Assembly: GCA_947502495.1 (NCBI GenBank)
Contig: CANNAC010000002.1
Location: forward strand, 558,001-622,000
Reading direction: 5' to 3'
DNA from: an uncultured Flavobacteriaceae bacterium
GTDB lineage: Bacteria; Bacteroidota; Bacteroidia; Flavobacteriales; Flavobacteriaceae
Length of the DNA stretch: 64,000 bases
Shown here: in pieces, positions 1 to 64,000 of the stretch
Layout: each line of letters starts with the position of its first letter
Numbering within the stretch: the first letter of the stretch is position 1
The notes under the pieces: generated by a model
What the model saw: only the letters and a program-made list of their open reading frames with translations
What the model was told of the DNA's origin: nothing
Database searches by the model: none
Made by a program: the position numbers and the translations under genes

Positions 1-2
1 AA

Positions 3-2102
3 AATGAAATGGCAGAAATCTTTTGGGATATTGACCAGAAATTTTTTGATAATCCATATCACGATGCCGGTTTATTTACCAGACAACATCACAAAAATTG
101 GAAATACTTTGCTACCAATCCGTTTCACTGGAAAACCAATAATTACGCACAACCAAAAAATATAGAAGTCGTTGGTATTCCTAAGAATATAGGACAAGCA
201 AAATATATAGGTACTCTTTTAAAACAATTAAAAGAAAAAGACCCAAGTTTACAACAAACCGCGGTTGTACTTGCAGACGAAAACCTACTAACGCCAACAT
301 TAAATGCGCTACCAGAATCTATTGATGCCTTAAACATCACCATGGGTTTTCCATTACAATCCATACCATTAGCCTCTTTATTTGAGCAAATTTTTCAAGT
401 GCACAAAAAAGCAAGCACAACTTTTTACTACAAAGATGTAATCGCTATTATTTCGCATCAATTTATTAGACCGCTATTGAATACCAATAATGTAGACGTA
501 GCTTCCAAAATCACCCAAACCATACTAAGTAATAATTTAGTATACTTAACAATAGATCGCTTAAAAGAACTTTCGGTAACTTCCACAGAAATCCTAGACT
601 TATTATTTGTTATCCAAGACAACAGTGTAGAAAACATGCTTAAAAACTGTTCGAACCTTATTTTATGCATAAAAGAAAACTTAGACCTTAACAAGCCATT
701 AAATAAACTCTCTTTAGAATATCTATTCCGCTTTAACGAGCTATTTAATGAGCTTTCTAGTCTTAATGCTAGTTACAGCTACATAAAAGACCTAAACACG
801 CTACATGGCATTTATAAAGAGCTTTTAAGTTCTGCAACCTTAGATTTTCAAGGAGAACCTTTACAAGGCCTACAAGTTATGGGAATGTTAGAATCTCGTG
901 TTCTAGATTTTGAAACCGTAATTATAGCTTCTGTAAATGAAGGCGTACTTCCTTCAGGAAAAACCAACAACTCTTTTATTCCTTTTGATGTTAAAATAGA
1001 AAACCAATTACCAACATACAAAGAAAAAGATGCCGTTTATACCTATCACTTTTACAGATTGTTGCAACGCGCTAAAAACGTATACATTTTATATAACACA
1101 GAAGCCGATGTATTAACTGGTGGAGAAAAAAGTAGATTTATTACCCAATTAGAATTAGAAGGAGATCACATCATACATCATCAAATTGTCACACCAAAAG
1201 TAGAAGCGTGTTTTACCGAGTTATTAGAAATTGAAAAAACCGAGGCTATACAAGACAAGTTAAAAGCAGTTGCCGAAAGAGGTTTCTCGCCTTCTTCATT
1301 AACCAATTATATGAGGAACCCCATCGATTTCTATTATCAAAAAGTATTAGGAATAAAAGAACAAGAAGATGTCGAAGAAAGTGTCGCTTTTAATACACTT
1401 GGTACCGTTGTGCACAATACTTTAGAAGATTTATACACGCCTTTTATTGGTCAGTTTTTAACCGTAGAAGGTCTAGAGAAGCAAAAAGAGAGAATTACCG
1501 AAAGAGTTACTCATCATTTTGAAGCGGAATACAAAGAAGGAGATATTAATACCGGAAAGAACCTCATCATTTTTGAAATAGCAAAACGCTACGTCCTTAA
1601 TTTTATTCATTTAGAAATTGCAGATGTAAAACAAGGAAACGAAGTAAAAATAGTCTCTTTAGAAGCAAACAATAGAACACCTATTACCATACCAGAACTA
1701 GACTTTACCGTAAATCTTACAGGTAAAGTAGATCGCGTAGATATCTACAATGGTGTCACCCGAATTATAGATTACAAAACCGGCAAAGTATTATCCAACC
1801 AAGTAGAAATTTCGAATTGGGAAGACCTCAACACCGACTATAAAAAATATAGTAAAAGTTTTCAAGTACTTATGTATGCCTACATGATGATGAAAGAAAA
1901 CAAAGTACAATTCCCATTGGAAGCTGGTATTATTTCCTTTAAAAATCTAAGTGCCGGATTTTTAAAATTTGCCGTAAAAGAAGGAAGAGCTAAAAATCAA
2001 CTTATAACGGAAGAAACGATGCAACATTTTGAAATAGAACTCAAAAAGATCATTGTAGACATTTGTAACCCAGAAACTAATTTTATTGAAAAAGAAGTCT
2101 GA
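3..2102 (+). CDS. AddB-like PD-(D/E)XK nuclease/helicase-fold protein, 5'-truncated by the window edge
   Basis: The frame is open to the left edge (codons from base 3), and the ATG at 9 is internal, so this is the C-terminal part (about 700 aa) of a longer protein. Visible first is an inactive helicase-like region ending in the segment IIASVNEGVLP, typical of AddB/RecB-like proteins. A RecB-family nuclease domain follows: conserved His469 in GTVVHNTLE, Asp575, then Asp588-Tyr589-Lys590 in the IIDYKTGK motif (numbering from the ATG at 9). All catalytic positions are present, so the nuclease should be active. The family works in double-strand-break end processing with an AddA/RecB-like helicase; that partner would lie left of the window. 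Its stop codon overlaps the start of the next gene by one base (TGATG), implying translational coupling. Confidence 0.88.
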   Translation, partial: NEMAEIFWDIDQKFFDNPYHDAGLFTRQHHKNWKYFATNPFHWKTNNYAQPKNIEVVGIPKNIGQAKYIGTLLKQLKEKDPSLQQTAVVLADENLLTPTLNALPESIDALNITMGFPLQSIPLASLFEQIFQVHKKASTTFYYKDVIAIISHQFIRPLLNTNNVDVASKITQTILSNNLVYLTIDRLKELSVTSTEILDLLFVIQDNSVENMLKNCSNLILCIKENLDLNKPLNKLSLEYLFRFNELFNELSSLNASYSYIKDLNTLHGIYKELLSSATLDFQGEPLQGLQVMGMLESRVLDFETVIIASVNEGVLPSGKTNNSFIPFDVKIENQLPTYKEKDAVYTYHFYRLLQRAKNVYILYNTEADVLTGGEKSRFITQLELEGDHIIHHQIVTPKVEACFTELLEIEKTEAIQDKLKAVAERGFSPSSLTNYMRNPIDFYYQKVLGIKEQEDVEESVAFNTLGTVVHNTLEDLYTPFIGQFLTVEGLEKQKERITERVTHHFEAEYKEGDINTGKNLIIFEIAKRYVLNFIHLEIADVKQGNEVKIVSLEANNRTPITIPELDFTVNLTGKVDRVDIYNGVTRIIDYKTGKVLSNQVEISNWEDLNTDYKKYSKSFQVLMYAYMMMKENKVQFPLEAGIISFKNLSAGFLKFAVKEGRAKNQLITEETMQHFEIELKKIIVDICNPETNFIEKEV

Positions 2103-2947
2103 TGATTCATAAAAACCGAATACTACAAAGAGATGCAAAAAAACCAATAGTTTGGGATGCCTTTTTTAAAGCAAGCAAGAACAAAAAACCATTGGTGATT
2201 TTCTGTCATGGCTACAAGGGTTTTAAAGATTGGGGAAGTTGGGATTTAGTAGCACAAGCTTGTAGTGCTTCGGATTTATTTTTTGTGAAATTTAATTTTT
2301 CACATAATGGAGGAACCATAGAAAACCCTATTGATTTTCCAGATCTTGCGGCTTTTGGCGAAAATAATTACTCCAAAGAATTAGAAGATATAGATAGCAT
2401 GCTAAACCATCTTTTATCGGAAGACAATGCATACCTAAACCAAATAGACATAAAGAATGTTACCTTAATTGGACATTCTAGAGGTGGCGGAATTTCGATA
2501 ATTAAAGCTTCAGAAGATTCTAGAATAAGCAAACTAATTACTTGGGCAAGTGTTAGTGGTTTTGGCAAACGCACTTCTACAACTGGAGATCTAGACCAAT
2601 GGAAAAAAGATGGTGTTAAGTATGTTTTAAATGGTAGAACTAAGCAACAAATGCCACATAACTATCAGTTCTATTTAGATTATAAAGCAAATGAAAATTG
2701 CTTGAATATTGCGTTGGCTACCGAAAAAATGAACATTCCTTTTTTAATTATTCATGGTGAAGAAGATCCTTCCGTAAAATTTACTGAAGCACTTCAATTA
2801 AAAGCTTGGAAACCCGAGAGTATATTACTTCCTATAAAAGATTGTAATCACGTTTTTAATAGTTCGCATCCTTGGACAGAAAACACCATGCCTTCTGCGC
2901 TACAAACGGTTGTAGATGCTAGTATTTCTTTTATTAAAAAAGATTAA
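2102..2947 (+). CDS. alpha/beta hydrolase
   Basis: A 281-aa cytoplasmic hydrolase without signal peptide. The oxyanion-side motif FCHGYKGFKDWG is near residue 34. The nucleophile is Ser126 in GHSRGGG, the acid Asp222 in HGEEDPSV, and the base His250 in DCNHVF, so the triad is complete. This is the dienelactone hydrolase/prolyl-oligopeptidase-like branch of the fold; the substrate cannot be told from sequence. It starts inside the stop codon of the nuclease gene (TGATG), so the two are co-translated. Its own TAA overlaps the stop of the convergent sensor kinase, the two stops sharing the palindrome TTAA at 2944-2947. Confidence 0.9.
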   Translation: MIHKNRILQRDAKKPIVWDAFFKASKNKKPLVIFCHGYKGFKDWGSWDLVAQACSASDLFFVKFNFSHNGGTIENPIDFPDLAAFGENNYSKELEDIDSMLNHLLSEDNAYLNQIDIKNVTLIGHSRGGGISIIKASEDSRISKLITWASVSGFGKRTSTTGDLDQWKKDGVKYVLNGRTKQQMPHNYQFYLDYKANENCLNIALATEKMNIPFLIIHGEEDPSVKFTEALQLKAWKPESILLPIKDCNHVFNSSHPWTENTMPSALQTVVDASISFIKKD

Positions 2948-5301
2948 GCAATTTTTAAAACCGCCGTATGGCAACAAGAAGCAATGGTTGTTAGTAAAAG
3001 GTCTTTGTTAATAGGTTTGGTTAAATAATCATTCATCCCAATATCCAAAACACGTTGTCTTGTTTCTTGCATAGCATCTGCCGTAACTGCAATTATTGGT
3101 ATTTGAGAAATAGACTCTTTAAGAATACCGCTTCGTATTATTTCTGTAGCTTCATACCCATCCATAATTGGCATTTGTAAATCCATTAAAATAACATTAA
3201 AGATCTCTTTTCTTAAAGCATCTATAGCTTCTTGTCCGTTATTAACAATAGTATAACTTACATCCGAAAAGCTCTTTAAAAGTTTTCCCATCACCATTTG
3301 ATTAAGCTTATTGTCTTCGACTACCAATATGTGCATTGGTGTATTTAATTGCTTCACTTTTTGTGTAGGAACCGCTACAATTTCTTTAGGAGCACTTTTT
3401 AACTCTAAATCAATAAACACTTTTGTTCCCTCGTTCTCTTTACTTTCAATATGGATATTTCCCTTAAAAAGAGACACTAAATGCCTAACAATAGTAAGTC
3501 CCAATCCGATACCTCCAAATTCTCGTTTATGATTTAATCGCATCTGATTAAAACTATCATAAACATTGGATTTCATTTCTGCATCCATTCCTACTCCCGT
3601 ATCTGAAATATGTATAGAAAAACGATATATATCATTTGGTTGCGCTATACAACTAAGCTTAAAACTAACACGACCTTGATTGGTGAACTTTACAGCGTTT
3701 CCTAAAACATTATTGATAATTTGGATAAACCGCTTGGCATCTCCTTTTATCTTTTCTGGCAGATTGCTATCTATTTCGTATTGAAATTCTAATCCTTTTT
3801 CATCTGCTCCAATTTTCCAGTTTTCTACAATTTGAAGAATAGCAACAGATGGATCAAAGACCATTTCATTTAGCTTAAGTTCATTTTTCTCAATATTTTC
3901 AAAATCTAAAATATCATTGATGTTACTTAATAAACTGAACGAGGCGTTTTTAATAATTTCAAAAGGTTTTCTGGCTTCGTTCTTCAATGCCTTAAGCTCT
4001 ATCTCTGCAATTCCCATAATCGCATTAATAGGCGTTCTAAGCTCATGACTCATATTAGACATAAAGTATGTTTTTAATAAACTTATCTCCTCCGATTTCT
4101 GAAGCGCTTCTCGTTGCGAAACTTCTTTCTCTACTCGTAAATTACGTATCAAATTGGTCATCGACATAGACAGAAAAATAACTTCCAATCCAGAACCAAA
4201 CTTAGCGCTATTTAAGGTGTAAAAATTATTAGGTAGCAAGCTTAAATTATTCATCACAAAACCTAATAAACCTATAATTAAAAAGAGAATACCAAAAGAA
4301 AAATAAGCATCAATCTTAATTTTTTTATAACGCATTCTAAAAAGAGTTACAAGAATTAACACCAAACTAACAAGACCATTTATATTACTCAACGGATAAA
4401 CGAACTCTAAGGTTTTAGGGCTACTAAATAGCATTAAAAACAAAATACCTAATATTATATAAACAGCATTAAACACTTTATATGTTTTATTAAATACCTG
4501 TCTCACTTTTAAAAAGTGTTCGCAATATTTAAGTAGAAAAAAGTTAGATAATAATGCCATTATTAAAACCGCTTTACTATTAAAAAAACCTCCTTCAGGA
4601 AAAACATATTGATGAATAATCCCGTCTAATGTTGCTTGCATCAAGGCTATTGAGAAAACATAAAATCCATAATACAAAAAAGTCTTTTCTTTAATTCCTG
4701 TATAAAAAAATAAGTAAATAGTACCTGCTAGAAATAGCAACCCATAAAAAATACCGAGAAACAATTGTTGGTTATAATTCATCATCCAAAAAGCGGACTC
4801 ATTATAAAGATTTAGCGGTATGTTAATCGTTTCACCGTCACTTTTAAGGTGTATATAAAACTGCTGCGTAGCATTACTTGGTAATGTAACTTTAAAAAAA
4901 GTAGATCGATGCGCTACCTGACGTTCATTAAAAGGAATTTGATCGCCACTTTTAAAAGTCTTAATTTCCCCTTTCTTATTTATTTGATATAATGTAGCAA
5001 TATCTGTTATCGGCCTTCCTGTTTCTAGATAATATACATTAGGCGTTTTAGAAGTATTTTCCAGTTTGAATTTTACCCAATAATTACTAGAGGTAAAACC
5101 TACGCTATGATTACTTGAAGATAATGGTTTGTACTCTAAACTTTCGTTTTCAATAATAGAATTAATATCGAAATCTTCCTTTTCAACGTTAGTAAAAAAA
5201 GCAGATTGATATAATGCGTCTTCACCTATTTCTGGATTAAAGGCCTCTTGACCAATCACAGGTGCGCACAGAAATAGTGCTAAAAAAAGTAGGTATCTCA
5301 T
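2944..5301 (-). CDS. hybrid sensor histidine kinase with 7TMR-DISM sensor and receiver domain
   Basis: A 785-aa inner-membrane hybrid two-component protein. Order: signal peptide (1-17), periplasmic 7TMR-DISMED2-like beta domain (about 35-165), seven transmembrane helices (about 180-395), HisKA with phospho-acceptor His419 in SNMSHELRTP, HATPase_c (about 520-635, with the GGIGLGLTIV G-box), and a C-terminal receiver with phospho-acceptor Asp707 in LMDLQMPIMDG and the conserved Lys in LTKP. No DNA-binding output domain is fused, so the signal probably passes to a separate phosphotransfer or response protein not in this window. DISM sensors are thought to bind carbohydrates or other small ligands; the ligand here is unknown. 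It lies downstream of the minus-strand stress protein gene but is separated from it by a terminator. Confidence 0.93.
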   Translation of the reverse strand: MRYLLFLALFLCAPVIGQEAFNPEIGEDALYQSAFFTNVEKEDFDINSIIENESLEYKPLSSSNHSVGFTSSNYWVKFKLENTSKTPNVYYLETGRPITDIATLYQINKKGEIKTFKSGDQIPFNERQVAHRSTFFKVTLPSNATQQFYIHLKSDGETINIPLNLYNESAFWMMNYNQQLFLGIFYGLLFLAGTIYLFFYTGIKEKTFLYYGFYVFSIALMQATLDGIIHQYVFPEGGFFNSKAVLIMALLSNFFLLKYCEHFLKVRQVFNKTYKVFNAVYIILGILFLMLFSSPKTLEFVYPLSNINGLVSLVLILVTLFRMRYKKIKIDAYFSFGILFLIIGLLGFVMNNLSLLPNNFYTLNSAKFGSGLEVIFLSMSMTNLIRNLRVEKEVSQREALQKSEEISLLKTYFMSNMSHELRTPINAIMGIAEIELKALKNEARKPFEIIKNASFSLLSNINDILDFENIEKNELKLNEMVFDPSVAILQIVENWKIGADEKGLEFQYEIDSNLPEKIKGDAKRFIQIINNVLGNAVKFTNQGRVSFKLSCIAQPNDIYRFSIHISDTGVGMDAEMKSNVYDSFNQMRLNHKREFGGIGLGLTIVRHLVSLFKGNIHIESKENEGTKVFIDLELKSAPKEIVAVPTQKVKQLNTPMHILVVEDNKLNQMVMGKLLKSFSDVSYTIVNNGQEAIDALRKEIFNVILMDLQMPIMDGYEATEIIRSGILKESISQIPIIAVTADAMQETRQRVLDIGMNDYLTKPINKDLLLTTIASCCHTAVLKIA

Positions 5302-5335
5302 AGTTTTGGGGTTATGGGAATATATACGAATATAT

Positions 5336-5360
5336 GAAAAAAGGGTTTTAAAAAACCCTT
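5336..5360 (-). terminator. rho-independent terminator after the stress protein gene
   Basis: Read on the minus strand, the stem AAGGGTTTT/AAAACCCTT is followed by a run of six T. It lies 3' of the UspA gene (5445-6239) and 5' of the sensor kinase, so it should separate their transcripts. Confidence 0.7.
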
Positions 5361-5444
5361 GATATTCGACAAAACACCCATAAAACCTATGAAATACTCA
5401 AAAAGAGACTAATTCTCTATGGAGAAGATTAGTACTGTTGTTGT

Positions 5445-6239
5445 TTATTTTGCTCCTTTTAAAACAAGAAGAGGTACGCGACTTTCAAAATCTATTTTTT
5501 TAATCGTATTTTGTTCCCAAAGCTTTTTAAAGAATCCTCTTTTACGTCTGAAAACGCAAATAACATCCGGATTATGTTTATTTAAATGCTCTAAAACACC
5601 TTGAAATAACGTTCCATTTTCTGTACTACTATAGGAAGACATTAAAGCTTTTAAATCGCTATTAATCTCTGCATCTTCTGGCGCAAAGTCTTTTGTTTTT
5701 ACTTGCAATAAATGCATCGCAGATTCAAAAGTTTGCATAATCTCTTGCAATGGTAATATCGCGTTCTTTTTACTAACAATCCCAGACTTTACCGCTGTTA
5801 AAATCTTTGAAATAGATTTAAAAGCATATGCTTCCGGTATAATTAAAACAGGAATATCCGTTTGTTTAACAATACTTCCTGGTGTTCTTCCTAAAAAATA
5901 ACTTTCTTGTAAATCATTAGGTCTTTGTCCTACAATGATTAAATCAATTCCTAGTTCTTTATGTATAGCATCAATACTGTCTACGACTCCTCCTTTTGCA
6001 GATATTATTTTAATAGTTACATCTTTTTGATCTATTAGGTCTACCACTTCTTTCACGTTGGCAACCTGTTCTCTTGCAACAATACTATCTATGTTTATAA
6101 TGGTTCCTGCTTTTGGAGCCAAACTAAAGGATCTGAAAACAAACACATTTGCTTGCATAACTTGTGCAAAGTCTATAGCATATTGTAAGGTGTATTTTGC
6201 ATTACTAGACGAACCAATAGGAACTAGAATATTCTTCAT
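5445..6239 (-). CDS. universal stress protein, tandem UspA domains
   Basis: 264 aa, two consecutive UspA-like Rossmann domains. The first (1-135) begins MKNILVPIGSSSNAKYTLQYA and ends with the nucleotide-loop-like segment LGRTPGSIVKQTDIPVLIIP; the second (about 145-264) is degenerate and lacks a clear G-x2-G-x9-G-S/T loop. UspA proteins bind ATP or other nucleotides and modulate stress tolerance in the cytoplasm. A TAnnTTTG promoter box lies 18 bases upstream of the start and a terminator follows, so it is a single-gene unit. A second UspA gene sits at 58.7 kb next to ion transporters. Confidence 0.88.
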   Translation of the reverse strand: MKNILVPIGSSSNAKYTLQYAIDFAQVMQANVFVFRSFSLAPKAGTIINIDSIVAREQVANVKEVVDLIDQKDVTIKIISAKGGVVDSIDAIHKELGIDLIIVGQRPNDLQESYFLGRTPGSIVKQTDIPVLIIPEAYAFKSISKILTAVKSGIVSKKNAILPLQEIMQTFESAMHLLQVKTKDFAPEDAEINSDLKALMSSYSSTENGTLFQGVLEHLNKHNPDVICVFRRKRGFFKKLWEQNTIKKIDFESRVPLLVLKGAK

Positions 6240-6257
6240 TACTTATTATTTAGACTG

Positions 6258-6265
6258 CAAAAATA
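6258..6265 (-). promoter_or_regulatory. TAnnTTTG -7 box of the UspA gene
   Basis: TATTTTTG on the minus strand, 18 bases upstream of the UspA start. It matches the Bacteroidetes -7 consensus TAnnTTTG. No convincing -33 TTTG was seen. Confidence 0.5.
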
Positions 6266-6322
6266 CAGATTTTATAATAAATAGTTGCGACCTTTATCTT
6301 TTCTAAAATAAAATTTAAACTA

Positions 6323-7657
6323 TTGCCTACCAATATAAATCTGAAGCAGATAAACAAACTTGCAATTCCTGCATTAATTGCTGGCGTTTCAGAACCTATT
6401 TTATCTCTAACAGACACTGCTATTGTTGGTAACATACCTATAAATGCAACCGAATCGTTAGCAGCTGTTGGTATTGTTGGTGCTTTTATATCTATGCTTA
6501 TTTGGGTTTTGGGACAAACAAGAAGTGCTATATCTTCCATCGTTTCTCAATATGTTGGCGCAGATAACGTAGACGCGGTTAAAAACCTGCCAGCACAAGC
6601 GATTTTTATTATTACCTCTCTAAGCATTTTAATCATTATTGGCACCTATCCTTTTGCGCAAAGTATTTTTAAACTGTATAATGCTTCTGGATTAATTCTA
6701 GACTATAGCGTAGATTACTATAAAATTCGGGTTTTCGGATTCCCTTTTACCCTATTTACTATTGCCGTTTTCGGAACTTTTAGAGGTTTACAGAACACCT
6801 ATTACCCAATGCTAATAGCAATTATTGGTGCTACTGCAAACATTGTTTTAGATTTTATTTTGGTGTATGGAATCGAAGGATATATTCCTGCAATGCATAT
6901 TAAAGGTGCCGCCTATGCAAGTGTTATTGCGCAGTTTTTAATGGCTATTTTTTCAGCGTATTACCTACTAACAAAAACGAATATCCCGCTGCGTTTTAGT
7001 TTTCCTTTTCATCCGGAAATCAAACGGTTTATAGTCATGATTCTTAATTTATTTGTACGTACACTTGCCTTAAATGTGACCTTATATTTTGCGAGTGCTT
7101 TTTCTACAAGCTATGGCAAACAATACATTGCCGCCTATACTATTGCTATAAACTTATGGTTTCTTGGCGCTTTTATTATTGATGGTTATGCTAGTGCTGG
7201 AAATATTTTATCCGGAAAACTTATAGGTGCCAAAGCATATTCCGGTTTAATCCAATTGAGCAATAAGTTAATTAAATACGGAATTGCTCTCGGAACCACC
7301 ATCGCAATACTAGGCGCGCTTTTATATTATCCTTTAGGAACCCTTTTCACCAAAGACCCGCAAGTCTTAAAAGAATTTTACAACATATTCTGGATGGTAT
7401 TAGCCATGCAACCACTTTGCGCATTAGCTTTTATTTTTGACGGCATGTTTAAAGGTTTAGGTAAAATGAAGATTCTTAGAAACGTACTACTCTTTTCTAC
7501 TTTTGTCGTTTTTGTACCAATCCTTTTTTGGCTGGATGCTTTAGACTATAAATTATACGGTATTTTTATAGCTTTTACACTTTGGATTATCGCTAGAGGA
7601 TTACCATTAATCATAAAATTTAGAAAAGAATTTTTACCACTTTCACAAAAGGCGTAA
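6323..7657 (+). CDS. MATE family efflux transporter (DinF-like)
   Basis: 444 aa with twelve predicted membrane helices in two halves, typical of multidrug and toxic compound extrusion transporters of the DinF branch. The first helix region carries the family segment PALIAGVSEPILSLTDTAIVG. Such proteins export organic cations or hydrophobic compounds with Na+ or H+. The start must be non-ATG: the frame has a stop at 6278-6280 and no ATG between it and the first family-conserved residues, so TTG at 6323 is chosen. It diverges from the UspA gene. The substrate is not predictable from sequence. Confidence 0.9.
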   Translation: MPTNINLKQINKLAIPALIAGVSEPILSLTDTAIVGNIPINATESLAAVGIVGAFISMLIWVLGQTRSAISSIVSQYVGADNVDAVKNLPAQAIFIITSLSILIIIGTYPFAQSIFKLYNASGLILDYSVDYYKIRVFGFPFTLFTIAVFGTFRGLQNTYYPMLIAIIGATANIVLDFILVYGIEGYIPAMHIKGAAYASVIAQFLMAIFSAYYLLTKTNIPLRFSFPFHPEIKRFIVMILNLFVRTLALNVTLYFASAFSTSYGKQYIAAYTIAINLWFLGAFIIDGYASAGNILSGKLIGAKAYSGLIQLSNKLIKYGIALGTTIAILGALLYYPLGTLFTKDPQVLKEFYNIFWMVLAMQPLCALAFIFDGMFKGLGKMKILRNVLLFSTFVVFVPILFWLDALDYKLYGIFIAFTLWIIARGLPLIIKFRKEFLPLSQKA

Positions 7658-7684
7658 CTTTACCGAAAGTCAACAAAATATAAA

Positions 7685-7852
7685 ATGAAATTTTTAGCTG
7701 TTTTACAAGAAATAGACATCAATGAAAAAATAAATAGTGCTCCAGATGCTAATTACGGCATTGGTGTGTTTATTGGTTCTATGCTACCTTTTGTAGTATT
7801 AGTAGCACTTGCTTATTTTATATATCGATATAATAAAAACAAAAAAGAATAA
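7685..7852 (+). CDS. 55-aa single-span membrane microprotein
   Basis: ATG at 7685, 27 bases after the MATE stop; 55 codons ending at TAA 7850-7852. The N-terminal 28 residues are polar, followed by one hydrophobic helix (about 29-48) and a basic tail YRYNKNKKE. This is the topology of a small inner-membrane protein with a cytoplasmic C-terminus. I do not recognise a named family. It is followed 12 bases later by a second microprotein, and the pair sits between the MATE gene and a convergent oxygenase. Support is the clean reading frame, spacing and membrane pattern only. Confidence 0.55.
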   Translation: MKFLAVLQEIDINEKINSAPDANYGIGVFIGSMLPFVVLVALAYFIYRYNKNKKE

Positions 7853-7864
7853 TTCAATAGTCAA

Positions 7865-7963
7865 ATGGAAATATTAAATTTTTTAAGCGGAAACGGTTTA
7901 TTTTTAGTTCTAGGAATAGCCTTAGTGATCATCTATTTTTATAACAGAAATAAACGCAGATAA
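7865..7963 (+). CDS. 32-aa single-span membrane microprotein
   Basis: ATG at 7865, 32 codons, stop TAA 7961-7963. One hydrophobic helix (about 11-25) is followed by the basic tail YNRNKRR. It repeats the architecture of the 55-aa microprotein just upstream (short polar N-terminus, helix, positively charged end). Its stop abuts the last base of the convergent oxygenase gene at 7964. No family recognised; the short length means it could be a chance frame, but the charged tail after a strong helix argues for a real peptide. Confidence 0.4.
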   Translation: MEILNFLSGNGLFLVLGIALVIIYFYNRNKRR

Positions 7964-8605
7964 TTATCTCGTTTTTAACCAACCCGTAATACTCAATCGC
8001 TCAGTATGTACAGGTTTTACTTCGTGTTCTATAATCTGACTTTCAAAGATTACCACACGTCCCGGAAACGGATAAATAACCTTTTCGGTTTCCACACCGT
8101 TTTCATCCAAATACAATACCAATTCGCCACCATTTTCTGGCAACCAACCATCTTCATTTAAATAACAAACAAACGATAACTTTCGTCTGTCATCGTTTTG
8201 AAACGTATCTATATGGCGTTTATAAAATGTATCTTTTGGATACAGTGCGTAGTGAAATTCTTTATGTAGTATTCCTAAAAAACAGGTTTTGTTTAAGTAA
8301 CTAACAAGGCTATTTATTTTATTAAAAAACAACTGCTCGTACGCATCTGCTTTACTTTCGTCCATCCACAAAATAATATCCCCACGAATGGCTTTTTCAA
8401 TGGTTTCATTAACACGATTACCAATTGCTGCTTTTTTAAAAGCGTCTAGCTCGTGTTTTTCTATTAAAGATTGTCTTAGAATTAAAACTTCTTCCGCAGA
8501 AAAAAAATCTTCAACAACACTATACTTCTTCGATAATAAATCTTCGATAACGCCTTCAAATAAAGGGTTTTCAGCAAAAACAAGTTCTTCAAAAATCGCA
8601 TTCAT
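7964..8605 (-). CDS. 2OG-Fe(II) oxygenase (prolyl 4-hydroxylase-like)
   Basis: 213 aa from the ATG at 8605; a longer frame starts with TTG at 8647, but the ATG before NAIFEELVF is the better start. The jelly-roll core has the iron-binding HxD in YKRHIDTFQ, the distal His in QIIEHEV and the 2-oxoglutarate-binding Arg in ERLSITGWL, so all three metal ligands and the co-substrate contact are present. The family hydroxylates protein or small-molecule carbons using 2-oxoglutarate and O2. Closest general resemblance is the SM-20/P4Hc group found in many flavobacteria; the substrate is unknown. It diverges from queD. Confidence 0.85.
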   Translation of the reverse strand: MNAIFEELVFAENPLFEGVIEDLLSKKYSVVEDFFSAEEVLILRQSLIEKHELDAFKKAAIGNRVNETIEKAIRGDIILWMDESKADAYEQLFFNKINSLVSYLNKTCFLGILHKEFHYALYPKDTFYKRHIDTFQNDDRRKLSFVCYLNEDGWLPENGGELVLYLDENGVETEKVIYPFPGRVVIFESQIIEHEVKPVHTERLSITGWLKTR

Positions 8606-8683
8606 ATCTTTACTTGCTTCCAATCTAATCCTAACAAAAGCGAGCAAATGTAATCTAAAAAGCGATTCCTTTTACAAAATGAA

Positions 8684-8691
8684 TATCTTTG
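8684..8691 (+). promoter_or_regulatory. TAnnTTTG -7 box of queD
   Basis: TATCTTTG on the plus strand. It ends 7 bases before the first in-frame ATG (8699) and 19 bases before the second (8711). A transcript starting a few bases past the box would make the first ATG essentially leaderless, which favours 8711 as the real start. Confidence 0.55.
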
Positions 8692-8710
8692 CATCGAAAT
8701 GCACAAAACA

Positions 8711-9163
8711 ATGAGTAATATTAGAATCACAAAACAGTTCTCTTTCGAGACAGGACACGCACTTTATGGTTATGATGGTAAGTGTAAAAACGTACATGGT
8801 CATAGCTACAGATTATTTGTAACCGTTATTGGCAAGCCTATAACAGATGCTACCAACGTAAAATTTGGGATGGTTATAGATTTTAGCGATCTAAAAAAAA
8901 TAGTAAAAGAAGACATTGTCGAAGTTTTTGATCACGCTACCGTTTTTAATAAAAACACGCCACATCTAGAGCTTGCTAAAGAATTATCCGATAGAGATCA
9001 CAATGTTCTTTTAGTAGATTATCAACCAACCAGTGAAATGATGGTTATTGATTTTGCTTCCAAAATATCCAAACGTTTGCCAGAGAATATAAAGCTACAT
9101 TCGTTAAAACTACAAGAAACCGCAACGTCATATGCCGAGTGGTATGCAAGTGATAACGCATAG
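8711..9163 (+). CDS. queD: 6-pyruvoyl-tetrahydropterin synthase / 6-carboxytetrahydropterin synthase
   Basis: 150 aa from ATG 8711 (four residues longer if ATG 8699 is used). It has the PTPS/QueD core: His in FETGHALYG, the catalytic Cys and two zinc His in CKNVHGHSY, and the C-terminal segment LKLQETATSYAEWY with the conserved Glu. QueD converts dihydroneopterin triphosphate to 6-carboxytetrahydropterin, the second step of queuosine precursor synthesis; eukaryotic-type PTPS makes pyruvoyl-tetrahydropterin with the same fold. The C-xxx-HGH spacing favours QueD. No other queuosine gene lies nearby in the window. Confidence 0.86.
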   Translation: MSNIRITKQFSFETGHALYGYDGKCKNVHGHSYRLFVTVIGKPITDATNVKFGMVIDFSDLKKIVKEDIVEVFDHATVFNKNTPHLELAKELSDRDHNVLLVDYQPTSEMMVIDFASKISKRLPENIKLHSLKLQETATSYAEWYASDNA

Positions 9164-9182
9164 TTTTTTAAGAATAATTATG

Positions 9183-9273
9183 GCGTTACCCTTTTTCGCA
9201 AAAGCTTCAAAGGGTCAGGCTTTCGCAAGTCGCTCTTTGCAAGTAGCTCCAACAATTGCTTAATCCTTAACGC
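9183..9273 (-). repeat. dispersed intergenic repeat, copy A
   Basis: 91 bp. Read on the minus strand it begins GCGTTAAGGATT, passes through AAAGCCTGACCCTTTG, and ends AAAAAGGGTAACGCC. It matches copy B (31864-31955) along nearly its whole length, including the inner block AGCAATTGTTGGAGCT, and shares its ends with copy C (47402-47504). The last part forms a hairpin of CCTTT and AAAGG type. It fills most of the gap between queD and lpxH. No coding capacity. Confidence 0.75.
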
Positions 9274-9313
9274 GGCATCCAGTTAACTAACAAACATTTT
9301 TTATATTTACAGC

Positions 9314-10075
9314 ATGCAAATTCCAGAAGGAAAAAAAATATATTTCGCCAGTGATAATCATTTAGGTGCTCCTACAAAAGAAGCTTCTCTTCCGCGCGAA
9401 AAAAAGTTTGTCGCTTGGTTAGATCACGTAAAAAAAGATGCAGCTGCTATTTTTCTTTTGGGCGATTTATTCGATTTCTGGGTAGAATATAAAAACGTGG
9501 TACCTAAAGGATTTACAAGAACCTTGGGGAAACTTGCCGAAATAGCAGATTCCGGAATTCCAATTTACTACTTTGTTGGTAATCATGATTTATGGATGGA
9601 TGGTTATTTTGAAGACGAACTAAACATTCCTGTGTACCACAAACCAAAAGAATTTACCTTTAATAATAAAACCTTTTTTATTGGTCATGGTGATGGTTTA
9701 GGTCCGCATGATAAAGGCTACAAACGCATGAAAAAAGTGTTTACCAACCCAATATGCCAATGGTTGTTTAAACGTGTTTTACATCCAGATTTTGCTATGC
9801 GCATCGGACAATACATGTCGGTAAAAAACAAACTTATTTCTGGTGATGATGATGCCAAGTTTTTAGGTAATGATGAAGAATGGTTGGTACAATATTGCAA
9901 ACGAAAACTAGAAGACAAGCACAGAGATTTTTTTGTGTTTGGGCATAGACATCTCCCGTTAGACATAGACCTAGAAAACAACGCGAAATACGTGAATCTG
10001 GGCGATTGGATTCAATATTACACCTATGGTGTTTTTGATGGAGAAAACATGATTTTAAAAACCTATAACCCTTAA
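9314..10075 (+). CDS. lpxH: UDP-2,3-diacylglucosamine diphosphatase (LpxH-type metallophosphoesterase)
   Basis: 253 aa calcineurin-like phosphoesterase with the full metal-binding set in order: SDNHLG (Asp14/His16), GDLFDFW, GNHD, GHGD and GHRH near residue 213. The FWVEY after GDLFD is typical of LpxH-like lipid A enzymes, which hydrolyse UDP-2,3-diacylglucosamine to lipid X plus UMP at the inner face of the inner membrane. An imperfect -7 box (TATATTTA, 9302-9309) lies just upstream. The next gene begins 2 bases after its stop. Confidence 0.87.
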   Translation: MQIPEGKKIYFASDNHLGAPTKEASLPREKKFVAWLDHVKKDAAAIFLLGDLFDFWVEYKNVVPKGFTRTLGKLAEIADSGIPIYYFVGNHDLWMDGYFEDELNIPVYHKPKEFTFNNKTFFIGHGDGLGPHDKGYKRMKKVFTNPICQWLFKRVLHPDFAMRIGQYMSVKNKLISGDDDAKFLGNDEEWLVQYCKRKLEDKHRDFFVFGHRHLPLDIDLENNAKYVNLGDWIQYYTYGVFDGENMILKTYNP

Positions 10076-10077
10076 AA

Positions 10078-10380
10078 ATGCTGGTAACCGCTATTATATT
10101 TATTCTTCTGGGTGCTTTAATAAAATATGGAAAATTCTATTTCCTAATTGCCGGTTACAATACCATGACCAAGGAGGAAAAAGAAAACTATAATATCGAA
10201 GGCATTGCAAGCCTTTTTAGAAATGTGATGTTTGGTATGGCAGCGTTAATGATAATTGGTTATTTCGCTTCCAAATGGCTAGCAGATACAAACGTAGCGA
10301 ATATCTTTTTTTATGTTTCTATTGCTATCGGAATTCCGTATTTACTGATTAAATCCAATTCGAAAAAATATAAGAAATAA
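10078..10380 (+). CDS. DUF3784-type small membrane protein
   Basis: 100 aa with three hydrophobic stretches (about 1-25, 48-66, 74-92). The loop LIAGYNTMTKEEKENYNIEG matches the characteristic GYNTMxxEEKxxY segment of DUF3784 proteins, widespread in Firmicutes and Bacteroidetes and of unknown function. It starts 2 bases after lpxH, so the two are co-transcribed; whether it has any role in the envelope is unknown. Confidence 0.75.
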   Translation: MLVTAIIFILLGALIKYGKFYFLIAGYNTMTKEEKENYNIEGIASLFRNVMFGMAALMIIGYFASKWLADTNVANIFFYVSIAIGIPYLLIKSNSKKYKK

Positions 10381-10433
10381 GCGGGTAATCCTTTAGATTG
10401 GATTCCTAATTTAGACGTATTGCATTCCGCTGA

Positions 10434-10673
10434 CTAACTTCTCTCACTTTCTAATTTTACTTTTACGGAAGCATAAGTAGAAACCATATAAGGCACTGAA
10501 AAAGTAACAAAAAACTTTAAAAGATTTAATTGCTTAAAATCTAATGCGATTAGCTTTTCGCCTTGATTTATCAAATTCAAAACACAACCAACGACTATAG
10601 CCACTTTGATGGAGGAGATAACAATATCTCTTTCGGAAGCAATTTTCACCGCTTTATTTACTTTACCTATCAT
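10434..10673 (-). CDS. NrtS-like small two-helix membrane protein
   Basis: 79 aa with two membrane helices. The pattern KVAIVVGCVLNLINQGEKL followed by VPYMVSTYASV matches my recollection of the NrtS family, small proteins described as nitrate/nitrite transporters in a marine cyanobacterium. No nitrate-assimilation gene is in the window, so the transport role is uncertain. The -7 box ends only 4 bases before the ATG, so the message is either leaderless or the start is GTG at codon 9. Confidence 0.65.
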   Translation of the reverse strand: MIGKVNKAVKIASERDIVISSIKVAIVVGCVLNLINQGEKLIALDFKQLNLLKFFVTFSVPYMVSTYASVKVKLESERS

Positions 10674-10677
10674 GCTG

Positions 10678-10685
10678 CAAAGATA
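10678..10685 (-). promoter_or_regulatory. TAnnTTTG -7 box of the NrtS-like gene
   Basis: TATCTTTG on the minus strand, with only four bases (cagc) between it and the annotated ATG. This spacing predicts transcription starting at or next to the start codon. Confidence 0.5.
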
Positions 10686-10739
10686 TATACTTTATATAAA
10701 AAAGCAACCTCGTTTTCTATGCCGTGAATAGCTCTAAAA

Positions 10740-12008
10740 CTATTCTGCTTTTTCATGTTCTTCAATATCCTTGGTTAAATCTAGTTTTCTAAACGTTGGC
10801 GAAACAATTGCGGTAGTAATTACCGTAATTAAGGTCATGGTTCCTCCAAAAACAACAGCTGTTGCTGTTCCCATAAGTTTCGCAGTTACACCACTTTCAA
10901 AAGCACCAAGTTCATTAGAAGAACCAACAAACATAGAGTTGACGGAAGACACACGACCTCGCATATGATCTGGCGTTTTAATTTGTAAAATCGTTTGACG
11001 TATCACCATAGAAACGCCATCAGTAACACCACTAAAAAATAAAGCTGCAACCGACAACCAAAACGAAGTAGATAGTCCAAAAACAACAATACAAATTCCG
11101 AAACCAAAAATGGCTACCAACAACTTCATTCCTGCGTTTTTACTAATTGGAATATAGGCGGTAATTAACATGGTTATAAAAGCGCCAACAGATGGCGCTG
11201 CAACTAAAATACCAAAACCTTGCGGTCCCACTTTTAAAATATCTTGTGCAAAAATAGCCAACAAAGCAACTGCTCCACCAAATAATACCGAAACCATATC
11301 TAAGGTTAAAGCACCTAAAACGGCTTTTGTTTTAAAAACAAAATGCACACCTTCTTTTAAACTTTGCATCATAGGCTCGCCGATTTTATCGTTAAGAATG
11401 GGTTTCCTTTTTATTTGAAACAAGAATAATAAAGAAACTAAAACGAGTGCAAAAACAATACATAAAGAATAATGTACACCAAGCCAGCCAATAGAGAACC
11501 CAGCAAAAGCAACGCCTAAAACACGAGACATTTGCCAAGTAGAGCTATTCCATGTTGCGGCATTCGCATATATTTTTTTAGGTACAATTAAAGCAACTAA
11601 TGAAAATATGGTTGGCCCGAAAAACGAACGTAAAAATCCGCCAAAAAATACCAAGCCGTAAATCGTATAGAGCATACTTTTTTTAGACCAAGAGCTAATA
11701 ACTTCGGGAGAGGTCAACCAGAAAAGACAAAAACTAATTAATGAAAAAGCAGCAATACAAATTGCTAGCAAGTTTCGTTTTTCTTTTTGGTCTACAATAT
11801 GCCCTGCAAATAACGCCATGGCTAATGCTGGAATAATTTCCATTAAGCCAATCATACCTAAAGATAAAGGATCTTTTGTTAATGCATATACTTGCCATTC
11901 TATCACTATAAATTGCATAGACCATGCAAATACTAACGCAAAACGAACGAGTAGAAAAACATTAAACTCTTTAATTCGTAATGCTGCGTAAGGATCTTTT
12001 TTTGCCAT
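10740..12008 (-). CDS. MFS transporter, DHA3/EntS-like
   Basis: 422 aa with about twelve membrane helices and the N-terminal AFALVFAWSMQFIVIEWQVY region of the MFS_3 (enterobactin-exporter-like) branch. The A-motif-like loop between helices 2 and 3 is AGHIVDQKEKRNLL, and the second half carries MRGRVSSVNSMFVGSSNELG, characteristic of this branch. Members export siderophores, drugs or unknown small molecules by proton antiport. No biosynthetic genes accompany it. Confidence 0.9.
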   Translation of the reverse strand: MAKKDPYAALRIKEFNVFLLVRFALVFAWSMQFIVIEWQVYALTKDPLSLGMIGLMEIIPALAMALFAGHIVDQKEKRNLLAICIAAFSLISFCLFWLTSPEVISSWSKKSMLYTIYGLVFFGGFLRSFFGPTIFSLVALIVPKKIYANAATWNSSTWQMSRVLGVAFAGFSIGWLGVHYSLCIVFALVLVSLLFLFQIKRKPILNDKIGEPMMQSLKEGVHFVFKTKAVLGALTLDMVSVLFGGAVALLAIFAQDILKVGPQGFGILVAAPSVGAFITMLITAYIPISKNAGMKLLVAIFGFGICIVVFGLSTSFWLSVAALFFSGVTDGVSMVIRQTILQIKTPDHMRGRVSSVNSMFVGSSNELGAFESGVTAKLMGTATAVVFGGTMTLITVITTAIVSPTFRKLDLTKDIEEHEKAE

Positions 12009-12051
12009 ATTAATTTCCTAAAAAAACAGGAATATTTTAATTTAATACCTA

Positions 12052-12070
12052 CAAGGTTTTTAAAACCTTG
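12052..12070. repeat. CAAGGTTTT-type intergenic hairpin
   Basis: CAAGGTTTTTAAAACCTTG forms a near-perfect palindrome between recJ and the MFS gene. No T-run follows on either strand, so it is a poor intrinsic terminator; similar CAAGGTTTT hairpins are, to my recollection, scattered between flavobacterial genes. Confidence 0.5.
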
Positions 12071-12170
12071 CAGGATAAAGATAACATTTAACCATGTGAA
12101 AGGTTTATTGTAAATTTTAACACAAATGTAAAATAAGTACCAAGGTAATTACATCTTTTTTTGCCATAAA

Positions 12171-13862
12171 TTATGCTTTGATATCTCTCAGTTTTAATTG
12201 GAGAGACACATTTCCTTGCCAATGGTTTTCGTCTACAGAATAGACTGCTTTAAATGGTTGTTTATCTTCAATCAAGTGCAGCTTGTTTCCTAAACCAAAA
12301 CCGATACAAACCATTTTATTCGCTTTTGGTTGTGTAACGGTTATTCGTAAATGTTTATCGTCTTCGCCAACACATTTTCCGTAACCGGTATCTTTTAAAT
12401 TTTCGGTTACAAAAATAGGCGTCATATTTCCTGGTCCGAAAGGTCCAAACTGACGCATAATGCGCATTAATTTATCATCTACCTGATGCAAATCGATCTG
12501 TCTGTCGATTTTAATTTCAGGCGTTAATAAGGACTTGTCAATGGTTTTAGAAACCACATCTTCAAAAGCCTGTTTAAAAGCTTCGTAGTTTTCTTCTTTC
12601 AGCGTTAAACCTGCAGCATACTTATGTCCTCCAAATTGTTCAATGTGTTCCGCGCAAGCTTCCAAGGCATTGTACACATCAAAACCAGAAACCGAACGTG
12701 CCGAAGCAGCCAGTTTATCGCCACTTTTAGTAAACACTAAAGTGGGTCGGTAATAAGTTTCAATTAATCGAGAAGCCACAATACCAATAACGCCTTTGTG
12801 CCAAGTTTCATGGTAAACAACAGAAGTAAAACCTTCCTGTTCTTTTTGTTCTTCAATTTGCTCCAGAGCTTCTTCTGTAATTCGTCGATCTGCATCTTTT
12901 CTATCGGTGTTAAATGCTTCTATTTCGGCAGCATATTTTTCCGCTAACGGAAAATCCATTTCGGTTAATAAGGTTACTGCATAATTACCATGCTTCATTC
13001 TTCCCGCGGCATTTATTCTTGGCGCAACGGTAAAAACCACATCGGTAATCGTGAGATTCGTTTTTTTAACTTGGTTGATAATGGCTTGAATTCCCGGTCT
13101 CGGATTGGCATTAATGACTTGCATTCCAAAATACGCAAGCACTCTATTTTCTCCGGTAATAGGAACAATATCTGCACCAATTGCGGTGGCTACCAAATCT
13201 AGATATTCAGTAAGATCTTCTACGGTTTTATTTTCTTTGCTAGCTAAGGCCTGAATAAGTTTAAAGCCAACACCACAACCACAAAGTTCTTTATACGGAT
13301 ACTTACAATCTTCTCTTTTAGGATCTAAAACAGCAATAGCGTCTGGTAAGTTTTCTCCAGGTCTGTGGTGATCACAAATAATAAAATCGACGCTTTTTTC
13401 TTTGGCATAAGCGACTTTATCAATAGCTTTTACACCACAATCTAATGCGATAATTAAGGAAAAATCATTGTCGTTTGCAAAATCAATTCCTTGATACGAA
13501 ACACCATAACCTTCTTCATAACGATCTGGAATATATGTCGCTACGTTTGCAGTTCTGGTTTTTAAATAGGAAGACATTAATGCTACGGAAGACGTTCCAT
13601 CGACATCATAATCGCCAAAAACCAATATGTTTTCACCCTTTGCAAAAGCAGCTTCAATTCTTGCCACTGCTTTATCCATATCTTGCATTAAGAACGGATC
13701 ATGCAAATCACTTAAGCTTGGTCTAAAAAAGGTTTTAGCTTCTTCATAGGTTTCAATGCCGCGTTGCAAAAGTAAGGTTGCAACCACCTCATCCACCTGT
13801 AGTGATTTTTGTAAAGCTTCTAGTTTTTTTGGTTCCGGTTTTGGTTTAAGTGTCCAACGCAT
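12171..13862 (-). CDS. recJ: single-stranded-DNA-specific exonuclease RecJ
   Basis: 563 aa, usual RecJ length. The DHH phosphoesterase core has motif I FGDYDVDGTSS (Asp84, Asp86, Asp88), motif III DHH at 164-166 in IICDHHRPGE, and the DHHA1 motif GGHKYAAGLTL near 405-415. A C-terminal OB-fold region follows (about 450-560). RecJ degrades single-stranded DNA 5' to 3' in recombinational and base-excision repair in the cytoplasm. It lies 22 bases after the OsmC gene on the same strand and probably shares its transcript. Confidence 0.96.
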   Translation of the reverse strand: MRWTLKPKPEPKKLEALQKSLQVDEVVATLLLQRGIETYEEAKTFFRPSLSDLHDPFLMQDMDKAVARIEAAFAKGENILVFGDYDVDGTSSVALMSSYLKTRTANVATYIPDRYEEGYGVSYQGIDFANDNDFSLIIALDCGVKAIDKVAYAKEKSVDFIICDHHRPGENLPDAIAVLDPKREDCKYPYKELCGCGVGFKLIQALASKENKTVEDLTEYLDLVATAIGADIVPITGENRVLAYFGMQVINANPRPGIQAIINQVKKTNLTITDVVFTVAPRINAAGRMKHGNYAVTLLTEMDFPLAEKYAAEIEAFNTDRKDADRRITEEALEQIEEQKEQEGFTSVVYHETWHKGVIGIVASRLIETYYRPTLVFTKSGDKLAASARSVSGFDVYNALEACAEHIEQFGGHKYAAGLTLKEENYEAFKQAFEDVVSKTIDKSLLTPEIKIDRQIDLHQVDDKLMRIMRQFGPFGPGNMTPIFVTENLKDTGYGKCVGEDDKHLRITVTQPKANKMVCIGFGLGNKLHLIEDKQPFKAVYSVDENHWQGNVSLQLKLRDIKA

Positions 13863-13884
13863 ATACTAATATAGAAAATTTTCG

Positions 13885-14307
13885 CTATTTATTGTGGTAA
13901 TGAATAGATGTTTTTACCTCTGCAAACTGACGAAACATTTCCATAACACCACAGTACTTATCAACAGACAAGTCCACGGCCTTTTTAATTTTAGATTCGT
14001 TTAAATCTTTACCAGTAAAATGATATTCTACGGTTACGGTATGATAGTATTTTGGATGTTCGTCTGTAAGTTCCCCTTCCACGGTCATATAAAAATCTTC
14101 AACAGAAGCTTTCATTTTATCTAAAACGGAAACCACATCTAAACCAGAACAACCTGCTAAAGAAGATAACATCATCGCTTTTGGTGCCATTCCTGAGTTT
14201 GTACCTCCAAAATCTTCGGAAGCATCCATCATTATAGAATCCCATCTCGGATTATCAGATTCGAAAACCATATTCCCTTTCCATTTGGTTGTAATTTTAT
14301 CAGACAT
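13885..14307 (-). CDS. OsmC/Ohr family peroxidase-like protein
   Basis: 140 aa OsmC-fold protein. The two redox cysteines of the family are present: Cys53 in SSLAGCSGLDVV and Cys119 in DKYCGVMEMF. Family members reduce organic hydroperoxides with a dihydrolipoyl or thiol donor; the YhfA-like branch, which this resembles by length and the NSGMAPKAMMLSSLAGC segment, has an uncertain substrate. A TAnnTTTG box lies about 78 bases upstream. Confidence 0.88.
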   Translation of the reverse strand: MSDKITTKWKGNMVFESDNPRWDSIMMDASEDFGGTNSGMAPKAMMLSSLAGCSGLDVVSVLDKMKASVEDFYMTVEGELTDEHPKYYHTVTVEYHFTGKDLNESKIKKAVDLSVDKYCGVMEMFRQFAEVKTSIHYHNK

Positions 14308-14384
14308 ATTATAAGATTTTTTGTTTCTTGTGTAAGATTATTTAAATAAATAAGACACAATGCACATCTATCTATTTACGCTAA

Positions 14385-14392
14385 CAAAGTTA
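14385..14392 (-). promoter_or_regulatory. TAnnTTTG -7 box upstream of the OsmC gene
   Basis: TAACTTTG on the minus strand, 77 bases upstream of the OsmC start; it would also drive recJ. The leader would be longer than is usual here, so the assignment is tentative. Confidence 0.4.
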
Positions 14393-14447
14393 AATGGTAA
14401 AAGAAGATGTTTATTGTTCATTCAAAAATACTACTAAATAAAATATT

Positions 14448-15038
14448 ATGCCATTAGTTACACCATTATCTGCAGACCACGATTTAGAAACCAAAAAGCT
14501 TGCAGAATTCTTTAATGAAACCCTTGGATTTTGTCCAAACTCGGTACTTACCATGCAACGTCGTCCAGCGATTAGCAAGGCTTTTATAAATTTAAATAAA
14601 GCCGTTATGGCTAATGAAGGTCGCGTAACCTCAGCCTTAAAACGTATGATTGCTTGGGTTTCTAGTAATGCTACAGGATGTAGATATTGCCAAGCACATG
14701 CTATTCGCGCTGCAGAACGTTATGGCGCAGAACAAGAACAACTAGATAATATTTGGGAGTACAGAACGCATCCTGCTTTTTCGGAAGCAGAACGTGCGGC
14801 TTTAGATTTTAGTTTAGCTGCTAGTCAAGTACCAAACGCTGTAGATGCAACGATACAAAAACGTTTACATGCCCATTGGGACGAAGGTGAAATTGTAGAA
14901 ATGCTTGGTGTTGTTTCTTTATTTGGTTATTTAAACCGTTGGAATGATTCTATGGGAACCACTTTAGAAGGTGATGCTATTGAAAGCGGAAACCAATTTT
15001 TAGGAAAACACGGATTTGAAGTTGGAAAACACGTTTAA
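14448..15038 (+). CDS. carboxymuconolactone decarboxylase-family (AhpD-like) protein
   Basis: 196 aa all-helical CMD/AhpD-fold protein. The redox motif CRYCQAHA (Cys78, Cys81, His84) is the AhpD-type CxxC with downstream His, so thiol-peroxidase or disulfide activity is plausible, rather than lactone decarboxylation. It diverges from the OsmC peroxide-reducing gene, giving a small oxidative-stress neighbourhood. A terminator follows. Confidence 0.85.
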   Translation: MPLVTPLSADHDLETKKLAEFFNETLGFCPNSVLTMQRRPAISKAFINLNKAVMANEGRVTSALKRMIAWVSSNATGCRYCQAHAIRAAERYGAEQEQLDNIWEYRTHPAFSEAERAALDFSLAASQVPNAVDATIQKRLHAHWDEGEIVEMLGVVSLFGYLNRWNDSMGTTLEGDAIESGNQFLGKHGFEVGKHV

Positions 15039-15102
15039 ATAGTTTGCAGTAGGTAGTAACCGTTTTCCGTTTGCTTACGCTTACTCTTCATCATAATATA
15101 TA

Positions 15103-15132
15103 AACCTTACTAGAGATAGTGAGGTTTTTTTT
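15103..15132 (+). terminator. rho-independent terminator of the CMD-family gene
   Basis: Stem AACCTTACTA / TAGTGAGGTT (one G-U pair), loop gaga, then eight T. The T-run reaches the stop codon of the convergent uracil-DNA glycosylase gene. Confidence 0.75.
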
Positions 15133-15700
15133 ATAAAACCTTCTGAACTTCCTTCTGCAACTCCGGAACAACATCCATCTCAAACCAAGGATTTTTACCT
15201 TTCCAGAATCTATTATTTGGAGAAGGATGCGGAATAGGAAAATGCTTAGGTAAGTATTCTTTATAATTTGTAACCGTTTCGGTTAGTGTTCTTTTAGCGT
15301 CTTCTTGTAAATAGTGTTTTTGCGCGTACAGCCCAATCAAAATAACCAATTCGAGGTTTGGCATTTCTTGTAAAAGTACCTCATGCCATTGTGGTGCACA
15401 TTCTTTTCGTGGTGGTAGATCTCCTGTTTTTCCTTTTCCCGGATAACAAAAACCCATTGGCATTAATGCAAATTTGGTTTCATCATAAAAATCTTCATCG
15501 GTAACGCCTAACCATTTACGGAGTTGTCTTCCGCTAGGATCATTCCACGGGATTCCCATTTTATGCACACTCGTTCCTGGCGCCTGTCCGATAATTATTA
15601 TTTTGGCTTTCGGATTTGCTGTTACAATAGGTCGTGGACCAAGTGGTAAATGCGCTTCGCAAATATCACATTGTCTTATCTTGTACAGTAAATCTTCCAT
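15131..15700 (-). CDS. uracil-DNA glycosylase family protein
   Basis: 189 aa. Motif A is IIGQAPGTSVHK and motif B is PHPSPNNRFWKG, the nucleotide-flipping loop of the uracil-DNA glycosylase superfamily. The N-terminal CDICEAH retains one Cys pair, but I do not see the full four-Cys set of the iron-sulfur families 4 and 5, so it belongs to the shorter cluster-free group common in flavobacteria and gamma-proteobacteria. Role: removal of uracil or related bases from DNA. It follows the HopJ-like gene by 19 bases. Confidence 0.85.
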   Translation of the reverse strand: MEDLLYKIRQCDICEAHLPLGPRPIVTANPKAKIIIIGQAPGTSVHKMGIPWNDPSGRQLRKWLGVTDEDFYDETKFALMPMGFCYPGKGKTGDLPPRKECAPQWHEVLLQEMPNLELVILIGLYAQKHYLQEDAKRTLTETVTNYKEYLPKHFPIPHPSPNNRFWKGKNPWFEMDVVPELQKEVQKVL

Positions 15701-15719
15701 TGAATAAGAAATAAACCTG

Positions 15720-16064
15720 TTACTTTTTTGTTAAAGGAAAACTTTCAAAAACCAAACCTTCAAAACCGGTTTTCATAAAGTTTCTAATATTTTGATGTCC
15801 TTCACCTTCTGGATCTTTTAAAACTTCATCAAAATAAAATGCGCCAAAACAAGTCAAGGTTTCTTCTTGAGATAAACCTTCCGCTTTTGCAAAAGCAAAC
15901 AATTTGCAAGATCCAATATTTTGTCCTTCGGCATTTTCTAAAGAGCCATTTGTAAAAGCTTTTGGCGTGAAATCATAATTCGCGGTAATAACATCCATGG
16001 TTTCAGAAAACGCAATAGTTTTTGGAGATGTTTTTAATTTATTTTTGAATGTTTGTATGTCCAT
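15720..16064 (-). CDS. HopJ type III effector-like family protein
   Basis: 114 aa from the ATG before DIQTFKNKL at 16064. An upstream TTG/ATG extension to 16142 would overlap rsmI and lacks family residues. The segments QNIGSCKLFAFAKAEGLS and CFGAFYFDEVL are the hallmark of the HopJ family. Despite the name, the family is common in free-living bacteria without type III secretion, and no secretion genes are here, so it is best read as a conserved cytoplasmic protein of unknown role. It lies between rsmI (43 bases) and the glycosylase gene (19 bases). Confidence 0.83.
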   Translation of the reverse strand: MDIQTFKNKLKTSPKTIAFSETMDVITANYDFTPKAFTNGSLENAEGQNIGSCKLFAFAKAEGLSQEETLTCFGAFYFDEVLKDPEGEGHQNIRNFMKTGFEGLVFESFPLTKK

Positions 16065-16107
16065 TTTAATGTTTTTGGATACTATTCCGTATCTCAAAAT
16101 AATGCTT

Positions 16108-16785
16108 CTATTTTTTCGAATCTCCAGCAACCACAACAACAATCTCTCCTTTTGGTGGTTTATTGGTATAATGTGCTAAGACTTCTTTTGCGGTACCACG
16201 AACGGTTTCTTCATACAACTTTGTAAGTTCTCTAGAAACCGAAACCTGTCGTTCTTCTCCAAAATACTCACAAAAATGCGCTAGTGTTTTTATTAGTTTG
16301 TGCGGACTTTCGTAAAAAATCATGGTTCTCGTTTCTTCGGCTAGAAGTAATAATCTGGTCTGACGTCCTTTTTTAACAGGAAGAAAACCTTCAAAAACAA
16401 ACTTGTCGTTTGGCAAACCACTATTTACTAATGCTGGTACAAACGCGGTTGCTCCAGGTAAACAATCTACCTCAATGCCATTTTCTACACAGGCTCTGGT
16501 TAATAAAAAACCAGGGTCTGAAATCGCCGGCGTTCCCGCGTCACTAATCAAAGCAATGGTGACTCCTGATTTTAATTTTTGAATTAATGCTTCGACCGTT
16601 TTATGCTCATTATGCATGTGGTGGCTTTGCATATGCGTACCAATTTCAAAGTGTTTTAAAAGTTTTCCTGAAGTTCTAGTGTCTTCCGCTAAAATAAGAT
16701 CTACTTCTTTTAAAATTTCGACAGCTCTAAAGGTGATATCTTTAAGATTTCCTATTGGTGTTGGTACAATATATAATTTACTCAT
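16108..16785 (-). CDS. rsmI: 16S rRNA (cytidine(1402)-2'-O)-methyltransferase
   Basis: 225 aa, RsmI length. It starts MSKLYIVPTPIGNLKDITFRA, followed by LAEDTRTSGKLLKHF and the SAM-binding SDAGTPAISDPG, then PGATAFVPALVNSGLPNDKFVFEG, all diagnostic of the tetrapyrrole-methylase fold enzyme that 2'-O-methylates C1402 in the ribosomal decoding centre. Its start overlaps the stop of the upstream acidic protein gene by one base, so translation is coupled. Confidence 0.96.
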   Translation of the reverse strand: MSKLYIVPTPIGNLKDITFRAVEILKEVDLILAEDTRTSGKLLKHFEIGTHMQSHHMHNEHKTVEALIQKLKSGVTIALISDAGTPAISDPGFLLTRACVENGIEVDCLPGATAFVPALVNSGLPNDKFVFEGFLPVKKGRQTRLLLLAEETRTMIFYESPHKLIKTLAHFCEYFGEERQVSVSRELTKLYEETVRGTAKEVLAHYTNKPPKGEIVVVVAGDSKK

Positions 16786-17513
16786 TACTCAAATTTACTT
16801 TCAATAAGTTCTAAAAGACGCGCTTCTATATCTTCTTTACCAACCCAATTTTTATAATCGGGTTTTACCATATTTTGAATAAAACTTTGTGCTTCTTCAA
16901 AAGATTGCGAGGTGTTTATTTGCGAAATTACACGTTCGTAATCTTCATTTTTACCATCAAAAAGATGTTTTATAAAAGCTATTTTATCATTTAATCCAAT
17001 ATGTAAAGCTCCAGTTTTTAATTTTTCGTATAGTGACTTTTTTTCATTGGTTTTATTTACCTTTTCAAAAACAGGCATTTCTGTAAAGTCTGCAGTAATT
17101 TCTTCAAAGTCATTTTTATGAAACTGTGTTTTTGGAATTACCGTTTCTAAAAAATCATCGACTTGATGCGTTTCTCCTGGCATTTGCGCAACCATGTCCT
17201 TTATTTTTTCAATTGCAGGCTCCATGATTGCTTCGTTTTCATTTTCGTCCATGTTAATATAGGTTCTATCTTCGATCTCTATATTATCACTCACTTTATT
17301 ATTAAAGGCAGTATCTAGCATCCCGAAAAAAGAAGAATCGTTGCCAATGGTTGGTAAGCTATCTTCAAAGTTTTCTTGTGCAAACTTTAAAACCGTAAGT
17401 TTTTCATACAGTGAAGCAACTTCTTCATGCATTTTATTAACATCTTCTTTTCCTCTTAGCTTTAAAATTCTATGAGCAATACTCATTAATTCAGATTCTA
17501 ACTTCTTCTTCAT
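16785..17513 (-). CDS. hypothetical acidic coiled-coil protein
   Basis: 242 aa, strongly charged, no signal peptide or membrane helix. The N-terminal 50 residues are helical with heptad-like spacing (MSIAHRILKLRGKEDVNKMHEEVASLYEKL), the middle is acidic and low in order, and the C-terminal 80 residues form a conserved-looking helical block ending KNWVGKEDIEARLLELIESKFE. I do not recognise a named family, though similar proteins sit next to rsmI in other flavobacteria to my recollection. It is the first gene of the rsmI run and overlaps rsmI by one base. Confidence 0.85.
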   Translation of the reverse strand: MKKKLESELMSIAHRILKLRGKEDVNKMHEEVASLYEKLTVLKFAQENFEDSLPTIGNDSSFFGMLDTAFNNKVSDNIEIEDRTYINMDENENEAIMEPAIEKIKDMVAQMPGETHQVDDFLETVIPKTQFHKNDFEEITADFTEMPVFEKVNKTNEKKSLYEKLKTGALHIGLNDKIAFIKHLFDGKNEDYERVISQINTSQSFEEAQSFIQNMVKPDYKNWVGKEDIEARLLELIESKFE

Positions 17514-17568
17514 GACATATTAATTTTTATTTTTCGAATATAATGCAATTTAGCCTTTTGATTTTTAA

Positions 17569-17576
17569 TAAATTTG
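17569..17576 (+). promoter_or_regulatory. TAnnTTTG -7 box of tdk
   Basis: TAAATTTG on the plus strand, 54 bases upstream of the tdk start; probably drives tdk and alr. Confidence 0.5.
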
Positions 17577-17630
17577 CGCCACCTTTATGCAAACGAAAAA
17601 CAAGTTTCGTTGCAGTGATAAAATTACAAA

Positions 17631-18281
17631 ATGTTTCTTGAAAATACAGTAAATCAAAAAGAACAATTTGGTTGGATTGAAGTAATCTGCGGATCTATGT
17701 TCTCTGGTAAAACCGAAGAACTGATACGTAGACTTAAACGTGCGCAATTTGCAAAGCAAAAAGTCGAGATTTTTAAACCAACTATAGATGTGCGTTACGA
17801 CGAAGAAATGGTAGTGTCTCATGACGCTAACGAAATTCGCTCTACTCCAGTTCCAGCAGCTGCTAATATTCCTATTTTAGCAGATGGTTGTGATGTGGTT
17901 GGTATTGACGAAGCACAGTTTTTTGATGACGAAATTGTACGTGTTTGCAATGACTTAGCTAACAAAGGCATTCGCGTTATTGTTGCTGGTTTAGATATGG
18001 ATTTTAAAGGAAATCCTTTTGGACCAATGCCAAACCTTATGGCCACTGCAGAATACGTTACCAAAGTACATGCGGTTTGCACAAGAACAGGGAATTTAGC
18101 ACAATACAGTTTTAGAAAATCACTGAATGACAAACTGGTTTTACTTGGTGAAACAGAAGAATACGAACCTTTAAGTCGTGCCGCATACTACAAAGCTACT
18201 ATGCGTGAAAAAATAAAGGCAATGAAAGTGGAAGATGCCGAAGAAGTTTCTACCAAAGAAGAAAACAAACCCAATGTCTAA
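17631..18281 (+). CDS. tdk: thymidine kinase, type II
   Basis: 216 aa cytoplasmic kinase phosphorylating thymidine with ATP. Walker A is GSMFSGKT (21-28), the DxD-like motif is GIDEAQFF, and the lasso region is [18 protein letters not shown]. Type II kinases normally bind zinc through four Cys (CxxC plus a distal CRxC/H); here the pairs read CTRT and SRAA, so three of the four ligands are missing and the lasso is probably zinc-free. Its last eight bases overlap the start of alr. The C-terminus is a charged low-complexity tail. Confidence 0.94.
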
Positions 18282-19380
18282 AGTTCAAGAAACAACACTT
18301 GAAATAGATTTAAAAGCACTTTCGCATAACCATAAATATCTTAAATCTAAGCTACAACCTAAAACTAAGTTTTTAGCAGTTGTTAAGGCCTTTGCTTATG
18401 GTAGCGATGCGGAAGAAATAGCAAAACATCTTCAAGATTTAGATGTCGATTATTTTGCTGTGGCTTATATTAATGAAGGTGTTGCGCTTCGTGATGCAGG
18501 AATTACGAAACCAATTCTCGTATTACATCCACTAGCCGTAAATTTTCAAACACTTCTGGATCGTTGTTTAGAGCCAAGTATTTATAGCCTTAAAATTTTA
18601 AAAGAATTTATAGCCGTTGCTGCCAAAGAAAAACAACAAAATTATCCTATTCACATAAAGTTTAACACCGGATTGAATCGATTAGGTTTTAATATCGAAG
18701 AAATAGATGCAATCCTTCCGCTATTAAAAAGTAATGCTTCGGTAAAAGTAACCTCTATCTTTTCGCATTTAGCGGCTAGCGAAGATTTAAAGGAAAAGGA
18801 ATTTACTTTAAATCAAATAGAAAAATTCAAAAATATTGCTGAAAGATTCAGTAAAAAAATAGGGCACCAACCAATGCTTCATATGTGCAATACTTCAGGA
18901 ATATTAAATTATCCGGAAGCACATTTTGATATGGTTAGAAGTGGGATTGGTTTATATGGTTTTGGTAATTCGGAAAAAGAAAACCAAAATTTCAAACCTA
19001 TTTCTACACTTAAATCCGTGATTTCGCAAATACATACGATACATAAAGGAGAGTCTTTAGGGTATAACAGAGCATATACCGCAACCAAAACAACAAAAAC
19101 GGCAACCATACCAATTGGTCATGCAGATGGTATTGGTAGACAATATGGAAATGGCGTTGGTTTTGTAACTATAAACCAGCAAAAAGCACCTATTGTAGGT
19201 AATGTTTGTATGGACATGATTATGGTAGATATAACGAATATAGACTGTAATGAAGGAGAGGAAGTTATTGTTTTTGGAAAGCACCCAACTGCCGAAATTT
19301 TAGCAAATAAAACAAACTCTATTTCTTACGAATTGCTAACTTCTATCTCTCAGCGTGTAAAAAGAGTATTTCATCGGTAA
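18274..19380 (+). CDS. alr: alanine racemase
   Basis: 368 aa from ATG 18274, inside the end of tdk; the frame extends upstream to 18235 but those residues are not family-like. The PLP Lys38 lies in [10 protein letters not shown] (Phe replaces the usual Asn of AVVKANAYG), the catalytic Tyr is in [10 protein letters not shown], and [12 protein letters not shown] is the C-terminal domain signature. It makes D-alanine for peptidoglycan in the cytoplasm. Coupled translation with thymidine kinase through the 8-base overlap. Confidence 0.95.
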
Positions 19381-19428
19381 AATCTTCTTACAGTGAATTA
19401 ATTTCTTATCTTTTGTTAAAATTTTAAC

Positions 19429-19436
19429 TAATTTTG
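19429..19436 (+). promoter_or_regulatory. TAnnTTTG -7 box of mscL
   Basis: TAATTTTG, 34 bases upstream of the mscL start. Confidence 0.5.
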
Positions 19437-19470
19437 TATTCAATTAATTAACTATAAAAAAACATTTATC

Positions 19471-19875
19471 ATGTTAAAAGAATTTAAGAATTTTATTATG
19501 ACAGGTAACGTGATTGATTTCGCTGTTGCTGTAATTATGGCCGGAGCTCTTGGAGCTGTTATAAACGGTTTCGTTTCTAAAATCGCTATGCCTCTTATTG
19601 GCTTAGTAACTGGAGGGAAAAGTTTCTCAGACAAATTTTGGACTCCTGGAGATGAAGTATTCAAAACTGTTGCTGCTGCAAAAGAAGCAGGTATTGCTGC
19701 TGTAGAATATGGCGCATGGATTGACACTATTATTAGTTTACTTGTTGTTGGTTTTGTAATGTTCTTAATTGTAAAAGCATACAATAAAACAAAAACTCCT
19801 CCAGCACCTGCTGCTCCTGCAGGACCATCTCAAGAAGATTTACTTGCAGAAATTAGAGATTTATTAAAAAAGTAA
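19471..19875 (+). CDS. mscL: large-conductance mechanosensitive channel MscL
   Basis: 134 aa with the MscL order: amphipathic N-terminal helix MLKEFKNFIMTGN, pore helix VIDFAVAVIMAGALGAVINGFV, periplasmic loop (about 50-80), second helix IDTIISLLVVGFVMFLIVKAYN, and C-terminal bundle helix SQEDLLAEIRDLL after an Ala/Pro linker. Five or so subunits form a tension-gated emergency valve in the inner membrane against osmotic downshock. Single-gene unit: -7 box upstream, strong terminator downstream. Confidence 0.97.
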   Translation: MLKEFKNFIMTGNVIDFAVAVIMAGALGAVINGFVSKIAMPLIGLVTGGKSFSDKFWTPGDEVFKTVAAAKEAGIAAVEYGAWIDTIISLLVVGFVMFLIVKAYNKTKTPPAPAAPAGPSQEDLLAEIRDLLKK

Positions 19876-19922
19876 TCTGTTTTAATAAAACACCATAATT
19901 ATATAATATTCATATAATTACT

Positions 19923-19959
19923 AAAAAAGCCTCGTTTAATTAAAAATGAGGCTTTTTTT
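19923..19959 (+). terminator. rho-independent terminator of mscL
   Basis: AAAAAAGCCTC and GAGGCTTTTTT form the stem around an AT-rich loop, followed by T-run. Symmetric A/T tracts make it potentially bidirectional. Confidence 0.85.
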
Positions 19960-20018
19960 ATGCCTTATTTTTAACAAAAAAAACCTTGTATATTAAGTGT
20001 TTGCATTAATAAATGCTA

Positions 20019-20026
20019 TAATTTTG
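20019..20026 (+). promoter_or_regulatory. TAnnTTTG -7 box of asd
   Basis: TAATTTTG ending 19 bases before the asd ATG; a TTTG 15 bases upstream (20000-20003) is a possible -33 element with short spacing. Confidence 0.55.
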
Positions 20027-20045
20027 TATTCTAAATTTTATTAAA

Positions 20046-21035
20046 ATGAAAGTAGCTGTAGTTGGTGCCACTGGAATGGTTGGCGAAGTGATGAGACAAG
20101 TGCTAGTAGAACGTAATTTTCCGGTAACAGAATTTATTCCTGTTGCATCGGAAAGATCTGTTGGTAAAGAAATTGAATTCAACGGAAAGAACTATACCAT
20201 TGTTGGTTTACAAACAGCTGTAGACATGAAGCCAGACATTGCAATATTTTCTGCAGGAGGAGGTACTTCTTTAGATTGGGCTCCAAAATTCGCAGAAATA
20301 GGAACGGTAGTTATAGATAATTCTTCTGCTTGGAGAATGGATCCAACAAAAAAATTAGTAGTTCCAGAAATCAATGCAAAAGCACTTACTAAAGAAGATA
20401 AAATTATAGCAAACCCTAATTGTTCTACTATTCAATTAGTATTAGCATTAGCCCCATTACACGAAAAATACAAAATGAAACGCGTTGTTATTTCTACATA
20501 TCAATCGGTTTCTGGTACAGGTGTGAAAGCAGTGCAACAGTTAGAAAATGAAATAAACGGTATTGAAGGAGAAATGGCTTATCCATATCCTATTGGCAGA
20601 AATGCACTACCACATTGTGATGTTTTTGAAGAAAACGGATACACAAAAGAGGAAATGAAACTCGCTAGAGAACCTCAAAAAATATTTGATGACCGAACTT
20701 TTTCTGTAACTGCAACTGCGGTTAGAATACCAACGGCTGGAGGACATTCGGAATCGGTAAATGTTGAGTTTGAAAAGGATTTCGATTTAAAAGACGTTAG
20801 ACAATTACTAAGTGAAGCGTCTGGTATTATTGTTCAAGACAACCCAGCAACAAACACGTATCCAATGCCAATTTTCGCACATGGAAAAGATGATGTTTTT
20901 GTTGGGAGAATTAGAAGAGATGAAACACAACCCAATACATTAAACATGTGGATTGTTGCAGATAATTTACGAAAAGGCGCTGCAACTAACGCTGTTCAAA
21001 TTGCAGAATATTTGGTAGAAAATCATTTGGTTTAA
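20046..21035 (+). CDS. asd: aspartate-semialdehyde dehydrogenase
   Basis: 329 aa. N-terminal NADP-binding GATGMVGEVM (8-17), catalytic Cys126 in NPNCSTIQL, and the His-containing RIPTAGGHSESV of the catalytic domain. It reduces aspartyl phosphate to aspartate semialdehyde, the branch point to lysine/diaminopimelate, threonine and methionine. It stands alone with its own -7 box; the next gene starts 98 bases later. Confidence 0.97.
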   Translation: MKVAVVGATGMVGEVMRQVLVERNFPVTEFIPVASERSVGKEIEFNGKNYTIVGLQTAVDMKPDIAIFSAGGGTSLDWAPKFAEIGTVVIDNSSAWRMDPTKKLVVPEINAKALTKEDKIIANPNCSTIQLVLALAPLHEKYKMKRVVISTYQSVSGTGVKAVQQLENEINGIEGEMAYPYPIGRNALPHCDVFEENGYTKEEMKLAREPQKIFDDRTFSVTATAVRIPTAGGHSESVNVEFEKDFDLKDVRQLLSEASGIIVQDNPATNTYPMPIFAHGKDDVFVGRIRRDETQPNTLNMWIVADNLRKGAATNAVQIAEYLVENHLV

Positions 21036-21133
21036 GTCGATAGATCTACTTTTACATATAAATAATTGCAATTCAACCTGTTTAGTCTTTAATTTCTAGA
21101 AAAAGCAGTATCTTAATAGCCATTTTTAAACCT

Positions 21134-22225
21134 ATGGCTAAAAAGTTACTTTCCATTTTTTCTTGTTTTTTTCTTAGCATACTTTTTTATTCTTGTAGCT
21201 CAGAGGATAATTATATTCCAAACGAAGAACCAGAAACTTCCCCTGTTGTTTTTGATATCACGCAAGTACCTTATGCTACACTTTCCGAATACCATTTTTT
21301 TGAAGGTGATATAAAAAATCTAAATCCGGTATATGGAGTATTACCCTACAATTTAAGTTCTGCTCTTTTTTCAGATTATGCACAAAAGAAACGCTTTATT
21401 TGGATGCCTGAAAATGTTAAGGCAACATACAATGGTGAGGATAACATTCTTAACTTTCCTATAGGTACCATCTTAATTAAAAACTTCTATTATAATAACG
21501 TTTTACCTAGTAATGAAACAAAGTTAATAGAAACTAGATTACTAATTAATAAAGCTGATGGTTGGAGCTTTTTAAATTATATCTGGAACGACACGCAAAC
21601 CGAAGCTATTTTCAACTTATCTGGAGGTGTAGTAAGCACAGACTGGAATGAAGGTGCAGAAACAAAGCATGTAGAATACAGAATACCAAGCGCATCGCAA
21701 TGTCATACTTGCCACAAATCGGGAGATACCTCGATTCCAATTGGTCCAAAACCTAGAAATTTAAATATCGCTTATAATTATGGAAATGGAGCGATTAATC
21801 AATTACAAAAATGGACAGAATTTGGTTACTTATCAGAAAACTATCCTTCTAATATAACAACGCTTCCTAATTGGGAAGACGAAACACTTTCTGCATCTTT
21901 AAGAGCAAGAGCTTATCTAGATATTAATTGTGCGCATTGCCATTCGGAAGAAGCGCATTGCGCTTATAGACCTATTCGATTCAATTTTGATGCGACTTCA
22001 AATCCGGATAATTTAGGAATCTGCGTAACACCGGATACAGTAATCGGAACAAATCTAACCTATATTGTGGAATCACAAAATGCAAGAAGTTCCGTATTAT
22101 TTTATAGATTAAATGAAACAGAAGAATCTGTTAGAATGCCACTATTAGGCAGAACACTCAGACATATTGAAGGGATTCAATTAGTTGAAGCATGGATAAA
22201 CTCATTAACAATACAATGTAACTAA
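21134..22225 (+). CDS. SO2930-family diheme c-type cytochrome-like lipoprotein
   Basis: 363 aa. Lipoprotein signal with lipobox Cys21 (ILFYSC). Two c-heme attachment motifs, CHTCH at 190-194 (in YRIPSASQCHTCH) and CAHCH at 266-270. The surrounding DWNEGAETKHVEYRIPSASQC pattern matches the family I recall as SO2930/TIGR03806. It should be anchored at the outer or inner membrane facing the periplasm. No cytochrome maturation or electron-transfer partner is adjacent; the following gene encodes a T9SS-exported FG-GAP protein 11 bases downstream, suggesting a shared transcript and perhaps a shared surface function. Confidence 0.85.
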   Translation: MAKKLLSIFSCFFLSILFYSCSSEDNYIPNEEPETSPVVFDITQVPYATLSEYHFFEGDIKNLNPVYGVLPYNLSSALFSDYAQKKRFIWMPENVKATYNGEDNILNFPIGTILIKNFYYNNVLPSNETKLIETRLLINKADGWSFLNYIWNDTQTEAIFNLSGGVVSTDWNEGAETKHVEYRIPSASQCHTCHKSGDTSIPIGPKPRNLNIAYNYGNGAINQLQKWTEFGYLSENYPSNITTLPNWEDETLSASLRARAYLDINCAHCHSEEAHCAYRPIRFNFDATSNPDNLGICVTPDTVIGTNLTYIVESQNARSSVLFYRLNETEESVRMPLLGRTLRHIEGIQLVEAWINSLTIQCN

Positions 22226-22236
22226 AACCAAAAAAA

Positions 22237-24702
22237 ATGAAAAAAATTACACTTGTACTTAGCCTAATGTTATGTAGCTTTTTTGTTACAGGTCAAGTAT
22301 TAAACCAAAATGCAAACTGGCCAAATACCAATTGGGATTTAAGCGGTACTTATGACCCAGCACCCTTAATATTCACAGGAAACCCAACGGTACCTGGCGG
22401 CGCTATAAGTTTTTCTTTTGATGATGATGAAGGTGGTGGTAGTTCTGATAATAACATAGGTGTGCAATCTCCTGCTATTAATTTAACAAATGCCTTTAAT
22501 GCTGGAGAAACTATTTTAGTGGTCTCTTCTTCTTATATATTAAATGTATATTTAAACGAAACTTTAAACCTTCAATATTGGGATGCAGATACTAGTTCTT
22601 GGGTAAATTGGGGTCCAACATATGATACGAGCACTTCCAGTGCACCAAATGTAGATTATTGCAATGGTACACCTAACGATTTCCAAAGTGACGAATTAGA
22701 TTTTTCAGGATTTTCAAGTAATCAACTTCAAAACTTTAGATACCGTATTTATTATGATGATAATGATTCTTATGGATATGGGATTTGTTTTAATTCTCCA
22801 AACCTATCTTCTGCGGCTCCTCCAAATTGTCCAGAAATCACCGATTTAAGCATTTGTAATGTTACAGATAATTCAGCAGATATTTACTGGTCACCAGGAA
22901 GTAATGAGATCACATGGCAAATTGCAGTACAACCGCAAGGATCTGGAGCACCTTCCTCTGGAACATCTACCAATACAAATGATGCCTATATGATTTCCGG
23001 TTTATCAGCAAATACCAACTATGAAGTATATGTTAGATCCCAATGCCTTGACGGAAGTGGGTTTAACTCTTGGGCTTCTTTGCCTTTTGCTACAAATAAC
23101 ACACCTCCAACACCTAATGCCTTTGTTTTCACGAAAAACAATAGTGTGTCTCCTATGAGCGCGTCCAGTTACGCAGTTGTAGATATGAATAATGATGGAT
23201 TGGACGACTTAATTGCCGCCAACGCTTCTAGCCTTCAAATTATATACCAATCTACAGATGGGTGTTTCGATGAAACCCTTTATATTACATCTGCAAATTA
23301 CGGTCCAGGATGGAGTATTGCTGCTGGAGATTTAGATGGTAATGGATATAATGATTTATTATATGGCGCAGGAAATGGCGTATCCTTTATGATGGCTAAT
23401 GCAGATGGCACAAACTACACACAGTCTTTTAATACTACAGATTATGTTTTCTCACAACGTTCCAATTTTGTAGATATTAATAATGATGGTAATTTAGATG
23501 CTTTTGTTTGTCATGATGTAGAACCAAACGTATATTTTATTAATGATGGAACAGGTAATTTATCTTATTACCAAGGACCTTCTTCTGGTGTTCCTAACGG
23601 AATAGGAACCCATCCAGATGGTGGAAATTACGGAACGGTTTGGGTAGATTATGATAATGATGGAGATTCGGATATGTTTATTGCTAAATGTAGAGGTGGA
23701 AATGTAACCCATAAAATAAATGAACTGTGGCGTAATGATGGTAATGGTATCTTTACAAATGTTGCTGCCGATCCTGGTGTAAACCTTGCCGACCCTGTGC
23801 AAACTTGGTCTTCTGCTTGGGCAGATTATGACAATGATGGCGATATGGATGCGTACATTGGTGCAAGTTCAAGTTCTGATGGCGCCCACAAATACATGTT
23901 AAATGATGGAGATGGTACTTTTACATACGCTACTGCTCCTAGTGGTGCCCCGTACGGTATTGAAAATGCACCAGCAGATTTCAATAATGATGGGTATGTA
24001 GATATTCTATCCAACGGTAGAATATTACTTAATAATGGGAATAATACGTTTACAGTTCTAAATACAGGAATGCCTCCTAGTGGTGCTATTGGAGACCTTA
24101 ATAATGATGGTTTTTTAGATGTATTTACAAGAACAAATAATGCAGGTGCACTATATATAAACAATCCTAACGAAAACAATTGGATTAAAATAAGAACACA
24201 AGGAACCACAAGTAACTATAATGGTATTGGAGCTAGAATTGAAATAGTTACCGCTCTTGGAACACAAATTAGAGATGTAAGAAGTGGGGAAGGTTTTGAA
24301 TTTATGAGTAGTCTAAACACACATTTTGGTATTGGTACCGATACCGAAATTACAAGCCTAACCATTAAATGGCCTTCTGGAACAGTAGATGTAATTTTTA
24401 ATCCAAATATTAATGAAACCATCACAGTTATTGAGGGAGAAAATCCGCTTAGTATAAACAATAATGTACTAGAAAAAGATCTTGTTATTTATCCGAACCC
24501 AGCAAAAGATATGGTTACTATTAGTTCTTCCATAGCATTAAACAACGCTGTGTATACGATTTATGATATTACAGGAAAACAAGTTTTAAACGCGAACTTA
24601 AATTCAAATACCATTAATGTTTCCAAATTAAGTACAGGAATATATGTATTGAAAATCACTGTAGACGGAAAACACAAAACACAAAAATTAATAAAGGAAT
24701 AA
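22237..24702 (+). CDS. secreted FG-GAP/ASPIC-UnbV repeat protein with T9SS sorting domain
   Basis: 821 aa. Signal peptide 1-19, a jelly-roll-like N-terminus (20-190), a fibronectin type III domain (about 195-285), several VCBS/FG-GAP repeats recognisable by DxNxDGxxD calcium loops (DMNNDGLDD, DLDGNGYND, DINNDGNLD, DYDNDGDSD, DLNNDGFLD), an ASPIC/UnbV domain (about 650-720) and a C-terminal Por-type sorting domain beginning VIYPNPAKD. It should be exported by type IX secretion and folded as a calcium-bound propeller at the cell surface. It follows the diheme lipoprotein by 11 bases; a terminator follows. Confidence 0.93.
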   Translation: MKKITLVLSLMLCSFFVTGQVLNQNANWPNTNWDLSGTYDPAPLIFTGNPTVPGGAISFSFDDDEGGGSSDNNIGVQSPAINLTNAFNAGETILVVSSSYILNVYLNETLNLQYWDADTSSWVNWGPTYDTSTSSAPNVDYCNGTPNDFQSDELDFSGFSSNQLQNFRYRIYYDDNDSYGYGICFNSPNLSSAAPPNCPEITDLSICNVTDNSADIYWSPGSNEITWQIAVQPQGSGAPSSGTSTNTNDAYMISGLSANTNYEVYVRSQCLDGSGFNSWASLPFATNNTPPTPNAFVFTKNNSVSPMSASSYAVVDMNNDGLDDLIAANASSLQIIYQSTDGCFDETLYITSANYGPGWSIAAGDLDGNGYNDLLYGAGNGVSFMMANADGTNYTQSFNTTDYVFSQRSNFVDINNDGNLDAFVCHDVEPNVYFINDGTGNLSYYQGPSSGVPNGIGTHPDGGNYGTVWVDYDNDGDSDMFIAKCRGGNVTHKINELWRNDGNGIFTNVAADPGVNLADPVQTWSSAWADYDNDGDMDAYIGASSSSDGAHKYMLNDGDGTFTYATAPSGAPYGIENAPADFNNDGYVDILSNGRILLNNGNNTFTVLNTGMPPSGAIGDLNNDGFLDVFTRTNNAGALYINNPNENNWIKIRTQGTTSNYNGIGARIEIVTALGTQIRDVRSGEGFEFMSSLNTHFGIGTDTEITSLTIKWPSGTVDVIFNPNINETITVIEGENPLSINNNVLEKDLVIYPNPAKDMVTISSSIALNNAVYTIYDITGKQVLNANLNSNTINVSKLSTGIYVLKITVDGKHKTQKLIKE

Positions 24703-24720
24703 AACGATAAATCTTTCTTA

Positions 24721-24754
24721 AAAGCTCTAATATTCATTTATTAGAGCTTTTTTT
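24721..24754 (+). terminator. rho-independent terminator after the FG-GAP gene
   Basis: Stem AAAGCTCTAA / TTAGAGCTTT with T-run of seven; loop tattcattta. Confidence 0.85.
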
Positions 24755-24789
24755 ATGCTATTTTTATAGCAATAAAAATTTTATTTAAA

Positions 24790-26958
24790 ATGAAAAAAAT
24801 AACCCTTTGTTTAATTACACTAATTACTATAATGGCTTGTAAAGAAGAAAAGAAACAAGTAGAAAGAAACATTTCTGTTAACTACCCAGAAACGAAAAAA
24901 GCAGATACCGTTACAAACTATTTTGGTGTAGATGTAAAAGATCCTTATCGTTGGCTTGAAGACGACAAAAGCACAGAAACAGAAAACTGGGTAAAGGCAC
25001 AAAACCAATCTACATTCGGTTATTTAGACAATATTCCATATCGAAAAGAACTAAAAGAACGCCTTGAAAAGTTATGGAATTACGAAAAAGTAGGCGCTCC
25101 TTTTACCGAAGGAGATTACACCTATTTTTATAAAAACGATGGCCTACAAAACCAATATGTCATTTATAGACATAAAAAAGGAAGCAATCCAGATACTGCA
25201 GAAGTATTTCTAGATCCTAACAATTTTTCGGAGGATGGAACCGTTTCTTTAGGAGGAACGAGTTTTTCTAAAGACGGAAAAACGCTAGCCTATGCAATTT
25301 CTGAAGGTGGAAGCGATTGGAGAAAAATTCTAATCCTGAATACCGAAACAAAAGAGATTATTGAAGATACTTTAGTCGATATTAAATTTAGTGGTATGTC
25401 TTGGTTTAAAAACGAAGGGTTCTATTATTCCAGTTATGACAAACCTAAAGGAAGCGAGCTTTCTGCAAAAACAGATCAGCACAAGGTTTACTATCACAAA
25501 CTAGGAACGCCTCAAAAAGAAGATGCACTAATCTTTGGTGGTACACCTTCCGAAAAACATAGATATATCTACGGAACCGTTACAGAAGACAATAAGTACT
25601 TGCTAATTTCTCCGAGAGTTTCGACTTCCGGAAACAAACTTTACATCAAAGATTTATCGAATCCTAACAATCCGTTAGTAACCATTTTAGATCACACAGA
25701 TAGCGACACCTATGTTATCGACAATATTGGTAGCAAGCTATTTTTAGTAACCAATCTGAATGCACCTAACAAAAAAATAGTAACTGTGGATGCTGCAAAT
25801 CCTACACCAGAAAATTGGGTTGATTTTATCGCGGAAACGGAGTATGTTTTAAGTCCGTCTAAAGGTGGTGGATATTTCTTTACAGAATATATGGTAGATG
25901 CAATTTCGAAAGTAAAACAATATAACTATGACGGAAAATTCATAAGAGATATTCAACTTCCAGGAGTAGGAAATGCTGGAGGATTCGGCGGAAAAAAAGA
26001 AGAGAAAACAGATTATTTTTCTTTTACCAATTACAATACGCCAGCAAGTATTTATACATTTAATGTAGAGACAGGTGCTTCTGAATTGTACTGGAAACCG
26101 AGTATTGATTTCAATCCGGAAGACTATATTAGCAAACAAGTATTTTACAATTCTAAGGATGGTACCAAAGTACCAATGATAATTACCCACAAAAAAGGAG
26201 TAGAACTAAACGGAAAAAACCCAACCATTCTTTATGGTTATGGCGGATTCAATGTGAGTTTAAATCCGTCTTTTAGCATTACCAATGCGGTTTGGATGGA
26301 ACAAGGCGGTATTTATGCAGTTCCAAATCTTCGTGGTGGTGGTGAATACGGAAAAGAATGGCATAAAGCAGGAACACAACTAAAAAAACAAAATGTCTTT
26401 GATGACTTTATTGCCGCGGCAGAATACCTAATAGCAAACAATTATACTTCTAGTGATTATTTAGCAATTCGCGGTGGTTCTAATGGCGGTTTACTAGTTG
26501 GTGCAACCATGACGCAACGTCCAGATTTAATGAAAGTAGCATTACCAGCAGTTGGTGTTTTAGATATGTTACGTTACCACACATTTACAGCTGGAGCAGG
26601 CTGGGCTTATGATTACGGAACCGCAGAAGACAACAAAGAAATGTTTGAATACCTTAAAGGCTATTCACCGGTACACAATGTAAAAGAAGGCGTACAATAT
26701 CCTGCAACTATGGTAACCACAGGAGATCATGATGACCGCGTGGTACCAGCACACAGTTTTAAATTTGCTGCAGAATTACAAGACAAGCAAACAGGAAATA
26801 ACCCTACTTTAATTAGAATTGAAACCGATGCAGGTCATGGCGCAGGAACTCCGGTTAGTAAAACCATTGAGCAATATGCAGATATTTTCGGATTTACATT
26901 ATACAATATGGGATTTGATGTGCTACCAAGCAAAACCAACGAGAAAATAAAAGGATAA
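24790..26958 (+). CDS. prolyl oligopeptidase family serine peptidase (S9A), lipoprotein
   Basis: 722 aa. Lipobox Cys17 (TIMACKEE) indicates a lipid-anchored periplasmic or surface enzyme. The N-terminal DPYRWLEDD and the beta-propeller (about 80-430) precede the catalytic alpha/beta domain with Ser564 in RGGSNGGLL, Asp in DHDDRVVP (646-652) and His683 in AGHGAG, a complete triad. It cleaves short proline-containing peptides. A terminator lies 53 bases after the stop. Confidence 0.95.
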
Positions 26959-27010
26959 ATATTTGTCACTCTTAACGCTGTCGAGATGGCTGCCTAAATT
27001 AAATAGTACT

Positions 27011-27045
27011 AAAACCGTTCTTCTTAAAAGTTGCGCGGTTTTTTT
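27011..27045 (+). terminator. rho-independent terminator of the prolyl oligopeptidase gene
   Basis: AAAACCG and CGGTTTT pair across an 18-base loop, followed by more T. Short stem, moderate support. Confidence 0.6.
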
Positions 27046-27049
27046 ATGT

Positions 27050-27057
27050 TATTTTTG
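27050..27057 (+). promoter_or_regulatory. TAnnTTTG box, probable ancestral promoter of the ABC ATPase gene
   Basis: TATTTTTG lies directly after the terminator and 3 bases before the left end of the MITE-like element. Without the element it would sit about 4-7 bases before the ABC gene ATG; now it is 167 bases away. Confidence 0.5.
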
Positions 27058-27060
27058 TAA

Positions 27061-27220
27061 TACCAATTATCATTTATAACTATTGTAAAATAAAATGATG
27101 ATTTATTGCTTTATACGAGTAATAAAAATAAAGCATAGCTTTTGTTACGGTTTCTTTTTCTTATGAAGTAAAAAGTAATACAGGGTGTTTTATTTCGGTA
27201 ATTTTAAATGATAACTGGTA
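27061..27220. mobile_element. MITE-like element with 16-bp terminal inverted repeats
   Basis: 160 bp bounded by TACCAATTATCATTTA and TAAATGATAACTGGTA, inverted repeats matching at 15 of 16 positions. TAA flanks both sides, compatible with a 3-bp target duplication (a TA duplication with CCAATTATC ends is an alternative). The interior has no open frame and a small hairpin (GCTTTAT / ATAAAGC). No transposase is present, so it must have been mobilised in trans. It ends 4 bases before the ABC ATPase start codon. Confidence 0.75.
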
Positions 27221-27224
27221 TAAA

Positions 27225-28136
27225 ATGCTGCAAGTAAAAAACATTACCTTTTCTTATAATAAAACACCCGTTTTAAAGGATATTTCCTTTTCGGTAAAAC
27301 CCGGAGAACACCTTTCTATTATTGGTGAAAGTGGCTCTGGAAAAAGTACTTTATTAAAAGTGCTTTATGGCGAATATGACACAGAAAAAGGAAACATTTT
27401 TTGGAAAGACGAAGAAATCCTAGGTCCAAAACACAATTTAGTTATTGGTTATGATTTCATGAAATACGTAGCACAAGAATTTGATTTGATGCCATATATT
27501 TCTGTAGAAGAAAACATCGGGAAGTTCCTTTCTCGTTTTTATCCGGAAGAAAAACAGAAACGAGTAGCAGAATTAATAGAAGTGGTAGAACTTACCAACG
27601 TTGCAAAAACCAAAGTGAAATTATTAAGTGGCGGACAAAAACAACGTGTGGCACTTGCCAGAGCTTTAGCAAAACAGCCAGAAATTATTTTACTGGATGA
27701 ACCTTTTAGCCATATCGATAATTTTAAAAAACAATCCCTTCGTAGAAGTGTTTTTAAATATTTGAAAGAAAATAATATTGCCTGTATTGTTGCCACACAC
27801 GACAAAGAAGATGTATTGGGTCATGCCGATAAAATGATTGTTTTAAACAACCACAATATAGCGGTTAACGACAGTCCGGAAAACTTATACCTAAACCCAA
27901 AAACACCTTTAATCGCTTCCTTCTTTGGGGAATTTAATGTGATACAAGACGAAATTATTTATGCACATCAATTGCGTGTAGTGGAACAATCCGATTTAAA
28001 AGCAACAGTAAAACAATCGTATTTTAAAGGAAGTTATTATTTAGTGGAAGCAGACTTAGAGGATCAAACGCTTCTGTTGGAATCCCTAAAAATCCTTCCT
28101 TTAGGTACAAGTTTATGCCTAAAAATCTCAAAATAA
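27225..28136 (+). CDS. ABC transporter ATP-binding protein (orphan)
   Basis: 303 aa ATPase with Walker A GESGSGKST (34-42), Q-loop region VAQEFDL, signature LSGGQKQR near 138, Walker B IILLDEP and switch His in VATHD. A C-terminal extension (about 235-303) resembles a TOBE-type domain of importer ATPases. No permease or binding protein is adjacent, so substrate is unknown. The 5' leader is made of the MITE-like element. The next gene, a membrane protein, starts 24 bases downstream. Confidence 0.9.
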   Translation: MLQVKNITFSYNKTPVLKDISFSVKPGEHLSIIGESGSGKSTLLKVLYGEYDTEKGNIFWKDEEILGPKHNLVIGYDFMKYVAQEFDLMPYISVEENIGKFLSRFYPEEKQKRVAELIEVVELTNVAKTKVKLLSGGQKQRVALARALAKQPEIILLDEPFSHIDNFKKQSLRRSVFKYLKENNIACIVATHDKEDVLGHADKMIVLNNHNIAVNDSPENLYLNPKTPLIASFFGEFNVIQDEIIYAHQLRVVEQSDLKATVKQSYFKGSYYLVEADLEDQTLLLESLKILPLGTSLCLKISK

Positions 28137-28160
28137 TAGTCGTAGAAAAGGAAGTTAAAA

Positions 28161-29522
28161 ATGTTTAATCAGAGGTATTTAAAGGATAATGAAATTGCTT
28201 TTATTTCTAATCAAATAAACAGAACCAAGAAACTACTTGTAGGTTTATTTATCATTGTAGCTCTAATAATTGCTACTGTTGCATTTTTCGTTTATAGCGA
28301 ACTAGACACCACCAATTTTGTTATTAATTTAATGTTTGGTGTTTTAATATTACTTCTATATTTCCTGCATTGGTTTGCAAAAGGTTATAAAGAACATGTT
28401 ATTGATGGGAAGGTTTACAAATCGCAAGGATTTTATAAACGCATCTACCAACAGCATGGTAAAAACGGAAGGTATTATGACACTTTAAATGGTGCCATCA
28501 TAAAAACACCGTGGCATTGGCGAAACTATCTTAAATCGCAAAAAGAACCAGTTATATTCGAATATATTGTTAGAGATGGCGCAGTTGCTCTAAATGAAGG
28601 CGCTTCCAAGTATCTTATTTCTGTAAACGATACATTATCTTTGGATTACGAATTGCAAAACGGACTTCAAAAAGCGAAGCCTTTTTCCTTTATAAACATG
28701 GTTAGTTTTGTACTAATTATTCCGGCTCTTTTAATTCTATTCTTGAATCCCGATGTAAGCAATGTTCAAAATTTTATACAACTAACAAAAACAGAGAAAG
28801 ATTTCATTACGCTTCATTCTACCGAAGAATTACAACAAATTGAAACTCCCAATTATATCCAAATAAATAATGCTTGGGTGTATCAATATAAGCGGCCTTA
28901 TGATTTGAATGGAGATAATTATGTCATCTCTAAAGCAGAAAGAGATCGCATTTACTACAATCCTTCTTCGCATGCTAATTATAGATTTTTCTTTCCACCA
29001 AGCATATTTAAAAAACCACAGAGAGAAACCTATAAAAAGCAATTAGAAAAAAACATAGATAAGCTCGGTATTAAGCAAAATACAGATTCTACCATTTGGG
29101 AAAATGCGGTTAATCATTCTTTTAAAATACAGATTTCAGAATATAACAATCGCCTTTTTAGAGCAAAAAGAATGGATTCCATTTTAAAAGAATTGAAACC
29201 AATGACATTCTTTTTTAAGCTTTATGATAACTGTTTTAATGCACCAGAAAAGAACAGTTATTCCATAAAAAGTAGTTTAGAAAAAACATTTATTGTTAGT
29301 GGTTTTTACAACCCTAAAAAGAATAAAATTATAAGTTTTGAAGCGCAAAAAGAGCAAAGAAAAGAGATTAAAAACGCCTGTATTCTGTTTTGTATTTGTG
29401 CACTAATCGTAATCCTTTTTATGCTTTCTCTTTTTAAAATGATCTATAATACCACCATTAAAAAAAGACTGGTAGAAGCACAATTAAATATTAATCATGG
29501 GAATCCTAGAATAGAGAAATAA
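28161..29522 (+). CDS. hypothetical membrane protein with large soluble domain
   Basis: 453 aa. Hydrophobic segments at about 25-47, 52-72, 178-198 and 405-430; the roughly 200-residue stretch between the last two is soluble, Lys/Asn-rich and probably periplasmic. The 73-175 segment (KGYKEHVIDGKVYKSQGF) is likely cytoplasmic. No family recognised. Position 24 bases after the ABC ATPase gene makes co-transcription likely; it could be a partner of the ATPase, but four spans and no permease motif make it unlike a standard ABC permease. Confidence 0.85.
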   Translation: MFNQRYLKDNEIAFISNQINRTKKLLVGLFIIVALIIATVAFFVYSELDTTNFVINLMFGVLILLLYFLHWFAKGYKEHVIDGKVYKSQGFYKRIYQQHGKNGRYYDTLNGAIIKTPWHWRNYLKSQKEPVIFEYIVRDGAVALNEGASKYLISVNDTLSLDYELQNGLQKAKPFSFINMVSFVLIIPALLILFLNPDVSNVQNFIQLTKTEKDFITLHSTEELQQIETPNYIQINNAWVYQYKRPYDLNGDNYVISKAERDRIYYNPSSHANYRFFFPPSIFKKPQRETYKKQLEKNIDKLGIKQNTDSTIWENAVNHSFKIQISEYNNRLFRAKRMDSILKELKPMTFFFKLYDNCFNAPEKNSYSIKSSLEKTFIVSGFYNPKKNKIISFEAQKEQRKEIKNACILFCICALIVILFMLSLFKMIYNTTIKKRLVEAQLNINHGNPRIEK

Positions 29523-29534
29523 GGATTTAAGTTA

Positions 29535-29996
29535 TTAAACAACCTCCACAACCTTAAACTTCAAATCCCTAAACGCAACCGCATCTCCAACTCCTTTTCC
29601 AAACAGTAATTTTCCAATGGGTGTATTTGGTGAAATCGCATAAAACTTATCTTTATCCACCGATAATTCTCCTGCACTAATCGCTATATAGTAATTCGCT
29701 TTTGTGGTATACACCACGCTTCCTAAACCGATGGTTGAACTCGTTTTTTCGACACTTATTTTAGAAAGAGCTTCTTTAACCTTTACTATTTCGGAAAGTT
29801 GATTTCCTGCTTTTTCGCGTTCCAATTGTAACATGGCACGACCGGTTTCATGCTTGTCGCCAGCACTACTTTTGGTTTCACTGGTTAAAGATTCTTGGAT
29901 TTCGTTGATGGTTTTATGAACCGTTAATAGTCTGTTTTCTATAAACTGAAAACACGCATCATATAGCTTATGCTTTATATTTGAAGTACTACTCAT
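29535..29996 (-). CDS. GreA/GreB-like coiled-coil protein
   Basis: 153 aa. A long N-terminal helical coiled coil (1-80) with SAGDKHETGRAML at the hairpin and a C-terminal FKBP-like region with SPNTPIGKLLFGKGVGDAV is the GreA/GreB layout, the last segment matching the SPxSPxGxALLGKxxGD signature. Gre factors rescue backtracked RNA polymerase; here the acidic DxxE pair at the coiled-coil tip is replaced by DKHE, so cleavage activity is uncertain. Homologues are often misnamed 3-oxoacyl-ACP synthase. Overlaps the end of mtgA by eight bases. Confidence 0.8.
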   Translation of the reverse strand: MSSTSNIKHKLYDACFQFIENRLLTVHKTINEIQESLTSETKSSAGDKHETGRAMLQLEREKAGNQLSEIVKVKEALSKISVEKTSSTIGLGSVVYTTKANYYIAISAGELSVDKDKFYAISPNTPIGKLLFGKGVGDAVAFRDLKFKVVEVV

Positions 29997-30714
29997 TGCT
30001 TTTAAAATCTAAGGATCCAAAATAAACCATTTGTTTTACAATCCATCTTTTTCTAGAACTTATGTAGCTTGTTGGCGGATTGGCTTTATACCTTCTCGGA
30101 TTTGGCAAAATAGCTGCAATAGCGGCTGCTTCTTGTTGTGATAATTTGGAAGCCGATTTTTTAAACCAATATTGCGAAGCGGCTTCTACGCCATAAATAC
30201 CATTTCCCATTTCTATGCTATTTAAATACACTTCTAGAATGCGCTCTTTGCTCCAAATTTTTTCGATTAAAAAGGTGAAATAGGTTTCTAATCCTTTGCG
30301 CAACCAACTGCGTTGTGGCCATAAAAACACATTTTTTGCGGTTTGTTGGCTAATGGTACTTCCGCCTTTTATTCGCTTTCCTTTTTTGTTGTGTTCGTAT
30401 GCTTTTTCGATTGCTTTTAAATCGAAACCATTATGATTTAAAAACTGCTGATCTTCACTACAAAGCACCGCAACTTGTATGTTTTTTGAAATATGATCCA
30501 TTGCCACCCAATCGTGTTTCCAAACGACATCTTTACCTTCTTGATATTGTTCTATACTTCTAATAACCATTAATGGTGTTGCTGGAACAGGCACTTTTTT
30601 ATACAAGAAAACCATGGCTACAGAAAGTACTACCAACCAAAAGATGCATTTTAAAACAAATCGAAAAAGCCGTTGCAACAGATTTTCCCGTTGCTTCTTT
30701 TTTGGTGTAGCCAT
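29989..30714 (-). CDS. mtgA: monofunctional biosynthetic peptidoglycan transglycosylase
   Basis: 241 aa. One N-terminal membrane anchor (about 20-38) and a GT51 glycosyltransferase domain with catalytic Glu87 in CSEDQQFLNHNGFD, RIKGGSTISQQTAKNVFLW, KERILEVYLNSIEMGNGIYGVEAAS, all hallmark motifs. It polymerises lipid II into glycan strands at the outer face of the inner membrane; no transpeptidase domain is fused. The start overlaps the stop of the FAD oxidoreductase gene by one base, and the end overlaps the Gre-like gene. Confidence 0.96.
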   Translation of the reverse strand: MATPKKKQRENLLQRLFRFVLKCIFWLVVLSVAMVFLYKKVPVPATPLMVIRSIEQYQEGKDVVWKHDWVAMDHISKNIQVAVLCSEDQQFLNHNGFDLKAIEKAYEHNKKGKRIKGGSTISQQTAKNVFLWPQRSWLRKGLETYFTFLIEKIWSKERILEVYLNSIEMGNGIYGVEAASQYWFKKSASKLSQQEAAAIAAILPNPRRYKANPPTSYISSRKRWIVKQMVYFGSLDFKSNE

Positions 30715-31826
30715 TATACTAAATCTGCTAATTCTTTACCTACCAAACTACCAATTGCAATGCCCATTCCGCCAAGTCTTACGCCACAAAACACGTTTGT
30801 ACTTAGTTGTTTTACTATTGCTTTTTTCTGAGCACCAACGCCCATAATACCACTCCATCGATGGTCTATTTCAAAAGGGGTTTCTGGTAAAATAATGGTT
30901 TTTAAAAGCTCCTCTAGTTTATTTTGAATGATTGCTGTTTGGTTTAATTCGGTGGTTTCTTCGGTTTTAAAATCTAGATTTCTTCCGCCACCAAATAAAA
31001 TTCTATCGTCAATATTTCTAAAATAGTAATAGCCTTTATCTAAATGAAAGGTGCCCTTTATATGTAGGTTTTTTATTGGTTTGGTGATTAAAACTTGTGC
31101 TCTTGCTGGTTTTACTTCTGCAATATCTAATTGCGAAGCAAAGCCATTGGTTGCTATTAATAATTTGGAAGAAGAAAAGCAAAACGAATTGGTTTCTATG
31201 TTTACAGCGTTAGCATCTTCTGAAAAACGGGTAACCGATACATTATTTAAAATTTTAATGCCTTTGACAAGCACTTTTTGAAGCAATGCATCCATCATTT
31301 TACCTGTATCAATCTGCCCTTCAAATTGGTTGAAAATATAATTTTCTTGTATGTTTTTAAAACGGAAGCTATTGTCTTTTAAACTAAAAACATCTGCGTT
31401 AAAAATAGGTTTTAGCAGTTTGTTTATTTCTTCTTTTTTAGAAAGACATTCTTGAAACAAGCTAGTATCTTGTTTCGTGAATAACTCATAACCTCCTAAC
31501 TGTTGGTAGTTCATTGTTTTGTCTCCTAAAGTGTTTCTTAGCAGCTGTAAGCCATTTACACGTTTTTTTACAAGCGCTATAACTTCTTGTTCTGTATGTG
31601 TGTTTAAATCGTATAGAATTTCGCTTAGGCTACCAAAACAGGAAAAGCCTGCATTTTTGGTACTTGCACCTTGAGGCAAGATTCCTTTTTCTAGAATTAG
31701 AATTTTTGCTTTTGGGAATTTCTCTTTTAGGTGCAACGCGCAATTCAGTCCAACAATACCACTACCAACAATGGTGTAGTCTATGTTGGAGAGCCATGTT
31801 TTTATTTCCCAATACGATACGTTCAT
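30714..31826 (-). CDS. FAD-dependent oxidoreductase (DAO family)
   Basis: 370 aa. Dinucleotide-binding motif IVGSGIVGLNCALHL near residue 18 and the C-terminal FAD segment VFCGVRLGGMGIAIGSLVGKEL place it in the D-amino-acid oxidase/glycine oxidase superfamily. Substrate unknown; the GASTKNAGFSCFGS segment is a usual flavin-contact loop of this group. First gene of a tightly coupled minus-strand run with mtgA and the Gre-like gene (one- and eight-base overlaps). Confidence 0.9.
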   Translation of the reverse strand: MNVSYWEIKTWLSNIDYTIVGSGIVGLNCALHLKEKFPKAKILILEKGILPQGASTKNAGFSCFGSLSEILYDLNTHTEQEVIALVKKRVNGLQLLRNTLGDKTMNYQQLGGYELFTKQDTSLFQECLSKKEEINKLLKPIFNADVFSLKDNSFRFKNIQENYIFNQFEGQIDTGKMMDALLQKVLVKGIKILNNVSVTRFSEDANAVNIETNSFCFSSSKLLIATNGFASQLDIAEVKPARAQVLITKPIKNLHIKGTFHLDKGYYYFRNIDDRILFGGGRNLDFKTEETTELNQTAIIQNKLEELLKTIILPETPFEIDHRWSGIMGVGAQKKAIVKQLSTNVFCGVRLGGMGIAIGSLVGKELADLV

Positions 31827-31863
31827 GATGCTAATTTAGGATTTTAATTGGAAATTCTAATCT

Positions 31864-31955
31864 GTGTTAAGGATTGAGCAATTGTTGGAGCTCCTCGCAG
31901 AGAGCGACTTGTGAAAGCCTGACTTTTGCTTTCTTAAAAAAGCAAAAGTAACACC
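31864..31955 (+). repeat. dispersed intergenic repeat, copy B
   Basis: 92 bp, begins GTGTTAAGGATTGAGCAATT and ends with a 7-bp hairpin TTTTGCTT / AAGCAAAA leading to GTAACACC. It is the near full-length match, in the opposite orientation, of copy A (9183-9273), and shares ends with copy C. No coding capacity. It lies in the 213-base gap between the FAD oxidoreductase start and the metalloprotease end. Confidence 0.75.
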
Positions 31956-31990
31956 ATAAAACTGGACTAACAAAGCTATGGTTTATAAAT

Positions 31991-32020
31991 AAAAAAGCTC
32001 CGAAATTGCTTTCGGAGCTT
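31991..32020 (-). terminator. rho-independent terminator of the metalloprotease gene
   Basis: Stem built on CTCCGAAATTGCTTTCGGAG extended by AAG/CTT, followed on the minus strand by six T. The 20-base core is identical to the terminator at 35648-35680. Confidence 0.85.
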
Positions 32021-32039
32021 GAATAAAAAGCAAAATATA

Positions 32040-35012
32040 TTATTTAATGATTATTTTCTTAGTGGTCTTACTTCCGTTACTTTCTATATTTAATAAATAG
32101 ATTCCCGAAGATAAATCGTTAACATTTAGTGTTCTTATTGCGGTTTTGCTGTTATTAAACTGGTTATAAACGCGTCTTCCTCTAATGTCAAATATCGAAA
32201 TATTAAGATCATCTGTATTGTTTGATTTAATATGAAGTGTTCCTTCTGTTGGGTTAGGATAGATAAGGAATGTATTTGCATTAAAATCATCTACGCTTAA
32301 TTCGGTTAAAACATTTACGGTGTAATCTTCTATTTGTCCCCAAAAACCAGTTTCGCATGGTCCAAAATCGTTATTAACATTATCTGTATTTTTCATACCT
32401 ACTCGCATTCTAGTAGCTCCTAAAACCGCATCTGTAGGTACCGTAATGGATAATCCAGATCCCGAAGTAGGTTGATCCACAACATTATTTGCTGTTCCTA
32501 AATCATATTCCTCTCCTGGGTCATTAAAACTACAATTCTGGTTCCAATCAATCCAAACTTTATTCACATAGAAATAAGCACCATTAGAATTCACATGTAC
32601 CGTAATCTCGTGAGACGAATTTCTTTGGATATCTGTAGAAATAGAAGTGAAATCTTGATACGGATCGTCTGCACTTGCTGCTGTAGTAACATTATTAATT
32701 GTATTAAATACTACTCTAGTAATCCTGTCAGCATCCGTATTAGTAGCAGCAGACGCACAAACGCCATCGGACACTGTTAACATTGCTGTCGCTGTTTTAA
32801 CTACAGATGGAGCAGTTGCTGTAACGGTTATTGTGTAATCTCCAGGTGTTTCGCCAACAAGACCAGTTACATCCATTGTAAATGTACCATCTGCATTTAA
32901 AGATGTAGGTGTGAAAGTGATAGTTGCTCCTGGTAATGCTGGTGTTACGGAAGCTGAGAATGTGGTGTTTTCTGAAAACCCGTTAGAAGTAACATAGTTG
33001 AAATTGTAACTTACGGCATCTATATTACAAACCGATTGTCCGCCAGTGGTATTACTTATACTAAAATCGGAATCATTAGAAAGGGAGAAAACATCTGTAA
33101 TCGCATAAAAAATATTATCTGCAGCTTCTACTAAAATTCTTGAATTATTATTTGCGGTAATATTTGGAACCGTTATAGATGCAGCTCCAGTATTTGCTAC
33201 TCCGGATGCTAATGTGGTATTAAAGTTTGTACCACCATCTGAAGAGAATAATATATTTACGGTTTGGCAATTAATGGTTGCATTGTCTGAGTCACCAACC
33301 ACCCAGTTTACAGTTTGTGTGCTACCAGGAGCCCAAGTTGGAGGTGTAGCAACTGTAAACGGCGCTACGTTTTCTACAGTTACAGTCATTTCATCTGACT
33401 TTGTGTTTCCTGCCACAGCAGCATTATCTCTCACGGTAAATAAGAATCCCATGGTTCTAGCAACAGATGGAACGACTTCCCAAGTGGAAGCTAAAGAGCC
33501 AGATAATACGGTGTTAAATTCTGGAAAATATCTAACAGGTACGACTTTTGGATCTAGAGATCTAAAGGTTGGTCCGCCAGTATTATTTGATTGTGGAGGC
33601 ATTGGTGCTGCAGCAGTATCATTTTGTTCCCAAGAATAGGTTAATGTATCGCCGTCTCCATCTGTTCCAACTCCAGTAAGTTTAAATGCAGTAGAAGGAG
33701 GAATAGCATAATCTGTTCCAGCAGCAGCTGTTGGAGCAGTATTTCCAGTTGAAGTTACAGTACCACAAGTACTACCCGATCCAGCAGAAATGTTAATCCA
33801 CATTTCTTTAATGTTTTCACCGTGAAAATAATCATCACTATTACTTTGTACATTTGGCGCGCAAATACCTGCATATCCCATAATAGACGAAGCACTTCCT
33901 GGTTCTACAGAAACAGAACTTCTATTACAACTATTATTTTGTGTATGGTTTCCACCAAACTGGTGTCCCATTTCATGTGCTACATAATCAATATCAAAAG
34001 CATCACCTACAGGTGCTCCAGAACCCGTTACACCTCCTGCTTTACTTCCGGTACAAGGAGAGTTTAAATACGCAACTCCACCGCCTCCAGTACTAAAAAC
34101 ATGTCCGATATCATAATTTGCAGAACCAATATTAGTATCGCATTCTGTTTGGTTTTCCCCTAACATAGCACCACCACTATTATTGGTATAATTATCGGAA
34201 TTCACATCTGGTCCTAAGTTTATAATACTTGTATTATCGACCATTACCATGGTTAGTCCTAAGTCACGAACATACACACCATTTACACGATTCATTGTAG
34301 TAGTCATAGCAGCCATAACGCCTCCAAGGGTTCCGCCATGATATTGCGCATACTCTACAGTACATGCTAAGGCTAATCTATAGGTTCTTAATTGTCCGTC
34401 GTCTGCATTTCTAAGCGCCATATATTCTTCATTAGAAATACCGCTTTTTTCCATTACAGATTCTGATTCGCAAATAAATGCATCCGAGTTTATATCTCCT
34501 TCCGAATTAATAAATGCGATATATGTTTTTAAATCTTTCGAATATGGTTCTATAAAAATGGTTTTCTTTTCCGATAAAATCATACCACTTAAACCTTTTT
34601 GCGGCGTAATTGTTAAACGAAGTTGTGCTGCAGGGTTTTCTACACCCACACCAACATAAGTCTTAATTTCAGGAAATTTAGCCGCTAAAACTGGATCCAT
34701 AATGGATACTTCACTAATTCTGAAAGACTCAAAATCACCAGTAGCATTTGGAAAGGCAACAACAACATTGGATGTTTTATCGTATGATTCTTTCTTTGGA
34801 GAATGCTTTAAAGCATTCGATAGTTCTTGTACATTGACCTGAAACAAAGTAGATTTTTGAGGGATTTCTTTATAAAACTGAACCTCGTTGACATTCATTT
34901 TTGCCGCACTTGCTGGAGACCAAAAGGAAGATTTTTTTTGTGCAAACGCACCTTTTGAAAACATTAGCACTGTAAAAAGCAAGCAAACATTTCTCAAGTA
35001 TTTTTTTCTCAT
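32040..35012 (-). CDS. secreted zinc metalloprotease, reprolysin-like M12B, with GEVED and T9SS domains
   Basis: 990 aa. Signal peptide (1-24), propeptide (about 25-200), metzincin catalytic domain with HEMGHQFGGNH at 346-356 and the Met-turn SIMGYAG, an Ig/cadherin-like middle, a GEVED domain around SCSFNDPGEEYDLG, and a C-terminal T9SS sorting domain starting IYPNPTEG. The three His ligands and the catalytic Glu are intact. It should be an extracellular protease exported by type IX secretion, plausibly for protein nutrition. It ends at a strong terminator. Confidence 0.95.
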   Translation of the reverse strand: MRKKYLRNVCLLFTVLMFSKGAFAQKKSSFWSPASAAKMNVNEVQFYKEIPQKSTLFQVNVQELSNALKHSPKKESYDKTSNVVVAFPNATGDFESFRISEVSIMDPVLAAKFPEIKTYVGVGVENPAAQLRLTITPQKGLSGMILSEKKTIFIEPYSKDLKTYIAFINSEGDINSDAFICESESVMEKSGISNEEYMALRNADDGQLRTYRLALACTVEYAQYHGGTLGGVMAAMTTTMNRVNGVYVRDLGLTMVMVDNTSIINLGPDVNSDNYTNNSGGAMLGENQTECDTNIGSANYDIGHVFSTGGGGVAYLNSPCTGSKAGGVTGSGAPVGDAFDIDYVAHEMGHQFGGNHTQNNSCNRSSVSVEPGSASSIMGYAGICAPNVQSNSDDYFHGENIKEMWINISAGSGSTCGTVTSTGNTAPTAAAGTDYAIPPSTAFKLTGVGTDGDGDTLTYSWEQNDTAAAPMPPQSNNTGGPTFRSLDPKVVPVRYFPEFNTVLSGSLASTWEVVPSVARTMGFLFTVRDNAAVAGNTKSDEMTVTVENVAPFTVATPPTWAPGSTQTVNWVVGDSDNATINCQTVNILFSSDGGTNFNTTLASGVANTGAASITVPNITANNNSRILVEAADNIFYAITDVFSLSNDSDFSISNTTGGQSVCNIDAVSYNFNYVTSNGFSENTTFSASVTPALPGATITFTPTSLNADGTFTMDVTGLVGETPGDYTITVTATAPSVVKTATAMLTVSDGVCASAATNTDADRITRVVFNTINNVTTAASADDPYQDFTSISTDIQRNSSHEITVHVNSNGAYFYVNKVWIDWNQNCSFNDPGEEYDLGTANNVVDQPTSGSGLSITVPTDAVLGATRMRVGMKNTDNVNNDFGPCETGFWGQIEDYTVNVLTELSVDDFNANTFLIYPNPTEGTLHIKSNNTDDLNISIFDIRGRRVYNQFNNSKTAIRTLNVNDLSSGIYLLNIESNGSKTTKKIIIK

Positions 35013-35105
35013 AATAAAAAGTCATATTTTAATCCTCTAAAGTTAGTCTGATATTTCTAAAACACAAAAATTTTAGAGTTAATTCGTAAAATACCTTACC
35101 GAACA

Positions 35106-35642
35106 ATGACAAAATTGTATTTATTTAACATATTATTCTTTATTCTATTACTCACGACATCTTGTAAAAGTAGTAAAGAAGGTAACTTACAAACTAATTT
35201 AAAAACAATGGATTCTAATTGTCCGGATGATGGTATTTGTTCTTTGGAAGTGATTAAAAGCAAATCATTAGAGATAAAACAAGATGCTATTAGTGCATTA
35301 TATCCAGTTTTAACGGAAGGAAACTCAAATGTTTTAAAGTTTAGCTATAAAAGAAATGAAATTGCAAATACACAAGATGGACAGTATAGCGAAGTCATTT
35401 ATGCCGAATTACCTGAAAACATAAAAGACATCGAACTTAATGATGCTAATTTAAGTACGGTAAAATTATTATTTGCTAGACTTTGTTTCTGTAGAGGGCA
35501 AACCGGTTATTATAATGTATCCAAAGGGAAATTAGAAATTCAGAAAAAGGAAGATGGCACTTTTAATTTTAAGCTTCAATTTAAAATAGATGAAGTACCA
35601 CAAATTATTACTTTAATAGATACATCCTTTAGCCTAAACTAA
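35106..35642 (+). CDS. hypothetical lipoprotein
   Basis: 178 aa with lipobox Cys20 (LLTTSCKSS). Mature part includes a short Cys pair (CPDDGICSL) and RLCFCRGQTGYY; four mature cysteines suggest disulfides in the periplasm. The pattern GYYNVSKGKLEIQKKEDGTF is beta-rich. No family recognised. Diverges from the metalloprotease gene and ends at a terminator. Confidence 0.8.
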   Translation: MTKLYLFNILFFILLLTTSCKSSKEGNLQTNLKTMDSNCPDDGICSLEVIKSKSLEIKQDAISALYPVLTEGNSNVLKFSYKRNEIANTQDGQYSEVIYAELPENIKDIELNDANLSTVKLLFARLCFCRGQTGYYNVSKGKLEIQKKEDGTFNFKLQFKIDEVPQIITLIDTSFSLN

Positions 35643-35647
35643 GGTAT

Positions 35648-35680
35648 AAAAAAACTCCGAAATTGCTTTCGGAGTTTTTT
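35648..35680. terminator. bidirectional rho-independent terminator
   Basis: CTCCGAAATTGCTTTCGGAG with flanking A and T tracts (AAAAAAA before, TTTTTT after), so it works on both strands: for the lipoprotein gene on plus and potentially for accC on minus. Core identical to that at 31991-32020. Confidence 0.85.
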
Positions 35681-35750
35681 GTTTCCCATCTTTAAGGGAA
35701 TGTACTATATTTTAAAACTTCTAGTCTAATATCTAGAAATAGACTTTTAA

Positions 35751-37106
35751 TTAGTCTTCTTCTTCTTGTGGTTTCATTACAAAATCTTCCATAAATTTAG
35801 TCGTATAATTTCCTGCTAAATAATCTGGATGATCCATTAATTGTCTATGAAAAGGAATGGTTGTTTTTATTCCTTCGATAACGAACTCGTCTAAAGCACG
35901 TTTCATTTTATTAATAGCTTCTTCTCTAGTTTGCGCGGTTGTAATTAACTTAGCAATCATAGAATCGTAGTTTGGCGGAATGCTATACCCTGCATACACG
36001 TGCGTATCTAAACGAACTCCGTGTCCGCCTGGCGCATGTAATGTTGTTATTTTTCCTGGCGAAGGTCTAAAGTTATTATAAGGATCTTCGGCATTAATAC
36101 GACATTCTATAGAGTGTAACTGTGGTAAATAGTTTTTACCAGAGATTGGCACTCCTGCAGCTACTAAAATTTGTTCCCGTATCAGGTCAAAATCAATTAC
36201 TTGTTCTGTAATTGGATGCTCTACTTGTATACGCGTATTCATTTCCATGAAGTAGAAATTTCTATGTTTATCTACTAGAAATTCTACGGTTCCTGCACCT
36301 TCGTATTTAATGTATTCGGATGCTTTAACTGCAGCTTCACCCATTTTTTTACGTAAGGCTTTGGTCATAAAAGGAGAAGGTACTTCTTCTGTTAATTTTT
36401 GATGACGACGTTGAATAGAGCAGTCTCTTTCGGATAAGTGACAAGCACGACCAGTAGAGTCTCCTACAATTTGAATTTCGATATGGCGAGGCTCTTCAAT
36501 AAGCTTTTCCATATACATATCATCATTACCAAATGCTGCTTTAGATTCTTGTCTTGCAGAATCCCAAGCTTCTTTAAGGTCTTCTGCTTTCCAAACGGCG
36601 CGCATTCCTTTTCCACCACCACCAGCGGATGCTTTAAGCATTACTGGATATCCTGTTTCTAAGGCTGTTTTTTCGCAATCTGCAAAATCTTCTATTACAC
36701 CTTCACTTCCTGGTACACATGGTACTCCTGCTTCTATCATGGTTGCTTTGGCATTCGCCTTATCTCCCATTCTATTAATCATTTCTTCGGAAGCACCAAT
36801 AAATTTTATATTATGCTCTTCACAAATTTTAGAAAATTTAGCATTTTCTGATAAGAATCCATATCCTGGATGTATTGCATCTGCATTGGTAATTTCTGCT
36901 GCAGCAATAACATTAGACATTTTTAAGTAGGATTCGCTACTTGCAGCTGGCCCAATACATACGGCTTCGTCTGCAAATTTAACGTGAAGGCTATCTGCAT
37001 CTGCTGTAGAATATACAGCAACTGTTTTAATGCCCATTTCTTTACAGGTTCTAATTACACGTAATGCAATTTCCCCTCTATTGGCAATTAATATTTTTTT
37101 GAACAT
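35751..37106 (-). CDS. accC: acetyl-CoA carboxylase, biotin carboxylase subunit
   Basis: 451 aa. N-terminal [24 protein letters not shown]-grasp glycine loop [12 protein letters not shown], catalytic [14 protein letters not shown] and C-terminal INAEDP segment, all diagnostic. It carboxylates the biotin on AccB using ATP and bicarbonate, first half-reaction of malonyl-CoA formation. Last gene of the yceD-rpmF-fabH-accB-accC order; 91 bases separate it from accB. The convergent lipoprotein terminator lies beyond its stop. Confidence 0.98.
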
Positions 37107-37197
37107 AATTCTATTGCGTTTATAAGTTTATACGTCTATTCGTCTATCGTTCTAGTTAAAAAACTAGAATTTTAAATTTTAAACTTTAAACTTTAGA

Positions 37198-37689
37198 TTA
37201 TGATGGATCTACTAAAAATAATGGTTGATCAAACTCTACTGGAGATGAATCATCTACTAAAACTTTCACGATTTTACCAGATACTTCGGATTCGATTTCG
37301 TTAAAAAGTTTCATTGCTTCAATGATACATAAAACATCACCTTCATTAATAGTTTGACCTACTTCAACAAAAACAGGTTTGTCTGGAGAAGGTTTTCTAT
37401 ATAAAGTTCCAATGATTGGAGACTTGATTGTAATATATTTTGAATTATCATCTTCTGCAGGTGCAGCTTTTGCAGGTGCAGCATCTACAACTATTGGTGC
37501 AGCAACTGGTGCTTGTGCCATAGCGCCCATTGGTATTTGTTGTACAAATGTTTGCGTTTCTGCTTTCTCGTCTCCACCAGTTTTTATGGTGATTTTAATA
37601 TCGTCTGTTTCTAATTTAACCTCACTTGCACCAGATTTGGCTACAAATTTAATTAGGTTTTGAATGTCTTTTATATCCATAATATTCAA
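37198..37689 (-). CDS. accB: acetyl-CoA carboxylase biotin carboxyl carrier protein
   Basis: 163 aa (or 160 if the ATG of MDIKDIQ is used). N-terminal helical part, an Ala/Pro linker (about 55-82), and the C-terminal biotinyl domain with Lys127 in IEAMKLFNE, the biotin attachment site. Carries carboxyl groups between AccC and the carboxyltransferase. 25 bases after fabH. Confidence 0.97.
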   Translation of the reverse strand: MNIMDIKDIQNLIKFVAKSGASEVKLETDDIKITIKTGGDEKAETQTFVQQIPMGAMAQAPVAAPIVVDAAPAKAAPAEDDNSKYITIKSPIIGTLYRKPSPDKPVFVEVGQTINEGDVLCIIEAMKLFNEIESEVSGKIVKVLVDDSSPVEFDQPLFLVDPS

Positions 37690-37714
37690 GTTTTAATTAT
37701 GTTTGTTAGTTAGT

Positions 37715-38710
37715 TTAAGAATTATAGGCCCATTTTATATAAATAGCGCCCCAAGTAAATCCACCTCCAAAAGCAGCAAGTATAACCTTGTCTCCTTTTT
37801 TAAGTTTAGATTCGTAATCGTTTAATAATAAAGGTATTGTTGCAGAAGTGGTGTTTCCATATTTTTCAATATTCATCATCACTTTGCTAGGATCTAAATC
37901 CATTCTGTTTGCAGTGGCATCAATAATTCTTTTATTTGCTTGATGCGCTCCTAACCAATCGATATCATCGTTAGTAAGCTTGTTTCTTTCTAAGACTTTT
38001 ACACAGGCATCTGCCATATTAGAAACTGCCCATTTAAACACTGTTTTCCCATCTTGGAAAACAAAGTGTTTTTTTGCTTTAACTGTTTCTAAGGTTGCTG
38101 GTTCTATAGATCCTCCTGCTGGAACTTGAAGAAATTCCCTTCCGGTTCCGTCGCTTCTTAAGTACTCATCTTGAACACCTAATTTTTCTGTATTAGGTTC
38201 AAAAAGTACCGCTCCGGCTCCATCACCAAAAATAATGCAGGTTGCTCTGTCTGTATAATCTATCATAGAAGAGTTCATGTCTGCTCCTATTACTAGAATT
38301 TTTTTGTATTTCCCACATTCTATAAAACTAGAAGCGGTAGAAACAGCATATAAGAAACCAGAACATGCTGCATCTAAATCATAAGCAAAAGCATTTGTTG
38401 CTCCAATTTGGGAAGCTACAAATACTGCTGTTGCAGATGCTTGCATATCTCTTGTAGCTGTTGCTACAATAACTAGTTCTATTTCTTTTGGATCTAGATT
38501 TGATTTTTTTATCAAATCTTTGGCTGCTTCGGTTGCTAAGAAAGAGGTTCCTTTGCCTTTTTCTTTTAATATTCTACGTTCCTTGATTCCTGTTCTAGAA
38601 GTTATCCATTCATCATTTGTATCGACCAAAGTTTCTAATATTTGGTTTGTCAATACATATTCTGGAACATATTTACCTACAGCTGTTATCGCTGCTGAGA
38701 TTTTGCTCAT
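37715..38710 (-). CDS. fabH: beta-ketoacyl-ACP synthase III
   Basis: 331 aa thiolase-fold enzyme. Catalytic Cys116 in DLDAACSGFLYA, His in WLGAHQANKRI and Asn in YGNTTSATIPL, the FabH triad. It condenses acetyl- or branched acyl-CoA with malonyl-ACP to start fatty-acid synthesis. Gene order places it between rpmF and accB; no plsX lies here. A hairpin terminator after rpmF may limit read-through into it. Confidence 0.97.
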   Translation of the reverse strand: MSKISAAITAVGKYVPEYVLTNQILETLVDTNDEWITSRTGIKERRILKEKGKGTSFLATEAAKDLIKKSNLDPKEIELVIVATATRDMQASATAVFVASQIGATNAFAYDLDAACSGFLYAVSTASSFIECGKYKKILVIGADMNSSMIDYTDRATCIIFGDGAGAVLFEPNTEKLGVQDEYLRSDGTGREFLQVPAGGSIEPATLETVKAKKHFVFQDGKTVFKWAVSNMADACVKVLERNKLTNDDIDWLGAHQANKRIIDATANRMDLDPSKVMMNIEKYGNTTSATIPLLLNDYESKLKKGDKVILAAFGGGFTWGAIYIKWAYNS

Positions 38711-38842
38711 AATTTTGGTGTTAATTTGACCTAAAATCGTTGAAAATTAGCTGAAACGAATACCTATTTAATAAAATGGATAGGTTTCGGCTTAATCTGA
38801 TGCAAATTAAGTTGTTTTTAACGTAAAGAAAAATATATCACA

Positions 38843-38869
38843 AAAAAAACGCTCACAGTGGAGCGTTTT
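38843..38869 (-). terminator. rho-independent terminator/attenuator between rpmF and fabH
   Basis: AAAACGCTC / GAGCGTTTT stem around loop acagt; on the minus strand it is followed by a run of eight T. It lies 20 bases past the rpmF stop and 133 bases before fabH. Next to it, 38880-38894, GCATAG-tac-CTATGC forms a second small hairpin at the rpmF stop. Confidence 0.7.
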
Positions 38870-38889
38870 ATTGTATGCATGCATAGTAC

Positions 38890-39093
38890 CTATGCTAAAT
38901 TTTCTTCTACTTGCGAGTTGTCGATTAAAACTTGTCCTCTGTGGTATAATTTTCCTTCAAACCAATGTGCTCTATGGTATAAGTGAGCTTCACCAGTTGT
39001 TGGGCATGTAGCAACTTGTGGCGCAACTGCTTTATAATGTGTTCTTCTTTTATCTCTTCTTGTTTTTGAGATTTTTCTTTTAGGATGTGCCAT
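38890..39093 (-). CDS. rpmF: 50S ribosomal protein L32
   Basis: 67 aa, starts [20 protein letters not shown], the L32 signature. It has only one Cys (Cys30), so this is the zinc-free form. It is 8 bases after the yceD gene. Structural protein of the large ribosomal subunit. Confidence 0.98.
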
Positions 39094-39101
39094 TTTTTAT
39101 A

Positions 39102-39641
39102 TTATTTATCCGTTAATAGTTTCTTAAGTGTATTCCAACGAGGATCTATATCCTCTTTGTTTTCTTTTTCTTCAGCCGTTTTAGGGCTAAGTTCTTCTAA
39201 TTTATTAAGTATTTCAGAATCTAATGTACCATCTTCAACTCCAGGATGGATTAATTTATTAGGAACTGCTAAAACAATAAGCTCATAAATATACTGCTGT
39301 ATATTAATTTCATATTCACCATGCGAAATAATCAATATGTCTATATTGTCGTCATTGTATTCTTCTCCAAACTGCACAACCAAATCAAAATCTGTACTAA
39401 TTTCTTGATCGAAAGGCTCATTAGTTAAGTCACAATTAACGTTTAAAGTTCCATAAATTTTAAAATTCAATTCCAGTAAAGTTGCTTTTTTATTTAAAAC
39501 AAGATCTACTTTAATGCTTGAATCATTAAAATCTTCATACTCAAAATGTTCAAAGAACGATTGTTTAATATCATACTCAAAAAGGTGTTCTCCTACTTTT
39601 AAACCTACAAACGGTATTGTAAATGCTTTCAAAGACTTCAT
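39102..39641 (-). CDS. YceD family (DUF177) protein
   Basis: 179 aa. The segment NVNCDLTNEPFDQEISTDFDLVVQF matches the DUF177 pattern (C-xx-C/T type motif; one Cys retained), and GEYEINIQQYIYELIVLAVP is the conserved helix. In other bacteria YceD is encoded directly before rpmF and acts in 23S rRNA accumulation. First gene of the cluster, with a -7 box upstream. Confidence 0.88.
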   Translation of the reverse strand: MKSLKAFTIPFVGLKVGEHLFEYDIKQSFFEHFEYEDFNDSSIKVDLVLNKKATLLELNFKIYGTLNVNCDLTNEPFDQEISTDFDLVVQFGEEYNDDNIDILIISHGEYEINIQQYIYELIVLAVPNKLIHPGVEDGTLDSEILNKLEELSPKTAEEKENKEDIDPRWNTLKKLLTDK

Positions 39642-39664
39642 TTTTCACATCTATTTTGAGCCTG

Positions 39665-39672
39665 CAAATATA
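39665..39672 (-). promoter_or_regulatory. TAnnTTTG -7 box of the yceD-rpmF-fabH-acc cluster
   Basis: TATATTTG on the minus strand, 23 bases upstream of the yceD start. Confidence 0.55.
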
Positions 39673-39714
39673 CAATTTTTTATTAACTAAGCACAGTTAT
39701 AAACATTTTTTTGT

Positions 39715-40761
39715 TTATATCTTTTTTTGATTGAATTTTAAAGGATTTTCATTTATTTCATCGAATTCCAATCTATTTCTAAATATTTCAATCGCTTTAT
39801 ATACCGCTTCCTTAAAAGAGCCGTTGTCTGCCAGGTTTTTTCCCGCTATTTCAAAAGCAGTTCCGTGATCTGGAGAAGTTCGTATTTTATTTAGTCCTGC
39901 GGTGTAATTTACGCCTTGACCAAAAGAAAGTGTTTTAAAAGGAATCAATCCTTGATCGTGATACGAAGCAATAATAGCATCGAAGTTTGTATAATTATTA
40001 GAACCAAAAAAGCTATCTGCAGCATACGGGCCATAAACTAACTTCCCTGTTTTTTTGATTTCCTCTAATGTTGGTCGTAAAACCGTATCGTCTTCTGTAC
40101 CAATAACACCATTATCTCCGTTATGCGGATTAATACCTAATACTGCTATTTTTGGTTTTCTAATTTTAAAGTCTTTTTGAAGCGAAGTATAAATCGTTTC
40201 AATTTTCTCTTTAATACGTTTTGGTGTTATTTGTGTCGCTATATCTTTAACAGGTACATGGTCGGTTAATAAACCAACACGTAAATTGTTTGCAACCATT
40301 AACATTAAACTGTTCCCTTCTAATTCCTGTTCTAAATAATTAGTATGCCCAGGAAATTTAAAAGTTTCCGATTGTATGTTGTGTTTATTGATTGGCGCAG
40401 TAACTAATACATCTACAGTTCCTTCTTTTAATGCTTTGGTTGCCGCCTCTAAAGATTTTATGGCATATTCGCCTATTTTAAAATCTTCTTTACCGAATTG
40501 AATTTTCACATGATCGTTCCACACATTAAAAACATTTACTTTTTGTGGAAGTATTTGATTCATGCTGTTTATGCCATTCAAGTTCACATCCATTTTAAAA
40601 TGATTTTTTAAAAAAGTCATTGTTTTTACGGAAGCAAAAATCACTGGTGTACAAAATTCTAAGGTTCTAGGATCTTCAAAAGTTTTAAGTACTATCTCTG
40701 CTCCTATACCATTTAAGTCTCCTATAGAGATACCTACTATTATATTTTCTTCTTTCTTCAT
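39715..40761 (-). CDS. pdxA: 4-hydroxythreonine-4-phosphate dehydrogenase
   Basis: 348 aa. Features of PdxA include the N-terminal GISIGDLNGIGAEI, the metal-binding His in FPGHTNYLEQEL, ALLTDHVPVKDI-like LLTDHVPVKDIA, and C-terminal TSPDHGTAFEIAGK. It oxidises 4-hydroxythreonine phosphate in pyridoxal-phosphate synthesis (DXP-dependent route). Single gene with its own -7 box, located upstream of the YceD cluster. Confidence 0.96.
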   Translation of the reverse strand: MKKEENIIVGISIGDLNGIGAEIVLKTFEDPRTLEFCTPVIFASVKTMTFLKNHFKMDVNLNGINSMNQILPQKVNVFNVWNDHVKIQFGKEDFKIGEYAIKSLEAATKALKEGTVDVLVTAPINKHNIQSETFKFPGHTNYLEQELEGNSLMLMVANNLRVGLLTDHVPVKDIATQITPKRIKEKIETIYTSLQKDFKIRKPKIAVLGINPHNGDNGVIGTEDDTVLRPTLEEIKKTGKLVYGPYAADSFFGSNNYTNFDAIIASYHDQGLIPFKTLSFGQGVNYTAGLNKIRTSPDHGTAFEIAGKNLADNGSFKEAVYKAIEIFRNRLEFDEINENPLKFNQKKI

Positions 40762-40797
40762 TAGTAATGCTAACTTTTGTTTGTAATTTTACTGCTA

Positions 40798-40805
40798 CAA
40801 ATTTA
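40798..40805 (-). promoter_or_regulatory. TAnnTTTG -7 box of pdxA
   Basis: TAAATTTG on the minus strand, 36 bases before the pdxA start; it lies inside the short divergent region shared with ribE. Confidence 0.45.
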
Positions 40806-40823
40806 ACTAAATAATCGACAATA

Positions 40824-41417
40824 ATGTTTACTGGAATCATTGAGGAATTAGGAGTGGTTAAACAACTAGATCAAGAGCTTGATAATTTGCATATTACAGT
40901 GCAAAGTAATTTCACGCAAGAACTACAAATTGATCAAAGTGTAGCCCATAATGGTGTGTGTTTAACCGTTGTAGCAATAGATAATAATACTTATAAAGTT
41001 ACAGCTATTAAAGAAACACTAGAAAAAACAAACTTAAATACCATTAAGGTTAATGATTTAGTAAATCTAGAAAGGGCGATGCAACTTGGTGAAAGACTAG
41101 ACGGGCATATTGTTCAAGGTCATGTAGATCAAACAGCAACTTGTACGCATATTGAAAATACTTCTGGAAGTTGGTTATTCACCTTTACATATAATAGTGC
41201 GTTAAACAATATAACTATAGAAAAAGGGTCTATTACAGTTAACGGAGTAAGTCTTACTGTTGTTAATTCTAAAAAAGATGCGTTTAGCGTGGCTATAATT
41301 CCGTTTACTTTTGAACACACAAATTTCAATCACTTTAAAATTGGAACAGAAGTAAATTTAGAATTTGATGTAATTGGTAAATATGTAGCTAGACTAGTAA
41401 GTCTGAATAAACTTTAA
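40824..41417 (+). CDS. ribE: riboflavin synthase alpha subunit
   Basis: 197 aa with the hallmark start MFTGIIEELG and two tandem lumazine-binding beta-barrel repeats (1-97 and 98-190): NGVCLTVV in the first and NGVSLTVV in the second. It dismutates two 6,7-dimethyl-8-ribityllumazine molecules to riboflavin. It diverges from pdxA. Its TAA overlaps the convergent microprotein stop in TTAA (41414-41417). Confidence 0.97.
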   Translation: MFTGIIEELGVVKQLDQELDNLHITVQSNFTQELQIDQSVAHNGVCLTVVAIDNNTYKVTAIKETLEKTNLNTIKVNDLVNLERAMQLGERLDGHIVQGHVDQTATCTHIENTSGSWLFTFTYNSALNNITIEKGSITVNGVSLTVVNSKKDAFSVAIIPFTFEHTNFNHFKIGTEVNLEFDVIGKYVARLVSLNKL

Positions 41418-41611
41418 GCTTTCTTGCGAATCGTTTTTATTATTCCATAAATCAAGCCAATAGCTAATAGGATATATATTCCAGCGTCTATAGGAAGACC
41501 TGGTGGTGGTGGTGGCGCAGGTGGTGGTGGACCACTCATTGTTTGCGCTACACTAACAAAACTTATTAATAAAAATAAGATTGAGGCTATTTTTGTTTTG
41601 TTTTGTATCAT
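41414..41611 (-). CDS. 65-aa exported microprotein with PEP-CTERM-like (PID-type) C-terminal sorting signal
   Basis: Signal peptide about 1-22 ending VSVAQ; a proline-rich linker GPPPPAPPPPPG; then GLPIDAG, one membrane helix IYILLAIGLIYGI and a basic end KTIRKKA. The motif-helix-Arg/Lys tail layout is that of exosortase/archaeosortase sorting signals; I recall a flavobacterial version annotated PID-CTERM. The mature part is nearly only the sorting signal. No exosortase gene is in the window. The gene ends overlapping ribE by 4 bases. Confidence 0.75.
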   Translation of the reverse strand: MIQNKTKIASILFLLISFVSVAQTMSGPPPPAPPPPPGLPIDAGIYILLAIGLIYGIIKTIRKKA

Positions 41612-41722
41612 TCAGTTGTAAATGTATAAAAAAAAGCGACTTAACGAAAAATATCTTATTCTTTTTAGTTAAAAAAACTCCTTTAATTGCAAAAAACATC
41701 GATGAACTGCTAATTATCATGC

Positions 41723-41746
41723 TTTTTTTATACTTCTATAAAAAAA
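41723..41746 (-). terminator. AT-rich hairpin after the tRNA
   Basis: Perfect stem TTTTTTTATA / TATAAAAAAA with loop of four, directly after the tRNA 3' end; its T-run on the minus strand suits termination. Confidence 0.55.
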
Positions 41747-41747
41747 G

Positions 41748-41821
41748 TGGTCCCACTTGGGCTCGAACCAAGGACCACCTGATTATGAGTCAGGTGCTCT
41801 AACCAACTGAGCTATGGGACC
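41748..41821 (-). tRNA. tRNA with CAT anticodon (elongator Met, or Ile2)
   Basis: 74 nt folding into a full cloverleaf on the minus strand: acceptor GGTCCCA/TGGGACC with discriminator A, D-arm AGCTCAGTTGGTTAGAGC, anticodon stem CCTGA/TCAGG with loop CTCATAA, T-arm with GGTTCGAGCC. No encoded CCA. CAT serves initiator Met, elongator Met or lysidine-modified Ile2; a paired first base and loop CTCATAA rule against the initiator. Which of the other two cannot be settled here. Confidence 0.93.
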
Positions 41822-41831
41822 AATTAAGCTG

Positions 41832-41839
41832 CAAATCTA
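41832..41839 (-). promoter_or_regulatory. TAnnTTTG -7 box of the tRNA gene
   Basis: TAGATTTG on the minus strand, 10 bases upstream of the tRNA 5' end. Confidence 0.6.
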
Positions 41840-41873
41840 ATATTATTTTTAAGACTCTACAAGCAATTTTTTT

Positions 41874-42275
41874 CTAAATAATTTCTTGGCATAATTCTAT
41901 CAAAACTCCGTTGGTGCTTTTTGGGTGTAAAAAAGCCACTAACTTGTTGTCTGCTCCTTGTTTAGGTATTTCATTAATTACTTTAAAGCCTTCCGATTTT
42001 AATCGAAAAATTTCTTTTTCAATATCATCTACATCAAAAGCGATGTGATGAATTCCTTCTCCTTTCTTCTCAATAAACTTCGCAATAGCACTATTATTGT
42101 TCGTCGCTTCTAATAATTCAATTTTATTTTCACCTACTTTAAAAAAAGAGGTGTTTACGCCTTCACTGGCTACTTCTTCCATTTTATAATGGGCTTTTCC
42201 AAAAAGTTGTGCGTATAATTTATTCGCTTTGTCCAAGTCTTTTACTGCAATACCAATGTGTTCTATTTTATTCAT
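41874..42275 (-). CDS. mce: methylmalonyl-CoA epimerase
   Basis: 133 aa VOC-fold protein. Starts MNKIEHIGIAVKDL, then HIAFDVDDIEKEI and VLIELCQ; His7, His (in IHHIAFDV) and the terminal Glu are the metal ligands. It interconverts (R)- and (S)-methylmalonyl-CoA in propionate metabolism. No mutase gene is nearby in the window. A small hairpin (42294-42311) lies in its upstream region. Confidence 0.93.
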   Translation of the reverse strand: MNKIEHIGIAVKDLDKANKLYAQLFGKAHYKMEEVASEGVNTSFFKVGENKIELLEATNNNSAIAKFIEKKGEGIHHIAFDVDDIEKEIFRLKSEGFKVINEIPKQGADNKLVAFLHPKSTNGVLIELCQEII

Positions 42276-42293
42276 CCAAAATTAGTTTACTGT

Positions 42294-42311
42294 TTCCGTG
42301 AAAACGGAAAT
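42294..42311. other. GAAA-loop hairpin between mce and rbfA
   Basis: TTTCCGT-gaaa-ACGGAAA, a perfect 7-bp stem with a GNRA-type loop on the plus strand, 18 bases before the mce start codon. Function unknown; no T-run. Confidence 0.4.
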
Positions 42312-42421
42312 CTAAATATTTTCTTTATAATTAAACGGAAAATCTTCCTATTAAGAACCTTAAACTATTCCTTAAGGCACGAATTTTGTCTATAAATGTA
42401 AGATAATCTTTAAATATCAAC

Positions 42422-42429
42422 TATTTTTG
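42422..42429 (+). promoter_or_regulatory. TAnnTTTG -7 box of rbfA
   Basis: TATTTTTG, 75 bases upstream of the GTG start of rbfA. Confidence 0.5.
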
Positions 42430-42504
42430 CATCGTAGAAGATAAAGTTTATCTTTTATATAAAAATAAGATTTCAGTTTTACCTGAATCTAAAATAAAAT
42501 TAAA

Positions 42505-42900
42505 GTGGAAGAAACACAAAGACAAAAAAAAATAGGTTCTGTATTACAACGTGATATAGTAGATGTGCTACAAAAAGCAGCATCGCAAGGTGGTATGCAA
42601 GGAATACTTATATCGGTTAGTAAAGTAAAAGTAACTGTTGATCTTTCTGTAGCTAAAGTATATTTGAGCATTTTCCCTAATAATAAAGGTAAAGAATTAT
42701 TAGACGGTATTAAATCCAATACGCCTTTAATAAGACATGAATTAGCACAACGTACGAGACATCAATTAAGACGTATGCCAAATTTAGAATTTTTTATAGA
42801 TGATTCTTTAGAATATATTGATAAGATTGAACAGTCACTAAAAGGAAAAGAAGATCCTATTAATGATCCAGAACTTTTAGGAAAACGTAAAAAGCAATAA
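42505..42900 (+). CDS. rbfA: ribosome-binding factor A
   Basis: 131 aa starting at a GTG (no ATG upstream in frame before family residues). EETQRQKKIGSVLQRDIVDVLQK and VDLSVAKVYLSIFP, LRRMPNLEFFIDDS are RbfA-specific. A KH-fold protein needed for 30S maturation at low temperature. 66 bases before the permease gene, possibly co-transcribed with it. A GGTTTTATAAAACC hairpin (42903-42916) follows the stop. Confidence 0.95.
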   Translation: MEETQRQKKIGSVLQRDIVDVLQKAASQGGMQGILISVSKVKVTVDLSVAKVYLSIFPNNKGKELLDGIKSNTPLIRHELAQRTRHQLRRMPNLEFFIDDSLEYIDKIEQSLKGKEDPINDPELLGKRKKQ

Positions 42901-42966
42901 TCGGTTTTATAAAACCTTTTCATTAAATCTACTACTCAAAACTCATTTTGTTATTGTAAAATAAAC

Positions 42967-44172
42967 ATGCATTTCCCTTTATACATAGCGAAACGTTATT
43001 TGCATTCTAAAAGCAGTAACAATGCTATAAATTTTATTACCATAATTGCAGCTATCGGGATTGTTCTTGGTGCTGCCTCTTTATTTGTTGTACTATCTGG
43101 ATTTGCTGGTTTAAAAGACTTTACCTTACAATTTACGTCTATTGTAGATCCCGATTTAAAAGCCGAAACGGCAATAGGAAAATCTTTTTTTATTACGGAT
43201 GACGAATTAGAAAAACTAGATAATCTAGAAGATATCGTTTCGTATTCAAAAATAATTGAAGATCGTGTTTTTATTGCTTTTGATGAAAAAAACTATCCCA
43301 ATGCATATATAAAAGGAGTGGATGAAAATTACGAAAAAGTAAACATCATCGATTCTGTAATACCCTTAGGAAGCTGGCTTGCGCAAAACACCAATCAAAT
43401 AGTAGTTGGTTGGGGAATTTCTAGCAATCTCTCTTTTGGTGTTTTAGATTATGCCAAGCGCATCAGTTTGTATGTGATTAAACCTGGAAAAGGACAAATA
43501 ACTTCCGAAAAACAAATATACAACACCTTTCAAGCGGTAAACGTTGGTATTTTTGATATTAACGAAGAGCTAAACGACAAATACGTTTACGCGCCATTTG
43601 CCTTTGCTAAAGAACTTTTGGGTTATGAAAACAATCAGATTTCTGCGATAGAATTTAAACTACAAGAAGATTTCGACGAAGACCAAGTACGAGAAAACAT
43701 TCAAAATATATTAGGAAACAAAGTCGTATTAAAAAATAGAGCACAACTAAACGATGCACTATACAAAATGCTAAACACCGAATATCTAGCGGTATACCTC
43801 ATCTTTACACTCGTTTTAATCATTGCACTATTTAATGTTATTGGTTCCATTATCATGATGATTCTAGATAAAAAGAAAAACCTAAACACCTTATTTAATT
43901 TAGGAGCAACACAACAAGATATTCGTAAAATATTTTTTTATCAAGGCGTTTTAATGACGCTTTTAGGCGGTATTATTGGTTTGGTTATTGGTATCCTTCT
44001 TATTTTGTTACAACAAGCGTTTTCCTTTGTCATGATAACGCCATCACTACCTTATCCCGTTGCTTTAAAAGCCATAAACGTTGTTATCGTATTTTTAACT
44101 ATCACCATTTTGGGCGTATTAGCTTCTAAAATTGCAGCTACAAGAATTACTAAAAATTTAGTTTCTAATTAG
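42967..44172 (+). CDS. ABC transporter permease, LolC/LolE-like (FtsX/MacB_PCD)
   Basis: 401 aa. N-terminal MHFPLYIAKRYLHSKSSNNAINFITIIAAIGI is the LolC/E start; helix 1 (about 20-45), a periplasmic MacB-like core domain (45-260), then three helices (about 275-300, 315-345, 370-395). LolCE extracts lipoproteins from the inner membrane in gram-negative bacteria. Only a single permease and no LolD ATPase are here; flavobacteria commonly have it located separately. A hairpin terminator follows. Confidence 0.88.
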   Translation: MHFPLYIAKRYLHSKSSNNAINFITIIAAIGIVLGAASLFVVLSGFAGLKDFTLQFTSIVDPDLKAETAIGKSFFITDDELEKLDNLEDIVSYSKIIEDRVFIAFDEKNYPNAYIKGVDENYEKVNIIDSVIPLGSWLAQNTNQIVVGWGISSNLSFGVLDYAKRISLYVIKPGKGQITSEKQIYNTFQAVNVGIFDINEELNDKYVYAPFAFAKELLGYENNQISAIEFKLQEDFDEDQVRENIQNILGNKVVLKNRAQLNDALYKMLNTEYLAVYLIFTLVLIIALFNVIGSIIMMILDKKKNLNTLFNLGATQQDIRKIFFYQGVLMTLLGGIIGLVIGILLILLQQAFSFVMITPSLPYPVALKAINVVIVFLTITILGVLASKIAATRITKNLVSN

Positions 44173-44184
44173 TTTTTGGGCAAG

Positions 44185-44201
44185 TTGCCTGAAAAAGGCA
44201 A
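44185..44201 (+). terminator. weak terminator hairpin after the permease gene
   Basis: TTGCCT-gaaaa-AGGCAA with no strong T-run directly after (TTTTTTTTT only from 44221). Low support. Confidence 0.4.
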
Positions 44202-44230
44202 ACAGGCTTTCCGTTATATCTTTTTTTTTG

Positions 44231-44302
44231 TTCTCGATACATTTTGCTCATGCTTCGCAAAACACTCGAACTGACATAAAAAAGGATGCCACTGCAATCC
44301 TT
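44231..44302. repeat. intergenic hairpin-rich repeat-like block
   Basis: Contains TCGA...TTTTGC paired with GCAAAA...TCGA (44234-44269) and AAGGAT paired with ATCCTT (44282-44302). Wording of this type (CTCGATACATTTTGC / CGAACTGACA) recurs between flavobacterial genes to my recollection, but there is only one copy here, so it is labelled tentatively. Confidence 0.4.
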
Positions 44303-44376
44303 CTTGCATGTACTTGCTATGGTTAAGGTTTTAATTAAAAGGAAAGTAATTAGTTAAAAAATTCTGTTTTGTTGCT

Positions 44377-44452
44377 GCTTCGCGTAATTTGCAAACGCTC
44401 CGCTTTTGACTGCAGTCAAAATCTCCTCTCTTTAGCTAAAGAGAGGAGCAAG
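44377..44452 (+). repeat. direct repeat R1 with two palindromes
   Basis: 76 bp. Core CAAACGCTCCGCTTTTGACT is followed by the perfect palindrome TTTTGACTGCAGTCAAAA and the perfect 22-bp palindrome CCTCTCTTTAG/CTAAAGAGAGG, ending GAGCAAG. It starts after GCTTCGC and ends 3 bases before the stop of the orphan membrane gene. Same sequence with few changes at 44899-44975, same orientation. Confidence 0.8.
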
Positions 44453-44455
44453 AAA

Positions 44456-44845
44456 TTATCCTGTGGCTTTCTCTTCTATAATCTGTTTTAGTTCTTTATA
44501 ATTCTTGTCAAGAAAACAATATCGAGGCATTGTTATATTTATAATTTCTCCATCTACTTTATATAAAATAACACCATTCTCAACAGCTTTTATCTTTTCA
44601 AATTCAATAGGAAAAGACACCTTATCTAGATATAAGAAATTTTCATCAAAAGTGAGATCTGTAGGTTTTGGTAATTTTTTTATGGAAATATATGCAGTAA
44701 AAAAAACAGCTAAAAATCCAGCTATTATTCCTCCTGAGTCTTTCGTAATTATACTATAAACAAGAACAATAATTCCGTAAATAATACCAATTCGCCAAAC
44801 CAAATACTGCAAAAAGTAAAATGTAGAATCTATTCTTTTCTTCAT
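44456..44845 (-). CDS. hypothetical membrane protein between direct repeats
   Basis: 129 aa. Two adjacent hydrophobic helices (about 8-28 and 33-52), then a soluble domain of about 75 residues with LPKPTDLTFDENFLYLDKVSFPIEFEKIKAV, a PH-like or small beta pattern. No named family recognised. The gene is bounded by direct repeats R1 (after its stop) and R2 (53 bases before its start) and has no operon partner, suggesting an insertion with the repeats or placement next to mobile repeats. Confidence 0.75.
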   Translation of the reverse strand: MKKRIDSTFYFLQYLVWRIGIIYGIIVLVYSIITKDSGGIIAGFLAVFFTAYISIKKLPKPTDLTFDENFLYLDKVSFPIEFEKIKAVENGVILYKVDGEIINITMPRYCFLDKNYKELKQIIEEKATG

Positions 44846-44898
44846 TTTTACGTAAATAATCCTTAATTAAATTAGAGAGGTGTTTAAATATATAAAAG

Positions 44899-44975
44899 GC
44901 TTCGCTTTTTAGTTCAAACGCTCCGCTTTTGACTACAGTCAAAACCACCTCTCTTTAGCTAAAGAGAGGAGCAAG
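44899..44975 (+). repeat. direct repeat R2 with two palindromes
   Basis: 77 bp copy of R1: GCTTCGC, CAAACGCTCCGCTTTTGACT, then TTTTGACTACAGTCAAAA (one central change from the palindrome of R1), CCTCTCTTTAG/CTAAAGAGAGG and GAGCAAG. R1 and R2 are 446 bases apart and flank one gene. Confidence 0.8.
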
Positions 44976-45003
44976 TGATTATAATACTTTAGAATCTAAA
45001 AAA

Positions 45004-45999
45004 CTATTCTGTAAATTGAAAGTCACCAAACTTTTCTAACACCTCATCAAAAGCAGCAAATACATCTACAGATGCATCACTAGTAACCATTTTCATTCGG
45101 TGTTCTTTAAAATGTGGAATCCCTTTAAAGTAATTGGTATAATGTCTTCTCGTTTCAAAAACACCTAATATTTCTCCCTTCCAATCAATAGACATCTGTA
45201 AATGTCTACGAGCAGCTTCTACGCGTTCTTGCATCGTAATTGGTCTGTAATGTTCGCCGGTTTCAAAAAAGTGCTTTACTTGTTTAAAAAACCAAGGATT
45301 ACCAATAGTAGCACGACCAATCATACAACCATCTAATCCATAAACATCTCGCATTTCCATAGCGCGTTCTGGAGTAGTAACATCGCCATTTCCAAACACA
45401 GGAATGTGCATACGTGCATTATTTTTTACTTCTGCAATTGGTTTCCAATCTGCATCGCCTTTATACATTTGCGCTCTTGTACGTCCGTGAATCGCTATCG
45501 CCTTACAGCCAACATCTTGTAATCTTTCGGCAACCTCAACTATTCGAATAGAATCATGATCCCAACCCAAACGCGTTTTTACCGTGATTGGAATGTTGGT
45601 ACGTTTCACCATTTCGGCAGTTAGTTGCTCCATCAAACAGACATCTTTTAAAATCCCTGCTCCTGCGCCTTTACTAACTACTTTCTTTACCGGACAACCA
45701 AAATTAATATCGATAATATCTGGTTTAGATTCTGCAACAATATCAATAGTTTGTAGCATACTATCTAAATTGGCTCCAAAAATCTGAATCCCAACAGGAC
45801 GCTCTTTTTCGTAAATATCTAACTTCATAACACTTTTTGCAGCATTACGTATTAAACCTTCACTACTTACAAATTCTGTGTATACCACATCTGCACCTTG
45901 TTCTTTGCATAATGCACGAAAAGGTGGATCACTTACATCTTCCATTGGTGCTAACAATAAAGGAAAGTCAGGAAGTTCTATGTTGCCTATTTTTACCAA
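45004..45999 (-). CDS. dusB: tRNA-dihydrouridine synthase (DusB-like)
   Basis: 331 aa TIM-barrel flavoenzyme. LLLAPMEDVSDPPFRALC at the N-terminus, catalytic Cys in DINFGCPVKKVVSKGAGAGIL, IHGRTRAQMYKG and GNGDVTTPERAMEM, all Dus signatures. It reduces uridines in the tRNA D-loop using NADPH and FMN. Separated from the lipoprotein/Lgt-like cluster by a divergent promoter region. Confidence 0.95.
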   Translation of the reverse strand: MVKIGNIELPDFPLLLAPMEDVSDPPFRALCKEQGADVVYTEFVSSEGLIRNAAKSVMKLDIYEKERPVGIQIFGANLDSMLQTIDIVAESKPDIIDINFGCPVKKVVSKGAGAGILKDVCLMEQLTAEMVKRTNIPITVKTRLGWDHDSIRIVEVAERLQDVGCKAIAIHGRTRAQMYKGDADWKPIAEVKNNARMHIPVFGNGDVTTPERAMEMRDVYGLDGCMIGRATIGNPWFFKQVKHFFETGEHYRPITMQERVEAARRHLQMSIDWKGEILGVFETRRHYTNYFKGIPHFKEHRMKMVTSDASVDVFAAFDEVLEKFGDFQFTE

Positions 46000-46016
46000 G
46001 TACTATATATTTTGCG

Positions 46017-46024
46017 CAAAAATA
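46017..46024 (-). promoter_or_regulatory. TAnnTTTG -7 box of dusB
   Basis: TATTTTTG on the minus strand, 17 bases upstream of the dusB start. Confidence 0.55.
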
Positions 46025-46077
46025 AGTCTTTTATTTTAATAAAAAATAAACACAAAAATCACTTCTATGTAAATATG

Positions 46078-46085
46078 TACCTTTG
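46078..46085 (+). promoter_or_regulatory. TAnnTTTG -7 box of the lipoprotein/Lgt-like/radical SAM cluster
   Basis: TACCTTTG ending 16 bases before the lipoprotein ATG at 46102. It supports that start over the longer frame from 46012. Confidence 0.6.
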
Positions 46086-46101
46086 CAGCAAAAACATTAA
46101 A

Positions 46102-46635
46102 ATGAAAAAGAACCTACTTTTACTTTTTGTCCCTGTTATACTCCTTTTAAATTGTAGTGCTATAGACGAATTAACCAAGTTCGATTTAGACTATCAAACA
46201 AGTTATTCTATTGCACCAAGCACTTTAATAAATACGCCTTTTGATATCCAAACGCCAGATATGACTACCGAGTCGGAGTCTACTTTTGAAAGCAATGATA
46301 CGCGTAAAGACTTAATTGAAAGCATTAAACTAAAAACGATTAAGCTTACTATTGACAATCCGCAAGATGGGAATTTCAACTTTTTAAAAGAAATTCATGT
46401 TTATATTAATGCAGAAGACCTTGAAGAAGTTGAAATTGCAAATGCATTTGATTTAGAAGACACAAACTCGAAGACCATTACCTTAGAGGTTACCGATCAA
46501 GAATTGAAAGAGTTTATTAAAAAAGATACTTTTAGTTTACGTGTTAAAACGGTTACAGACGAAACGATTAGCGAAACACACGATATAACCATTGACACTA
46601 AATTTAGAGTAGATGCTGAAATTTTAGGTGTATAA
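46102..46635 (+). CDS. hypothetical lipoprotein, first gene of the Lgt-like cluster
   Basis: 177 aa. Start at ATG 46102 chosen because of the -7 box and the signal peptide KKNLLLLFVPVILLLNCSA with lipobox Cys18. The mature part is acidic, beta-rich (LIESIKLKTIKLTIDNP, FNFLKEIHVYINAE) and ends VDAEILGV. No named family recognised, but similar proteins are frequent in flavobacteria. 23 bases separate its stop from the Lgt-like TTG start. If the cluster modifies a lipid or lipid anchor, this lipoprotein could be its substrate; that is inference. Confidence 0.82.
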   Translation: MKKNLLLLFVPVILLLNCSAIDELTKFDLDYQTSYSIAPSTLINTPFDIQTPDMTTESESTFESNDTRKDLIESIKLKTIKLTIDNPQDGNFNFLKEIHVYINAEDLEEVEIANAFDLEDTNSKTITLEVTDQELKEFIKKDTFSLRVKTVTDETISETHDITIDTKFRVDAEILGV

Positions 46636-46658
46636 TTTCCTTTATTTAATCTCATAAT

Positions 46659-47408
46659 TTGCAGATCCCTTTTGAACCCACTGTGTTTGGTTACCCTATA
46701 AATATTCATCTTGTTTTAGAATATTTAGCATTTTTTATTGCCTTTAGGTATTACGTTTTTTTAAGACGAAATAGTACCGATACGATTAACACCAACAACC
46801 GATTATCTATCATTCTTGGTGCCGCTCTTGGTGCTTTAATTGGTTCGCGATTGGTTGGTTTTTTAGAAAACCCTTTCATTGATTTTTCTCAGGAAAATAT
46901 TATTCAGGTATTAAACACCAAAACCATCATGGGAGGATTATTTGGTGGTTTACTAGGTGTAGAATTAGCGAAAAAAATTATTGGCGAAAAAACGTCTTCT
47001 GGTGATTTGTTCACGTTTCCTATACTTCTAGGTATTTTTATTGGTCGTGTTGGTTGCTTTTTTTCTGGTATTAACGAGTTTACTTACGGTAAAGAAACCA
47101 CTTCGTTTTTAGGTATGTATTTAGGTGATGGTATACTTCGTCATGCCACTTCCCTTTATGAATTGGTGTTTTTGGTTTTTCTATTCTTTCTATTAAAACA
47201 GATTAAAAACAAGGCCGTTTTAAAAAATGGCGAAGTCTTCAAGATTTTTATGCTAAGCTATTTCGGATTTCGGTTTTTTATCGAATTCTTAAAACCTAAT
47301 GTTTTTTATGTTTTTGGTTTCAGTAGCATTCAAATATTATGTGTAATTTGTTGGTTGTATTACAGCAAGTTTCTTACTAGTCTTATACTTAGTAAGAAAG
47401 CGCGTTAA
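46659..47408 (+). CDS. Lgt-like prolipoprotein diacylglyceryl transferase homologue, atypical active site
   Basis: 249 aa with about seven helices of the Lgt fold. Start TTG 46659 (stop in frame at 46647); GTG 46683 is the alternative. Conserved: IGSRLVGFLENP (54-73), TIMGGLFGGLLGVELA, GRVGCFFSG with Arg130 matching Lgt Arg143 region, and FRFFIEFLKP with Arg205. Missing: the HGG motif holding Lgt His103 (TIMGGL here) and the Asn of GRxGNF, replaced by Cys133. Such a change is shared, as I recall, with the GRIGC-type branch that is not the housekeeping Lgt. Its stop codon lies inside repeat copy C. The next gene is a Tes-like radical SAM enzyme. Confidence 0.8.
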   Translation: MQIPFEPTVFGYPINIHLVLEYLAFFIAFRYYVFLRRNSTDTINTNNRLSIILGAALGALIGSRLVGFLENPFIDFSQENIIQVLNTKTIMGGLFGGLLGVELAKKIIGEKTSSGDLFTFPILLGIFIGRVGCFFSGINEFTYGKETTSFLGMYLGDGILRHATSLYELVFLVFLFFLLKQIKNKAVLKNGEVFKIFMLSYFGFRFFIEFLKPNVFYVFGFSSIQILCVICWLYYSKFLTSLILSKKAR

Positions 47409-47504
47409 GGATTGTAGTGAAAATCCTTTTTGTGAGGCACGAGCAAAAAGATTGCAGCGTAAAGCCTGACCCTTTGCAGCTCTTTAGCGAAAAAGGGTAA
47501 CGCC
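47402..47504 (+). repeat. dispersed intergenic repeat, copy C
   Basis: 103 bp, begins GCGTTAAGGATTG (containing the TAA stop of the Lgt-like gene) and ends GCGAAAAAGGGTAACGCC. Shares AAAGCCTGACCCTTTGC with copy A but has a different middle (GAGGCACGAGCAAAAAGA). It forms most of the 119-base gap before the radical SAM gene and would be in its leader if co-transcribed. Confidence 0.7.
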
Positions 47505-47527
47505 CAAATGATAATAAAAACAAAGAA

Positions 47528-48922
47528 ATGCCAGTTAGAAAATATACCTATTACGATTTTACCTTAAGCTTATGTCCCGAGTGTTTAAAGCGTGTGGATG
47601 CAAAAATTGTGTTTGAAGACGGCAATGTTTATATGTTGAAACGTTGCAAAGAACATGGCAATTCTAAGGTGCTTATTGCAGACGATATTGCATATTACAA
47701 AAACATACGAAACTACAACAAGCCAAGCGAAACGCCGTATACGTTTAACACGAAAACCGATTATGGTTGCCCTTATGATTGTGGTTTGTGTCCAGACCAT
47801 GAGCAGCATAGTTGTTTGACGGTTGTAGAGGTTACCGATCGATGCAATTTAACCTGCCCAACTTGTTATGCGGGTTCGTCGCCAACCTATGGAAGACATC
47901 GTACGTTGGACGAAGTAAAAGCGATGTTAGATACCATTGTTAGAAATGAAAAGGAACCAGATGTGGTACAGATTTCGGGCGGAGAACCCACGATTCATCC
48001 GCAGTTTTGGGAAATTATGGACTATGCAAAATCGTTACCAATTCGGCATTTGATGTTGAATACCAATGGTATTAAAATTGCTAAAGATTTCGCTTTCGCG
48101 GAAAGGCTAAAAACCTACGCTCCAGATTTTGAGATTTATTTACAATTCGATTCGTTTGAAAATAGCGTGTTGCGAGAACTTCGTGGTGCAGATTTAAACG
48201 ATATTAGAAAACAAGCGATTGAAAACCTCAACAAATTAAATCTTTCTACCACCTTAGTGGTTACGCTTCAAAAAGGGTTGAATGATGGTGAAATTGGAAA
48301 AATTATAGAATATGCATTGAAGCAAAAATGTATTCGTGGCGTTACTTTACAACCGACACAGATTGCAGGAAGACTGGAAAATTTTAATCCGGAAACCGAT
48401 AGAATGACACTTACCGAAGTGCGTAGAAAAATAATGGAGCAAACGGATATTTTTAATCCGGATGATTTGCTTCCGGTGCCTTGTAATCCCGACGCTTTGG
48501 TTATGGGTTATGCGCTTAAACTAGGAGACGAAGTGTTTCCATTAACGCGTTATATTAACCCGAATGACTTACTAGACAATAGCAAAAACACTATTATTTA
48601 TGAGCAAGATTCGTTGCTTCAAGAAAAAATGATAGAATTATTCAGTACCGGGAATTCGGTGGAAGTTGCAGAAGAAAACCTAAAATCTATTATGTGTTGT
48701 TTGCCTAATATTGATGCACCAGATTTAGGATATGATAATTTGTTTCGGGTAATCATCATGCAGTTTATTGATGCGTATAACTTTGATGTTCGCGCCATTA
48801 AAAAATCTTGTGTGCATATTGTGGATAAGGATAATAAAATCATTCCGTTTGAAACGATGAATTTGTTTTATCGCGATGATAAAAAAGCGAGATTAGAGGA
48901 ATTAAGAAATGAAATGGTATGA
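47528..48922 (+). CDS. radical SAM protein of the tetraether-synthase-like (COG1964/Tes) group
   Basis: 464 aa. Three cysteine regions: an N-terminal CxxC...CxxH zinc-ribbon-like set (Cys16, Cys19, Cys40, His43); CPYDCGLCPDHEQHSC (Cys81, 85, 88, 96); the radical SAM CxxxCxxC at 106, 110, 113 in TDRCNLTCPTC. GGEPT (151-155) is the SAM loop. The C-terminus has CC (390-391) and KSCVHIVDKDNKIIPFETMN (Cys428, His430), matching the CxxH...DGxxxPFxxxN ending I know from archaeal Tes/MJ0619. Tes joins hydrocarbon tails of membrane lipids; bacterial relatives have been linked to membrane-spanning lipids. Product here is inference. It overlaps the next microprotein by one base. Confidence 0.85.
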   Translation: MPVRKYTYYDFTLSLCPECLKRVDAKIVFEDGNVYMLKRCKEHGNSKVLIADDIAYYKNIRNYNKPSETPYTFNTKTDYGCPYDCGLCPDHEQHSCLTVVEVTDRCNLTCPTCYAGSSPTYGRHRTLDEVKAMLDTIVRNEKEPDVVQISGGEPTIHPQFWEIMDYAKSLPIRHLMLNTNGIKIAKDFAFAERLKTYAPDFEIYLQFDSFENSVLRELRGADLNDIRKQAIENLNKLNLSTTLVVTLQKGLNDGEIGKIIEYALKQKCIRGVTLQPTQIAGRLENFNPETDRMTLTEVRRKIMEQTDIFNPDDLLPVPCNPDALVMGYALKLGDEVFPLTRYINPNDLLDNSKNTIIYEQDSLLQEKMIELFSTGNSVEVAEENLKSIMCCLPNIDAPDLGYDNLFRVIIMQFIDAYNFDVRAIKKSCVHIVDKDNKIIPFETMNLFYRDDKKARLEELRNEMV

Positions 48923-49092
48923 TGTGGTTCCTTCTTATTCTTGTTATGTTTATGCCTGCAGCGGTATTCGCTATTTATGGTAAAGAAGCCGAAAAAGGTA
49001 GTGAGAAACAAAAACAATACTATCAATTAGCCATGGTCTGTTTGGTGGCTAGTTTTGTTGTTTATGGTGTTGTTGTATTTACTAATTTATAA
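48922..49092 (+). CDS. 56-aa two-helix membrane microprotein
   Basis: ATG 48922 lies in the stop of the radical SAM gene (TGATG), 56 codons, stop 49090-49092. Two hydrophobic helices (about 2-20 and 37-54) flank a charged loop GKEAEKGSEKQKQ. No family recognised. Translational coupling to the radical SAM enzyme suggests it belongs to the same function, such as membrane docking. 3 bases before the next microprotein. Confidence 0.7.
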   Translation: MWFLLILVMFMPAAVFAIYGKEAEKGSEKQKQYYQLAMVCLVASFVVYGVVVFTNL

Positions 49093-49095
49093 AAG

Positions 49096-49302
49096 ATGAA
49101 GACATTATTACTTGAAGTAGGAAATTTAGACGGCTTGGTAATTATGCTTGTTGCCATTATGTTTGGTCCAGCAATTTTACTAACTATTATTGGAGCTGCC
49201 GTATTTAAAAAGAATAAAAAAGCAGCAAAAGTATTATTTATTCTTGCTACTGTTTATGTAATTATAAGCTTAGGTATTTGCGGAGCGCTTATGGCTAGTT
49301 AA
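49096..49302 (+). CDS. 68-aa two-helix membrane microprotein
   Basis: 68 aa, helices about 12-34 and 45-65, linked by the basic loop KKNKKAAK. Different sequence but same topology as its upstream neighbour. No family recognised. Last gene of the cluster; its last 33 bases overlap the 3' end of the convergent DUF4345 gene. Confidence 0.75.
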   Translation: MKTLLLEVGNLDGLVIMLVAIMFGPAILLTIIGAAVFKKNKKAAKVLFILATVYVIISLGICGALMAS

Positions 49303-49668
49303 TACCCCAAGTCCGTAAAAACCTAAAAGTAATTCTGCAAACGTTCCAAAGAGGTAACCAAAAGTTGGTGTGCCATCGAGTAGGATACTTAAAACTCTTC
49401 CGAAACCTAAACCAAGCATGAAAATCATGTTGGTTACTAAAGCCAATTTTAGGTAATTGGTTTTAAAAATGCCTAAAATCCAAAGTGTTGAAAACCCCAA
49501 ATACAGCCCCATTATGGCTTTAAAAAAGTTATGCTCGTCTATGGTATTTAAATGAATATCAAATTGCGAGCTTGGATTAAAACCATAAACAAACGCAACA
49601 GGAACCACAATACATACTGATATAATTACATGTATTTTAGTAATGATGTCTGTTTTGGTAATGTTCAT
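49270..49668 (-). CDS. DUF4345 domain membrane protein
   Basis: 132 aa with four hydrophobic helices. The pattern NFFKAIMGLYLGFSTLWILG and FMLGLGFGRVLSILLDGTP is the DUF4345 signature; function unknown. It overlaps the microprotein gene by 33 bases tail-to-tail and follows the M28 peptidase gene by 24 bases on the same strand, so it is probably transcribed with that gene. Confidence 0.8.
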   Translation of the reverse strand: MNITKTDIITKIHVIISVCIVVPVAFVYGFNPSSQFDIHLNTIDEHNFFKAIMGLYLGFSTLWILGIFKTNYLKLALVTNMIFMLGLGFGRVLSILLDGTPTFGYLFGTFAELLLGFYGLGVLTSHKRSANT

Positions 49669-49692
49669 TTTATTTTATCAAGTTATTAGAAG

Positions 49693-50919
49693 TTAAAACT
49701 GTATTTCCGCCTCTACTTCTATTCCTTCTCTTTCTACAATCACTTTAGTAATATCTCCTTCTTCAAATTTTGATAACCCTATCATGTATGTTGTCATATC
49801 TATCACTTCAACCTCACCAAGTTTTACAACTACATCGCCTCTTTGTAAGCCGGCTTTTTGTGCTGGTTTGTCTTCGCTAATACCATCAATTCGCATGCCT
49901 TTTCCATCGTATAAATAATCTGGAATTACGCCTAATCCAACTTTAAAACGCGGTACATCTTCGCTTTCGTTTTTAGTTTTTCTAAAAGGAAGTTTGCCGT
50001 TATTATCTAAATCGCTAACAATCTCATAAATGTAATTTGAAATTACTTGCATACCGTTAAAATGCAAACGCTCTGTGTCATCGGATGGTTTATGGTAATC
50101 TTCATGCTGACCCGTAAAAAAGTGCAATACAGGAATATCTGCATTATAAAAAGAAGTATGATCACTTGGTCCTACTCCAGATTCTTTTTGTATTAGTTTA
50201 AATCGGTTGTTATTCGCTTTTAAAGTTTGTTTGAATATTGGCGAAGTACCAACACCGTAAACCGCTAAGGTGCTATCCTTTTTAAGTCTACCAACCATAT
50301 CCATATTAATCATATAGTTTGCTTTCTTCGTGTCTATCGTTGGATTTTTCACAAAATAGTTAGAACCCAATAATCCCATTTCTTCACCAGAAAAAGTAAT
50401 AAATAAGTAATTGTTGTTAATATTCCCTTTCATTAATCGTTTTGCCAAGTTTAGTAACACTGCTACGCCACTTGCGTTATCATCTGCACCATTGTGAATC
50501 GCTCTTTCTCCTCTATACAAAGAACCTTCTGCGCCATAACCTAAATGATCATAATGCGCACCAATAATTATAGTGTTTTCTGCTTTATTGTCTATATATG
50601 CCACTACGTTGGTTCCAGTAATAGTACTGTCTCCATCTTTTACGGTATAATTTACTTCTTGATGCGGATCTGTTTTTGGTTTAAAGGAAAAGGTTTGGAA
50701 AAAACCATCGGTTCCTTTGGCGTGTAAACCTAGATCCTGAAAACGTTTTGCGATATATACCGCCGCTTTCTGCTCGCCTGCAGTTCCTGTTTGTCGGCCT
50801 TCTAAAGCATCATCTGCTAAAAACGCTACATCTTCTTGTATAGACACTTCTGGTATAACGATATCTTTTTTACAAGAACTCAATAGAATTAAAAAAACGA
50901 TTAGAATGCTGTATTTCAT
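49693..50919 (-). CDS. M28 family zinc aminopeptidase with PDZ domain, lipoprotein
   Basis: 408 aa. Lipobox Cys16 (LLSSCKKD). The M28 zinc site is complete: HYDHLG, GADDNASG, FSGEEMGLLGS, and the distal Asp/His in the 230-290 region (VGPSDHTSF, LHFFTGQHEDYH). A PDZ domain (about 315-405) with GLGVIPDYL follows. Periplasmic or surface aminopeptidase, complementing the other secreted peptidases in the window. It diverges from the TolB-like gene across a palindromic region. Confidence 0.93.
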   Translation of the reverse strand: MKYSILIVFLILLSSCKKDIVIPEVSIQEDVAFLADDALEGRQTGTAGEQKAAVYIAKRFQDLGLHAKGTDGFFQTFSFKPKTDPHQEVNYTVKDGDSTITGTNVVAYIDNKAENTIIIGAHYDHLGYGAEGSLYRGERAIHNGADDNASGVAVLLNLAKRLMKGNINNNYLFITFSGEEMGLLGSNYFVKNPTIDTKKANYMINMDMVGRLKKDSTLAVYGVGTSPIFKQTLKANNNRFKLIQKESGVGPSDHTSFYNADIPVLHFFTGQHEDYHKPSDDTERLHFNGMQVISNYIYEIVSDLDNNGKLPFRKTKNESEDVPRFKVGLGVIPDYLYDGKGMRIDGISEDKPAQKAGLQRGDVVVKLGEVEVIDMTTYMIGLSKFEEGDITKVIVEREGIEVEAEIQF

Positions 50920-50931
50920 AATGATAAATAT

Positions 50932-50949
50932 TAATTTTACGTAAAATTA
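50932..50949. promoter_or_regulatory. palindrome in the divergent M28 / TolB-like intergenic region
   Basis: TAATTTTACGTAAAATTA, perfect 18-bp palindrome, 12 bases upstream of the M28 start and 29 upstream of the TolB-like start. Each arm resembles a TAnnTTTG box with a final A, so it may act as two overlapping promoters or as an operator. Confidence 0.5.
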
Positions 50950-50978
50950 GGTATTAAATGCCATTTAAGTAAAAAATC

Positions 50979-52082
50979 ATGACTAAAAACTACACGCTTT
51001 TTATATTACTTCTTTTATCTATTGTTTCCTGTAAACAGAATACTTCTAAAACTGGAGATGCTACAACGGGAGCTACAAAATGGGTCGATTCTTTAATTTA
51101 TCCGGAAGAAACGCATTTTAAAAATATACGTCAAGTTACTTTTGGTGGTGATAATGCAGAAGCATATTGGAGTTTTGATGACAAGCAATTAGTTTTTCAG
51201 TCGAATAACAAAGACTGGAATGTAGAATGCGATCAAATGTTTTTAATGGACGCGAAAGAAATTTTTAAAGACAAAACGCCTCCTATGATTAGCACCGGAA
51301 ACGGAAGAACTACTTGTGCGTATTTTTTACCAGATAACGAGCATATTATTTATGCTTCTACACATTTGGGAGATGATGCTTGCCCAGAAACACCTTTACG
51401 TAAAAACGGAAAATACATCTGGCCAATTTATGACACCTATGATATTTTTGTAGCCGATTTAGAAGGAACTATAACCGCACAATTAACGCATGAAGTTGGT
51501 TATGACGCAGAACCAACGGTTTCTCCTAAAGGCGATAAAATTGTATTTACTTCGACTAGAAATGGTGATATCGATTTATATACTATGAATTTAGACGGAA
51601 GCGATGTGAAGCAAATTACTTTTGAATTGGGTTATGATGGAGGCGCTTTCTTTTCGCCAGATGGCACAAAAATTATCTTCCGTTCTTCTAGACCAAAAAC
51701 AGAAGAAGAAATAAAAGAATACAAAGATTTGTTAGCGGAAGGTTTAGTACAACCAACAGAAATGGAACTTTATATTTGTAATGCTGATGGAAGCGATTTA
51801 AAGCAATTAACCGACTTAGGAAACGCGAATTGGAGTCCGTTTTTTCATCCTAGCGGAGAGAAAATTTTATTCTCTTCTAACTTTGAATCCCCTCGCGGAT
51901 TTCCATTTAATTTATACTTAATTGATATCGACGGTAAAAACTTAGAACGCGTAACGCATAGTACTACTTTTGATGCTTTTCCTGTGTTTTCTAATGATGG
52001 TAAATACTTAGTCTTCTCTTCGAATAGAAATAATGGTGGCGGACATGACACTAATTTATTTATTGCAGAATGGCAAGACTAA
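50979..52082 (+). CDS. TolB-like PD40 beta-propeller lipoprotein
   Basis: 367 aa. Lipobox Cys18 (LSIVSCKQN). Repeated WD40-like PD40 blades: EAYWSFDDKQLVFQS, AEPTVSPKGDKIVFTS, GGAFFSPDGTKIIFRS, WSPFFHPSGEKILFSS, AFPVFSNDGKYLVFSS; a propeller of about six blades. Such proteins may bind peptides or partner proteins in the periplasm; no protease domain is attached. It is followed by three partial copies of its own 3' end. Confidence 0.85.
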   Translation: MTKNYTLFILLLLSIVSCKQNTSKTGDATTGATKWVDSLIYPEETHFKNIRQVTFGGDNAEAYWSFDDKQLVFQSNNKDWNVECDQMFLMDAKEIFKDKTPPMISTGNGRTTCAYFLPDNEHIIYASTHLGDDACPETPLRKNGKYIWPIYDTYDIFVADLEGTITAQLTHEVGYDAEPTVSPKGDKIVFTSTRNGDIDLYTMNLDGSDVKQITFELGYDGGAFFSPDGTKIIFRSSRPKTEEEIKEYKDLLAEGLVQPTEMELYICNADGSDLKQLTDLGNANWSPFFHPSGEKILFSSNFESPRGFPFNLYLIDIDGKNLERVTHSTTFDAFPVFSNDGKYLVFSSNRNNGGGHDTNLFIAEWQD

Positions 52083-52206
52083 AAGGATGGCAATTCTGAA
52101 ATATAATTAAAGAATGATACCGATATTGCAGAATGGAGCGATTAGCGATATTCTGAAATATATTAATTCTGATACAAACTTGTTTATTGCAGAATGGCAA
52201 GACTAA
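52062..52206 (+). repeat. three degenerate tandem copies of the TolB-like gene's 3' end
   Basis: ATTGCAGAATGG occurs at 52062, 52125 and 52186, spacing 63 and 61 bases. Copies 1 and 3 share TTTATTGCAGAATGGCAAGA and then CTAA; copies 1 and 2 are each followed by ATTCTGAAATATA. Copy 1 is the real gene end; copies 2 and 3 are untranslated relics. This also fills the 150-base gap to the barrel protein. Confidence 0.75.
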
Positions 52207-52232
52207 CAAACTCCTACTTTCTTAGGATTTTG

Positions 52233-54632
52233 TTATTTCTCTAAACGATCTCTTTCTTTACGAGATTTAGTACGCTCGTTAGTTTCTAAAATGGTATTTC
52301 CAAATTTATAACTAAAGCCAAGTTTTATATACCTATTGTCTTGGTTGGAGTATCTGGAATTATTTTGATCTAGATATTTAGCGTTTACAGTAAAATCTTG
52401 CAGATTAAACAAATCTGCTGCCGATAAAGATATAGTAGCTTTTTTCTTTAAAATCGTTTTTTTAATTGCTAAGTCGGTTGCAAGTCTACCATCTACTGTT
52501 TGAAAACCTTGTTGGTTTTTACCTACATATACAAATGTTAAGTTCGCAGTCAGACTTTTATCTTTTAAAAAAGAAAAATCATTACTTAGAACAGAATAAT
52601 TAGACCAAGAGTCTGTTTTTAAACGCTCGCCATTTAATGTTGCTAAATCTTGAATATTATAAAAAGAGGTTACAAAGTAAAGAAACCAATTTTTGGTAAC
52701 ATTAAAATAAGTAGTAAAATCAAAACCATATTCTATGGTATTACTTAAGTTTATTGGGGTGTAAATGATTTGATTTTCTATATTATCTTGAATAGGCAAT
52801 TCTAAAAAACTAGCGTCCATATATTTATAATACGCTTCAAAAGTATACATGTCATTTATGGTTGTACCAAGCGTAATATAATCTACAAATGCTGGTTGTA
52901 AATTTGGGTTTCCAGTGACTATAGTATTATCGTTTAAATAATACGCAAAAGGGTTTAAATTTTGATAACTAGGTCTGTCTACACTTCGTTTATAATTAAC
53001 AGTAGCACTTACTTTATCTGTAATTTGATGTTTTAAATTAAAAACAGGAAATCCTTTAAAATAGTCTTGTTTGTTTTCTTCGTTTGTAATTGGAGATTCT
53101 CCTTTAATAGTTGTTTCTTCTATTCGGAAACCTGTAGATAAGCTCCATTTTTTCCACTTTTTATTATACCCAATATAAGCAGCTAGAATATCTTCGTTAT
53201 AATTAAAGGCGTCTGTATTATCTGTGTTTAGCGTTTGGTTACTTCCCACTACATCAAACTGTGTGATATCGCTTTCGGCAGTAATAAAAGAAGACTTAAT
53301 TCCTACAGAAAAAGAAGACGTTTCATTAATCGTTACTGCATAATCTAATTGCGAAGTATAAATATCTGTTCCTTGATTTGCTTTCGTGTTAAATGCGTTC
53401 GTTGTATTTGGTGTATCTTGATAAAAATACCTACTAAAAACTTCTTGATTTCTGTTGTAGTTATAAACCGTATAATGTGCATTTAAAGATAGTTTCGCTT
53501 CGTTTTTAAAGGTATGCACATAATCTAAATCGAATCCTAAATTGTGTTTTCTGTCTCTAGATAAGTTATCCGATTTAAAGCTAGTAAGTGGATTGCTAGC
53601 GTTCTCACTAATTTCTGTATTACTTTTAATTTTATATTTATAATATGGCAGAAATAATAAATTGGAAGCAAAACTCAAGGTGTTAGCATCATCAAAAATA
53701 TAGTCTAAATTTAGATTGAAGTTATGTGTTTTAGACCATGTGTTTCTATCAATATCGGTGGTCCATTTTTCAGAAATAGCATCGTTTTCTAAAAAATTAA
53801 CGATCTCATGATTATCTCTATTTATCTTACTTTGCGTAAAGCTATAATTAGCAAATACGTTAATTTTTTCCGTTTTATAAAAATTAGTTGTTCCTACATT
53901 GCTCCTTGGAAAAACACCTTGTGTATAATTTGAAAAAACAGAACCTCTATACCCTGTTATTAAGTTTTTCCCCATTACAATATTTAAAACAGCACCACTG
54001 GAAGCATCATATTTTGCAGGAGGATTTGTAATCACCTCAATAGACTTTATACTATTTGCAGGAGAACCTTCTAGCAGTTGTGCCAATTCTTCTCCAGAAA
54101 GGTGCACTTTTTTATCATTTATATATACCGTTGGAAATGCACTTTTAATTTGAATATTATTATCTATTACCAAAACACCAGGAGTACTTCTTAAAACCTC
54201 CATCATATTACCTTCGCTTAAAGCTGTGTTTTCAACATTAAAGATCAAACGATCTACTTCCTTTTTAACCGTTGGTTTTTTTACAACAATACTAACTTCA
54301 TCCAAACCTTGGTTCGATTCGTTAAGTATTATATTAGGTAACACACTATTTTTATCTACATGAATTTCTTTGGTATATGTATTAAAACCGATAAAAGAAA
54401 CTTTTAAAATATAGCTATCTGATTTTATTTTATTTAAAAAAAAGTAACCTAAATCATTACTACTTGTTCCAAATACCACAGTAGAATCTTGCTTGTTAAG
54501 AAGAACAATATTAGCAAAAGAAACTGGCGATTTATTAGCATCGAAAATTTTTCCGTTTACAGAAAAATCTTGGCAGAACATTCCTAGAGGAATAAATACA
54601 AATAATAATATAAGGTTATTTTTGATTTTCAA
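52233..54632 (-). CDS. outer membrane beta-barrel protein with CarboxypepD_reg-like N-terminus (TonB-receptor-like)
   Basis: 799 aa from TTG 54632, giving signal peptide KIKNNLILLFVFIPLGMFCQ; another TTG at 54665 gives 810 aa. The mature N-terminus is a carboxypeptidase-regulatory-like beta domain (about 15-100: VNGKIFDANKSPVSFANIVLL), then a plug region with LRSTPGVLVIDNNIQIKS, then the outer-membrane beta-barrel family C-terminal domain (about 350-790). The last residues of the barrel form KLGFSYKFGN followed by a charged tail. No TonB box or SusD partner is evident, so transport substrate unknown. Diverges from lepA. Confidence 0.85.
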   Translation of the reverse strand: MKIKNNLILLFVFIPLGMFCQDFSVNGKIFDANKSPVSFANIVLLNKQDSTVVFGTSSNDLGYFFLNKIKSDSYILKVSFIGFNTYTKEIHVDKNSVLPNIILNESNQGLDEVSIVVKKPTVKKEVDRLIFNVENTALSEGNMMEVLRSTPGVLVIDNNIQIKSAFPTVYINDKKVHLSGEELAQLLEGSPANSIKSIEVITNPPAKYDASSGAVLNIVMGKNLITGYRGSVFSNYTQGVFPRSNVGTTNFYKTEKINVFANYSFTQSKINRDNHEIVNFLENDAISEKWTTDIDRNTWSKTHNFNLNLDYIFDDANTLSFASNLLFLPYYKYKIKSNTEISENASNPLTSFKSDNLSRDRKHNLGFDLDYVHTFKNEAKLSLNAHYTVYNYNRNQEVFSRYFYQDTPNTTNAFNTKANQGTDIYTSQLDYAVTINETSSFSVGIKSSFITAESDITQFDVVGSNQTLNTDNTDAFNYNEDILAAYIGYNKKWKKWSLSTGFRIEETTIKGESPITNEENKQDYFKGFPVFNLKHQITDKVSATVNYKRSVDRPSYQNLNPFAYYLNDNTIVTGNPNLQPAFVDYITLGTTINDMYTFEAYYKYMDASFLELPIQDNIENQIIYTPINLSNTIEYGFDFTTYFNVTKNWFLYFVTSFYNIQDLATLNGERLKTDSWSNYSVLSNDFSFLKDKSLTANLTFVYVGKNQQGFQTVDGRLATDLAIKKTILKKKATISLSAADLFNLQDFTVNAKYLDQNNSRYSNQDNRYIKLGFSYKFGNTILETNERTKSRKERDRLEK

Positions 54633-54754
54633 AATTAAAAGGATAATTAACTCGCAATATACCAATACTTTTGGATTCTATTTTACGGTTTACCCATAAA
54701 TTTATTCATCTTTTTCCTACAAAATAAAAGTATGAAAAAGCATAATAAATGCGT

Positions 54755-54762
54755 TATATTTG
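54755..54762 (+). promoter_or_regulatory. TAnnTTTG -7 box of lepA
   Basis: TATATTTG, 30 bases upstream of the lepA start. Confidence 0.6.
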
Positions 54763-54792
54763 CCAAATCTCTAAAGAGAAGAGAAAAGGATT

Positions 54793-56589
54793 ATGAAGCA
54801 CATTAGAAATTTTTGCATTATTGCACATATTGATCACGGAAAAAGTACACTTGCCGATCGTTTACTCGATGCAACAGGTTCTGTTACTGCGCGCGAACAA
54901 CAAGCACAACTTTTAGATAGTATGGATTTAGAGCGCGAACGTGGTATTACCATCAAGTCGCACGCCATACAAATGGAATATACCTATGAAGGACAAGAAT
55001 ACATCTTGAACCTTATTGATACTCCTGGTCACGTAGATTTCTCTTATGAGGTTTCTCGTTCTATTGCCGCTTGTGAAGGCGCTTTACTTATTGTAGATGC
55101 TGCGCAAAGCATACAAGCACAAACCATTTCGAATCTATATTTAGCGCTTGAGAATGATTTAGAAATTATTCCAGTATTAAATAAAGTTGATTTGCCAAGT
55201 GCAAATCCAGAGGAAGTTACAGATGATATTGTAGACCTTTTAGGATGTGATCCAGAAGAAGTTATTCACGCAAGTGGAAAAACTGGTTTTGGTGTCGAAA
55301 ATATTTTAAAAGCAATTATAGAACGTATTCCTGCTCCAAAAGGAGATCCAGACGCACCTTTACAAGCCTTAATTTTTGATTCTGTTTATAATACCTTTAG
55401 AGGTATTGAAACGTATTTTAGAGTTTTTAATGGGGAAATCAAAAAAGGACAAAAGATAAAATTTGTCGCTACAGATAAAGAATATAATGCCGATGAAGTT
55501 GGTACTTTAAAACTAACACAAGTTGCAAAACAAAGTGTAAAAACTGGGGATGTAGGATACCTAATTACAGGTATCAAAACGGCAAAAGAAGTAAAAGTTG
55601 GAGATACAATTACCGATTTTGCAAATCCGACCACCAATATTGTTGCAGGTTTTGAAGATGTAAAACCAATGGTATTTGCAGGAATATATCCAGTAGACAC
55701 CGAAGATTACGAAGAGCTTAGAAACTCTATGGAAAAATTACAGTTAAACGATGCTTCTTTAGTTTTTGCTCCAGAAAGTTCTGCTGCTTTAGGCTTTGGT
55801 TTTCGTTGTGGATTCTTAGGAATGCTTCACATGGAAATTATCCAGGAACGTTTAGAGCGCGAGTTTGACATGACCGTTATTACAACGGTTCCCAATGTAT
55901 CTTACAACGCCTTTACAAACAAACACCCAGATACACCATTTATAGTAAATAATCCTTCTGATTTACCAGATCCTTCTACCGTAAATCGTGTGGAAGAACC
56001 ATTTATTAAAGCTACCATAATTACAAAATCGGACTTTGTAGGTAACGTAATGTCGCTTTGTATTGAAAAGCGTGGTATGATTATAAATCAAACGTATTTA
56101 ACGTCTGTTCGTGTGGAATTGACTTTTGAAATGCCTTTAGCAGAAATTGTTTTCGATTTTTATGATCGATTAAAAACAGTATCTAAAGGATATGCTTCTT
56201 TTGATTATCATCCAATAGGAATGAAGGTATCTAAACTAGTACGTTTAGATGTCTTATTAAATGGGCAACCAGTAGATGCGCTTTCAGCTTTAATACATGC
56301 AGATAATGCACATAATATTGGTAAAAAAATGTGTGAGAAGTTGAAAGAACTTATTCCTCGTCAACAGTTTGATATTCCAATTCAAGCAGCTATTGGAGCA
56401 AAAATTATTGCAAGAGAAACTGTAAAAGCATTACGTAAAGATGTAACTGCAAAATGTTATGGTGGAGATATTTCACGTAAGCGTAAACTTTTAGAGAAAC
56501 AAAAGAAAGGTAAAAAACGTATGCGTCAAGTTGGTAATGTCGAAATACCACAGGAAGCATTTATGGCTGTTTTAAAACTGAATGACTAA
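54793..56589 (+). CDS. lepA: elongation factor 4 (LepA)
   Basis: 598 aa, standard LepA length. G1 [11 protein letters not shown]2-region [12 protein letters not shown]3 DTPGHVDF, G4 NKVDL, then domain II, III and the LepA-specific C-terminal domain with [26 protein letters not shown] translational GTPase that remobilises stalled or mistranslocated ribosomes, also linked to initiation. Single gene with its own terminator. Confidence 0.98.
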
Positions 56590-56613
56590 AATAGAACATC
56601 ACTTTTATATATT

Positions 56614-56645
56614 AAAAAATCCCTTTGCAAAAAGGGATTTTTTTT
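56614..56645 (+). terminator. rho-independent terminator of lepA
   Basis: AATCCCTTT-gcaa-AAAGGGATT stem with long flanking A and T tracts; bidirectional. Confidence 0.9.
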
Positions 56646-56705
56646 CGTCTTGTGGATAACCATCACAGGCGTTTAAAGTCATTCTGTGTTTAAATCGATT
56701 CGCGT

Positions 56706-58571
56706 TTAAGAAATACTAACCTTCTCCGGAATTAATGCAACATTTTCCACATCAAAAGGCTTTCCTAAATACACCAATTGGCAATTTTCACCAATAGCTT
56801 CTATTTCTGTATTATAAGAAGATATAATATGCAATTCGCCATCATCATCTTTAAAGAATAAAGGAATGATGTTTTTGTTGCTATTTGTAATTTCTATTAA
56901 ACTTTTATAATGCTCTTTATTTTCAATATCTATTTCTTGAATAGAAGGAAAGTTCTTTGCAACGGTAACTAAATTGTTATAATCGTCTGTATGACTAAAT
57001 AAGCCTTCTTTCGGGTTATTGTTTCCATCGTTCATTTCCTCTTGCGTTACTAATCTAAACGAACCATTTTCTCCAAATTCTTTGCTAAACTTATCGATAG
57101 CATATTTGTTAATTTCTGTGTTTCCTGTTAGTGCCATTAAGTATCCAACATCATTTAGTTCTATATTATCCATTAAAGAATCGGAATAAATATTTGTACT
57201 TATTGCTTCTAAGCCTAGCTCTTTTGCTTTATTAATATTGTTCTGATTACTATCAATTAACACCACATGTCTTCCGTGAGATTCTAAATAATGTCCTAAT
57301 AATCTAGAAACTCTAGCGGCACCAACAATTAAAATTCCGTCGGATTTTGTTAAAAACACACCAACCAGTTTTGCAAACAAACGCGCTGTTGTTGCGTTTA
57401 ATAAAACGGTTCCGAGTACAATCATAAAAACCAAAGGCGTAATATATTCTGCTCCAGGAACTCCTTCTTTTGCTAGTTTTAATCCGAATAAAGAAGCAAT
57501 ACCGGCAGCTACAATTCCGCGAGGACCAACCCAACTAATAAACAATTTTTCATTCGTTTTTAACGTAGAACCTCTTGTACTTAAAAATACACCAATAGGT
57601 CTTATAATGAATACCACAACCGCAAATAGTACTGCAGTATTCCAATTATAAATTAAGTATAAATCGGTCATATTAATATTTGCAGCTAGTAATATGAAAA
57701 GAATAGAAATTAACAATACACTTAAAGATTCTTTAAAATACAGAAGTTCTTTTAAGTATGGCGAATTAGAGTTTCCTAGAACCATTCCCATAACCACTAC
57801 GGCTAATAAACCAGATTCATGCGCAAAAGTATCTGCTAAGACAAAAACGCCTAAAACAGCAGCTAATGCAAATACATTTAACAGGTAATGTGGTACCCAT
57901 TTTTTATTGATGATAAAATTTAAAGCATGTGCAAAGGTAAATCCAAAGGTAAACCCGAAAAGAACAATTTTTCCAAATTCAATAAATGCAGTCTTGGTAA
58001 ATTCTCCTCCACCTTCTACGGTAATAAACTCAAAAACTAATACCGCAACCAAGGCGCCAATAGGATCGATAAGAATTCCTTCCCATTTTAAAACCGCGGA
58101 AACATCTTTTTTTAATGGTATGTTTCTTAAGATTGGTGTAATTACTGTTGGTCCAGTAACTATTATTAAACCGGAAAATAAGAAAGCCATTTCCCAACTT
58201 AAATAAAAAATATAATGTGCTGCCACTGCTGCGCCAAAGAAAGTAACCAAAGAACCTATCGTTATCAATTTTGTGATAACGGGTCCTACGTTTTTAATTT
58301 CGTTGGTTTTAAGCGTAAGGCCTCCTTCAAAAAGGATAATACTAATCGCTAAAGACACAAAGTAGAACAGGCTTTCTCCAGGAAATAAGCCTTCTTCTCC
58401 ATTCCAAATAGGTTCAATCCATTTGGTGCCATCTTCCGATAAAAATTCTGCAGCAATTGGCCCTACAAGTAAACCGATAAGTATTAAAGGTAAGATGGCT
58501 GGTATTTTAAATTTCCAAGCAACCCATTGTGCCAATATTCCTAAAATAATAATTCCTGCTAATTCTAACAT
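56706..58571 (-). CDS. CPA-family cation:proton antiporter with TrkA-N domain
   Basis: 621 aa. About twelve helices in residues 1-390 (Na_H_Exchanger fold; WEGILIDPIGALVAVL contains the Asp of the ion site), then a TrkA-N/RCK domain (about 400-520: GILIVGAARVSRLLGHYL with GxxxxG dinucleotide loop) and a C-terminal segment of about 100 residues. The RCK domain suggests K+ or Na+/H+ exchange regulated by nucleotide binding. It diverges from the UspA-SulP pair with a 105-base gap. Confidence 0.92.
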   Translation of the reverse strand: MLELAGIIILGILAQWVAWKFKIPAILPLILIGLLVGPIAAEFLSEDGTKWIEPIWNGEEGLFPGESLFYFVSLAISIILFEGGLTLKTNEIKNVGPVITKLITIGSLVTFFGAAVAAHYIFYLSWEMAFLFSGLIIVTGPTVITPILRNIPLKKDVSAVLKWEGILIDPIGALVAVLVFEFITVEGGGEFTKTAFIEFGKIVLFGFTFGFTFAHALNFIINKKWVPHYLLNVFALAAVLGVFVLADTFAHESGLLAVVVMGMVLGNSNSPYLKELLYFKESLSVLLISILFILLAANINMTDLYLIYNWNTAVLFAVVVFIIRPIGVFLSTRGSTLKTNEKLFISWVGPRGIVAAGIASLFGLKLAKEGVPGAEYITPLVFMIVLGTVLLNATTARLFAKLVGVFLTKSDGILIVGAARVSRLLGHYLESHGRHVVLIDSNQNNINKAKELGLEAISTNIYSDSLMDNIELNDVGYLMALTGNTEINKYAIDKFSKEFGENGSFRLVTQEEMNDGNNNPKEGLFSHTDDYNNLVTVAKNFPSIQEIDIENKEHYKSLIEITNSNKNIIPLFFKDDDGELHIISSYNTEIEAIGENCQLVYLGKPFDVENVALIPEKVSIS

Positions 58572-58676
58572 CTATGTTTTTTTGTGTGTGAAAATACTAA
58601 ATAATTATAATTATAAAGGACATCTATTGGTAATATGACTTCAGAGTTTTAAAAAAATACTATCTTTCAAATCTTA

Positions 58677-59540
58677 ATGGATAAACTAAACTTGTTATTA
58701 AAACCTTTTCATACCATAGGAATTGGTGTCACCTTTTCTCCAAATTTAAAAGCGAATGTTTTTGAAGCATCTCGTTTAGCCTTACTGTTTCAAAGTAAGT
58801 TAACACTTATTCATGTTGGGGAAGAGTCTTCAGAAAAAACAGAAAAATTTAAAAGCTTATTAGCTCCTTTTATTTCTCAGTCTTTAGAATATGATATTGT
58901 TTTTAAAACAGGAGATCCGGTAGATGTTATTCTTTCTGTTTCCTTAGAAAAAAAGGTAGATCTATTAATTCTTGGCGCTTTAAAACAAGAGAACTTTTTA
59001 AAATATTACGTAGGTTCTATTGCAAGAAAAATAACACGTCAGGCAAAATGTTCTGTTTTATTACTTATCAAACCTTCTGTAGAAAGGTTGCCTTGCAGTC
59101 ATGTAGTGGTAAATGGTTTAAAAGATCCCAAAACGGAAAAAACGATTGCCTCTGCCTTTTATGTTGCAAATGCTTTAGGTTCGGAAAAGATTACTATAGT
59201 AGAAGAAATTACGCAAGACAAAATAACCACTAAGGTAGATGATGATAAATCTTTAAGAAAAGCGAATATTGTAAAAGAACGCTTAAAATTACGTGAAACT
59301 GCTAGAGTAAATAACATTATTAAAAATATACCGGTAGACCATACCAAAGATATTGTTATAAAATCACAACCCATTTTTGGAACCAAAGGATATTCTATTG
59401 GTCATTATGCACAAATTGCTAGAGCCGATTTATTGATTATGAATGCGCCTAGTAAAATGACATTTTGGGATCGTTTATTTCCACACGATATAGAACATAT
59501 TTTAACCGAATTACCAACTGACGTACTCATCATTCAATGA
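58677..59540 (+). CDS. universal stress protein, tandem UspA domains
   Basis: 287 aa. First domain (1-140) with GIGVTFSPNLKANVFEASRLALLF and YVGSIARKITRQAKCSVLLLIKP, the ATP-loop-like G-x-x-A-x-K end; the second domain (145-287) is degenerate. Its TGA overlaps the ATG of the SulP gene by four bases (ATGA), so the two are translationally coupled; the Usp may gate or sense the transporter. Diverges from the antiporter. Confidence 0.87.
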   Translation: MDKLNLLLKPFHTIGIGVTFSPNLKANVFEASRLALLFQSKLTLIHVGEESSEKTEKFKSLLAPFISQSLEYDIVFKTGDPVDVILSVSLEKKVDLLILGALKQENFLKYYVGSIARKITRQAKCSVLLLIKPSVERLPCSHVVVNGLKDPKTEKTIASAFYVANALGSEKITIVEEITQDKITTKVDDDKSLRKANIVKERLKLRETARVNNIIKNIPVDHTKDIVIKSQPIFGTKGYSIGHYAQIARADLLIMNAPSKMTFWDRLFPHDIEHILTELPTDVLIIQ

Positions 59541-61732
59541 TAAAAAAAGAAAAGAAAATAGTGTCTTTTTTTAAAGCATTACCAAAAAATATTTTTTCTG
59601 GTTTTGTAGTAAGTCTTATTGCCTTACCATTAGGTTTAGGTTTAGCGATGGCTAGTGATGCGCCGCCAATTTCTGGTATTATTGCTGCTGTTGTAGGTGG
59701 TTTATTGGTTTCTATTCTAGGAGGATCTAATGTAACTATTACCGGCCCTGGAAATGGTTTGGTGGGAGTGCTTTTAGTCGCTATTACTACCTTAGGTTTA
59801 GAAAGTGCCTACGCAGCGATTATATGCTCTGGAGTACTTTTACTGGTTCTAGGATTTTTGCGTTTGGGTAAATTGGCAGATTTCTTTCCTTCTTCTGCAA
59901 TTCAAGGGATGCTTGCTGCTATTGGCCTCATTATTCTTGGGAAGCAGTTTCACATCATGCTTGCACATAAAATTAAACGTGCAGATACCATCGATTACTT
60001 ATTAGAAATACCGGTTACCATAAATGATGCTATCCATTATGATAAATCAGGGCTTATTTTTGCTGCTTTAGCAGGTGTTATAAGTTTTATTATTATGGCT
60101 TTTTATGGAAAAATAAGAAATAAATATTTTCAACTAATTCCTGCGCCAATGTGGATTGTTATTCTATCTATTGGCTTTAGTTATTATTTTGAATTGGTTG
60201 CCCATGAGGCAAACCCAATAGCCAAAGAATACATGATTTCTGGTATTCCTTCCTTTCAAGAAATCATTTCACAATTACCAACCGTTAATTTTAGTAAAAT
60301 AGGGAGTCTTCCGTTTTGGTCTAGTGTTTTAGCATTAACGCTTATTTCTAGTATCGAATCCCTTTTAAGTATTAAAGCGGTAGATAAATTAGACCCAGAA
60401 AAAAGACGTTCTAATGTAAACAGAGACTTAAAAGCCTTAGGATTAGCAACTATTGGCTCTGGTTTTCTTGGTGGTTTAAATGTGGTAACTGTAATTGCAA
60501 GAAGTTCTGTAAACGTTAATAACGGAGGAACAAATCGTTCTTCCAACTTTTTTCATGCTGCCTTTTTGGTGATATTCATTCTCCTTTTTAGTACCCAATT
60601 AACCAGAATACCACTTCCTGCTTTAATGGCTATTTTGGTATATACCGGTTATAAATTAGCTTCGCCAGAAAACATTAAAAAAATATTTTCTATTGGTAGA
60701 GAGCAACTAATCATCTTTTTTGTAACGCTTATTTTAACCCTTAAAGTTGGCTTAATAACCGGTATTCTTTCCGGTGTTTTAGTCACTTTTTTGATACATA
60801 TATTTATCAATAAAAGTTTTTCTTTATTCGCAAGAAACGTATTAAAACCAAATGTTTTAATGTATAAAGAGGAAGACAGCGCAGGTAATTACTACGTTAG
60901 TGTAAAACATTTTTGTAGCTTCTTAAATTACTACCGATTAAAAGAAAAACTAAACGCTGTTCCAGAAAACCAAGATATTATTGTAGACTTTTCACTTTGT
61001 GATTTTGTAGATCATACGGTTATGGAAAACTTGAATAATTATCAAGAACTCTTTTCTAAAAGAGGTGGTCATTTTGAAGTGGTTGGTTTAGATCTTCACG
61101 ATACCGATTCTAAACACCCATTTGCATTACGACGTTTACTTCCTGTGCCAAACCTTATTAAAAATAGCTTAACAAAAAGACAAACGAGTATTGAGGTTTT
61201 AGCCGAAGATTATGGACTACGTTATGTGTCTAAAAAAGAAAAAAATGTTTCCTTTTTAGATCGTTTTTTGTTTTTTAAAACCAAGCATGTTAATCATATT
61301 AATAATCAGCTTTGTTCCGAAAACGAAGAATTAACGATGTTTGATATCGAATTTTCGGAAGGAGAATTTATAGCAAAAGAAGTGGTTCGTTCGACAATGC
61401 TTTATATACAATTAGACACCAACATTCCGGAGTTTACTTTAGATAGAGAAGGCTTTCTTGAAAAAGTATATGCTTTTGCTGGTTTTAAAGATATTCCTAT
61501 TCAGGATCACGACGATTTTTCAAAACGTTTTTATTTGCTCGGGGAAGACGAACAAGCAATTAAGCAGTATTTTAATGATGATATCACGCACTTTTTTGAA
61601 AGCAATCCGTATTATCACGTGGAATCTAACGGAAAAGCATTATTAGTTTTTAGTAAAGAAAGACACGCAAGCATCAAAGAAATTAAAGCGCTTTTCGATT
61701 TTGGGAAACGTTTAAAACAAGTTATTTCTTAA
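59537..61732 (+). CDS. SulP family anion transporter with STAS domain and C-terminal extension
   Basis: 731 aa. SulP transmembrane core (1-430) with GLALPLGLGLAMASDAPPISGIIAAVVGG, GPGNGLVGVLLVAI and SIESLLSIKAVDKLDP; STAS domain (about 450-545) with IIVDFSLCDFVDHTVMENL; then about 185 further residues, including DFSKRFYLLGEDEQAIKQYF and NPYYHVESNGKALLVFS. SulP proteins carry sulfate, bicarbonate or other anions; no CA or sulfate gene is adjacent. The usual SulP length is about 500-580, so the extension is unusual; homologous stretches occur alone in other flavobacterial proteins by my recollection. Confidence 0.9.
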   Translation: MIKKEKKIVSFFKALPKNIFSGFVVSLIALPLGLGLAMASDAPPISGIIAAVVGGLLVSILGGSNVTITGPGNGLVGVLLVAITTLGLESAYAAIICSGVLLLVLGFLRLGKLADFFPSSAIQGMLAAIGLIILGKQFHIMLAHKIKRADTIDYLLEIPVTINDAIHYDKSGLIFAALAGVISFIIMAFYGKIRNKYFQLIPAPMWIVILSIGFSYYFELVAHEANPIAKEYMISGIPSFQEIISQLPTVNFSKIGSLPFWSSVLALTLISSIESLLSIKAVDKLDPEKRRSNVNRDLKALGLATIGSGFLGGLNVVTVIARSSVNVNNGGTNRSSNFFHAAFLVIFILLFSTQLTRIPLPALMAILVYTGYKLASPENIKKIFSIGREQLIIFFVTLILTLKVGLITGILSGVLVTFLIHIFINKSFSLFARNVLKPNVLMYKEEDSAGNYYVSVKHFCSFLNYYRLKEKLNAVPENQDIIVDFSLCDFVDHTVMENLNNYQELFSKRGGHFEVVGLDLHDTDSKHPFALRRLLPVPNLIKNSLTKRQTSIEVLAEDYGLRYVSKKEKNVSFLDRFLFFKTKHVNHINNQLCSENEELTMFDIEFSEGEFIAKEVVRSTMLYIQLDTNIPEFTLDREGFLEKVYAFAGFKDIPIQDHDDFSKRFYLLGEDEQAIKQYFNDDITHFFESNPYYHVESNGKALLVFSKERHASIKEIKALFDFGKRLKQVIS

Positions 61733-61875
61733 TAAATTCTTAACGTTTTATAAATTACGATTCCTATTTAGTAATTTGCATACTTATCAAAGATCCATAA
61801 CTAAAATTGGATACCCAAGAATAATGTTTAAATGGATGCTACATGTGACCATTCAAAACCAATAAACATAAACAC

Positions 61876-62733
61876 ATGAAACTATATCCTATAAATGCCG
61901 GGAATTTTAAGCTGGATGGTGGCGCCATGTTTGGTGTTGTTCCAAAATCTTTATGGACCAGAACCAATCCTGCTGATGCCAACAACATGATTGATATTGC
62001 AGCGCGCTGTTTATTAATTGAAGACGGAAATCGCCTAATCCTAATTGACACAGGAATGGGAAACAAGCAAAGCGAAAAATTTTATGGTTATTACCATCTT
62101 TGGGGAGACGACTCTATTGACAAATCTCTAAAAGCACACGGTTTTCATCGTGATGATATTACCGATGTTTTTATGACGCATTTACACTTTGACCATTGTG
62201 GCGGAAGTGTACAGTGGAATAAAGACAAAACAGGTTATGAACCTGCTTTTAAAAATGCGCATTTTTGGAGTAATCAAGACCATTGGAAATGGGCAACACA
62301 GCCAAATAAAAGAGAAGTAGCTTCCTTTTTAAAAGAAAACATACTTCCTATGGAAGAAAGTGGTCAATTAAAATTTACCGCACTTCCTCAAAAAGAAATT
62401 CTGAAAAATTCTGCTTTAGGATTTGATATCTTTTTTGCTAATGGGCATACCGACAAACAAATGATTCCTATGATTCAATATAAAGGAAAAACCATTTGCT
62501 TTATGGCAGATTTATTGCCAACGGTTGGGCATTTACCAATTCCGTTTGTAATGGGGTATGACACAAGACCTTTATTGACTTTAGACGAAAAAGAAAATTT
62601 CCTCAATTTAGCGGCAGATAATAATTATTACCTATTTTTGGAACACGATGCAAACAACGAAATTATTACAGTAAAACACACAGAAAAAGGAGTACGACTA
62701 GATAGCCTTTATACCTGTAATGATATATTTTAA
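61876..62733 (+). CDS. MBL-fold metallo-hydrolase
   Basis: 285 aa metallo-beta-lactamase fold with the zinc motif THLHFDHCGGS (HxHxDH) near residue 95, His in NGHTDKQMIP, Asp in CFMADLLPTVGH and a C-terminal FLEHD. N-acyl homoserine lactonase/AttM-like outline, but the substrate is not predictable. Cytoplasmic (no signal peptide). 16 bases before the subtilase gene. The 143 bases upstream hold nothing I can name. Confidence 0.9.
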   Translation: MKLYPINAGNFKLDGGAMFGVVPKSLWTRTNPADANNMIDIAARCLLIEDGNRLILIDTGMGNKQSEKFYGYYHLWGDDSIDKSLKAHGFHRDDITDVFMTHLHFDHCGGSVQWNKDKTGYEPAFKNAHFWSNQDHWKWATQPNKREVASFLKENILPMEESGQLKFTALPQKEILKNSALGFDIFFANGHTDKQMIPMIQYKGKTICFMADLLPTVGHLPIPFVMGYDTRPLLTLDEKENFLNLAADNNYYLFLEHDANNEIITVKHTEKGVRLDSLYTCNDIF

Positions 62734-62749
62734 AAACTAAAACCTAATT

Positions 62750-64000
62750 ATGAAAATTATTAAACCTTTTGTACTAGTAGGAAGCTTAGCGCTTGTTTTA
62801 ACTAGCTGTGGTGGTGGAGCAGAGATTTTATCTACACCTCTTGAAAACATTGATACTGTTGCTTTAAAAGAAGCAGACTTAACAGAAAACGAAAAAAATA
62901 ATTGGAGTCATTTAGATCTTGTAAAAGATACTATTCCAGGAATGAGTGTAGATAAAGCGTACGCTGAAATTATTAAAGGAAAATCTGGAAAAACAGTAAT
63001 TGTAGCTGTAATTGATTCTGGAATTGATATCAATCATGAAGATTTAAATGGTGTAATATGGACCAATAAAAAAGAAATCGCTGGAAACGGAATTGATGAT
63101 GATAAAAACGGGTATATCGATGATATTCATGGATGGAATTTTCTAGGTGATGGTTATGATGAGCAATTAGAAATGACTAGAATGGTAGCAAATGGAGATA
63201 CTAGTGTACCTCATTTTGCAGAAGCTAAAACTGGTTTAGAGGAAGGAATTGCTGGAATGGTTCCAACAAAAACGCGTTATGAGCAAATTTATGCGTCGTT
63301 AGTAGAAGCGGATACCGATTTTACTGCACATTTTAAAACTGCAGATTACACAAGTGATCAAGTTAAAAATTTAGAAACTACAGACGAAAAGTTAATTCAG
63401 CACAAAGGTGTTGCAGCACAAATGGTAGGTTTTGGTTTATCAAGCATACAAGTAGCTAAAAAAGAACTTAAAGGTGCTTTAGATGGCTTAGTAGGAAGAT
63501 TAAACACAAACTATAATGTAGACTTTAAAGGAAGAACAACTGGTGATAATCCAGATGATTTTAACGATAAGCCTGGTTATGGAAATGCAAATGTTTTACC
63601 TATTGCAGATGATGAAATTCACGGAACACACGTTACCGGAATTATAGCAGCAGTACGTGACAATGGTAAAGGAGCAAATGGAGTTGCTAATAATGTTAAA
63701 ATCATGAGTATTCGTGCCGTACCTAATGGAGATGAGTATGATAAAGATGTAGCAAAAGCAATTCGATATGCAGTAGATAATGGAGCACAAATTATTAATG
63801 GAAGTTTTGGTAAAAGCTTTTCTCCACATAGTGACTGGGTTAGATCTGCTATTAAATATGCAAGTGATAATAACGTAGTATTTGTACATGCAGCTGGTAA
63901 TTCTGGTGAAGATGTAGATACAGAACCTAATTTCCCAGATGATAACGTAAATTACGTAGAAGTTAGTAACACTTACATTCGCGTAGGTTCTCTAGCATCT
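62750..64000 (+). CDS. S8 subtilase lipoprotein, truncated by the window edge
   Basis: The first 417 codons are visible; the reading frame runs off the end. Lipobox Cys20 (LVLTSCGGG). Catalytic Asp89 in VIDSGID, His291 in HGTHVTGIIA, oxyanion Asn in HAAGNSGED; the catalytic Ser is outside the window. The Asp-His spacing (about 200 residues) is much greater than the 30-40 of classical subtilisins because of an inserted helical domain (LEMTRMVAN to GRTTGDNPDD), as seen in flavobacterial members. Surface or periplasmic peptidase. Confidence 0.9.
   Translation, partial: MKIIKPFVLVGSLALVLTSCGGGAEILSTPLENIDTVALKEADLTENEKNNWSHLDLVKDTIPGMSVDKAYAEIIKGKSGKTVIVAVIDSGIDINHEDLNGVIWTNKKEIAGNGIDDDKNGYIDDIHGWNFLGDGYDEQLEMTRMVANGDTSVPHFAEAKTGLEEGIAGMVPTKTRYEQIYASLVEADTDFTAHFKTADYTSDQVKNLETTDEKLIQHKGVAAQMVGFGLSSIQVAKKELKGALDGLVGRLNTNYNVDFKGRTTGDNPDDFNDKPGYGNANVLPIADDEIHGTHVTGIIAAVRDNGKGANGVANNVKIMSIRAVPNGDEYDKDVAKAIRYAVDNGAQIINGSFGKSFSPHSDWVRSAIKYASDNNVVFVHAAGNSGEDVDTEPNFPDDNVNYVEVSNTYIRVGSLAS

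Follow-up and report, generated by a model that had tools for sequence, protein, structure and literature searches.

A Conserved Gene Module of a Divergent Lgt Paralogue, a Tes-Related Radical SAM Protein, and a Cysteine-Bearing Microprotein in Flavobacteriaceae

Several described relatives of the genes considered here belong to lipid and lipoprotein biochemistry. In Escherichia coli Lgt, residues Y26, H103, N146, and E151 are essential (PMC4728403, PMC13251419). Arm-2, H103, and the head domain have been tied to protein-substrate specificity in that species, and small heads are found in the Lgt of several other bacteria (PMC13251419). The tetraether synthase Tes (GDGT-MAS; MJ0619) couples lipid tails, and its structure was found with a bound phospholipid (PMC9433317). 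A bacterial tail coupler, the membrane-spanning lipid synthase Mss, has been likened structurally to Tes by its authors (PMC13274423) and can be set beside the present genes by description only; Mss homologues are reported from 7 of 273 Bacteroidota MAGs (PMC11868695). Lipidated peptides form another point of comparison. A preprint (Chen 2025, PMC12636315) describes DAG-RiPPs, hybrids of RiPPs and lipoproteins in Bacteroidota in which a cytosolic iron enzyme of the MNIO type acts on peptides that bear an N-terminal lipobox and enter the general lipoprotein pathway.

How does the present locus compare? The window analyzed is a 64,000-nucleotide stretch of a contig from an uncultured Flavobacteriaceae bacterium (CANNAC010000002.1, positions 558,001 to 622,000), in which a sequence-only reading had proposed a five-gene lipid-modification cluster (Table 1). 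All five plus-strand open reading frames (ORFs) are present, as is the layout expected of translational coupling: an ATGA overlap between the radical SAM gene and the 57-amino-acid ORF, followed by a 3-base step to the 68-amino-acid ORF. The real conserved unit is nonetheless a different one. lgtL, the radical SAM gene, and the 68-amino-acid microprotein family are found in all 80 of the Flavobacteriaceae-type loci compared (the best 80 of 242 relatives, 89 to 99% alike in the best segment, nearly all labelled as Flavobacteriaceae genera and three as Saprospiraceae), whereas the 57-amino-acid ORF has a homologue in only 5 and the lipoprotein in only 6. The latter, which matches no Pfam or NCBIfam family above cut-off, was rejected as a member of the unit on that count.

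Table 1. Features of the locus (positions within the window)
Feature	Position	Strand	Description
Predicted lipoprotein	46102..46635	+	..LLLNC..; local neighbor outside the conserved unit
lgtL	46659..47408	+	Divergent Lgt-fold integral membrane protein, 249 aa, TTG start
Dispersed repeat	47409..47527		Lies in the 119-base gap that follows lgtL
Radical SAM gene	47528..48922	+	Tes/TrsS-related, 464 aa, N-terminal rubredoxin-like (PF23545) domain
Accessory microprotein	48919..49092	+	57 aa, two-TM, overlaps the radical SAM stop codon
Core microprotein	49096..49302	+	68 aa, lysine-rich loop separating two TM helices, C-terminal ..SLGICGALMAS

In each of the 80 loci the two enzyme genes share a strand, with lgtL on the upstream side, an order beyond chance. 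The comparison with relatives, named in the sequence-only reading as a possible refutation, did not refute it; the two genes stand 1.3 to 5.5 kb apart in five loci. The repeat noted in the 119-base gap is real and proves to be a dispersed element with 13 matches in its own genome, itself included. Because the two genes overlap by 8 to 20 nt in 50 of the 80 relatives, the gap looks derived; the Fisher values from that comparison take no account of kinship. The -7 box at 46078, offered as a sign of one transcript, proves nothing alone, because TAnnTTTGC occurs in the window at chance frequency (23 copies versus 23.9 expected from shuffles), and it was discarded as proof of a single transcript. 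Matches to sigma-70 promoters (14 versus 14.4 in shuffles) and to terminators (1 versus 2.3) are also at chance level. A peptidase M28 gene follows downstream in 29 of the 80 loci and an FtsX-type permease gene lies upstream in 63; several Flavobacterium loci lack these genes, so they look like general synteny of these genera.

Beyond the immediate relatives, lgtL, the radical SAM gene, and the Cys microprotein occur together and, as a rule, are lost together. A scan of 395 Bacteroidota genomes gives 35 with the radical SAM marker, 32 with lgtL, and 31 (about 8%) with both, the genes lying on different contigs in two of these 31. In a chosen sample of 30 genomes, lgtL (E below 1e-40) accompanies the radical SAM gene in 12 of 12 cases and occurs in 0 of 16 genomes without that gene and in neither of the two that have Tes-type proteins only; 8 of those 18 lgtL-negative genomes give weaker matches, at E 3e-9 or worse, which were counted as other Lgt. 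Across 349 genomes of the family, 45 are positive for the radical SAM gene and 47 for the microprotein, with 44 common to both. The exceptions are few. G075 has lgtL and lacks the radical SAM gene, and G092 has both enzymes with no microprotein found beside either. Three genomes have a microprotein and no radical SAM gene: G009 (80% complete), where the Cys has been lost, G566, and G490, which holds a remnant; the last two retain the Cys. Plasmid regions of Nonomuraea and Persicobacter are unannotated; that of Persicobacter, read ORF by ORF, encodes all three parts (lgtL at 62%, radical SAM at 71%, and a Cys microprotein), and the two Tes-type loci sampled (L151 and L157) have neither lgtL nor a microprotein. 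A three-gene module is well supported.

That the second gene encodes an Lgt-fold protein, as first read, holds up: Pfam LGT (PF01790) scores 87 bits against a cut-off of 24.9, and the AF2 model (pLDDT 76) matches E. coli Lgt (5azb) in Foldseek with E 1.5e-4 and probability 1.00. It is a divergent member, however, reaching only 47.1 bits on the Lgt equivalog TIGR00544, where the cut-off is 118.9. It is also the weakest of the three Pfam LGT matches in the genome, the other two being further Lgt proteins. By residue comparison (E. coli Lgt numbering), R143, R239, Y235, G154, and E/D243 are kept in 14 of 14 LgtL proteins; the protein of this locus resembles Lgt in having G104 and E243 as well. 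Unlike Lgt, it lacks a head-domain stretch. H103, N146, and E151 are changed in 14 of 14, and Y26 is changed in 11 of 14, being His here. Missing residues that are essential in E. coli, LgtL might transfer nothing. Do the losses point to a special acceptor? Alone they do not, since H103, N146, and E151 are also lost, and the head is also short, in a second Lgt of this genome that is encoded outside the module, and small heads are known elsewhere (PMC13251419).

The radical SAM protein (PF23545 at 71.6 bits, PF04055 at 88.4 bits) had been assigned to the tetraether-synthase group by its cysteine layout and C-terminus. In part this stands. The closest PDB entry is MJ0619 (7tol; E 6.7e-71), the C-terminus included in the match, and the shared motifs comprise the rubredoxin-like Cys3His site CxxC..CxxH and CxxxCxxC (C16, C19, C40, H43, C106, C110, and C113) and the ligands of the [4Fe-4S]N cluster (Tes C73/C77/C80 plus His), here C81, C85, C88, and H91/H94. 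The equivalent of Met439 is M411 in the 7tol profile alignment; this residue is found in 12 of 21 aligned proteins, the core clade included, and is absent in L152, L158, L160, L159, and two Tes-type proteins. Other positions differ. Tyr459 is replaced by Ile431, a change that is not decisive because MJ0619 keeps its activity as Y459F or Y459L (PMC9433317). Ser replaces one cysteine in the C-terminal CC pair, and there are extra cysteines at 319, 390, and 391. The protein scores 292.2 bits on the Tes model NF045702 (cut-off 450), on which the comparison Tes-type loci L151 and L157 reach 493.8 and 441.9 bits. Its best NCBIfam score, 329.6 bits over residues 12 to 451 of 464, is to TrsS (NF045646; cut-off 490). 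Lying below both cut-offs, it was rejected as a true Tes or TrsS, and the likeness to 7tol is one of sequence profile; the AF2 model, from a shallow alignment, has a mean pLDDT of 47. Its gene also departs from Tes in adjoining lgtL and a microprotein gene. A defense role was likewise set aside, PADLOC giving viperin models only, at 45 to 46 bits over the generic radical SAM core.

What might serve as the acceptor? In our view the strongest clue, absent from the sequence-only reading, is a conserved Cys near the C terminus of the microproteins. Even unlike microproteins share a terminal helix followed by a Cys, mostly in a G-x-Cys motif, on the predicted periplasmic face; in the 68-amino-acid protein this is Cys62 (codon 49279-49281). 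Picked without regard to Cys, microproteins were found in 108 of 115 loci, and all 108 have a Cys in the last 25 residues. The seven loci without one by rule are L051, L054, L077 (missed although a homologue search finds one), L150 (G092), L154 (a contig end), and the Tes-type L151 and L157. Counted as distinct proteins, 155 of 161 have such a Cys. These counts are not independent, since most of the proteins belong to a single homologous family and certain genomes enter more than once (the microprotein of L078 is also that of L185), and the baseline is high, with a Cys in the last 25 residues of 89 of 205 membrane ORFs of these loci. The mean number of K/R residues is 3.7 at 36 to 18 positions before the Cys versus 0.08 after it. 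The site is no lipobox: the Cys is C terminal, with Ile/Val at -1 in 116 of 155 and Gly at -2 in 140 of 155, whereas 96 predicted lipoproteins have Ser (63), Ala (13), or Gly (6) at -1. Tandem duplicates are frequent, 39 of 80 loci having two or three copies with the Cys. In 41 of 77 loci the microprotein gene begins no later than the stop codon of the radical SAM gene, and none of six microproteins scanned matches a Pfam family above cut-off. The 57-amino-acid accessory protein has no C-terminal G-x-Cys.

A role in membrane lipids or lipid anchors is our best guess for these genes, as it was when they were first read. The best reading, a tentative one, is a three-part membrane module in which LgtL would attach lipid to the Cys of the microprotein and the radical SAM enzyme would modify the chains of the lipid. 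LgtL, working like Lgt at the periplasmic face, would use its retained Arg pair to activate a glycerophospholipid, and the Cys62 thiol, where the last helix of the microprotein reaches the periplasm, would receive the diacylglyceryl (or a related) group. In the absence of a lipobox, the microprotein would be anchored but left uncleaved at this site. From the cytosol, the radical SAM enzyme, like Tes, would take hydrogen from the chains of that lipid, which are saturated and often iso-branched, and form a C-C or C-S bond, leaving a microprotein that carries or organizes a modified lipid. In the specific form in which LgtL S-diacylglycerylates a non-lipobox Cys and C-C or C-S bonds are forged in the attached or donor lipid, as dedicated C-terminal lipidation, the proposal is unlikely; if true, the radical-modified lipo-microprotein would have no counterpart among known lipoproteins, CaaX products, or membrane-spanning lipids.

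Consistent with the best reading are the co-inheritance of the unit, the overlapping genes, the conserved thiol, the lipid-activating R143 and R239 of LgtL, the lipid-tail coupler as nearest solved structure, and the two Tes-type loci without lgtL and microprotein. The ICMT family in eukaryotes acts on S-lipidated cysteine, and a methyltransferase of this family accompanies the module in three deep-branching loci (49.9, 49.0, and 59.2 bits; cut-off 24). Against this reading stand the essential residues missing from LgtL, the opposite sides of the membrane on which LgtL (outside) and the radical SAM protein (inside) act, the partial loci of G075 and G092, the Cys kept without a radical SAM gene in G566 and the G490 remnant (but not in G009), the high Cys baseline with its dependent counts, and the 57-amino-acid protein without such a Cys.

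Several other explanations draw on the same evidence. Closest to the lipid system first proposed is a somewhat unlikely one in which the radical SAM enzyme couples iso-branched tails into membrane-spanning lipids of the iso-diabolic type, LgtL shifts glycerolipid from one head group to another, and the part of the microproteins is limited to bringing the soluble enzyme to the membrane. Tes as the nearest structure fits it, and iso-branched bacterial tails end like isoprenoid tails, bacterial Tes homologues having been named as candidates (Zeng 2022, PMC8941075). It leaves the conserved Cys unexplained, though, the score falls far under the Tes cut-off, and the Tes-type loci of two sampled genomes do without lgtL or microprotein. 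The lipids named in the available part of an account of F. johnsoniae, a strain that may or may not carry the module, are ornithine, lysine, and glycine lipids and PE, with no membrane-spanning lipid among them (PMC4484230). Ester forms would have to be expected, moreover. The genome has no match to PF09989, which we take to be the Pfam model for ether formation of the PlsA/Ger type.

It is distinctly doubtful that the microprotein is a RiPP-like peptide substrate of the radical SAM enzyme, lipidated by LgtL, as a radical SAM counterpart of the DAG-RiPPs. Small size, frequent tandem copies, early start codons, and a conserved C-terminal motif would suit such a substrate, as would the hybrids already reported from Bacteroidota (PMC12636315). 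Of the 58 NCBIfam matches, however, the 25 best include no RiPP-maturase model that comes near its cut-off, the microproteins are integral to the membrane with the Cys predicted to lie across it from the enzyme, and the M28 and FtsX-type neighbors look like mere synteny. Slimmer is the prospect of TrsS-like sulfur or small-molecule chemistry, with the radical SAM protein as a TrsS branch and LgtL a mere membrane-fold partner. The TrsS score exceeds the Tes score, and Cys319, shared with TrsS, also occurs in three plasmid relatives but in neither of two Tes-type proteins. Relatives on plasmids, one from Mycolicibacterium and two from haloarchaea, have annotated methyltransferase genes next to them, and the ICMT methyltransferases of the three deep loci, though of another family, offer a parallel. 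Yet the protein stays under the TrsS cut-off, no annotated Lgt lies near the plasmid relatives, and LgtL retains its lipid-activating residues. Other differences from TrsS are that the gene has no in-frame UGA and that its partners are LgtL and a microprotein where the plasmid relatives have a methyltransferase. Chance neighbors without joint function, as G075 with lgtL alone might suggest, are very unlikely, to the point of being negligible, given the co-occurrence, notably in two genomes where the genes sit on separate contigs, and the joint loss in G566.

Set against the DAG-RiPPs (PMC12636315), the module has in common a small peptide, a cytosolic iron enzyme, S-diacylglyceryl transfer (proposed here), and a home in Bacteroidota; it differs in its radical SAM protein, its C-terminal G-x-Cys, and its own Lgt paralogue. 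No MNIO maturase family appears among the Pfam and NCBIfam matches shown for the five proteins, which places the locus outside the DAG-RiPPs. The first impression that no flavobacterial system of this sort had been described agrees with a search of the open PMC literature (most subscription papers lie outside its scope), in which none of the titles and abstract openings listed describes an lgtL-like gene beside a Tes-like gene; PMC8939145, in its available part, uses all four searched terms, for graspetide clusters.

lgtL, the radical SAM gene, and the Cys-microprotein gene therefore look like parts of an undescribed membrane-lipid or protein-lipidation system. The module brings together an Lgt paralogue, a microprotein with a Cys, and a relative of an enzyme able to join unactivated lipid tails, and it provides test objects for two questions: what bacterial Tes-like proteins do, and what the divergent Lgt paralogues of Bacteroidota do. 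If the guess at the acceptor is right, S-diacylglyceryl transfer would not be confined to N-terminal lipoboxes.

Three of the five plus-strand ORFs that the sequence-only reading had joined into one lipid-modification cluster form a conserved unit: lgtL (a divergent lgt), a Tes/TrsS-related radical SAM gene, and the gene for a 68-aa membrane microprotein. The genome scan turned up 242 relatives; in the best 80 loci, retained for neighborhood counts, lgtL lies upstream of the radical SAM gene on the same strand in 80/80, bearing out the proposed co-occurrence. A microprotein homologue lies downstream in 80/80 (5 kb from the module in locus L072). The lipoprotein (6/80) and the 57-aa ORF (5/80) drop out. 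In 50 of these 80 loci the two enzyme genes share 8-20 nt; gaps measure 51-200 nt in 18, 201-400 nt in 6, and >400 nt in 6, five of which span 1.3-5.5 kb. The window is of Flavobacteriaceae origin; the scan also found a 99% identical copy of its radical SAM gene in an Oceanihabitans MAG. Frequent neighbors in the same best 80 are Dus (68/80) and an FtsX-type permease (63/80), which in the window we label "LolE-like." Both are absent from several Flavobacterium loci that retain the module, and the permease's position probably reflects general synteny.

Coordinates of features in the window and in compared loci
Feature	Locus	Position	Strand	Remark
Five ORFs	window		+	bounded by dus gene and DUF4345 gene
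FtsX-type permease gene with MacB-like domain	window	42967-44172		upstream of module
Dispersed repeat, the 119-nt lgtL/radical SAM gap	window	47409-47527		13 matches in own genome, itself included, 74-100% identity
Tes-type gene	L151 (G124)	8864-10321
Tes-type gene	L157 (G358)	7107-8582
lgtL	L201 (G075)	3653-4498
Second non-canonical Lgt	L002	1453-2253		G000:C1:411968-412675; GCFAAGCCYG signature

How closely do these genes travel together? Among 395 sampled Bacteroidota genomes, PF23545, the marker domain of the radical SAM protein (E 0.001 or better), occurs in 35 (34 above cut-off), lgtL (E 1e-15 or better) in 32, and both in 31; in G092 and G328 the two genes are on separate contigs. Four genomes carry the marker only. 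G124 and G358 have Tes-type proteins (493.8 and 441.9 bits against an NCBIfam cut-off of 450), with neither lgtL nor microprotein at those loci; G153 has a divergent marker protein with a 26%-identical Lgt alongside, and G296 a partial match under cut-off. The sole lgtL-only genome, G075, is rated 100% complete, and a radical SAM relative was looked for there and not found. Fisher's test gives 1.5e-40 when genomes are counted and 6.5e-18 when genera are (16 genera common to 20 and 17, out of 171), both uncorrected for kinship. Pairwise distances correlate over 27 pairs (Spearman 0.90), as shared ancestry also predicts. In 30 chosen genomes, lgtL (E below 1e-40) is present in 12/12 with the radical SAM gene, 0/16 without it, and 0/2 having Tes-type proteins only; weak matches in 8/18 lgtL-negative genomes (E 3e-9 or worse) were taken as other Lgt.

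The microprotein follows the same pattern. Across 349 Flavobacteriaceae genomes, the radical SAM gene was found in 45, a microprotein match in 47, and both in 44. The one radical SAM-positive genome lacking a match, G531, proves on direct reading to encode a 72-aa microprotein ending GFSMCFGLLAGF. Three genomes, too few to weigh, have a match without the enzyme. Two bear loss scars: in G566 (locus L202), an intact microprotein lies next to short pieces left of lgtL (23 aa) and of the radical SAM gene (26 aa), and G490 (L203) keeps radical SAM and microprotein remnants with no lgtL match. G009 (80% complete) has an intact orphan microprotein whose C-terminal Cys is gone (SSGFFYA).

The lgtL product belongs to the LGT family (about 87 bits by Pfam) and is the lowest scoring of the genome's three LGT proteins (196.4, 172.8, and 86.5 bits); as an Lgt equivalog it falls under the NCBIfam cut-off. 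Compared with E. coli Lgt, all 14 LgtL proteins examined retain R143, R239, Y235, G104, G154, and E or D at 243, and all 14 are altered at H103, N146 (to Cys), and E151. Y26 is His in 11/14 and stays Tyr in L152, L158, and L160; Lys replaces R246 in 10/14, and part of the periplasmic head is absent. According to excerpts of PMC13251419, E. coli Y26A, H103A, R143A, N146A, G154A, and R239A are dead, protein-substrate specificity is set by arm-2, H103, and the head, and several bacteria have small heads; excerpts of PMC4728403 describe E151 and R246 mutants, including R246K, as inactive. The pattern suggests that LgtL may retain lipid activation with altered acceptor and head-group recognition. 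The genome's first other Lgt has Y26, H103, N146, and E151; the second shares the H103, N146, and E151 changes and the short head, meaning that the module's LgtL is not alone in these losses. The GCFAAGCCYG-type second Lgt has near it a pair of small predicted lipoproteins that resemble each other (..LFNCDNDD..).

The radical SAM protein, whose N-terminal zinc-ribbon/rubredoxin domain is the genome's sole PF23545 match, is akin to Tes. Tes (MJ0619, 7tol) is the closest solved structure (E 6.7e-71); the C terminus gives a second region of match, and the metal-site residues of the Tes rubredoxin, N-terminal, and SAM clusters are present. The Met439 equivalent occurs in 12/21 aligned proteins, the window's included. 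Unlike Tes, the protein has Ser for one Cys of the C-terminal pair, and the core clade gains Cys319, Cys390, and Cys391. NCBIfam assigns it to neither Tes nor TrsS. In a FastTree tree of 21 such proteins, core module proteins group together (support 1.000), and a wider group that adds the three ICMT-bearing proteins separates from the Tes-type and plasmid-borne ones (0.975); G153 is weakly placed (0.615). The ICMT-bearing loci (L152, L158, and L160) run radical SAM, ICMT-family methyltransferase, DUF4395-like, LgtL, Cys microprotein (ICMT by Pfam in all three; DUF4395 by Pfam in L158, elsewhere by likeness). The plasmid TrsS/Tes-like genes (L191, L192, and L194, from Mycolicibacterium vanbaalenii and two haloarchaea) each have an annotated methyltransferase gene directly downstream and no annotated Lgt nearby.

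What might the enzymes act on? To pick microproteins blind to cysteines, we walked from the stop codon of the radical SAM gene, from lgtL where downstream, or between both genes, and kept 45- to 140-aa ORFs that had at least two hydrophobic stretches. This gave 163 in 108/115 loci (77/80 plus 31/35); none was found beside either gene in G092, which has both enzymes. A Cys lies within the last 25 residues in 157/163 (155/161 distinct), at least one such protein occurring in each of the 108 loci, and is followed by 1-16 residues. Such a Cys is common in control membrane ORFs (89/205), a set that may hold spurious frames. Relative to the Cys, Gly occupies -2 in 140 of the 155 and +1 in 129, and Ile/Val occupies -1 in 116. 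Beyond the 80 loci, 27/38 have Gly at -2, across quite different small proteins (GYICGG, GLGACAV, GFATCAN, QGLCAL, GPGSCLL, NGMCNA, FGACMV, FGSCLS, and GGMCIF). Because K/R are concentrated before the Cys (mean 3.7 at 36 to 18 residues N-terminal, 0.08 beyond), it is predicted to be periplasmic. Comparison with 96 predicted lipoproteins drawn from these loci and from the window shows that the Cys context is no lipobox (in the lipoproteins, -1 Ser 63, Ala 13, Gly 6; +1 Lys 56).

The proposal that we tentatively favor, though we think it somewhat doubtful, is that LgtL would place a lipid on the Cys of the microprotein, with the chains of that lipid being altered by the radical SAM enzyme. The sequence data show the unit, the conserved Cys and the side predicted for it, which Lgt residues are kept or lost, and the kinship with Tes; we infer the substrates, step order, and product. 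There are two main rivals. In one, the radical SAM enzyme couples lipid tails and the microprotein acts as recruiter. Here the enzyme has Ile in place of Tes Tyr459, a change that is not decisive against tail chemistry because MJ0619 Tyr459 variants are still active (PMC9433317, in excerpt). In the other, the microprotein itself is the target of modification. Excerpts of PMC12636315 describe DAG-RiPPs, which show that a single small Bacteroidota peptide can undergo both S-diacylglyceryl transfer and modification by a cytosolic iron enzyme.

No description of the lgtL/radical SAM pair was found in the accessible portions of the open-access literature searched. The parts of the module are known families in new forms, and, if the chemistry is true, their combination may count as more novel than the parts.
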